Shown here: piece after piece, positions 1 to 33,425 of the stretch
How positions within the stretch are numbered: position 1 is the stretch's first letter
Layout of the letters: each line of letters begins with the position of its first letter
Assembly: GCA_021821045.1 (NCBI GenBank)
Contig: JAKACW010000049.1
Span: forward strand, 1 to 33,425
DNA: 33,425 nt
From: Pseudomonadota bacterium
Lineage (GTDB): Bacteria; Pseudomonadota; Gammaproteobacteria; JAADHS01
Reading direction: 5' to 3'
Translations under genes and position numbers: made by a program
The notes under the pieces: model-generated
The model's database searches: none
Told to the model about the DNA's origin: nothing
Seen by the model: the letters and a program-made list of their open reading frames with translations, nothing else

Positions 1-669
1 GCCGGAGAAAATATAGCGCGCGATCGGATTCGAGAACGTGCGTTCCGCTTCCGCGGCGGCGAAACGCAGATCGCGGGTCAACCACGTTATCAGGCCGAAT
101 ACGGCGGCCAACGTGAGCAAAAGTCCAGCGAGCAATGTCGTGGCGTAGGTCGACGGCAAAGTGGCGTTGAGAAAGCCCATTACTGAGACGATGGGCAGCG
201 CGGCGCCGAAGAACAATTTGGAGCGGAAACTGACGCCGTTAAAGAAACCAGCGGAGAGTTTGCCGGCGTTTATGCGCTGATAAAGCTTTTCGGCGCGGTG
301 GATGTGCTCTCGCTCCGGCTTGAAGCGCACCGACTGATAGCCGGTGATTTGATTGCCCTCGTACATCGGGGCAACGAAGGCTTCCACCCAGTAGTGATCG
401 CCGTTCTTGCAGCGGTTTTTCACCACGCCTAACCAAGGCTCGTTCCGCTTCAGCGTGTCCCACAGATCTTGAAACGCTGCCGGCGGCATGTCGGGATGGC
501 GGACGATGTTGTGGCTCTTGCCCAGCAGTTCGTCGGCCGTGAACCCGGATGTTTGGACGAATTCGTCGTTGGTGTGCGTAATGACGCCCTTGCGGTCGGT
601 GGTCGAAACGATGCTGAAGCTGGTCGGATAATCGTGTTCGATGCCGGTTACAGGGAAGTTCTTCTTCAT
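1..669 (-). CDS. Aer-like PAS chemoreceptor, N-terminal part (cut by window edge)
   Basis: The 223 visible residues are the N-terminus of an aerotaxis-type methyl-accepting chemotaxis receptor; the signalling domain lies beyond position 1. A PAS domain fills about residues 15-120 and carries Aer-family signatures: NDEFVQTSGF, the NIVRHPDMP segment and KNRCKNGDHYWVEAFVAP. In Aer this domain binds FAD and senses redox or oxygen indirectly. Two hydrophobic segments follow at about residues 150-170 and 178-198, as in Aer, where a membrane hairpin without a large periplasmic domain anchors the receptor. The ATG at 667-669 is preceded by GGAG with an 8-base spacer, which supports this start. FAD binding and aerotaxis are inferred from the family. 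The missing C-terminus means the HAMP and methylation domains cannot be checked. Confidence 0.9.
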   Translation of the reverse strand, partial: MKKNFPVTGIEHDYPTSFSIVSTTDRKGVITHTNDEFVQTSGFTADELLGKSHNIVRHPDMPPAAFQDLWDTLKRNEPWLGVVKNRCKNGDHYWVEAFVAPMYEGNQITGYQSVRFKPEREHIHRAEKLYQRINAGKLSAGFFNGVSFRSKLFFGAALPIVSVMGFLNATLPSTYATTLLAGLLLTLAAVFGLITWLTRDLRFAAAEAERTFSNPIARYIFSG

Positions 670-706
670 TATGCTTGCTCCGTGCGCGATACTTGATCGA
701 TGGGGC

Positions 707-770
707 GTTGGGTCGATTCACAACTGTAGCGGCGGGGGATAGGCAACGCATTAGAGAAAGTCGACCCAAC
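707..770. repeat. 10-bp perfect inverted repeat with 44-nt spacer
   Basis: GTTGGGTCGA (707-716) and its exact reverse complement TCGACCCAAC (761-770) flank 44 bases in the gap between the divergent chemoreceptor and HD-GYP genes. The arms do not extend beyond 10 bp. Such an element could be a looped operator for the divergent pair, or a long stem. No canonical sigma-28 chemoreceptor promoter was seen beside it. Confidence 0.6.
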
Positions 771-799
771 CTGCTGTTTTGCCAAGGAAAAGCGTCGGT

Positions 800-853
800 C
801 ATTTGCGGATTAGCGTCAGGCCCCGAAGCGGTCGCGTCGGGCAGTCGCAAATG
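800..853. repeat. Nested inverted repeats upstream of the HD-GYP gene
   Basis: CATTTGCG (800-807) pairs perfectly with CGCAAATG (846-853). Inside, CCCGA (822-826) pairs with TCGGG (837-841), giving a two-tier stem. It lies 79 bases before the HD-GYP start codon, so it may be a structured 5' leader or an operator. No T-run follows on either strand, so it is not a typical intrinsic terminator. Confidence 0.5.
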
Positions 854-931
854 CTTTCATCGGGCCAGTAAAAACGATGACCGCGCGGGCGATAAACCTC
901 AGGAGCAACGAATTCAATAGGTAGACCTTGG

Positions 932-2071
932 ATGAGCACGGAGTTGATCGATATTGCGGACGCCGACGGTGACGTCATTTCCGATTTTATGGAGGACTCG
1001 CGGGAGGCGTTCGAGGAGATTGAATCCGTTCTCATCGGTTTGGAGCGCGGCGGTTTTGATGTCGAGTCGGCCAACGCGATCATGCGGCGGCTGCACTCTC
1101 TGTGTTGCGTGCTGCGTCTGGGAAGTCACGTCAAAGTGGCGGAGTTCGGCGAGACCATGATCGCCGTGCTCGACCGCATCTGTGCGGGCAAGTTGTCGTT
1201 CGATCCGTTGATAACCGATGTGCTCTTATTCTCGGCCGAGCACCTGCGCCGTTACACGGAGGCGGTGCTGGCCAACCAGCCGATGAACGAGGCGCGTTTA
1301 GAGAATAATCGGGACGCGCTGTCCTTGTTGCTGCGCGCCGAGCCGGGGGATGTTGCGGACATTGCCCAGGATGCCCTGGAAGAATTCAGCGAAGAGAAAA
1401 AGCTCTACGTGCCCGATGCGGTTGTTCCTTATGGCAAGGCCGTGAGCCCGCCGCAGGACGGCGCGGCGGATGTGCGGGGCGTGGCCAAACAGGCGGATCT
1501 CGCTTTTTTCCGCGACTTGATGGATCGCATCGAATACTGCAACCCCGACTGGCTGGGAAGAGGACAAAAGATCCTAAAACTGGCCGCCGAAATGAACCGC
1601 ACCGCCGGCATGCCCGTCGACGCCGTGCAGCTGGAGGCGGCGGCGTTCATGCACGACTTCGGCATGGTGTTCCTGCCGGGCGAACCGTTGCGCAGCAGCA
1701 CGGCCTTTGCCGGCGAGCAGAAAACGGCCCTCCACGAGCATCCCCTGATCGGTGCCGAACTGCTTTACCGCATCGGCGGGTGGGACGAAGCGGTGCGCAT
1801 CGTCATGCAGCACCACGAGCGGGAGGACGGCAAGGGTTACCCGGAAGGCATCAGCGCCGAGGCGATTTGCGACGGTGCCAAGATTCTGGCCATCGCCGAT
1901 ACGATTTACGCCATGACCCACAAGCAGTCATACCGCAGTTTCGGCCGGCCGTTACTGCGGGCGGTGGCCGAAATCAACAGCTGCGCGGGCACCCAATTTT
2001 CCAAGCCCTGGGTGGAGGTGTTCAACCGGGTGATTCGGGAGTCCGGCGGCGCGCTGTTGTTCGCCGACTAG
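932..2071 (+). CDS. HPt-like / HD-GYP domain protein
   Basis: A 379-residue cytoplasmic protein with no membrane segments. Residues about 15-115 resemble a histidine phosphotransfer (HPt) helical bundle with a candidate phospho-accepting His55 in RRLHSL. Residues about 190-365 form an HD-GYP domain, a family that usually hydrolyses c-di-GMP. His241-Asp242 (HDFGM), His268/His270, His294-His295 (HHEREDG) and GYP at 302-304 are present. Two departures are visible: the lysine of the usual HDxGK motif is Met245, and the usual IADxYDA segment reads IADTIYA. It may therefore be a phosphodiesterase with altered kinetics, or a c-di-GMP or phosphorelay effector that no longer cleaves. The ATG at 932 has only a distant AGGAG (901-905). 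It is a stand-alone gene, divergent from the chemoreceptor. Confidence 0.85.
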   Translation: MSTELIDIADADGDVISDFMEDSREAFEEIESVLIGLERGGFDVESANAIMRRLHSLCCVLRLGSHVKVAEFGETMIAVLDRICAGKLSFDPLITDVLLFSAEHLRRYTEAVLANQPMNEARLENNRDALSLLLRAEPGDVADIAQDALEEFSEEKKLYVPDAVVPYGKAVSPPQDGAADVRGVAKQADLAFFRDLMDRIEYCNPDWLGRGQKILKLAAEMNRTAGMPVDAVQLEAAAFMHDFGMVFLPGEPLRSSTAFAGEQKTALHEHPLIGAELLYRIGGWDEAVRIVMQHHEREDGKGYPEGISAEAICDGAKILAIADTIYAMTHKQSYRSFGRPLLRAVAEINSCAGTQFSKPWVEVFNRVIRESGGALLFAD

Positions 2072-2075
2072 AAGA

Positions 2076-2150
2076 ATCGCGGTAGTCGCTACGGGCTTCC
2101 TGCCCTCTCGCGACATTCGCACATCCGTGTGCCTCGGAAACCGCTCCCAC
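2076..2150 (-). repeat. REP type-a element interrupted by a 50-bp hairpin-rich insert
   Basis: ATCGCGGTAG (2076-2085) and GGAAACCGCTCCCAC (2136-2150) are the two halves of the type-a REP found intact at 8911-8934. The roughly 50 bases between them fold well: GTCGC (2085-2089) pairs with GCGAC (2110-2114) around GGGC (2093-2096)/GCCC (2102-2105), followed by a second hairpin, GCACA (2119-2123)/TGTGC (2128-2132). It is either an insertion into a REP or a longer compound repeat. Confidence 0.6.
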
Positions 2151-2170
2151 AGGATGACGCGAACTATGTT

Positions 2171-2194
2171 GTGGGAGCCGATCATTCCGCGATT
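2171..2194 (+). repeat. REP palindrome, type b
   Basis: This begins GTGGGAGC and ends ATTCCGCGATT. It differs by one base from the type-b copy at 22159-22182 in the opposite orientation. With the type-a element at 2076-2150 it forms an oppositely oriented pair, like a bacterial interspersed mosaic element. Confidence 0.75.
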
Positions 2195-2235
2195 GTGGCG
2201 AACTGTGTGGCCGATCCTCGCTTGGCGCTAGCCGC

Positions 2236-4875
2236 TCACTCGAGTTCGGCGACGGCTTTGACGTGGCGTAGTTCCGCGATCATTTCCGGCAGGTCCGGAC
2301 GCGGCCGGCCGATGTAATAGCCCTGCGCGAAATCCACGCCATACCTTCCCAGCAGCGCAAGCAGTTCCTCGCGTTCGACGAATTCGGCAACAACCTTTTT
2401 ATTCAGACTGTGCGCCACATCGATGATGGAGCGGCAAACGGCTTGATCTTCTTTGTTGTCGTCCAAGTGGCGGACGAACATGCCATCGATTTTTACGATG
2501 TCGACCGGCAAAGCGCGCAGTTGGGCGAAGGACGTGAAGCCCACGCCGAAGTCGTCGAGCGCGAACTGGCATCCCAAATTGCGCAGCGGTTCCATGAAGC
2601 TCCGGGCGCTGACGGTGTTTTGCAGGGCGGCGGTTTCAGTGAGTTCGAAGATCACGTTGCGCGGTTGGACCGAACCTTCGGCGAAAACCTCCTTCAGCCA
2701 GCGCAGCAGATCATCGTCGCCGATATGGGCCGCGCTGAGATTTACGGCCAGAACGACGTTCGGCGCGACGGTGCTCAGACCGCAGAGATTTGCGAATGCC
2801 AGCTCCAACACGCGATAGTCGATGCGGGTGATGAGGCCGAAGCGTTCGGCGACCGGAATGAAGTCGTTGGGCATCATCAGGCTTCCGTCGGCGCGCTGGA
2901 TTCGAGACAGCACCTCGAAGTGGTGAATGCGCCCGGAGCGTATATCGAGGATCGGCTGAAAGTGGGCGACGATGCGGTCCTTTTGCAGCGCTTCGCGCAG
3001 CTGGTCGAGTGTGCGCTCGGTGTGGGACACGCGGTCGCGGGTTGCCATGCTGAAGACACCGATCGGGGCGACAGGATCGGATTTCGCCAGGTGCAGGGCG
3101 GTCTCGGCATGGGACAGCAGTTCCTCGGCCGTCTCCGTGTGGTCGGGGAAAGTCGCGATACCGGCACGCGCATCGACATGAATGCGGCTCCCGTCGTGGG
3201 TTATCTCCAAAGCGGCAACCGCAGCCAGTACGCGGGCGGCCAGGGCCTTGGCGCCCTCCAGCGGCGTTTCCGGCAAAACGATCAGGAAGCGGTCGCCGCC
3301 GCAGCGCGCCAGAAGATTGTCGTCCGATCGCGCGGAGAGATCTCCCGCACGCAACGCGTCGCGCAGAAATGCACCGACTTTTATCAGCACCTCGTCGCCC
3401 GTTTGGCGGCCGTAGGCTTCGTTGATGTGGCCGAAGTGGGAAATGCCGACGGTCAGGCAGCACAACGGCCGGCTGTTGCGCCGCGCCTGTCCGAGCAGGC
3501 TGGGCAGCACGAGCGTGAGCCCGTGGGTGTTCAGCAGCCCGGTCAGTGGATCGTGATCGACGAGGTATTCGACCTGCTGTTCCGCCTGGTACTGCTCTGA
3601 GGTGTCGTGGACAGTAAGTACGAAGTGGGTTTCGGCGTTGATGTCGGCCGTCGCGATGCCGATTCGGACCGGGAACACGGCGCCGTCGTTGCGAATGGCG
3701 TTGATGGTGCGAAACGGCGGCGGCCCAGTGTGGATGGACGAGGGCTGTGCGGCAAGTTCGCGTAGCGTGTCTTGGATTGTCTCCGCATGCTCGGTCGGAA
3801 AGATCGTTGCCAGAGGTTCGCCGTCGAGTTCGGCGTCGGCGCGTCCGAGCATCGCTTGTGCCGCAGTATTGGCGCAGTAAATCGTGCCGTTGCTGTTGAG
3901 CGTAATCACGCCTTCGAGCACCGAATTGAGCACGGCCGCATTGAAGTCGTTGGAATGGGCGAGATTGCGGTTCGCGACGCGCAATGACCGTAGGCGCGCG
4001 ACAAGCCCCGCCAGCAGCGCCAGGGCCATCACGGCCGCGGCGGCGAGGGTCAAGCGGCGCGTGGTCCAATAGGACGGTGGAGGCGGGAACCAGCGATCGT
4101 AAATGTGTTTGTAGGCGTGTGAGGCTACCACCGCCGGCAGCGCGGTGTTGAGCCGGTTGAGCAGTTCAGTGTTGCCTTTGCGCACCGCGAAGCTGCGCTG
4201 TACTTCTGCCAAAGCCGGACCGGCTTGGCGGAACTCGTCGTCCAGCTCGAGTTCGCCGGCAAAGTAGCGAAAAATCGGGGCGGGAAAAATCAGCGCGGCA
4301 ATGCCACCCTCCTTGAGTTCCAGGATGGCGTTTGCCGCGGAGTCGAACACCCGGTAGCGGACGCTGGTGGCGTCCGTGACCAGGCTTTCCCCTACGTTGC
4401 CCTTGACCACGCCGATTACGCCGGCCTTCGCGGCGTCGCTGAGGCGAGTTGTGGACGTGTCGTCGGCGCGTACAAAAAGACCCACCGGTTCGGATTCATA
4501 GGGATCGCCGAAATCGAAGCTGGCACGGCGTTCCTCGGTGATGCCCAGGTTGGGAATCACATCGGCAGCGCCGTTGGCCACCGCTGCGAGCGTTTGTTCC
4601 CAATTGGGCTGCGCCCGATAGACGATGCGCAGACCTGCTTCGCGCGCCACTTCTTCCATGACCTCAATGCCGAAGCCTGTGGGGACGCCGCTTGCGGTGG
4701 CGCGAAAGAGGGGCGGAAACGATTCCGGATAGGCCGCCACGATTTCCGGGCGGATTTCAGCGTCAGTCGCGGTTCCGCTCGCCCTTGCGGTAAACGCAAT
4801 GAGCGCGATGGCACAAAGCATGATGATGCCGGACCGGTGTCGCCCGCGGCGTGGGGGTACGGTGGGAGTTGGCAC
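2236..4875 (-). CDS. Periplasmic-sensor PAS-GGDEF-EAL protein, predicted c-di-GMP phosphodiesterase
   Basis: An 879-residue membrane protein starting at a GTG (4873-4875) with AAGGAG six bases upstream. Order: signal anchor (about 15-35), family-3 solute-binding domain (about 43-265) facing the periplasm, membrane segment (about 273-292), PAS (about 305-430), GGDEF (about 436-605), EAL (about 625-870). The GGDEF domain is degenerate: GGDRF replaces GG[DE]EF, and the usual first Asp before FxxIN is lost (ISHFGHIN), so cyclase activity is unlikely. The EAL domain keeps the catalytic set: Glu in EVL, Asn in VNLS, Glu in ELTE, DDFG, Lys in KIDG, Glu in AEFVE and Gln in QGYY. I infer that a small periplasmic ligand controls c-di-GMP hydrolysis. 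It is divergent from the PhnD-like/kinase pair across a 233-base gap. Confidence 0.9.
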   Translation of the reverse strand: MPTPTVPPRRGRHRSGIIMLCAIALIAFTARASGTATDAEIRPEIVAAYPESFPPLFRATASGVPTGFGIEVMEEVAREAGLRIVYRAQPNWEQTLAAVANGAADVIPNLGITEERRASFDFGDPYESEPVGLFVRADDTSTTRLSDAAKAGVIGVVKGNVGESLVTDATSVRYRVFDSAANAILELKEGGIAALIFPAPIFRYFAGELELDDEFRQAGPALAEVQRSFAVRKGNTELLNRLNTALPAVVASHAYKHIYDRWFPPPPSYWTTRRLTLAAAAVMALALLAGLVARLRSLRVANRNLAHSNDFNAAVLNSVLEGVITLNSNGTIYCANTAAQAMLGRADAELDGEPLATIFPTEHAETIQDTLRELAAQPSSIHTGPPPFRTINAIRNDGAVFPVRIGIATADINAETHFVLTVHDTSEQYQAEQQVEYLVDHDPLTGLLNTHGLTLVLPSLLGQARRNSRPLCCLTVGISHFGHINEAYGRQTGDEVLIKVGAFLRDALRAGDLSARSDDNLLARCGGDRFLIVLPETPLEGAKALAARVLAAVAALEITHDGSRIHVDARAGIATFPDHTETAEELLSHAETALHLAKSDPVAPIGVFSMATRDRVSHTERTLDQLREALQKDRIVAHFQPILDIRSGRIHHFEVLSRIQRADGSLMMPNDFIPVAERFGLITRIDYRVLELAFANLCGLSTVAPNVVLAVNLSAAHIGDDDLLRWLKEVFAEGSVQPRNVIFELTETAALQNTVSARSFMEPLRNLGCQFALDDFGVGFTSFAQLRALPVDIVKIDGMFVRHLDDNKEDQAVCRSIIDVAHSLNKKVVAEFVEREELLALLGRYGVDFAQGYYIGRPRPDLPEMIAELRHVKAVAELE

Positions 4876-5108
4876 TACCCGCTCCTTGGAGAAGACCTAA
4901 ATTCACTTGGGTTATCGGGACGGAGGGGGTGTCCTTGAATCACCAGGGTGGGGATTATTCGCGTGCAGGTGCCCAGCATTCATGGCCACAAAATCTCCAC
5001 TTTGTACGCACCATATTAAAAACAGGAGGGATGCAATAACCTACGTATTCACTCCGCTTTTTATCCTGTTCCCGTTGGCCGCGCGAGCGCGTTCAACCTG
5101 GATTGGTA

Positions 5109-6002
5109 ATGAGCTTTTCGACTGCGACGATCGGCAGATCCATCCTCGGCAGGTCCTCTGTGACCGCATCTGCGGTATTTGTGTTGCTGTGTTCATGGGG
5201 TTTGCACGCGGCGGCGCAACCGAGGGTGTTGACCTTGGGCGTTCACCCATTCAAACCGGCGACCCAGGTTGTCGAGACGTTCACACCCTTGGCGAATTAT
5301 CTGAGCACCAAAATCGGCGTCAATGTCGTCGTCGATGTGGCTCAAGACTACCAGACCCATATCGAACGGGTGGGATCCGACCTGCTTGATCTGGCGTACA
5401 TGGGGCCGGCGCCCTATGTTCAACTGACAAAACGCTATGGCTTGAAGCGGCTGCTCGCCCGCCAGGCGATCAACGGGCACCCGAACTTTCACGGCAAGAT
5501 TGTGGTGCGCCGCGACAGCGCGATCCAGGCATTGAGCGACTTGCGGGGTAGGCGGTTCATGTTTGGCGATTCGAGTTCGACCATGGCCCACCTGGTGCCT
5601 CGGTTCATGCTCAACCAGGCCGGGTTGACGGTGGAGGACTTCTCCCTGGTCGGACATGTCAACGACCACGTCAACATTGTGCTGGCCGTGTTGGCCGGCG
5701 AGTATGACGCAGGCGCGGTCAAGGAGGATGTCTTTTTCGCTTACGAGGCAAAGGGGCTGCGCTCGATTGCAACCCGTCCGCCGGTGTCGGATCATGTTTT
5801 TCTCGCCGGCGATCGGCTCGACGGCGCTTTGGTTGACGCGGCGCGCGCGGCTTTGCTCAGCCTTGACGGTGGGGCGCAGGCCGAGGCTGTGCTTGCCCCG
5901 ATTGCCGCCGGTCTGACGGCACTGGTTCCCGTGGACGACAAGGATTACGATTCGCTGCGGGTGATCCTCGACGATCTTGAGCGGCTGGGCATCAAACCTT
6001 AA
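5109..6002 (+). CDS. PhnD-like periplasmic substrate-binding protein
   Basis: A 297-residue exported protein of the phosphate/phosphite/phosphonate-binding family (PhnD-like). A signal peptide covers about residues 1-37 (hydrophobic TASAVFVLLCSW, then AAAQ). Family features are the early LGVHPFKP strand, the DLAYMGPAPYV segment in the ligand cleft and FMFGDSSSTMAHLVPRFML, typical of type-2 periplasmic domains with a serine-rich anion-binding loop. A TTG at 5103 in the same frame is an alternative start. There is no ABC permease or ATPase nearby. The stop codon overlaps the start of the histidine kinase (TAATG), so the protein probably presents a ligand to that kinase rather than feeding a transporter. 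The ligand is unknown. Confidence 0.85.
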   Translation: MSFSTATIGRSILGRSSVTASAVFVLLCSWGLHAAAQPRVLTLGVHPFKPATQVVETFTPLANYLSTKIGVNVVVDVAQDYQTHIERVGSDLLDLAYMGPAPYVQLTKRYGLKRLLARQAINGHPNFHGKIVVRRDSAIQALSDLRGRRFMFGDSSSTMAHLVPRFMLNQAGLTVEDFSLVGHVNDHVNIVLAVLAGEYDAGAVKEDVFFAYEAKGLRSIATRPPVSDHVFLAGDRLDGALVDAARAALLSLDGGAQAEAVLAPIAAGLTALVPVDDKDYDSLRVILDDLERLGIKP

Positions 6003-7267
6003 TGGCGGCCTTGGACGTTCAGCGCACGAATCGACGGGCGCTGCTCGGCTCGAGCGCCGTATTGATCGCGTTCCTCATCATCGGCGACGGTTTCGCGTTC
6101 TATCACCAGCACCAGCGCGCCATCGATGCCGTCAATCGGCAACTGGACGAGCAGTTGTTTTTGCTCGGCGAGTTCGCCGTCGAAGCTTTGCTGCGTTCCG
6201 ATTACACATCCGTTCGCCGCACCATTCTCACCTGGGCCGAGACCCACGAAGATGTCATCTCGGCACAGGCCACGACGCCTAACGGCTTCGCCTTGGTGGA
6301 GTTTCGCCGCGACACGGTGTCTGACGCGTTCATCGAGGGCAAGAAGGATGCGACCTTCGAGGGCCGCTCGCTGCTCAACATCTATGTCACAGTCGATATC
6401 TCCAAGACCGAGCAAGAGTTCTTCGGGTTTCTGACGCGCTTCACGGTAGGAACGGCGCTGTTCGTCGTTGTTTTGGGTGGGTTCCTGTGGCGCACCTTGC
6501 AACGCACGGCGTTGCGTCCCCTCGAAGCGGAGATCAGGCGGCGCGAGCGAACCGAGCGCGAGCTTGTTGAGCGCACGGCGCGCCTCGAAACCGTGAACAA
6601 GGAGCTGGAATCGTTCGCCTATTCAGTGTCCCATGACTTGCGAACGCCGCTGCGTGGAATCAATGGGTTCAGCATCGCGTTGATGGAGGAATACGCCGAT
6701 GTCGTGGGCGAAAAAGGACAGGATTATTTGCGCCGGATTCGCGCCGCGACGCAACGCATGGGTCAGCTTATCGAGGACCTTCTGCGTCTGGCTCACATCA
6801 CGCGCATGGAGGTGACCTGGAGCAGGGTGGACGTGTCCGCGCTGGCGGCCGACGTGGTGCGCGAGGTGCGCAGGGACTATGACGGTCGCGATGTGCGGGT
6901 GGAAGTTGAGCCGGGTTTGGCGGCGCGCGGGGATAAGGCGCTGCTGAGAATCGCATTGGAACACTTGATCGACAACGCATTCAAATACACCGCGCAGCAG
7001 CCCTCGGCACGGATTGAAATCGGCGAAACGACCGTTGCCGGTCAGACGGTGTTTTTCGTCCGCGACAACGGCGCCGGCTTTGCGTCCGGTGACACCGGCC
7101 AGATGTTCAAACCGTTTCAGCGTTTGCATGCCGATCCGACCTATCCAGGAACAGGCATCGGTTTAGCCACGGTGGCGCGGATTTTGGACAAACTGGGCGG
7201 CAGAGTGTGGGCGGAAGCCAAACCGAATGAGGGCGCGACGTTTTATTTTGAGTTGCCGGCGCCTTGA
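6002..7267 (+). CDS. Membrane sensor histidine kinase coupled to the PhnD-like protein
   Basis: 421 residues. Membrane segments at about 13-33 and 146-166 enclose a periplasmic sensor of about 110 residues. A short coiled coil (about 175-205) leads into the HisKA dimerisation domain with phospho-accepting His211 in SVSHDLRTPL. The ATPase domain shows the N box (HLIDNAFKYT), G1 (RDNGAGF) and G2 (GTGIGLATV), so it looks catalytically complete, in the bacteriophytochrome-like kinase group. The start codon overlaps the upstream stop (TAATG), implying translational coupling with the binding protein. No response regulator is encoded in the window, so its partner must be elsewhere. Confidence 0.9.
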   Translation: MAALDVQRTNRRALLGSSAVLIAFLIIGDGFAFYHQHQRAIDAVNRQLDEQLFLLGEFAVEALLRSDYTSVRRTILTWAETHEDVISAQATTPNGFALVEFRRDTVSDAFIEGKKDATFEGRSLLNIYVTVDISKTEQEFFGFLTRFTVGTALFVVVLGGFLWRTLQRTALRPLEAEIRRRERTERELVERTARLETVNKELESFAYSVSHDLRTPLRGINGFSIALMEEYADVVGEKGQDYLRRIRAATQRMGQLIEDLLRLAHITRMEVTWSRVDVSALAADVVREVRRDYDGRDVRVEVEPGLAARGDKALLRIALEHLIDNAFKYTAQQPSARIEIGETTVAGQTVFFVRDNGAGFASGDTGQMFKPFQRLHADPTYPGTGIGLATVARILDKLGGRVWAEAKPNEGATFYFELPAP

Positions 7268-7289
7268 TCGAATGCCGGCGCGGCCGCCC

Positions 7290-7327
7290 AAAAAAAGCCG
7301 GGTTGCGGGGGGTGGACCGCAACCCGG
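7290..7327 (-). terminator. Intrinsic terminator downstream of purB
   Basis: An 11-bp perfect GC-rich stem, CCGGGTTGCGG (7298-7308) with CCGCAACCCGG (7317-7327), is followed on the minus strand by a T-run (complement of the A-run at 7290-7296). It ends minus-strand transcription about 150 bases after the purB stop. On the plus strand no T-run follows, so it does not obviously serve the kinase gene. Confidence 0.85.
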
Positions 7328-7479
7328 ACAAGTAAAACAGGGTGCGCCGACGACGAATTAGGGGCTGGGGGGAAGGGAAGGTTCGTCATCAAGCACCCTT
7401 GCGTCTGTATCGTCCACATGCCGGGAAAGCTGTGTGACGGACGTCACAAAATGCGGGCACGGATTCGAACCGGCCCGAA

Positions 7480-8934
<1,455 letters not shown>

Positions 8935-8954
8935 CTATCGTGCGCTGCCGCCGC

Positions 8955-9584
8955 CTAACCATGCACGCTGGCCAGTATGCGCGAGGCCTGATCCAAAATG
9001 CGCGTTCGACTGAACAACAACGTCCAGCGGCCGCCGCCGCATTGGCGCCACAGCACGGCGGCGCGAATGCCGGACAGCAGCAGTGCGCGAATCTTATTGG
9101 CGCTGTCCGGATTGCCCAAGTAGTTCGGGTCGCCGTGAACCATAATGCGCGGCGCCAGGGTGCTGACGGTGTTGGCATAGGTGTCCGCCAAACTCGCCAG
9201 CACATTGGGGTGCGTGGGTGGGTAGTGGTTCAACTGGCCGCGGCTGCGATCGATGCCTTGCTTGATTTGATCGAGCAGGCCGCTCTGCTTGCTGAGCTTG
9301 CGCTCCAAGTACAGCAGTGCTAAGACGTACCGCGTCACATCCAAGCGGCGATTTTTCGCCTGATGGCCGAACTCCTGCAGCAAGGTGCGCAGACCGGGAG
9401 TGAGACACAACGCGCTGCCATAGACGGCTTCGGCGGAGGCCGGGCTGGTGTTGAAGACGGAATTGATGCACGTTTCCAACGCCGCTTCATCGCAACGGCC
9501 TTGGGTGGCGACGTCGTGCACTAAGCGCGCCGCTTGGAATACTCCAGCGAGGGCGAGGGTTCTGTCGCGTTCGTTGGCGGCCAT
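8955..9584 (-). CDS. hflD: HflD family protein
   Basis: 209 residues, close to E. coli HflD (213), a mainly helical, membrane-associated protein that in E. coli binds phage lambda CII and affects lysogenisation. Its general cellular role is not settled. The family pattern is seen in the N-terminal AGVFQAARLVHDVA helix, the LLYLERKLSK segment and the C-terminal IRALLLSGIRAAVLWRQCGG. Position between mnmA and purB independently supports the call. The gaps to mnmA (60 bases) and purB (68 bases) fit one transcript. Confidence 0.93.
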   Translation of the reverse strand: MAANERDRTLALAGVFQAARLVHDVATQGRCDEAALETCINSVFNTSPASAEAVYGSALCLTPGLRTLLQEFGHQAKNRRLDVTRYVLALLYLERKLSKQSGLLDQIKQGIDRSRGQLNHYPPTHPNVLASLADTYANTVSTLAPRIMVHGDPNYLGNPDSANKIRALLLSGIRAAVLWRQCGGGRWTLLFSRTRILDQASRILASVHG

Positions 9585-9644
9585 GGCTTGCGCTCTTCTG
9601 ATTTGTCCGGCTGATTGGGCGCAAACTCTAGCATAATGAGGCCA

Positions 9645-10742
9645 TTACCGCCACGTTCCGACGATGGTTGCGCCGCCCAGACAGATTTCGCCGCGGTAGA
9701 AAACAACGGCTTGTCCCGGGGTCACGGCGCGTTGCGGTTGGTCGAAAATGACCCGCACGCGACCGCCGCTCTCGGGCTCGACGCGACAGATCTGATCCGA
9801 CTGGCGGTAGCGCGTCTTGGCGGAGAGGTGGAGCGGTTCGGCGGGTGGATCGACACCGATCCAATTGCATTGCTCCGCCAACAGACCGCGGCTGTAGAGC
9901 AACGGGTGGTCCGTGCCCTGGACGACGATCAGGGTGTTGCTATCCAAATGCTTCTCTGCCACGAACCACGGTTCGTCGCCGGCGTCCTTGCGACCGCCGA
10001 TGCCCAGTCCATGCCGTTGACCGAGGGTGTAGTACATCAGGCCGTCGTGTCGACCGATGAGGTCGCCTTTATCGCTGCGGATTTCCCCCGGTTGGGCCGG
10101 CAGGTAACGGGTCAAGAAACGCTTGAAGTCGCGCTCGCCGATGAAACAGATGCCGGTGCTGTCTTTCTTCTGCGCATTGGCGAATTCGGCCTGCGCCGCC
10201 AAGCGACGGACCTCGGGCTTTTCCAGATCACCCACCGGAAACAGCGCCCGCGATAACTGCTCGGTGCTCAGCGCGCACAAAAAGTAGCTTTGATCTTTGT
10301 TGGGATCGACGCCTTTCAAGAGGCGAATTCCCTCGGCATCGCGCCGCAAGCGGGCATAGTGGCCGGTGGCGATAAAGTCGGCGCCCTGCTGCAGCGCGTA
10401 GTCGAGAAACGCGCGGAACTTGATTTCCTTGTTGCACAGGATATCCGGGTTGGGTGTCCAGCCCCGCTTGTAGGTGTCCAGGAAGTGCTGGAAAACCCGC
10501 TCCCGGTATTCGTCGATGAAGGTGATGGCATCCATGGGGATATCCAACTGCTCACACACGCGATAGGCGTCCATCGCGTCTTCCTTGGCGGTGCAGGGAT
10601 ACTCCGGATCGTCGTCGCGCCAGTTTTGCATGAACAATCCGCTGACGGCGTAGCCTTGTTTTTTGAGGAGCAGAGCGGCGACGGAGGAATCCACACCGCC
10701 GGACATGCCGACGATGACTTTGTTGGAATGGGTATGTGTCAT
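9645..10742 (-). CDS. mnmA: tRNA-specific 2-thiouridylase MnmA
   Basis: Adds sulfur to U34 of tRNA-Lys, -Glu and -Gln in the cytoplasm, taking persulfide from the Tus relay and adenylating the base. From the ATG at 10742 it has 365 residues (E. coli 368). The PP-loop GMSGGVDSS near the N-terminus binds ATP. The two catalytic cysteines are at Cys103 ([11 protein letters not shown]) and Cys199 (STGICFIG), positions that match the E. coli enzyme and so support this start over the in-frame ATG at 10772, which lies inside a terminator hairpin. No Shine-Dalgarno is evident. A TATAGT box (10753-10758, minus) sits only about 10 bases upstream, so a very short leader is possible. Confidence 0.97.
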
Positions 10743-10759
10743 GGCAAACGGAACTATAC

Positions 10760-10802
10760 AAAAAAACGACACCGGCGGGCGCTAACGGGCCCGCCGGTGT
10801 CG
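10760..10802 (-). terminator. Intrinsic terminator of the DUF2892 gene, abutting mnmA
   Basis: A 14-bp perfect stem (10767-10780 with 10789-10802) around an 8-base loop is followed on the minus strand by a seven-T run (complement of 10760-10766). It closes the small membrane-protein transcript. Its T-run ends about 18 bases before the mnmA start codon. Confidence 0.88.
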
Positions 10803-10831
10803 GTGATTATTATCAGACGCGGGGCGAAGCG

Positions 10832-11056
10832 CTACGCGGGTTGTTTTGTCGCGCTTCTCTTGTCGGCCGCGCTGCAGGTGTTGATGCCCAGTAACGCGTA
10901 GGGCGGGCAAAAGCGGAACGCCGCGGTCACGACCAGTACCGCGCCGAGCCAACCCCAGGGAGTCTGGAGACCGAAAAACACTTGGCTCAACAGTGCCGCG
11001 CCGACGACCAGTCGAATGATTCGGTCAGTGGTTCCAATATTGCGCTCGAATTTCAT
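10832..11056 (-). CDS. DUF2892 family small inner-membrane protein
   Basis: 74 residues. The pattern FERNIGTTDRIIRLVVG, then a hydrophobic stretch with PWGWLGAVLVVTAAF and the terminal CPPYALLGINTC, is the DUF2892 signature, seen also in the membrane domain of YgaP-like rhodaneses. Two membrane helices are predicted (about 14-30 and 35-50), with the conserved Cys pair near the C-terminal membrane face. No rhodanese domain is present. Function is unknown; some relatives are linked to sulfur handling or copper stress. GGAGG nine bases before the ATG supports the start. It is a single-gene unit ended by the terminator at 10760-10802. Confidence 0.9.
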   Translation of the reverse strand: MKFERNIGTTDRIIRLVVGAALLSQVFFGLQTPWGWLGAVLVVTAAFRFCPPYALLGINTCSAADKRSATKQPA

Positions 11057-11166
11057 GGTTCACGCCCTCCGGATTTGTTAAAGCGTCTCGGTATTGACCC
11101 TTACTATACCTTTTACGCTCCCGGAGAGCGGCCCTACTTGGAAGAATATTATTAAATAATTATGAA

Positions 11167-12273
11167 CTAATCGCTGTAGTCCTTGACGCGTTTTAGGTAA
11201 AAGTCCCGAACCTGGTGCATGTCGTCGAGAAACCGCGGCAGTTCATCGAGGCGCAGGGCCTGGGCGCCGTCAACCAACGCTTTGGCCGGGGCCGGATGAA
11301 AATCCACCAGCACCATATTGGCGCCGGCCACCACGCCTTGGGCGGCGGCATGGGCCAGTTCCAAGATGCCGTCAGGCCCGACTTCGCGCGTTCCCACCGA
11401 ATGGGACGGGTCGACGCACACCGGCAGCCGGGTCAGCCGTTTCACCACCGGCACGTGGGCGAAATCGACGAAGTTGCGGTGGGGATCGCCGAGATTGGTT
11501 TTCATTCCCCGCAGACAAAAGACGATTTTCCGATTGCCTTCGCTGGCCAGGTACTCCGCGGCATTGAGGGACTCTTCCAGTGTAATGCCGAAGCCGCGTT
11601 TGAGCAGTATGGGATAGGTCTGCTGCCGGCCGACGATTTTCAACAGCTCGAAATTCTGTGTGTTGCGCGTGCCGATCTGAACCATGACGCCAGTGGGTCG
11701 GCCGGTTTTTTCCAGCGCCTCGTGAATCTCGCTGAGATGAGATTCGTGGGTGATCTCCATGGCGATGACCTTGATGCCGTATTTTCCCGCCAGTTCGAAT
11801 ACATAGGGCAGGCAATTCTTGCCATGGCCCTGAAACGCGTAGGGACTGGTGCGGGGCTTATAGGCGCCCATGCGGGTGCAGACTTGGCCGTTCTCCCGCA
11901 GCGCTTTCATCATGCGCTCAACGTGCTCCGGCGTGTCCACCGCGCACAAGCCGGCGAACACATGGAAGTGATCTTGGCTGAAGGTGACGCCGTTGTATTC
12001 GAAATGGGTCGAGCGGGTGTCGTCCTTGTGGCGGCCGATGACGCGGTATTCCCGCGAGACACGCACCACCCGTTCTACGCCGGGGAAGCTGGCGATGTCG
12101 TCGGTCGCGATGGCCAGTGTATCGCCGACCAAATACAGTTCGGTGAGGGTTTGCTGCGTACCGATTTCCTCATGGACCCGTATTTGAATGTTGGGCAGGG
12201 CGCTGAGGTGGTCGAGCAGGGTGCGATAGGCGCTGCCGTTTTTGTCGATGTTGGGTTCGAGTATGACGATCAT
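11167..12273 (-). CDS. aroF: DAHP synthase, type I-beta-like (3-deoxy-7-phosphoheptulonate synthase)
   Basis: 368 residues: an N-terminal ferredoxin-like regulatory domain (about 1-75) of the kind found in Thermotoga-type enzymes, then a TIM barrel. The reaction joins phosphoenolpyruvate and erythrose-4-phosphate at the head of the shikimate pathway. Diagnostic motifs are GAYKPRTSPYAFQG (136-149), QIGTRNTQNFELL, LLKRG (223-227) and DPSHSVG. By family comparison the metal ligands are Cys110, His291, Asp324 and Asp335. The usual GPC reads GLC, and the usual Glu of the E-x-H-P motif is Asp324 (VDFHPAP), so it is a divergent member. AAGGA eight bases before the ATG fixes the start. It is 29 bases downstream of aguB and probably co-transcribed with it. 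Confidence 0.88.
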   Translation of the reverse strand: MIVILEPNIDKNGSAYRTLLDHLSALPNIQIRVHEEIGTQQTLTELYLVGDTLAIATDDIASFPGVERVVRVSREYRVIGRHKDDTRSTHFEYNGVTFSQDHFHVFAGLCAVDTPEHVERMMKALRENGQVCTRMGAYKPRTSPYAFQGHGKNCLPYVFELAGKYGIKVIAMEITHESHLSEIHEALEKTGRPTGVMVQIGTRNTQNFELLKIVGRQQTYPILLKRGFGITLEESLNAAEYLASEGNRKIVFCLRGMKTNLGDPHRNFVDFAHVPVVKRLTRLPVCVDPSHSVGTREVGPDGILELAHAAAQGVVAGANMVLVDFHPAPAKALVDGAQALRLDELPRFLDDMHQVRDFYLKRVKDYSD

Positions 12274-12302
12274 GGTGTGCGTCCTTGCTTGGCGGTGCGC
12301 AG

Positions 12303-13196
12303 TCAGTCCCGATAGCGCTTCAGAAGGTCAGCGTAGGCATCGATGCGCCGATCGCGCAGAAACGGCCAGATGCGGCGAACGTCGGCGGTGCGCTGCAGGT
12401 CCAGCGTGTGTATGAGTGTCTGCGCACTTTCACCCGCCACGGCAAGCAATTCCCCTTGCGGGCCGGCGATGAAACTGTGGCCCCAAAACGTGATGCCTGG
12501 ACTGCTGCCGCTCGGATCGGGCTCGGTGCCGACGCGGTTGCAGCTGAGCACCGGAAGGCCGTTGGCGACGGCGTGGGCACGTTGGGAAATGACCCACGCG
12601 TCGCGCTGACGTTGTTTCTCCTCGGCGGTGTCGCGGGCGTCCCAGCCAATGGCGGTTGGATAGAGCAGCAACTCAGCGCCGGCCAGCGCCATCAGCCGAG
12701 CCGCCTCCGGATACCATTGATCCCAGCACACCAGCACGCCGAGCCGGCCGACGCTGGTATTGACCGGTTCGAAGCCGAGATCGCCGGGCGTGAAGTAAAA
12801 CTTTTCGTAATAGCCCGGGTCGTCGGGAATGTGCATCTTGCGGTAGCGGCCGACCAGTCGTCCGTCGGTTTCGAACACGACCGCGGTGTTGTGACAGAGG
12901 CCCGGGGCGCGCTGCTCGAATAGCGAGCCGACGATGACGAGCTTATATTCTTTGGCAAGCGCGCCGAGGATCGCGCAACTCGGTCCCGGTATCGGTTCGG
13001 CCAGGTCGAAAAAGCGCGTCTCTTCCGTCTGGCAGAAATATGGCCCGTTGTGCAGTTCCTGCAACACCACCAGTTGGGCACCGTCCTGCGCGGCGCGAGC
13101 AATGTGGTGCCGCAAATAATCAAGATTGGTCTGTTTGTCCGTGGCGCAGGCGTGTTGAATCAGCGCGACGGTCAGTGATTTCGGCGTGGGGTTCAT
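12303..13196 (-). CDS. aguB: N-carbamoylputrescine amidase
   Basis: 297 residues of the nitrilase (carbon-nitrogen hydrolase) superfamily. It hydrolyses N-carbamoylputrescine to putrescine, CO2 and ammonia in the cytoplasm. The catalytic triad is visible: Glu47 (VVLQELH), Lys120 (GRYRKMHIP) and Cys157 (LVCWDQWYPE). DDPGYYEKFYFTPGD is characteristic of the AguB subgroup. It lies 45 bases downstream of aguA, which makes its substrate, giving a complete agmatine-to-putrescine route. It is followed closely by the DAHP synthase. Confidence 0.95.
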   Translation of the reverse strand: MNPTPKSLTVALIQHACATDKQTNLDYLRHHIARAAQDGAQLVVLQELHNGPYFCQTEETRFFDLAEPIPGPSCAILGALAKEYKLVIVGSLFEQRAPGLCHNTAVVFETDGRLVGRYRKMHIPDDPGYYEKFYFTPGDLGFEPVNTSVGRLGVLVCWDQWYPEAARLMALAGAELLLYPTAIGWDARDTAEEKQRQRDAWVISQRAHAVANGLPVLSCNRVGTEPDPSGSSPGITFWGHSFIAGPQGELLAVAGESAQTLIHTLDLQRTADVRRIWPFLRDRRIDAYADLLKRYRD

Positions 13197-13241
13197 GGCG
13201 CGAATTGTAGCAGACCGGCGCCGCCGCGATGCACGAGCAAC

Positions 13242-14279
13242 CTAATCCTTCCACAGCGGAAACTGCATGGTGGCGCAATGAATGCCGCCGCGCTGGGCGA
13301 TGAGCGGGCGGCTGTCGATGGGTACGATTTCTCGGCCGGGGAAACAGTCGCCGATGCGCCGGCAGGCCTCGGCGTCAGCGGGATCCGCAAAGGCCGGAAC
13401 CATAACCGCCCCATTGATGACGAGAAAATTGGCGTAGCTGGCGGGCAGTCGCTCGCCATCCTCGACAATTGCCTTGGGCCAAGGCAGGGGCACGAGGCGG
13501 TAGGGTTCGCCGTTGGCTTGGCGAAACTGTCGCAACTCCGCTTCCATGGCGGCCAGCGCAGCAAAGTGCTCGTCACCGGTATCGTCGCAACGCACGTACG
13601 TGATGGTGCCCGGCGCGGTGAACCGCGCTAGGTTGTCGACATGGCTATCCGTGTCGTCGCCGGCGAGGCTGCCTTCGTGCAGCCAGAGAAAACGCTTCAG
13701 CCCCAAGGCCTCGCTGAGCGTCCGTTCGATCTCAGATTGCGACAGGCGGGGATTGCGGGTGGTGGTCAGCAGGCATTGCGCCGTGGTGAGCAAGGTGCCG
13801 TTGCCGTCGGTTTCCACGCTGCCGCCCTCGAGCACCAGGTCGATCGAATCCAAGCGCGCCGCGTCGAAGGCGTTCTGTCCGGCCAAACGCTGGTTCAAGC
13901 CGTCGTCGAGATCGTGGGGATACTTGCCGCCCCAGCCGTTGAAGCGAAAATTGCGCAATCGGCCGCGACCGACGCCATCGAGCACGGTCAGCGGCGCCGT
14001 GTCCCGCGCCCAGGTGTCGTTGGTCGGCGCGATGAAGTAGCGGATGTTGTGGGTGGTCGCGCCGGCGTTTTGCAACCGCTGTTGAATCGCGGCCTGCAGG
14101 GCTTCGTCGTAACACACGATCCACAGCGCCTGGCGGCGGCTGATTTCAATGGCCATGCGCTCATAGACGTCCTGGATGGCGTCGAGGCTGGTGCTCCAGT
14201 CGCTGCGACCATGGGGCCACACGAAAAGCACGGCGCTCTGCCGATGCCATTCGGCGGGAAGACGAAATCCGTTGTTCAT
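13242..14279 (-). CDS. aguA: Agmatine deiminase
   Basis: 345 residues of the peptidyl-arginine-deiminase/agmatine deiminase family. It converts agmatine to N-carbamoylputrescine plus ammonia. The nucleophile is Cys335 in GGIHCATMQFP near the C-terminus. NDTWARDTAP, the FNGWGGKYP loop, VLEGGSVETDG and GDDTDSHVDNLARF carry the other active-site Asp, Glu and His residues. GGGAG five bases before the ATG supports the start. An intrinsic terminator sits in the leader, immediately upstream of the ribosome binding site (14292-14324), so expression needs a promoter inside or just beside the hairpin, or regulated read-through. Confidence 0.96.
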   Translation of the reverse strand: MNNGFRLPAEWHRQSAVLFVWPHGRSDWSTSLDAIQDVYERMAIEISRRQALWIVCYDEALQAAIQQRLQNAGATTHNIRYFIAPTNDTWARDTAPLTVLDGVGRGRLRNFRFNGWGGKYPHDLDDGLNQRLAGQNAFDAARLDSIDLVLEGGSVETDGNGTLLTTAQCLLTTTRNPRLSQSEIERTLSEALGLKRFLWLHEGSLAGDDTDSHVDNLARFTAPGTITYVRCDDTGDEHFAALAAMEAELRQFRQANGEPYRLVPLPWPKAIVEDGERLPASYANFLVINGAVMVPAFADPADAEACRRIGDCFPGREIVPIDSRPLIAQRGGIHCATMQFPLWKD

Positions 14280-14291
14280 GTGCGCTCCCAG

Positions 14292-14324
14292 AAAAACAAA
14301 AACCCGCTCGGGATCGAGCGGGTT
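14292..14324 (-). terminator. Intrinsic terminator between the small exported-protein gene and aguA
   Basis: A 10-bp perfect stem, AACCCGCTCG (14301-14310) with CGAGCGGGTT (14315-14324), and a 4-base loop are followed on the minus strand by TTTGTTTTT. It begins 33 bases after the stop of the 14358-14639 gene, and its T-run ends only a few bases before the aguA Shine-Dalgarno. Confidence 0.85.
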
Positions 14325-14357
14325 GGTATTGTACTGGAAGTGCGGTGGACGGTGCGG

Positions 14358-14639
14358 CTAGCGCTTGGTATTGGACACCGCGTGAATCATGCGGTCGTAT
14401 TCGAAATAGACCGTGTAATCGTCGTATACCCAGCGTGTGATGGGCGGTTCGCCGACGGGCGGAATCATTTGTCGCGGCGGGCCCATGACCTTTTCCACTT
14501 CGGTCATATCCGCGCCGGCGGGTGGCAGGCCGCGAAAGGAATCGCTGGACGCCGGGTTTTGGGCGAGGGCGTTCCCTGACAACAGCAGTGCGATCGAGCA
14601 GGCGACGGCCTGCATGACGGTTTGAATTCGGTTAAGCAT
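14358..14639 (-). CDS. Small exported protein of unknown function (BamE/SmpA-like pattern)
   Basis: 93 residues from the ATG at 14639, which has GGAGAAG just upstream; the frame stays open further upstream but without family-like sequence. A signal peptide is clear (AVACSIALLLSGNALAQ, cleavage near residue 27). The mature part has GADMTEVEKVMGPPRQ, reminiscent of the M-T-x-x-x-V-x-x-x-x-G-x-P pattern of BamE/SmpA-like small folds, then a conserved-looking VGEPPITRWVYDDYTVYFEYDRMIHAV. The protein is probably periplasmic. I recognise it as a conserved hypothetical type but assign no function. It forms its own unit before the terminator at 14292-14324. Confidence 0.8.
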   Translation of the reverse strand: MLNRIQTVMQAVACSIALLLSGNALAQNPASSDSFRGLPPAGADMTEVEKVMGPPRQMIPPVGEPPITRWVYDDYTVYFEYDRMIHAVSNTKR

Positions 14640-14797
14640 TTGGACTTCTCCCATGGATCCGGAAACCGGGCTGGAAACCCGTTCCCGTTTAGCCGTTATT
14701 CTAGTGTCGACGGCGTGGGCATTCAGTCGGGAGACTACGCACATCTGTCCCGTTGCGCCCAACAGTCCATCCTGTATCGGCCACGACGGAAGACGAG

Positions 14798-15733
14798 TTA
14801 ACCGGCCATGTAGCGCACGCAGTTGCGCCCAGCGGACTTGGCCGAATACAGCGCTTCATCGGCTTTGTTAAACAAAATCAATCCAGTATCGTTGTTTTCG
14901 AGCCATGCGACGCCCAGGCTGATGGTGGCGCTGATGCGAACCCCATGGCAAGCGATTTCCGTGCCCTGCACCGAGCGGCGAATTCGTTCCGCCAGTTGCA
15001 TGGCTCCTTCCTTGACGGTATTGCTCAATAGGACCATGAATTCCTCGCCGCCATAGCGGAACACCATATCGGAACCACGCACGGTGGCGCTGATGGCCTC
15101 GGCCACCGAGCGAATCACACAATCGCCGGTGGCGTGGCCGTGGCTGTCGTTGATGTGCTTGAAGTAGTCGATGTCGATGGCGATCAGCGACAGCGGCGTC
15201 GAATGCCGGCGTGCCAGTTCGACTTCCCGCGCCATGGTAAGGTCCATGGCCTTGCGGTTCTGCACGCCGGTCAGCGGATCGCGCAGCGCGGCTTGCAGGG
15301 CGCTTTGGTACGCAATGGCGTTGCGAAGGGGATAAACCAAGCCGCACAGCAGATACTCCAGCAGCTTGTTTTCCTTTGCGGCAAAGCGCTTCTTGCGGGT
15401 AAAGGTCAGTTCGCCGAGGGATTGATCGGCGAGGGTGAGGCGGTAGGTCAGGGAATGCTTCTCCAGCGCGCCGATGGTGTAGTGCAGATTCTTGTCGGCA
15501 TTGCCGTAGCTCACGCCATCGATGGCGACAAGGCGTCGTGCTTCCGCCACGAACAGATCCAGAATCGTTTGATGGTCCAGCGTCGTCTGCAACATGCTGG
15601 CGATGCGCAAGGCGCGGTCGATGTCCCGCCGCTCCGCTTCATTCTGCCCTCTGTCCACCAGCAACGCTGGGTTGTGAAGGTCAAAGATGGTCTTCTGGTA
15701 GCGCCGCGTTTCCGTCTGCTGTAGCGTTGCCAT
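14798..15733 (-). CDS. Diguanylate cyclase with N-terminal GAF-like region
   Basis: 311 residues from the ATG at 15733, chosen for its strong AGGAGG nine bases upstream. Residues about 35-140 look like a GAF-type sensor fold without membrane segments. The GGDEF domain spans about 150-311. It has DIDYFKHIND (187-196), with its metal-binding Asp, and an intact GGEEF at 228-232. An inhibitory-site RxxD (RGSD, 219-222) sits exactly five residues before GGEEF, so product feedback inhibition is expected. It should be an active cytoplasmic c-di-GMP synthase, the only clearly intact cyclase in this window. The signal sensed is unknown. Confidence 0.93.
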   Translation of the reverse strand: MATLQQTETRRYQKTIFDLHNPALLVDRGQNEAERRDIDRALRIASMLQTTLDHQTILDLFVAEARRLVAIDGVSYGNADKNLHYTIGALEKHSLTYRLTLADQSLGELTFTRKKRFAAKENKLLEYLLCGLVYPLRNAIAYQSALQAALRDPLTGVQNRKAMDLTMAREVELARRHSTPLSLIAIDIDYFKHINDSHGHATGDCVIRSVAEAISATVRGSDMVFRYGGEEFMVLLSNTVKEGAMQLAERIRRSVQGTEIACHGVRISATISLGVAWLENNDTGLILFNKADEALYSAKSAGRNCVRYMAG

Positions 15734-16057
15734 GGGTGAATTCCTCCTAGCCGCTAACCATCGTAGATGCGATTTATGTGCCAAAAACGGTATAACAAAT
15801 TATATTCTGTAAAACAATCTGTTATCGCCGGCCTGTAACAAAGCGCTGTAGCGAAGGTCAACAAATTGACGAAATTCATCGTGTCACGGCTAGACAAACG
15901 AAGGACCTCATCCCGATCCAAGATACGTTCAAGTATAGAGGGGAATTTCCAGACGTATAGGGAAAAGCGAAAGCGCATTAAGGGGTTATGGGTTTTTTAA
16001 GGCTTTCCCGGAGCGGTCGATGGTCGATAAAGCAAGAGGTTAGGGAATGACGACGCC
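15734..16057. promoter_or_regulatory. 324-bp divergent intergenic region with a minus-strand TATAAT box
   Basis: This AT-rich gap separates the diguanylate cyclase (minus) from the secretion-type ATPase (plus). A perfect TATAAT on the minus strand (15799-15804), about 66 bases before the cyclase start, is the best promoter candidate, though without a good -35. A 6-bp inverted repeat, ATAACA (15792-15797)/TGTTAT (15820-15825), overlaps it and could be an operator. No convincing gene or RNA was found in the rest. Confidence 0.4.
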
Positions 16058-17800
16058 ATGAAAAATTACGTTGTACGAAGCATCGATGATCTCAAGCTGC
16101 TGCTGGGGCGATACCGCAATTTGCCCGACGTTTACCTCGGGGAAATGCTGCTCTACAGCAAACTGATCACCGCGGAACAGTTGGCCGACGCTCTGCAAAG
16201 GCAAAAAAACAAACCGGGCAAACACCTGGGACAAATCCTCATCGAGATGGGTTTGGTAACGCCGGAGCAGGTTAATATCGCCTTGGCGCAGAAGCTCGGG
16301 ATTCCGTATGTGCGGATCCAGGATTTCACGCTGAGCGCGGACGTACTGTCCAAAGTGCCGCCCGATGTGGTCACCCAGCACAACGTTCTGCCCATGGGCG
16401 AACTCAACGGCAAGTTGGTCGTCGCCGTCGAAAATCCATTCAACTACGCGGTCATCGAGGCGTTGCGCTTCAACAGCAAATTGCCCGTCGAGGTGGTGAT
16501 GGCGCCAGCTCAGGAGATCACGGTCGCCCTTGGACGCTATTACAGCAAGTTCGAGGAAACCGAGGCGCTGGAAGATCTGGATATCGATGTTGTCACCGAG
16601 GGCAACGGCAAGGAGCCGGCCTCGGCCCACTTGATCGAAGCGCAGGCGCAGAAAAAGCCCATCGTGCGTCTGCTCAACGCCATCATGCTGCAAGCGGTGT
16701 CCCGCGGCGCGTCCGACATCAACATCCGGCCGGAAAAGGATCGCGTCAACGTGTTTTATCGCGTCGACGGCAAAATGCAATTCACGCGGACTCTGAGCAA
16801 ATCGTTACTGCCCGCACTGGTCAGCCGGGTGAAGATCATCGGCCAAATGGACATCGCCGAGCGGCGGTTTCCCCAGGACGGCCATGCGCGCATCAACCGC
16901 GGCGGACGCAACATCGATTTGCGCATTTCGATTATTCCGACGGTGACGGGGGAAAGCGTCGTCATTCGTATTCTCGACAAATCCGTCGGGCTGAAGCCCA
17001 TGGAGGAGTTGGGATTCAACGAGCGCGATTTGGGCATTTTGCGCCAGCTCATGACGCGGCCGCAGGGCATGATTCTGGTCACGGGGCCGACCGGCTCGGG
17101 CAAATCAACCACGCTGTACGCGCTGCTCAACGAACTCAAGCGCGCCAATCCCCACATTCTCACCGTCGAGGATCCGGTGGAATACGACATGGACGGAGTC
17201 GAGCAAGTGCAAATCGCGCTGGCCAAGAACTATACCTTCGCCGAGGCGCTGCGCCATTTCCTGCGTCACGATCCCGATGTGATCATGGTGGGTGAGATTC
17301 GCGATGAAGAGACGGCTCGCATCGCCAATAAGGCCGCCCTGACCGGTCATTTGGTATTGAGCACCCTGCACACCAACGATGCGGTCAGCACGGTAACCCG
17401 GTTGGTAGACATGGGTGTCGAGCCCTACCTGCTCAGCACCACGTTGATGTGCGTCTTGGCCCAACGGCTCATTCGATTGAATTGCACGCGCTGCCGTGTC
17501 GAGGATCAAGTATCGCCCGTGTTCCGCGATATGCTGCGCCTGGGGAACGATGAGAAGTTTCAGCGCGGCGAGGGATGTTACGCCTGCAACTACACCGGCT
17601 ACAAGGGCCGTACGACGGTGTGCGAGTTTTTGTATATCACGCCGCGAATCACCGAGCGCATCAACCGCGGCGCGAGTTATCAAGAGATCCTCGATGCCGC
17701 GGTGAAAGAGGGCATGGTGAGGCTGACCGACAACGCCATCGCATTGGCCCGGGCGGGCAAGACATCGATAGAGGAAGTGTTGGCCGTGAAGATCGACTAG
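16058..17800 (+). CDS. GspE/PilB/MshE-type secretion or pilus extension ATPase
   Basis: 580 residues. The N-terminal MshEN-like region holds two tandem 23-24-residue repeats (about 27-49, LGEMLLYSKLITAEQLADAL; about 57-80, LGQILIEMGLVTPEQVNIAL), the fold that binds c-di-GMP in MshE. The C-terminal ATPase has Walker A GPTGSGKST (343-351), the Asp box around EDPVEY, Walker B VIMVGEIRD and the His box TGHLVLSTLHTNDA. A zinc tetracysteine motif is present (Cys476, Cys479, Cys507, Cys510). Such hexameric ATPases power type IV pilus or type II secretion assembly at the inner membrane. No pilin, GspF/PilC or secretin gene is adjacent, so the machine it drives is unknown. The first repeat lacks the glycine found in the second. 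Confidence 0.9.
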   Translation: MKNYVVRSIDDLKLLLGRYRNLPDVYLGEMLLYSKLITAEQLADALQRQKNKPGKHLGQILIEMGLVTPEQVNIALAQKLGIPYVRIQDFTLSADVLSKVPPDVVTQHNVLPMGELNGKLVVAVENPFNYAVIEALRFNSKLPVEVVMAPAQEITVALGRYYSKFEETEALEDLDIDVVTEGNGKEPASAHLIEAQAQKKPIVRLLNAIMLQAVSRGASDINIRPEKDRVNVFYRVDGKMQFTRTLSKSLLPALVSRVKIIGQMDIAERRFPQDGHARINRGGRNIDLRISIIPTVTGESVVIRILDKSVGLKPMEELGFNERDLGILRQLMTRPQGMILVTGPTGSGKSTTLYALLNELKRANPHILTVEDPVEYDMDGVEQVQIALAKNYTFAEALRHFLRHDPDVIMVGEIRDEETARIANKAALTGHLVLSTLHTNDAVSTVTRLVDMGVEPYLLSTTLMCVLAQRLIRLNCTRCRVEDQVSPVFRDMLRLGNDEKFQRGEGCYACNYTGYKGRTTVCEFLYITPRITERINRGASYQEILDAAVKEGMVRLTDNAIALARAGKTSIEEVLAVKID

Positions 17801-17821
17801 GTCGGCCGCTCCCACTGGTTT

Positions 17822-17850
17822 TTTCCATACCCCCCAGTATTCGCTATACT
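17822..17850 (+). promoter_or_regulatory. Candidate sigma-70 promoter for hpnD
   Basis: TTTCCA (17822-17827), a 17-base spacer and TATACT (17845-17850) lie 36 bases before the hpnD start codon. The -10 differs from TATAAT at one base, and the -35 matches TTGACA at four positions. Confidence 0.45.
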
Positions 17851-17886
17851 TGACACCCCAATATTGAATGACGGCGGCGCGATCGC

Positions 17887-18768
17887 ATGACTCCCCAGGA
17901 ATATTGCCAGCAGAAAGCGGCGCAAAGCGGCTCGAGTTTCTATTACAGCTTTCTCTTTTTGCCGCGGGATCGGCGCGAGGCGATCATCGCCCTCTATGCG
18001 TTTTGCCGTGAAGTCGACGATGTCGTGGATGAGTGCGCCGATGGATCGATTGCCGCCGCCAAGCTGAACTGGTGGCGCAGCGAGATCGACAACCTGTTTG
18101 CCGGCACGCCCCAGCATCCCGTGACGCAGGCCTTGGCGCCAGTCGTCGAACGTTTTGGCCTGCCCCGCGAGCACTTCTTGGAAGTCATCGACGGCATGCA
18201 AATGGATCTGGACTACAACAGTTATCCCGACTTCAAAACGCTGAGTTTGTACTGTCACCGGGTGGCCAGTATGGTTGGACTGATGTCCATTGAAATTTTT
18301 GGCTACGAGGACCGGCAAACGCGCAAGTACGCCCACGACCTGGGCATGGCGTTTCAGCTCACCAACATCGTGCGCGACGTGCGCGAAGACGCCACGCGAG
18401 GACGGGTGTATATCCCGCTCGACGAGCTTTCCGCGCATGGCGTAAGCGTTCAAGATGTTCTGGCGTTGAAACCGTCACCGGGATTCACTGAGCTGATGAA
18501 AGTCCAGGGAAGGCGGGCGCGGGAATACTACGATCGTGCCTTCGAGCATCTGCCCGAGGTCGACCGTTACAATCAGCGCAGCGGCGTCATCATGGCGGAG
18601 ATCTACCGCACCGTACTGGACGAGTTGGAGCGGGACGGCTACCAAGTATTCCGCCATCGAATCGCGCTCACGCCAGTGCGCAAGCTGTGGATCGCCTGGC
18701 GCACGCTGCGGCGCGAGAAAAAGCGCGCGCAACGCCAGGCCGCGTTGCGCCGCTCCACGGCGCACTGA
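17887..18768 (+). CDS. hpnD: Presqualene diphosphate synthase HpnD
   Basis: 293 residues of the squalene/phytoene synthase family. HpnD condenses two farnesyl diphosphates to presqualene diphosphate, the first step of the bacterial three-enzyme route to squalene. SFYYSFLFLPRDRREAIIAL and YAFCREVDDVVDE (first Asp-rich motif) are typical of HpnD. The second Asp-rich motif is in NIVRDVREDATRGRVYIP. The basic C-terminal tail (RREKKRAQRQ) may aid membrane contact. It is followed 44 bases later by hpnE, with hpnC convergent beyond that. A promoter candidate precedes it. Confidence 0.94.
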   Translation: MTPQEYCQQKAAQSGSSFYYSFLFLPRDRREAIIALYAFCREVDDVVDECADGSIAAAKLNWWRSEIDNLFAGTPQHPVTQALAPVVERFGLPREHFLEVIDGMQMDLDYNSYPDFKTLSLYCHRVASMVGLMSIEIFGYEDRQTRKYAHDLGMAFQLTNIVRDVREDATRGRVYIPLDELSAHGVSVQDVLALKPSPGFTELMKVQGRRAREYYDRAFEHLPEVDRYNQRSGVIMAEIYRTVLDELERDGYQVFRHRIALTPVRKLWIAWRTLRREKKRAQRQAALRRSTAH

Positions 18769-18812
18769 CACGTGCGCGCGGGCCGGTTTTTGAGCAAGAA
18801 GCTGACTCTGAC

Positions 18813-20120
18813 ATGAAGGTCGTTGTTGTAGGCGGCGGCTGGGCAGGGCTCTCCGCGGCGGTAGAACTCTGTGCCCGCGGTGTCGAAGTCACCCTGGTCG
18901 AGGCCGGCGTCGAACTGGGCGGCCGCGCTAGAGAAATTCGCTACCACGGGCGCGCGTTCGACAACGGTCAACACGTGGCGCTCGGCGCGTACTCGCGGCT
19001 GCTGGCTAAGCTGCGGCAAATCGGCGTCAATCCGGACGAGGTTTTCGATCGCACGCCGCTTGAGATGCACCTTTCCCGTCCCGGCGGCAACGATGTGGTT
19101 ATTCGCGCGCCGGCGTTGCCGGCGCCGTTCAATCTGCTTGCAGCGGTGGCGACGGCCAAAGGGCTGCATTGGTCGGAGCGCTGGGCCCTGTTGCGCTGCA
19201 TGCGCAATATGGCGGTCACGGGACTGGATTTTGTGCGCGACAGAACCGTCGAGGAATGGCTGATCGCGGAGCGTCAGCCGCCGTTGGCGGTGCAGGCGTT
19301 CTGGGAACCGCTGTGTCTCGCGGCGCTGACCACGCCGCCCTCCCGCGCTTCGATGCGGGTTTTCATGCGGGTGATGCGCGATGCGTTTTCTCACCGCCGG
19401 ATGGGATCGGACTTGTTGTTGATCAAGCGGCCGATCTCGGCCGCTTTTCCCGTGCCGGCCCGCCGCTTCATCGAAAACCACGGTGGAAACGTCGTGCTCG
19501 GTCAGCGGGTTAGCGGGTTGAACATCAGCGAGGGGCGCTGTCGCGGCGTGCGCATCGGCGAGGACACTATCGCCGCGGACCAGGTCATTCTCGCCGTCGG
19601 GCCGGAGGATGCCCGCCGCATGTTGCTCGACTGCGGCGGCACCGAGGCGCTGGTGGGAAAGATGGTCGGAATTTTCTACGAACCGATATGCACGGTGTTT
19701 TTGCGTTACCCGCGGGCGCTTGACATCGGGTTTCCCATGGTTGGGCTGTTGGAGATGACGGGGCAGTGGCTGTTCGACCATTCCCCTTGGGGCGTTGACG
19801 GCTTGATCGCCGTGGTGATCAGCGGCGGCGGCAAGCACATGCGCTTGGAGCGCCAGGCACTCGGCCAGAAAGTGGCGCAGGAATTGGCCGAGCGCTTTCC
19901 CGACTGGCCGAAGCCGGAGGAGATCACCGTATTCCGCGAAAAACGAGCTGCTCTGGCCTGCCGGGTTGATGTCGACCGCTTGCGCCCCGGCAACGATACA
20001 CCGATCGCCGGCTTGTGGCTGGCCGGTGATTACACTTATTCCCGTTATCCCTCGACGCTGGAAGCCGCGGTGCGCAGCGGCGAGCAATGCGTCGAACGGG
20101 TGATGGAGGCGGCGAACTAG
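18813..20120 (+). CDS. hpnE: Hydroxysqualene dehydroxylase HpnE
   Basis: 435 residues of the FAD-dependent amine oxidase/desaturase superfamily. HpnE reduces hydroxysqualene to squalene using reduced FAD. The start at 18813 places the dinucleotide-binding VVVGGGWAGLSAAVEL at the N-terminus as in the family; the same frame is open upstream but overlaps hpnD. GGRAREIRYHGRAFDNGQH and the C-terminal GLWLAGDYTYSRYPSTLEAAVRSG (second FAD contact) are characteristic. The stop codon shares the palindrome CTAG (20117-20120) with the stop of the convergent hpnC. Confidence 0.94.
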   Translation: MKVVVVGGGWAGLSAAVELCARGVEVTLVEAGVELGGRAREIRYHGRAFDNGQHVALGAYSRLLAKLRQIGVNPDEVFDRTPLEMHLSRPGGNDVVIRAPALPAPFNLLAAVATAKGLHWSERWALLRCMRNMAVTGLDFVRDRTVEEWLIAERQPPLAVQAFWEPLCLAALTTPPSRASMRVFMRVMRDAFSHRRMGSDLLLIKRPISAAFPVPARRFIENHGGNVVLGQRVSGLNISEGRCRGVRIGEDTIAADQVILAVGPEDARRMLLDCGGTEALVGKMVGIFYEPICTVFLRYPRALDIGFPMVGLLEMTGQWLFDHSPWGVDGLIAVVISGGGKHMRLERQALGQKVAQELAERFPDWPKPEEITVFREKRAALACRVDVDRLRPGNDTPIAGLWLAGDYTYSRYPSTLEAAVRSGEQCVERVMEAAN

Positions 20121-20965
20121 ACCGCCCGCCAAATACCGCGCAGCCAATCACGCTTGGTCAGCCGCGGGCGGGCGAACGCGTCGTGCGAATTGCGCTGCAG
20201 GGCTGTGAGAATCGACAACGCGGTTTCGATCGTCAGTCGAAGTTCGAAGCCCAGGCGGCCGGGCAGCCGACGGCCCAGCGGCGCGCCGGATTCCATCAAT
20301 TCACGGGCGCGCTGGATTTGGACATCCATGAGGTTACGCAGGGCGCGGCCCGTGATTTTTTTTGCGAATTGTTCCTCGTTCACGCCGAAGCGCTCGATGT
20401 CTTCCAGCGGCACATAAATTCGGTTGTTCTCGTCGTAATCCTGGCCGAGGTCTTGCCAGAAATTGATCAGTTGCAGGGCGGTGCACACCGCGTCGGACTG
20501 GCGCAGGTTGATTTCGCTGTCGTGGCCGTAGAGATGAAGCAGCAAGCGGCCGACGGGATTGGCGGAGTGGCGGCAATAGTGCAGCACGTCGTCGAACGTC
20601 GCATAGCGCGTGGTCGTGACATCCATGGTGAATGCGGTGAGCAAGTCGTGAAACAACTGCACTGGCAGCGCATGCCGGAGCAGCACATCGCCGAGTGCGA
20701 CGAACACCGGATCGGTAGCCGGCGCGCCTCGGGCGCACGCGGTCAGTTTCGAGCGATAGTCGTCCAGACGCTGCAAGCGTTCGTCGGTGGTGAGATCCCC
20801 TTCGTCGGCGAAGTCGTCGGCGGTGCGGGCAAAGGCGTAGATCACCGCGACGGGCCGGCGCAGCGCCTTGGGCAGGGCAAAGGAGGCGACCGGAAAATTT
20901 TCATAGTGTCGGCGGGCGAGGCGCTGGCAATGGTTATAGGCTGTTTCGAGATCGGGAATCGGCAT
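20117..20965 (-). CDS. hpnC: Hydroxysqualene synthase HpnC
   Basis: 282 residues of the squalene/phytoene synthase family, HpnC branch, which converts presqualene diphosphate to hydroxysqualene. The family pattern is clear: HYENFPVASFALPKALRRPV, then the first Asp-rich region AFARTADDFADEGD. The second is NFWQDLGQDYDENNRIYVP. Together with hpnD and hpnE it completes farnesyl diphosphate to squalene. The usual hpnC-D-E order on one strand is broken here: hpnC is convergent with hpnE and the two share stop-codon bases. No squalene-hopene cyclase gene is in the window. Confidence 0.94.
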   Translation of the reverse strand: MPIPDLETAYNHCQRLARRHYENFPVASFALPKALRRPVAVIYAFARTADDFADEGDLTTDERLQRLDDYRSKLTACARGAPATDPVFVALGDVLLRHALPVQLFHDLLTAFTMDVTTTRYATFDDVLHYCRHSANPVGRLLLHLYGHDSEINLRQSDAVCTALQLINFWQDLGQDYDENNRIYVPLEDIERFGVNEEQFAKKITGRALRNLMDVQIQRARELMESGAPLGRRLPGRLGFELRLTIETALSILTALQRNSHDAFARPRLTKRDWLRGIWRAV

Positions 20966-21002
20966 GGTTTGGGGTCGGCGCGGGTTCGCTGTACAATGGC
21001 GC

Positions 21003-21016
21003 CTCGCTATTATACG
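21003..21016. promoter_or_regulatory. Back-to-back -10 elements between hpnC and the VanZ-like gene
   Basis: In the 69-base divergent gap the sequence CTATTATACG carries TATTAT on the plus strand (about 21009-21014, 17 bases after TTCGCT) and a perfect TATAAT on the minus strand (21008-21013). The two divergent promoters would overlap at their -10 elements, making them mutually exclusive. The minus -35 is poor. Confidence 0.4.
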
Positions 21017-21034
21017 GGCTGCACGGTTGAGTCG

Positions 21035-21430
21035 ATGGCTAATTTCGGGGTTTTGGGGCAGCTAAGCCAGCGCGGGGCACGCCTACTGGCACTGGCCTGG
21101 ATGGCAATGATCTTCGTGTTGTCCTCCCAGTCGAAGGTTCCGGTGCCGGAAGTTGCCTTTTCCCAAGACAAGATCATGCATTTGATCGCCTATGCGGTCC
21201 TGGGGTTGTTTCTGGCGCGAGGCTGGCCCCCGACGAATCCACGCCATTATTTCTACCTGATTGCCGCCGCGAGCGGCTACGGATTGGTGGATGAGATTCA
21301 TCAATCCTTCGTGCCGGGACGTGACGCCAGTATTTATGACTGGCTGGCGGATACCGCCGGCGGCGTGCTCGGGGTATGGTGGTACGGGTATTGGGCAAGG
21401 CCGGCCGACCAAGCAGCCGGTAAGTCGTGA
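21035..21430 (+). CDS. VanZ-like family membrane protein
   Basis: 131 residues. ATG at 21035 was chosen because sequence upstream in the same frame overlaps hpnC on the other strand and is not family-like. Family features are a first helix (LLALAWMAMIFVLSSQS), then KIMHLIAYAVLGLFLARG, then the DEIHQSFVPGRDASIYDWLADTAGG motif shared by VanZ-type proteins. Three to four membrane helices are predicted. VanZ of enterococci gives low-level teicoplanin resistance, but most relatives have no proven role and are common near exopolysaccharide or exosortase genes. Resistance should not be assumed here. Confidence 0.88.
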   Translation: MANFGVLGQLSQRGARLLALAWMAMIFVLSSQSKVPVPEVAFSQDKIMHLIAYAVLGLFLARGWPPTNPRHYFYLIAAASGYGLVDEIHQSFVPGRDASIYDWLADTAGGVLGVWWYGYWARPADQAAGKS

Positions 21431-21437
21431 GCAACGA

Positions 21438-21465
21438 TCTGATCAACTATCTCTGATCAACTATC
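21438..21465. repeat. Perfect 14-bp tandem duplication before cysC
   Basis: TCTGATCAACTATC occurs twice without a gap (21438-21451 and 21452-21465). It ends immediately before the AAGGAG ribosome binding site of cysC. It looks like a recent slippage or duplication event in the short VanZ-cysC spacer. Confidence 0.9.
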
Positions 21466-21481
21466 AAGGAGACGCAAGTCG

Positions 21482-22096
21482 ATGTCGCAGCAAAAGAGTA
21501 CGAATGTGGTTTGGCACAGCGCCACGATCACGCGGGAAAAACGCCAAGAGTTGAACGATCACCGCAGCGCGGTGCTGTGGTTCACCGGTCTGTCAGGCTC
21601 GGGCAAGTCGACGCTCGCTCACGCCGTGGAAGACGAACTGTACAAGCGCCAGGGCCGCACCTTTGTGCTCGACGGCGACAACGTGCGTCACGGTTTGTGC
21701 GGCGATCTGGGGTTTTCCTTGGAGGACCGCAAGGAAAACATTCGCCGCGTCGGCGAGGTGGCGAAGCTGTTCACCGAAGCGGGCGTGATCGTGCTGACGG
21801 CGTTTATTTCGCCGCTGCGGGAAGATCGCGAACGGGTGCGCAATATCCTGCCCCATGGCGACTTTATCGAGATCTATTGCGCGGCGTCGCTCGAAGTGTG
21901 CGAGGGCCGGGACGTCAAGGGCCTGTATAAAAAAGCCCGCGCCGGTCAGATTCCCGAATTCACCGGAATTACCTCGCCGTACGAGGAGCCGGTCAATCCG
22001 GAGTTGGTGGTGAATACCGGCGGCGATCCGCTGGAAGTGTCGCTGGCCCACGTGATGCGATTGCTGGAAGAGCGGGAAATCATCAAGGCGGTGTAG
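21482..22096 (+). CDS. cysC: Adenylyl-sulfate kinase
   Basis: 204 residues. It phosphorylates APS at the 3' position to give PAPS, using ATP. The P-loop is GLSGSGKST (36-44), the catalytic/phospho-serine is Ser110 in FISPLRED, and DGDNVRHGL plus [31 protein letters not shown] are the usual substrate-lid motifs. It is a stand-alone kinase, not fused to CysN. AAGGAG with a 10-base spacer supports the start. No cysD, cysN or cysH is nearby. The exopolysaccharide genes downstream allow the idea that PAPS feeds polysaccharide sulfation, but no sulfotransferase is seen in the window. Confidence 0.95.
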
Positions 22097-22118
22097 CGCG
22101 GCATTGCGGACGGCCGCT

Positions 22119-22142
22119 GTGGGAGCGGTTTCCTACCGCGAT
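22119..22142 (+). repeat. REP palindrome, type a
   Basis: An exact copy of the 8911-8934 element, 22 bases after the cysC stop. It is the left member of a facing pair with the type-b element at 22159-22182. Confidence 0.88.
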
Positions 22143-22158
22143 CCGAGCAGCACAACAC

Positions 22159-22182
22159 AATCGCGGAATGATCCGCTCCCAC
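22159..22182 (-). repeat. REP palindrome, type b
   Basis: AATCGCGG...CCGCTCCCAC, whose core GCGGATCATTCCGC is a palindrome with a 4-base centre. It faces the type-a copy 16 bases away. The pair lies between the converging cysC and DHH genes, where it may act as a bidirectional transcription or exonuclease barrier. Confidence 0.88.
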
Positions 22183-22201
22183 AATTTAAATGAGTACTCG
22201 C

Positions 22202-23158
22202 TCAGGAGTATGCCCGCGAAAAAAGCGTGACAAATCGCGGCACATCATCCTGAGGTAATTCGTTGATCCCCGCCGCCGCGGCGCGCCCGCCGCCGGTAGG
22301 GAACTGGCGGCACAAGGCGTCGGCGCCCTGGCGGTTGTTCAAGGGCGCGCGCACGCTGACGACATAGCCACCCCGTCCGTTATCGGTCAACAGCGCATAG
22401 GCGCGTCCGGGATTGTCGCGGGCGAGCTGGTTGGCAAATACGCCGCTTACTCGGCGGGCCCAAGGCTGGGCGGGCAGGAGGTACACCGCGTGGCGTTCGT
22501 CGGACGATGTGGGCGCCAGTGATTGTGCGCGGGCCAGATCCTCTTCGTAGCCGTCGCGCAAAATTCCGAATAGGTCGCTGTCGCGAATGAATGCCATCGG
22601 GTCGGCGAAGGGTCGCAGGGACAAGCTCAATCGCGCGGGCGGCACGTGCAGATCCTCGACGGTTTCGCCGTAGCCATTGTAATTGATGCAGTTGCCGAGG
22701 ACTTCAAAATGCTGCGTGGTGTGCTCGTCCAAGCCGATCTGTTTGGCGAGCGCCAGCGCGCTATCGTTTAGGTTGTCGCCAAATGCCCCGACGACCGCCC
22801 ACTTCGGATGGGCATGGTCAAGATATCGATTGACCAGCAGGCTGGTGCAGACGTTGGGCGTCGTGTCGATGATGGCGTCGAGTCGCGGGTGCTGGGGGAT
22901 CTCGCCGGCGAAGTGATGATCCACGTAGGTGACCCAAGCTTCGTTTTCAAGACAGTCGAGCAGGGCATCGCGGTTCTTGTCCAGCGAGATGTCCAGAACG
23001 GTAACGGTGTCGTCGGCCTGCGGCTGGACCCGGCCGAGTAGTTCGATGTCCCGTTTGACGCCGGTGATCAGGATCGCGTCGCGGGGCTCCGCCAGGCGCA
23101 ATTGCTGCAGGGCGCAAATTCCATCCGCGTCACCGTTAAAAACATCGTAGTAAGTCAT
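22202..23158 (-). CDS. DHH-family phosphoesterase
   Basis: 318 residues. The N-terminal motif DVFNGDADGICAL (5-17) and the DHH triad at Asp80-His81-His82 (TYVDHHF) are the metal-binding signature of the DHH superfamily (RecJ, NrnA, c-di-AMP phosphodiesterases, pyrophosphatases). The C-terminal GGGRAAAAGINELP matches the glycine-rich substrate loop of a DHHA1 domain. No membrane segments or extra nucleotide-sensing domains are present, so a nanoRNase-like or other phosphoester hydrolase is likely. The true substrate is not predictable from sequence. It is convergent with cysC and divergent from the exopolysaccharide gene at 23492. Confidence 0.85.
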   Translation of the reverse strand: MTYYDVFNGDADGICALQQLRLAEPRDAILITGVKRDIELLGRVQPQADDTVTVLDISLDKNRDALLDCLENEAWVTYVDHHFAGEIPQHPRLDAIIDTTPNVCTSLLVNRYLDHAHPKWAVVGAFGDNLNDSALALAKQIGLDEHTTQHFEVLGNCINYNGYGETVEDLHVPPARLSLSLRPFADPMAFIRDSDLFGILRDGYEEDLARAQSLAPTSSDERHAVYLLPAQPWARRVSGVFANQLARDNPGRAYALLTDNGRGGYVVSVRAPLNNRQGADALCRQFPTGGGRAAAAGINELPQDDVPRFVTLFSRAYS

Positions 23159-23491
23159 TGTTATTCCTTGCTATTACAGTTAATTTTCGGCGCGCGCCCC
23201 AGTGGTGCGGCGGGATGTTTGTTTGTTGTCAAAGAGTTACATGATTGTGCTGTAACATCAAATAGCCCATAATTCGCGCCGCGGTAGGTCATCTCAGGTG
23301 GTCACCGTATATGCCCAGCCGACGAACCTGTTAGGATTCAGCGACACAGTGTTGCGCAACGTTGGCGTTTCTGCAACGGCATGGGCAAGAATACAACAGG
23401 CAATAGTTGGCGAAAGCGGCGGCAATTTATCACAGCGGATCGCCGTTTTTCACGGTTAACTGTCCGAAGTGTGCAGTTAGGATGGTGAGGT
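23159..23491 (+). promoter_or_regulatory. 333-bp leader region of the exopolysaccharide genes with inverted repeat and promoter candidate
   Basis: GTTACA (23236-23241) and TGTAAC (23251-23256) form a 6-bp inverted repeat with 9-base spacer. It overlaps the -35 of a candidate promoter: TTGTGC (23245-23250), 17 bases, CATAAT (23268-23273). The roughly 215 bases between this promoter and the start codon at 23492 hold no gene I can support. A long untranslated leader is possible. Confidence 0.4.
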
Positions 23492-25012
23492 ATGGCAGTC
23501 GATAATCGCGCTTTAGCTCGTCAGTCGTCGGAGCCGGCGTTCGAAGACAAGAAGCCGGTGTTCGAAGAGAAGCGGCTGTCTTCAGCGGGACTCAACAACG
23601 TCTATTCGTTTCAACGTCGCGCGGAGGCCATCGGCAAGCCGCTGACGATGGTCCGTCTGGTGGAGTTGTTGCTCGATCCACTGTTGGTTGTCGCGATGCT
23701 TTATTTGAGCGCAATCGTGGTGGGGGTCAATCCGGGGACCCAGTTCTGGGTCCTGGCGACCGTTGCGTTCTTGGTGTCCTACATAGTATTCAAGGAAGCC
23801 AACTTGTGCCGCTTCTGGCGCCATGGCGGCGTACGGGCGCAAACCCAGCAGGTGATTTTGGCCTGGTTGTTGGTGCTGGGCGTGATGCTGGCCATCGGTT
23901 ATCTAACCAAGACTGGGCAATGGTTTTCCCGCCCGATGATTGTCCTCTGGGCGGCCTTGACCCCGCCGGTGCTGTTGGGCGGTCACGCCATGGTTCGGCG
24001 ACTGATCTACCAGTTCAACAAGTCCGAGCAATTTACCCGCACCGCGGTCATCGTCGGCATCAACCAGCTCAGTCAGCAGTTGGCGCGGGAAATGGGCGTG
24101 GACGGTCGTCTCAATGTGCGTTTCACCGGTTTTTTTGACGATCGCAACGCGACCCGAGACGCCGAATTCGACCAAAAAACCCTTCTTGGTCCCCTGAAGA
24201 GCCTGCCGGCGTATGTGAAGCGCAATGGCATTAATGTCATTTATGTTGCGCTGCCCATGACCCAGCAAAAACGCATCATGGAGCTGCTCGACGGCTTACG
24301 GGATACGACGGCGTCGATTTACTTCGTACCCGAACTGTTTATGTTCGACTTGATTCAGGCGCGGGTCGACGACGTCAACGGCATTCCCGTGGTTGCCGTG
24401 TGCGAAACGCCATTCTTCGGCGTCAACGGGGTATTGAAGCGGCTTTCCGATTTGGTCATCGCGAGCATTGCGCTGGTGCTGTTGTCGCCGCTGATGCTGG
24501 GCATCGCGCTCGCGGTCAAAGCGACGTCGGCCGGGCCGGTGATTTTCAGGCAACGCCGTTACGGTCTAGGTGGCGAGGAAATCGTCGTGTACAAGTTTCG
24601 CAGCATGACGGTGTGCGAGGACGGCGATAACGTCTGTCAGGCCAAAACCAATGATCGGCGCGTCACGCGAGTCGGGCAGTATCTGCGGCGTTATTCGCTG
24701 GACGAGTTGCCCCAATTCATAAACGTGCTACAGGGCCGCATGAGCGTGGTCGGACCGCGGCCCCATGCCGTTTCCCATAACGAAATGTATCGCGGCTTGA
24801 TTAAAGGCTATATGGTGCGTCACAAGGTGCGGCCCGGTATCACCGGCTGGGCGCAAATCCACGGCCTGCGCGGGGAGACCGAAACGGTGGAAAAGATGAA
24901 AGCCCGCATCGACTACGATTTGGACTATCTGCGCAGTTGGTCGCTCTGGCTGGACATGAAGATCATCTTCAAGACCGCGGTTGTGGTGTTCAAGCACAAG
25001 AACGCCTACTAG
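23492..25012 (+). CDS. Polyprenyl-phosphate sugar-phosphate transferase (WcaJ/CpsE-like), copy 1
   Basis: 506 residues. It starts an exopolysaccharide repeat unit by moving a hexose-1-phosphate from a UDP-sugar to undecaprenyl phosphate at the inner membrane. The N-terminus has a hydrophilic leader then about four membrane helices (about 52-160). A Rossmann-like CoA-binding fold follows (TAVIVGINQLS), then one more membrane segment (about 315-340) and the cytoplasmic catalytic domain with VYKFRSMTV, LDELPQFINVL, VGPRPHAV and PGITGWAQIHGLRGETE. The sugar is probably glucose or galactose by family. GAGG lies close to the ATG. A close paralogue lies at 28585-30039 in the opposite orientation. 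Confidence 0.92.
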   Translation: MAVDNRALARQSSEPAFEDKKPVFEEKRLSSAGLNNVYSFQRRAEAIGKPLTMVRLVELLLDPLLVVAMLYLSAIVVGVNPGTQFWVLATVAFLVSYIVFKEANLCRFWRHGGVRAQTQQVILAWLLVLGVMLAIGYLTKTGQWFSRPMIVLWAALTPPVLLGGHAMVRRLIYQFNKSEQFTRTAVIVGINQLSQQLAREMGVDGRLNVRFTGFFDDRNATRDAEFDQKTLLGPLKSLPAYVKRNGINVIYVALPMTQQKRIMELLDGLRDTTASIYFVPELFMFDLIQARVDDVNGIPVVAVCETPFFGVNGVLKRLSDLVIASIALVLLSPLMLGIALAVKATSAGPVIFRQRRYGLGGEEIVVYKFRSMTVCEDGDNVCQAKTNDRRVTRVGQYLRRYSLDELPQFINVLQGRMSVVGPRPHAVSHNEMYRGLIKGYMVRHKVRPGITGWAQIHGLRGETETVEKMKARIDYDLDYLRSWSLWLDMKIIFKTAVVVFKHKNAY

Positions 25013-25137
25013 TTTCTTGTCCGTGGTTCGTCGAGGCGTTTTATGATTAAATAAGCGCCCATGGAGCATGGACGCTTTATCAGTGCGGCAACGCGGCGCA
25101 AACGGAGTTGAGGCAGATCGTCTTGGTTCCACGCCGC

Positions 25138-27567
25138 ATGGTTTCTTTCCCGCGACAATTCACCCGGCCAAATTCCCTCGTCCAGCGACCCATCCTGGCG
25201 CTGCTGGTTTGTGCCGCGGTGCTGTTTTTTCCGGGCTGCGCCCGTGAGACTCCGGAGCAGGTTTTGCTGCGCGAAGCGCAGGCGTCCTACGACGCCCGTC
25301 AATATGTCGAGGCGCGAAACAAGCTTTCCAAATACCTCAGCCAAGTTGCCGACGATCCCCAAGCGTTTATGTTGCTTGCCCAGGTGGCGGAAAAGCTCGG
25401 CGACAAGCCGAGTGCGTTGCAGGCCTATAGTCAGGTCGTGGCGCTTCGCCCTGAACATATCGATGCGCGCAAAAAGGCCGCTGCATTGTTTCTCGATGTG
25501 GGCGAGATTGACCAGGCCGAGAACGTGCTCAAGTACGTCAAGGAATTCCGCCCCAACGATCCGGAGCTCTTGACGCTCGAAGCGGCGATATTTGACCGCC
25601 GCGGCGATTCGGACCACGCCATCGAACGCGCAGAGAAACTGCTCAACAGCACACCGGACGCGCTGGAGCCGGTGGTCTTGCTCAACGAACTCTACGGTAA
25701 GGCGGGGCGATGGCCCGAAGCCGAAGCGTTATTGCGCAAGGCGCTCGAAAAGCGCCCCAACGATTCATCCCTGCGTTACAGTCTGGCGGTCAATCTCCTG
25801 AATCAGACGCGATACAGTGAGGCCGAACCATTGCTTCGGACTCTGCGTGAGGAGGAACCGGATGTTTTGTTGTACGCAGGTCGACTGGCCGAACTCTACA
25901 CGAGTCAGCGTCGATTGGACGAAGCGGAGGAGCTGCTGCGGCAAGCGGTGCAGCGCGATCCGAGCGATGAGCGGCGCTTGTTGGTGCTCAGCGGTTTCTT
26001 GGCCAAAACGCGCGGGGCGTTCGTCGCCGAGGAAGAGTTGGTAAACGGCATATTTGCCCGTCCGCAAACCGTGCAGTTGCGGGTCGCCCTCGGTGAACTG
26101 TATGAAACCATGTTGAACCTCGACGGCGCCGAGCGCTTGTATCGCGAGGCCGCCAGCGTGGCGCGGGAACCGGCGCAAAAGCGCGACGCGATGTTGCGCG
26201 CGGCCCGGGTTTTGCTCCGGTTTGGCGAGATCAACGGCGCGGAACCTTTGGTGGAAGAGGTGCTGAAAGCGGATCCCGCCAACGACGAGGCGCGGCTTCT
26301 GCGCGGCAAGGTCGCCATGGTTCGACAGCGATTCGAGCAGGCCATCGAAGATTTCCGATCCGTGCTGAGCCGCCGTCCGCAATCGCTGGAAGTGCTTGGA
26401 ATGTTGGTTAGGGCCTATGTGGCGAGCGGGCAGTCGGATCTGGCGGAGCAAGGATTACGCAGTGCCGTGAAGGTCGACCCAACCCATGTGGGTATGCGTC
26501 TGGAATTGGTCGAGCTTTTGGGTATGCAGCGCCGGTTCGTCGATGCCTTGGCGGAGGTGGACGATCTGCTGGAGAAGGTCCCGTTTCAGATCGACGCCAT
26601 GCTGCGCCGCACCGATCTTTACCTGGCGATGAACGAGTGGGAGAAGGCCTTGGACAGCGCGGGTCAGATTCGGGATCGTTATCCCGATGACGCGGCAGGG
26701 TATCTGCAACTGGGCAACATATATTTCATGCAGACTCAATATGACCGCGCGGCCGATGCCTACCGTCTTGCATTGGAGCGGTTTCCGCTTGAGTACAACG
26801 CCCTGAATTCGCTTAGTCAGTCCATTTTCGTCAAGGAAGGTTCGTCCGCGGCCAAGCGCTATCTCGAAGGCTTTCTCGAAGCGTACCCCAACCATCCCAC
26901 GGCGTATAACGTCCTTGGGGAAGTGTACGTGATGGAGAACGAACATTCGAAGGCCGAAGCGGCTTTCATCAAGGCCTACCAGTTGAATCCGACGTGGCTG
27001 GAGCCCTATAAAAACCTGGCGAAACTATACGAATCCCGCGGCGAATTCGAGGCGGTGATACAAACTTACCTCAATGGCTTGCTGATCATACCGGACAATG
27101 TGCAGTTGGCATATTTGTTGGCAAAAGCGTACGAGAGCATCGGTAAGGCGGATGACGCGATCACGACCTATGAAGGTATTTTGAGCAAGCGGCCCTATAT
27201 CGATGCCGTTGCCAACAGCCTTGCGTCGTTGCTGCTGCGACAGGAGGAGTCGAAACGCGACCTCAAGCGGGTGTGGGAGTTGGTCGAACGATTCCAGACT
27301 ATTAATAATGCGCTGTATCAAGACACGCTCGGATGGACATACTACCATCGCAAGGAATATGAAAAGGCGCAGGCTGCGTTGGGCCGGGCATTGGAAATCG
27401 CGCCCAATCTGATCGAGGCGAAGTATCACCTGGGCATGGTTTTCCATGCCATGGGGGATCGTGAAAATGCATTGAAGTGGCTGGATCAAGCCTTGGCGAC
27501 ACGCGTCGCCTTTCATGGCCATAGCGAGGCCAAGGCGCTGTACGAACAATTAAAGCAGGGTGGGTGA
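25138..27567 (+). CDS. TPR-repeat lipoprotein of the exopolysaccharide locus (PrsT-like)
   Basis: About 809 residues from the ATG at 25138. In-frame TTG codons at 25108 and 25123 are alternatives; the latter has GAGG nine bases upstream and could be the true start. An export signal (RPILALLVCAAVLFF) ends in FPGCARE, a plausible though non-ideal lipobox, so outer-membrane or periplasmic anchoring is inferred. The rest is almost entirely tetratricopeptide repeats (34-residue helix pairs, for example AAGYLQLGNIYFMQTQYDRA), roughly 20 of them. Long TPR lipoproteins of this kind accompany exopolysaccharide and PEP-CTERM systems, probably as assembly scaffolds. Only 3 bases separate its stop from the epimerase gene, so the two are co-translated. 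Confidence 0.85.
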   Translation: MVSFPRQFTRPNSLVQRPILALLVCAAVLFFPGCARETPEQVLLREAQASYDARQYVEARNKLSKYLSQVADDPQAFMLLAQVAEKLGDKPSALQAYSQVVALRPEHIDARKKAAALFLDVGEIDQAENVLKYVKEFRPNDPELLTLEAAIFDRRGDSDHAIERAEKLLNSTPDALEPVVLLNELYGKAGRWPEAEALLRKALEKRPNDSSLRYSLAVNLLNQTRYSEAEPLLRTLREEEPDVLLYAGRLAELYTSQRRLDEAEELLRQAVQRDPSDERRLLVLSGFLAKTRGAFVAEEELVNGIFARPQTVQLRVALGELYETMLNLDGAERLYREAASVAREPAQKRDAMLRAARVLLRFGEINGAEPLVEEVLKADPANDEARLLRGKVAMVRQRFEQAIEDFRSVLSRRPQSLEVLGMLVRAYVASGQSDLAEQGLRSAVKVDPTHVGMRLELVELLGMQRRFVDALAEVDDLLEKVPFQIDAMLRRTDLYLAMNEWEKALDSAGQIRDRYPDDAAGYLQLGNIYFMQTQYDRAADAYRLALERFPLEYNALNSLSQSIFVKEGSSAAKRYLEGFLEAYPNHPTAYNVLGEVYVMENEHSKAEAAFIKAYQLNPTWLEPYKNLAKLYESRGEFEAVIQTYLNGLLIIPDNVQLAYLLAKAYESIGKADDAITTYEGILSKRPYIDAVANSLASLLLRQEESKRDLKRVWELVERFQTINNALYQDTLGWTYYHRKEYEKAQAALGRALEIAPNLIEAKYHLGMVFHAMGDRENALKWLDQALATRVAFHGHSEAKALYEQLKQGG

Positions 27568-27570
27568 AAC

Positions 27571-28575
27571 ATGAGAGTGCTGGTGACGGGAACGGCGGGA
27601 TTTATTGGCAACTTCGTGGCGCTGCGCTTGCTTGCCCGCGGCGACGAGGTGTTCGGCATCGACAACCTTAACGATTACTACGATGTGCGTCTGAAAGAAG
27701 CGCGTCTGGCGCGGTTGGATTCGAAGGGCTACACCCATTCCCGCGCCTCGCTGGAGGATCGCCCGGCGATGGAAGAGGTGTTTTCCCGCTTCAAACCGCA
27801 GCGTGTCATACACCTAGCGGCGCAGGCGGGCGTTCGCTATTCAATCACCAATCCCTACGCTTACGTCGAGTCAAACGTATCCGGATTTCTCAACGTCCTG
27901 GAGGGTTGCCGACACCACGGTGTGCAGCACTTGGTCTACGCGTCCACCAGTTCGGTCTACGGCGCCAACACTCAGATGCCGTTTTCGGTTCACGATAACG
28001 TCGATCATCCGGTCAGCTTTTACGCGGCGACCAAGAAAGCCAACGAGCTGATGGCGCATACTTACAGTCATTTGTACGCCATGCCTGTCACCGGATTGCG
28101 TTTCTTTACGGTGTACGGCCCATGGGGCCGGCCGGACATGGCGCTGTTCAAGTTCACGCGCAATATATTGGCCGGCGATCCCATCGAGGTTTTTAACTAC
28201 GGCAAGTGTCAGCGCGATTTCACCTACGTGGACGACATCGTCGAAGGCGTTATCCGAGTGCTCGACAGAGTGGCCACGCCCAACGAGCAGTGGGACGGCG
28301 ACGCGCCGGATCCTGGGACGAGCAAAGCGCCCTATCGCTTGTACAATATCGGCAACAATCAACCGGTGGAGTTGGGCTACTTCATCGAGGTATTAGAGAA
28401 GTGTCTCGGACGAAAGGCGATCAAGAACCTGTTGCCGCTGCAACCTGGCGACGTCCCGGTGACCTATGCCGACGTCGACGATTTGACGCGCGACACCGGC
28501 TTCAAACCGGCGACGCGCATAGACGATGGAATTCAGCGGTTCGTAGACTGGTACCGGCAGTTTTATCGAGTGTAA
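27571..28575 (+). CDS. UDP-glucuronate 4-epimerase-like NAD-dependent epimerase
   Basis: 334 residues of the extended short-chain dehydrogenase/reductase family. The NAD-binding TGTAGFIG (6-13) and catalytic Tyr151/Lys155 (YAATK) with Ser in ASTSSVYG are present. [17 protein letters not shown] and [22 protein letters not shown] are typical of UDP-glucuronate 4-epimerases (CapI/WbpP-like group), which make UDP-galacturonate for surface polysaccharides. The exact sugar is inferred. The start is 3 bases after the TPR gene stop. It converges on the second sugar transferase, with only 9 bases between stop codons. Confidence 0.9.
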
Positions 28576-28584
28576 TTCGACGTG

Positions 28585-30039
28585 CTAGTACGCGTTCTTG
28601 CCGGTGAACCCCTTGAGCACCGTCATGAACACGATTTTCAGATCCAACCAGATGGACCAATTGCGGATGTAGTCGAGATCGTACTCGATGCGCGCTTTCA
28701 TTTTATCCACGGTTTCGGTTTCTCCGCGCAGACCGTTCACCTGGGCCCAGCCCGTGATGCCCGGTTTGACCTTGTGGCGCAGCATGTAGCCGTTGATCAA
28801 TTTGCGGTACATCTCGTTATGCGCAACCGCATGGGGACGGGGACCGACGATGGACATGCGGCCCTGCAGCACGTTGATGAACTGGGGCAGCTCGTCCAAG
28901 GACGTGCGGCGCAGAAATCGGCCTAAAGGCGTGATGCGCTCATCTTCCTTGGTCGCCTGGCAGACATTGTCGCCATCCTCGCATACCGTCATGGAGCGAA
29001 ATTTGTATACCATGATTTCCTGGCCCTGCAATCCATAACGACGTTGCTTGAAAATGGCGGGACCCTTGGACGTCAGGCGCACGGCCAGACTGATTAACAA
29101 CATCGGCATTGCGATCAAGGCCAAAATCGCCAACGACAACACGATATCCTCGACGCGTTTGATCCAGCCGTCGACGCCGTAGAAGGGTGTTTCGTGGATG
29201 CTGACGATGGGCAGGTTGCCCACTTGTCCCAAGCTGGTGTTCATGAGGGAGAACATGAAGAAGTCCGGGACGAGATAAACGGAAACTGTCGTGTCCGCCA
29301 ACTTGTCGACCAGATCCTTGATGCGGGTTTCGGCGCGCATGGGCAGGGTAATGTAAATCACGTCGATCTTGCCCTCGCGAGCTTTTTGCACCAGGGTATC
29401 GAGATTGCCCAAGACCATGTGGGGCTGGGTGGCCAGCGGACGGGCGCCGGCCGGCTGGCGGTCATCGTAGAAGCCGAGCAGTTTCAGACCCATGGTGGGA
29501 TTGCCGGTGATGGTGCCGGCCAGGGTGACGCCCAAGTCGCGAGCGCCCGCGATGGCGACGCGGCGAATATTGAGTCCTTCCTTGCGCAGCGCCCCGACGG
29601 CGCGGTGCAGCAAGCTTCGCCACAAGGTCAACACGGAAGGCGCGAATAGGAACCACATGAGGGTCACGAAGCGCTCTTTGGGCAGCACGGCGGCGACATA
29701 GTCGAGCAATAGCAAACCGAGAATGACACCCGCCCAGGTCAGCCACAACTGGACCAGTTCACGGCCCAAGGAGGCGCCGCGCCAGGAACGGTACAGATCA
29801 TTGGATTGAGCGAGAAAGGCGAACAGGGCGATGGCGCATGCCACCATTAAGGTGAATTCTTCGCGCCACTCAACGGCGTACACCGCAATGATCAACGCCA
29901 GGCTGACGCCGATCAAGGTCGCGTCGGTGATGCGCGAGAACGCACCCATCAAAGAACGTTGACTTAGGGCGAAGTGTTGCACGGCGCGCAGGCTTTTTCG
30001 GTAGTGTTGTTCTTGGCTTTGAAGGGACAGTTCCGGCAT
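28585..30039 (-). CDS. Polyprenyl-phosphate sugar-phosphate transferase (WcaJ-like), copy 2
   Basis: 484 residues with the same architecture as the 23492 gene: about four N-terminal membrane helices, a nucleotide-binding-like middle domain (VAIAGARDLGVTLAG), a fifth membrane segment and the catalytic domain with VYKFRSMTV, LDELPQFINVL, VGPRPHAV and PGITGWAQVNGL. The last 150 residues are nearly the same as in copy 1, while the N-terminal half is diverged. AAGGA six bases before the ATG supports the start. It is convergent with the epimerase, so it belongs to a separate transcript. It may act on a different sugar or under different conditions. Confidence 0.92.
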   Translation of the reverse strand: MPELSLQSQEQHYRKSLRAVQHFALSQRSLMGAFSRITDATLIGVSLALIIAVYAVEWREEFTLMVACAIALFAFLAQSNDLYRSWRGASLGRELVQLWLTWAGVILGLLLLDYVAAVLPKERFVTLMWFLFAPSVLTLWRSLLHRAVGALRKEGLNIRRVAIAGARDLGVTLAGTITGNPTMGLKLLGFYDDRQPAGARPLATQPHMVLGNLDTLVQKAREGKIDVIYITLPMRAETRIKDLVDKLADTTVSVYLVPDFFMFSLMNTSLGQVGNLPIVSIHETPFYGVDGWIKRVEDIVLSLAILALIAMPMLLISLAVRLTSKGPAIFKQRRYGLQGQEIMVYKFRSMTVCEDGDNVCQATKEDERITPLGRFLRRTSLDELPQFINVLQGRMSIVGPRPHAVAHNEMYRKLINGYMLRHKVKPGITGWAQVNGLRGETETVDKMKARIEYDLDYIRNWSIWLDLKIVFMTVLKGFTGKNAY

Positions 30040-30210
30040 GTTCGTTCCTTTCAGTGCCCCAGCCGAAGGAGGGGCCGCGGTACCCAGGAGTTAGCACGAT
30101 TCGTACCAGTCGACGTCAATTGGCGACATGCCGGCATAAACGATTGATCCGAGGCGGGACTGACATCGAAACGCGGTTTGGAATCGCTCTAAGGAAGGGT
30201 GGTTTGTAAA

Positions 30211-31512
30211 CTAATCCGACACCGTTCCGCGAACACTGTCGGCGACAGGATCGGGCGCGACCGGCGGGCGTGCAAGATGAGTGATTTCGTCGCTGGGCAT
30301 GAGCGGTTTTGGTGCGCCGATGCCCAGTTCGGTGAAGCGTCGCGCGCCCGGCAGGACGCTGCGCTCCAGGGAGCCGAGGGTTTGGTTGTAGCTCTCCACC
30401 GCACCGTTGAGCTGCCTGCCCATTTTGGCGAAATGCCCGGTCATGGTGGCGAGGCGTTTGTACAGCTCGGCGCCGACGGCCCTAATCTGTTCGGCGTTCG
30501 CGGTAATTTGTTCTTGTTGCCAGCCATAGGCCACCGCGCGCAGCAATGCGATCAAACTGGTGGGCGTGGCGAGAATGACTTTTTGCTGCAGCGCGTCTTC
30601 CAGCAAGGTTCGATCAACGTCCAGAGCGGAACTCAAGAACTGGTCGCCGGGAATAAACAGCACCACGAACTCCGGGCTGTCTTCGAACTGAGTCCAGTAG
30701 CTCTTGGCGGACAATTCTTTTACCCGCGCGCGGACATTCTGAGCATGCTTTTTCAAGCCCTGTTTAGTGGTTTCGTCATCGCTGGATTCCATCACTGAAA
30801 GGTAAGCATCCAACGGTGTTTTGGCGTCGACCACAATGGCGCGCCGCCCCGGCAAACGAATGATCATGTCCGGGCGGATGGCGCCGTCGTCGGTTTGGCG
30901 ATGGGTCTGGCTGTCGAAATCGCAGTGCTCGATCATGCCCGACAGTTCCGCCAGGCGACGCAGGGTCAGTTCGCCCCACTGTCCGCGCACTTCGGGACGG
31001 CGCAGCGCGTTGACCAGGTTCTTGGTTTCGCCATGGAGCATTTGCTGGGTCTGCGCCATGGTTTCGAGATGGCGGTTGATGGCGCCGTAAGCTTCCTTGC
31101 GCTCTTTCTCGATGACATTGATCTGCTGCTCGGTTTTCGTCAGCGCCTCCTTGATGGGGCTAAGCAGGTTCTCGATGGCTTTTTCTTTTTGGGTCAAGTC
31201 GCCTTGGGCTTGGACGTGGAACTGCTTGAGGTTCTCCTGGGCCAGTTTCAAGAACTCATCGCTGTTGTGGCGCAAGGCTTCGCGGGACAGCGCGGTGAAG
31301 GAATTGGCCAGCTCTTCCCGCGCTGTTTGTAGAATTTCGGCTTTTTCCCGGGCGGCGGTTTCGGCGGCGGCCAGCTTGGTGCTAAGGGTGGTGTTTTCGA
31401 CGTTCAACTCGGCGATGCGCCGTTGCGCTCGCAGATGGGTGAGCAATGCGCCGATCAGGCCGGCGACGATCGCGCACAGAGCGATAATGGCAATCCATGC
31501 GGAAGGGTTCAC
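30211..31512 (-). CDS. rmuC: DNA recombination protein RmuC homologue
   Basis: 433 residues from a GTG (31510-31512) that overlaps the upstream stop as GTGA; longer readings of the frame run into the phosphatase gene and are spurious. An N-terminal membrane anchor (SAWIAIIALCAIVAGLIGALL) is followed by a long coiled coil (about 30-175) and the RmuC nuclease-like domain, with VRGQWGELTLRRLAELSGM, PDMIIRLPGRRAIVVDAKTPLDAY and EFVVLFIPGDQFLSSAL. VDAK in the PD-(D/E)xK-like core is visible. In E. coli RmuC limits recombination-dependent inversions; its biochemistry is poorly defined. It is the last gene of the ubiG operon. Confidence 0.94.
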   Translation of the reverse strand: MNPSAWIAIIALCAIVAGLIGALLTHLRAQRRIAELNVENTTLSTKLAAAETAAREKAEILQTAREELANSFTALSREALRHNSDEFLKLAQENLKQFHVQAQGDLTQKEKAIENLLSPIKEALTKTEQQINVIEKERKEAYGAINRHLETMAQTQQMLHGETKNLVNALRRPEVRGQWGELTLRRLAELSGMIEHCDFDSQTHRQTDDGAIRPDMIIRLPGRRAIVVDAKTPLDAYLSVMESSDDETTKQGLKKHAQNVRARVKELSAKSYWTQFEDSPEFVVLFIPGDQFLSSALDVDRTLLEDALQQKVILATPTSLIALLRAVAYGWQQEQITANAEQIRAVGAELYKRLATMTGHFAKMGRQLNGAVESYNQTLGSLERSVLPGARRFTELGIGAPKPLMPSDEITHLARPPVAPDPVADSVRGTVSD

Positions 31513-32192
31513 GATGCGTCGCGGCCTTCTGAGTTCATCCAGCTCAACAGCTCGTCGGGCCGCGTGATATGGCCGTGGGCACCCCATTCGTGGGGGCGAT
31601 CCTCGGTGCCGAGATAACCGAAATGGGCCACCAGCGCGCGCATGCCTGCAGCCCGCGCCGCTGCCACGTCCCGTTCCGCGTCGCCGACATAGACGCTGCG
31701 CGCCGGGTCGGCGCCGATTTGTTTGCAGGCGACCAACAGCGGCTCCGGATGGGGCTTCTTCACCGCCAGACTGTCGCCGCTGATCACGCACGCGGCGCGC
31801 CGGCGCAGTTCCAGCGCATCCAGCAGGGGTTCGGTGAGCCAGGCGGGTTTGTTAGTGACCACGCCCCAGGCGATGCCGCGGCTTTCCAAATCTTCAAGCA
31901 CTGCCGCCATGCCTTCGAACAAACGGGTTTCCCGCGCCAGATTGGCCTTGTACAAAGCAAGGAAGCGCTGGCGCAACGGTTCAAAATGGGGGTTAGACGG
32001 GTCCAGCGCAAAACCCAATTTCACCAGTGCCGTGGCGCCGTGGGAGACATGGGGCCGGATGGTCTCGAAACTTAGCGGCGCGCGATCTTGCTCTTGCAAC
32101 AGCACATTGAGCGCATAGGCTAGATCGGGCGCGGTATCGAGTAGCGTGCCGTCGAGGTCGAAGAGGACGGCATGGAAAGATGTGGCGGGCAT
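31509..32192 (-). CDS. gph/mupP: HAD phosphatase, MupP/Gph type
   Basis: 227 residues of the haloacid dehalogenase superfamily: motif I DLDGTLLDT (nucleophile and acid Asp), motif II VTNK, a conserved Lys in KKPHPEP and motif IV GDAERD. Usual database labels would be phosphoglycolate phosphatase. Two things favour MupP, the N-acetylmuramate-6-phosphate phosphatase of the Pseudomonas peptidoglycan-recycling route: the length (MupP about 226, E. coli Gph 252) and direct coupling to ubiG, where mupP sits in Pseudomonas. It starts 3 bases after the ubiG stop and overlaps rmuC by GTGA. The substrate is not proven. Confidence 0.88.
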   Translation of the reverse strand: MPATSFHAVLFDLDGTLLDTAPDLAYALNVLLQEQDRAPLSFETIRPHVSHGATALVKLGFALDPSNPHFEPLRQRFLALYKANLARETRLFEGMAAVLEDLESRGIAWGVVTNKPAWLTEPLLDALELRRRAACVISGDSLAVKKPHPEPLLVACKQIGADPARSVYVGDAERDVAAARAAGMRALVAHFGYLGTEDRPHEWGAHGHITRPDELLSWMNSEGRDAS

Positions 32193-32195
32193 AGT

Positions 32196-32915
32196 CTACT
32201 TCTGAAAATGGGCGAGATAGTTGACGTCGACATCGTCGCTCAGACTGAACTCACCGAACACGGGATTGTAGGTCACGCCGCGAATCGAGCGCAGTTGCAG
32301 TGCTTCGGCGCGCGCCCACTGGGAAAGTTCCGACGGACGAATGAATTCCTTATAGCTGTGAGTGCCTTTGGGCAGCATGCGCAGCACGTATTCGGCACCG
32401 ACGATGGCCAAGGCAAACGCTTTCGGCGTGCGGTTAATGGTGGACAGAAAAAAATGGCCGCCCGGCCGCAACAGCGCCGCGCAACTGGCGATCACCGACA
32501 GTGGATCGGGCACATGCTCGAGCATTTCCATGCAGGTGATGACATCAAAGGATTCCGTTGTCGATTCACGAAACTGCTCGATGGTGGTGCAGCGATAATC
32601 GACTTTCAGTCCGGACTCGAGCAAATGGAGCTTGGCGACATTGACGGTGGACGGTGTGGCGTCGATGGCGGTGACGGTGGCGCCTTCGCGGGCAACAGCC
32701 TCGCTCAGAATGCCGCCGCCGCAACCCACGTCCAGCACGCGTTTGTCGGCCAGACTGCCGGCGTTGTCGACGATGAACTGCAGTCGCACCGGGTTGAGTC
32801 GATGCAGCGGTTTGCACTCGCCTTCCGGATCCCACCAGCGGGGAGCCATCTGGGCGAATTTATCCAGTTCGTGGCTATGAACGTTTTGAGCGGTCGACAT
32901 GGCGCCATTATCCAT
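32196..32915 (-). CDS. ubiG: Ubiquinone biosynthesis O-methyltransferase UbiG
   Basis: 239 residues, close to E. coli UbiG (240). It performs both O-methylations in ubiquinone synthesis using SAM. The class I methyltransferase motif VLDVGCGGGILSEAVA, the acidic loop after VTAIDATP and FDVITCMEMLEHVPDP (post-I/II motifs) are intact. FAQMAPRWWDPEGECKPLHRLNPVRLQFI is diagnostic for UbiG. The start at 32915 fits the family length; an ATG at 32900 five codons on is also possible, since neither has a good Shine-Dalgarno. It is the first gene of the operon with the HAD phosphatase and rmuC. Confidence 0.96.
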   Translation of the reverse strand: MDNGAMSTAQNVHSHELDKFAQMAPRWWDPEGECKPLHRLNPVRLQFIVDNAGSLADKRVLDVGCGGGILSEAVAREGATVTAIDATPSTVNVAKLHLLESGLKVDYRCTTIEQFRESTTESFDVITCMEMLEHVPDPLSVIASCAALLRPGGHFFLSTINRTPKAFALAIVGAEYVLRMLPKGTHSYKEFIRPSELSQWARAEALQLRSIRGVTYNPVFGEFSLSDDVDVNYLAHFQK

Positions 32916-32949
32916 TAATCGGTGATCTCGAGCAAAAACTGGGAGACCG

Positions 32950-32973
32950 AATCGCGGAACAATCCGCTCCCAC
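32950..32973 (-). repeat. REP palindrome, type b
   Basis: AATCGCGGAAC...CCGCTCCCAC, differing from the 22159-22182 copy only in the palindrome centre. First member of an alternating b-a-b array upstream of ubiG. Confidence 0.85.
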
Positions 32974-32990
32974 CAGGTCGGTCTTGTGTT

Positions 32991-33014
32991 GTGGGAGCGG
33001 TTTCCTACCGCGAT
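32991..33014 (+). repeat. REP palindrome, type a
   Basis: An exact copy of the elements at 8911-8934 and 22119-22142, 17 bases after the preceding type-b copy and 29 bases before the truncated one. Confidence 0.88.
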
Positions 33015-33043
33015 GATTTGCCTCAACCAATGCCGCCGCCTCA

Positions 33044-33062
33044 AATCGCGGATAAGTCCGCT
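33044..33062 (-). repeat. REP palindrome, type b, truncated at the IS junction
   Basis: AATCGCGG...TCCGCT follows the type-b pattern for 19 bases, with a changed centre, then breaks off: the expected CCCAC is replaced by TATATGGACCC. The break marks the probable edge of the mobile element. Confidence 0.65.
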
Positions 33063-33368
33063 TATATGGACCCGTCCTGTTTTGCAAGATAGCCCTCTTG
33101 TGATTGACGACGGGGTTGCGACTGCGCGCTTATATCCGGCCTGTTGACGGCGGGTTTTGTCGTCCGCCTGGCCACAATGAATTCCGCGCACTCTCTGGCC
33201 TCTACACTCCTACACGGCTTGCCGGCTTGCGCCTTATGAGCCTAACGGATTACCAGGTTGCCAGAAGAGCCGGTCTGAACCGGTATCGTCATCACGTAAG
33301 TTCTATCTTCGCAATCGCGGGCAGGTCATTCCTCCACTAAAACGTTACATTACCTCTCGTCAGGGCGC
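33063..33368 (-). ncRNA. Candidate IS1111-type guide RNA (bridge RNA/seekRNA) region
   Basis: In IS1111-type elements the guide RNA lies downstream of the transposase gene. Here 306 bases without a credible gene follow the transposase stop, with several hairpins. Two words match parts of the type-b REP: CAATCGCGG (33312-33320) and ATTCCGCG (33181-33188). The RNA ends cannot be set by eye, and the matches are short enough to arise by chance. Confidence 0.3.
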
Positions 33369-33425
33369 TCAGGCCGCTTGATACGTTTCGCCGCGGGCCA
33401 GCAACACCCACATCGTTCGGGCCTG
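33369..33425 (-). CDS. IS110/IS1111-family transposase, last 18 codons only
   Basis: The window ends within the gene. The visible C-terminus reads QARTMWVLLARGETYQAA and then TGA (33369-33371). It matches the ARxxWxLLxRGETY pattern near the end of many IS110-family transposases, the DEDD-type enzymes that recombine DNA under guide-RNA direction. Eighteen residues are thin evidence on their own. The assignment leans on the adjoining structured non-coding end and the REP junction. Confidence 0.55.
   Translation of the reverse strand, partial: QARTMWVLLARGETYQAA

What the first reader, a model, noticed from the sequence alone, without database searches (positions are those of the whole stretch)
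33044..33425. IS110/IS1111-type element end sitting inside a REP, with a candidate guide-RNA region
A type-b REP follows its pattern for 19 bases (33044-33062) and then changes abruptly into TATATGGACCC, structured non-coding DNA and a minus-strand transposase C-terminus (33369-33425). IS1111-type elements encode a guide RNA (bridge RNA/seekRNA) downstream of the transposase, exactly where this 300-base non-coding end lies. IS110-family insertion into REPs is established for Pseudomonas elements. If confirmed, this is a REP-targeting RNA-guided element in a different host.
Basis: partly seen in the sequence, partly recalled or inferred. Interest (0 to 1): 0.75.

Follow-up and report, generated by a model that had tools for sequence, protein, structure and literature searches.

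The report
RNA-guided jumping gene splitting REP repeats
The window ends inside one of at least seven copies of an IS1111-type jumping gene that sits at one fixed position in a minor class of the host's short palindromic (REP) repeats and carries a predicted guide RNA matching that repeat; it is a clear new example of a recently described kind of RNA-guided element, not a new kind.

Summary
Confirmed. The window is a whole contig that stops inside a repeated insertion sequence. Seven contigs end in the same transposase-side end, each abutting a REP stem; seven others begin with the opposite end, each followed at once by CCTAC, the missing REP foot. Synteny pairs the window with contig C101, giving the split REP AATCGCGGATAAGTCCGCT|CCTAC. 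The anatomy is that of the IS1111 group of the IS110 family: 13-bp subterminal inverted repeats, 7- and 3-bp extensions, a 306-nt non-coding region downstream of the transposase, no target duplication. A covariance model built from 27 relatives, window left out, finds that region at 33131-33316 (-), 61.7 bits. Two guide segments, located because they covary with target in 18 relatives (0 of 100,000 permutations), match this REP: GUAGGAG, and UAAUCCGUU pairing with its stem. The element occupies only the rare GTAGG-type REPs (7 of 7; 32 of about 554 REPs censused), not the abundant GTGGG type, which differs from guide 2 by one base. The transposase body is missing from the assembly and no transposition was tested. 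Precedent: ISPa11, an IS1111-family element with a proven seekRNA that targets a Pseudomonas REP. New member of a known kind.

The parts
33044..33062 (-). stem part of the split REP (AGCGGACTTATCCGCGATT on the minus strand); the missing foot CCTAC lies at the other end of the element, at the start of contig C101
33063..33425 (-). transposase-side end of an IS1111-group insertion sequence, cut off by the contig end
   Evidence: seven copies in the genome; anatomy
33063..33065 (-). 3-bp terminal extension ATA (1 nt of ambiguity with the target)
33066..33078 (-). right subterminal inverted repeat AGGACGGGTCCAT; its partner ATGGACCCGTCCT is at the other end
33131..33316 (-). predicted seekRNA / bridge-RNA region
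   Evidence: covariance model from 27 relatives, 61.7 bits
33244..33253 (-). guide 1, GTAATCCGTT, pairs with AGCGGATT of the REP stem
33207..33213 (-). guide 2, GTAGGAG, identical to the REP head across the insertion point (GTAGG|AG)
33369..33425 (-). C-terminal 18 codons and stop of the IS110-family transposase (N-terminus MKLKALGI on contig C45)

Best explanation
The window ends inside a copy of a multi-copy insertion sequence of the IS1111 group of the IS110 family. Its DEDD transposase is inferred to bind a seekRNA (bridge RNA) made from the non-coding region downstream of the gene. Guide 1 of the RNA pairs with one strand of the REP stem (AGCGGATT) and guide 2 pairs with the other strand of the REP head (GTAGG|AG), so the circular element recombines into the junction between the GTAGG head and the stem of GTAGGAGCGGAT-type REPs, without target duplication. 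Because guide 2 reads GTAGG, the far more abundant GTGGG REPs of the same genome are passed over. Shown here: anatomy, target, guide positions and their covariation with targets in relatives. Inferred: transcription and processing of the RNA, catalysis, the circular intermediate, and that one mismatch is enough for the discrimination.
For: Seven transposase-side ends next to REP stems and seven opposite ends next to CCTAC. Synteny joins C137 to C101 around the element. sTIRs and 7/3 extensions fit the IS1111 rule. The other end starts a gene MKLKALGI behind an AGGAGG ribosome site, and the window holds its end. Covariance model hit 61.7 bits; 11 of 22 consensus pairs have compensatory changes. 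Guides covary with targets in 18 relatives: guide 1 scores 5.89 of 8 with its own target against 3.17 with others, guide 2 scores 5.17 of 6 against 1.60, 0 of 100,000 permutations each. This element's guides match its REP, 6.5 of 8 and GTAGGAG exact. Of the 22 best-matching GTAGGAG sites in 2.23 Mb, 19 are strict REPs. All seven insertions are in the class that makes up 32 of about 554 REPs, chance about 2e-9. 23 exact uninterrupted targets remain in the genome, 0 in the control.
Against: The middle of the transposase gene is absent from the assembly, so the DEDD residues of this element were not read. Guide 1 fits best one base out of register from guide 2, within a 1-nt ambiguity of the insertion point. 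The window copy sits in a REP with one guide-1 mismatch (AGCGGACTT), and the C116 copy in a more diverged REP. The RNA fold alone is not more stable than shuffles (z -0.65); the support is comparative. No expression or transposition data.
Confidence: 0.9

Rival explanations
1. An IS1111-type element that recognises REPs through its protein (the folded palindrome) and not through a guide RNA; the RNA-like region has another role, such as control of the transposase.
For: REPs are palindromes that protein could recognise; regulatory RNAs flank the transposase gene of ISPpu9.
Against: Near relatives with the same RNA architecture insert in different sequences, and the two variable RNA segments follow the target. 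Two palindromic REP classes with similar stems are present and only one is used. seekRNA guidance is proven for other IS1111 elements.
Confidence: 0.05
2. The REP neighbours are an artefact of assembly: contigs break at REPs because REPs are repeats, so any repeat end would appear next to a REP.
For: Many contigs of this genome end in or near REPs.
Against: The junction is identical to the base in seven contigs and lies 79-363 bases inside each contig, with unique flank beyond the REP. The other end joins the complementary REP foot in seven contigs, and synteny independently pairs C137 with C101. Other multi-copy elements of the genome break contigs without REPs.
Confidence: 0.02
3. A dead, non-autonomous remnant (MITE-like) of an IS1111 element, spread by another transposase, with only the ends and the RNA present.
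For: No full-length gene is in the assembly.
Against: Both the start codon with a ribosome site and the intact C-terminus with stop are present at the ends; a missing middle is the usual result of collapsed repeats.
Confidence: 0.05

Closest known systems
ISPa11 (IS1111 family, Pseudomonas aeruginosa)
   Same: [quoted passage not shown] PMC11187229).
   Different: Different host and REP. The present element coexists with a much commoner REP class that it does not use.
ISPpu9 and ISPpu10 (IS110 family, Pseudomonas putida)
   Same: Seven copies each, all in REPs at one position.
   Different: They insert at another position of the REP and leave a 2-bp (AG) direct repeat; here there is no duplication beyond 1 nt of ambiguity, and there are clear sTIRs.
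IS621 (IS110 group, Escherichia coli) and its bridge RNA
   Same: RNA-guided insertion into a REP by a DEDD recombinase (PMC11208160).
   Different: IS621 belongs to the IS110 group, with the RNA in the left (upstream) end and no long sTIRs; here the RNA is downstream and the sTIRs are 13 bp.
Unnamed IS1111-type elements of other genomes (G021 copies L050-L052; L195, L198, L199, L200)
   Same: Same ends and same RNA architecture; the G021 and L199 copies insert at the same point (behind the GTAGG head) of other REP-like repeats.
   Different: Guides and repeats differ: GTAGGT|TGGGCTGACG and GTAGGT|TGGGGTGAGG against GTAGG|AGCGGATTTATCC.

Membership tests
IS1111 group of the IS110 family | Subterminal inverted repeats of 11-13 bp | tested here: met
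   ATGGACCCGTCCT / AGGACGGGTCCAT, perfect over 13 bp.
IS1111 group of the IS110 family | Asymmetric terminal extensions, 7 bp (occasionally 6) left and 3 bp right | tested here: met
   AAATGAA left, ATA right; the split target then closes to an exact REP.
IS1111 group of the IS110 family | Long non-coding region downstream of the transposase gene | tested here: met
   306 nt between the stop at 33369 and the element end at 33063.
IS1111 group of the IS110 family | seekRNA in that region, with the top-strand complement 5' of the bottom-strand match | tested here: met
   By sequence only: guide 1 (33253-33244) precedes guide 2 (33213-33207) on the minus strand; covariance model hit. The RNA itself was not measured.
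IS1111 group of the IS110 family | DEDD (RuvC-like) transposase with PF01548 and PF02371 | tested here: inconclusive
   Only 8 N-terminal and 18 C-terminal residues are in the assembly. Relatives with the same ends and RNA carry both domains.
IS1111 group of the IS110 family | Sequence-specific target, no target-site duplication | tested here: met
   Seven of seven copies at the same point of the REP; the joined flanks make an intact REP.
IS110 group in the strict sense (IS621-like) | Non-coding RNA region upstream of the gene and no long sTIRs | tested here: not met
   The RNA region is downstream and sTIRs are present.
REP (repetitive extragenic palindrome, RAYT type) as the target | Dispersed short palindrome with a GTAG or GTGG head in a genome with RAYT (Y1_Tnp) genes | tested here: met
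   518 GTGGG-type and 32 GTAGG-type copies in 2.23 Mb; four Y1_Tnp genes, one beside REPs. The target is nearly the REP listed for P. entomophila L48, TGTAGGAGCGGATTCATCCGCGAT (PMC2817692).

The most novel reading that the evidence does not exclude
A lineage of IS1111 elements follows REP families across hosts: the insertion point (behind the GTAGG head that marks RAYT-type REPs) stays the same while the two guide segments change with the host's REP sequence. In this genome a one-base difference against guide 2 restricts the element to a minor REP class and may cut those REPs off from their RAYT transposase.
Probability: 0.3. Interest if true: 0.55.

Novelty: new member of a known kind. Interest (0 to 1): 0.42.

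Why it matters
It shows by sequence comparison alone how an IS1111 element's guides match one REP class and spare a commoner class in the same cell that differs from guide 2 by one base. That is a ready natural test of guide stringency, and it supports the idea that dispersed repeats are safe, re-targetable landing sites for RNA-guided insertion sequences.

Tried and rejected
Rfam gave no match for this RNA. An exact 31-base search of the element end in 84,980 species genomes found nothing, and plasmids gave only a weak, probably chance match. The two other IS110-type genes of the genome (C3, C29) are different elements: they lack this element's ends. A first guess that the AATCGCGG stretch in the RNA region is a REP-matching guide was dropped, because the same stretch (GATTGCGAAG on the RNA strand) is conserved in relatives with other targets. 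Single-sequence folding gave no excess stability. A second exact copy of the target repeat was not found in the L200 genome. A search for the opposite end with an 18-base pattern that wrongly included TATA found only the known ends; comparing contig starts solved it.

Full report
WHAT WAS CHECKED. The window is the whole of contig C137 (33,425 bases) of a 140-contig genome of 4.5 Mb. It ends because the assembly broke in a repeat. A minus-strand frame ends at 33369 and runs off the contig.

THE ELEMENT IS REPEATED AND BOTH ENDS WERE FOUND. A search of the genome with the end found seven contig ends (C137, C63, C122, C35, C116, C59, C48), 96-100% alike inside the element and unrelated outside it except for the adjoining REPs. 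The starts of the other contigs, and whole contigs under 20 kb, were fetched and their ends compared with each other. Seven contigs (C13, C19, C45, C65, C101, C110, C140) begin with the opposite end...AGGACGGGTCCATTTCATTT and then CCTAC plus unique sequence. Seven ends face seven ends. On the opposite strand this end begins a gene, AGGAGGGTCCGCG ATG AAG CTT AAA GCA TTG GGA ATC = MKLKALGI. The middle of the gene, about 1 kb, is missing from the assembly, as expected for a collapsed repeat; the two IS110-type genes that are present (C3, C29) are other elements.

THE SPLIT REP. In two relatives (G002 of the same family, G003 of the same class) a gene for a protein of about 440 residues lies directly upstream of ubiG. 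In this genome ubiG is next to the element in the window, and that gene is at the start of C101 (67.6% identity to G002). The window and C101 are therefore the two sides of one insertion, and their flanks join to AATCGCGGATAAGTCCGCT + CCTAC. In transposase orientation the usual target is GTAGG|AGCGGATTTATCCGCGATT, to within one base of ambiguity; the window's own copy reads AGCGGACTTATCC. This is nearly the REP published for Pseudomonas entomophila, TGTAGGAGCGGATTCATCCGCGAT (PMC2817692).

A MINOR REP CLASS IS CHOSEN. In 2.23 Mb of this genome 518 REPs have the foot TCCCAC (head GTGGGA), 32 have TCCTAC (head GTAGGA) and 4 have TCCAAC. All seven insertions are in the second class. If every REP were equally likely, the chance would be about (32/554)^7 = 2e-9. 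Twenty-three uninterrupted sites with the exact pattern GTAGGAGCGGATNNATCCGCG remain in the whole genome, against none for the reversed control pattern.

FAMILY. The ends follow the published IS1111 rule: subterminal inverted repeats of 11-13 bp with 7-bp (occasionally 6-bp) and 3-bp extensions and a long non-coding region downstream of the gene (PMC11187229). A homologous element with three copies was found in genome G021, and its transposase brought in 80 further loci. Most of these gave both ends under the same rule. Transposases of three such relatives carry DEDD_Tnp_IS110 and Transposase_20.

THE GUIDE RNA. A structure-based model was built from 27 relatives without the window; 11 of its 22 pairs have compensatory changes. 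It finds 33131-33316 on the minus strand at 61.7 bits (rough E 4e-14) and the C63 copy at 61.6 bits, and nothing else in 52 kb. In the alignment two short segments stand out as variable, on either side of a small hairpin. In 18 relatives with distinct guides the first segment pairs with the right flank of the element's own target (mean 5.89 of 8, 3.17 with the targets of others) and the second equals the left flank (5.17 of 6 against 1.60); no permutation of 100,000 reached either value. The relatives are not independent, so the permutation figure is a guide and not an exact probability. This is the arrangement described for IS1111 seekRNAs, top-strand complement first (PMC11187229). In the window element the two segments are GTAATCCGTT (33253-33244) and GTAGGAG (33213-33207). 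Both match the REP class: TAATCCGTT pairs with AGCGGATT (one G-U), and GTAGGAG equals GTAGG|AG. Guide 1 fits best one base out of step with guide 2, within the ambiguity of the cut. Of all GTAGGAG sites in 2.23 Mb, the 22 that also fit guide 1 at 6.5 or more of 8 include 19 strict REPs; the other three look like REP remnants. The GTGGG class differs from guide 2 at one base, a sufficient and testable reason for its not being used; guide 1 alone would not separate the classes.

RELATIVES AND REPs. The G021 copies sit in GTAGGT|TGGGCTGACGAAGGAAGCCCAAC and the L199 copy in GTAGGT|TGGGGTGAGG. Uninterrupted copies of these repeats number 16 and 11 in their genomes, 0 for the controls. L200 sits in a palindrome GTAGGG|CGGATTAGCG, of which no other exact copy was found. 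Several near relatives therefore insert behind the GTAGG head of different REP-like repeats, with guides to match. Whether this is one lineage following REPs was not tested with a tree.

HOW IT PROBABLY WORKS. By the published mechanism for this family (PMC11187229; PMC11208160), the transposase with its RNA excises the element as a circle and recombines it into a site matched by both guides. Here that site is the junction of REP head and stem. Landing in an intergenic repeat probably does little harm and offers dozens of sites (inference). In the window it separates ubiG from the gene that precedes it.

NOVELTY. REP targeting by IS110-family elements has been known since 2003-2006 (IS621, ISPpu9/10, ISPa11; PMC1525189), and RNA guidance since 2024. 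This is a new member of a known kind, with an instructive choice between two REP classes. ISfinder was not available, so whether this element already has a name was not checked.

Noticed in passing
G000 contig C29, about 2251-3505 (L033 968-2222): A second, apparently complete IS110-type element with its long non-coding region upstream of the gene sits between GTGGGAG and CTACCGCGATTC, two parts of the abundant REP class, with about 7 REP bases unaccounted for. It may be another REP-targeting, RNA-guided element aimed at the other REP class.
   Followed up: partly
window 33244-33253 (C137) and L191 (C63): Two copies of the element in one genome differ in guide 1 (GTAATCCGTT and TCAATTCGTT) while the rest of the RNA is almost identical; pairing with the REP is kept through an extra G-U.
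   Followed up: partly
contig ends C11, C22, C28, C61, C67, C68 and C25, C37, C56, C88, C127 of G000: Another high-copy insertion sequence breaks the assembly; both kinds of end finish in AACGTCGGAAAGTGACCGGTTAC, apparently its inverted termini.
   Followed up: no
G000 C46:804, C19:2637, C134:31536, C119:156: Four Y1_Tnp (RAYT-like) genes; the one on C119 is followed by a cluster of GTGGG-type REPs.
   Followed up: partly
L206, right end of the element (Shewanella canadensis): The right end of this IS1111 relative is present twice in tandem, perhaps an insertion next to an older end; guide 1 matches the flank behind the second copy.
   Followed up: partly
G000 contig C3:5496-6443: A further IS110-type transposase (391 aa) that is not in a REP as far as seen.
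   Followed up: no
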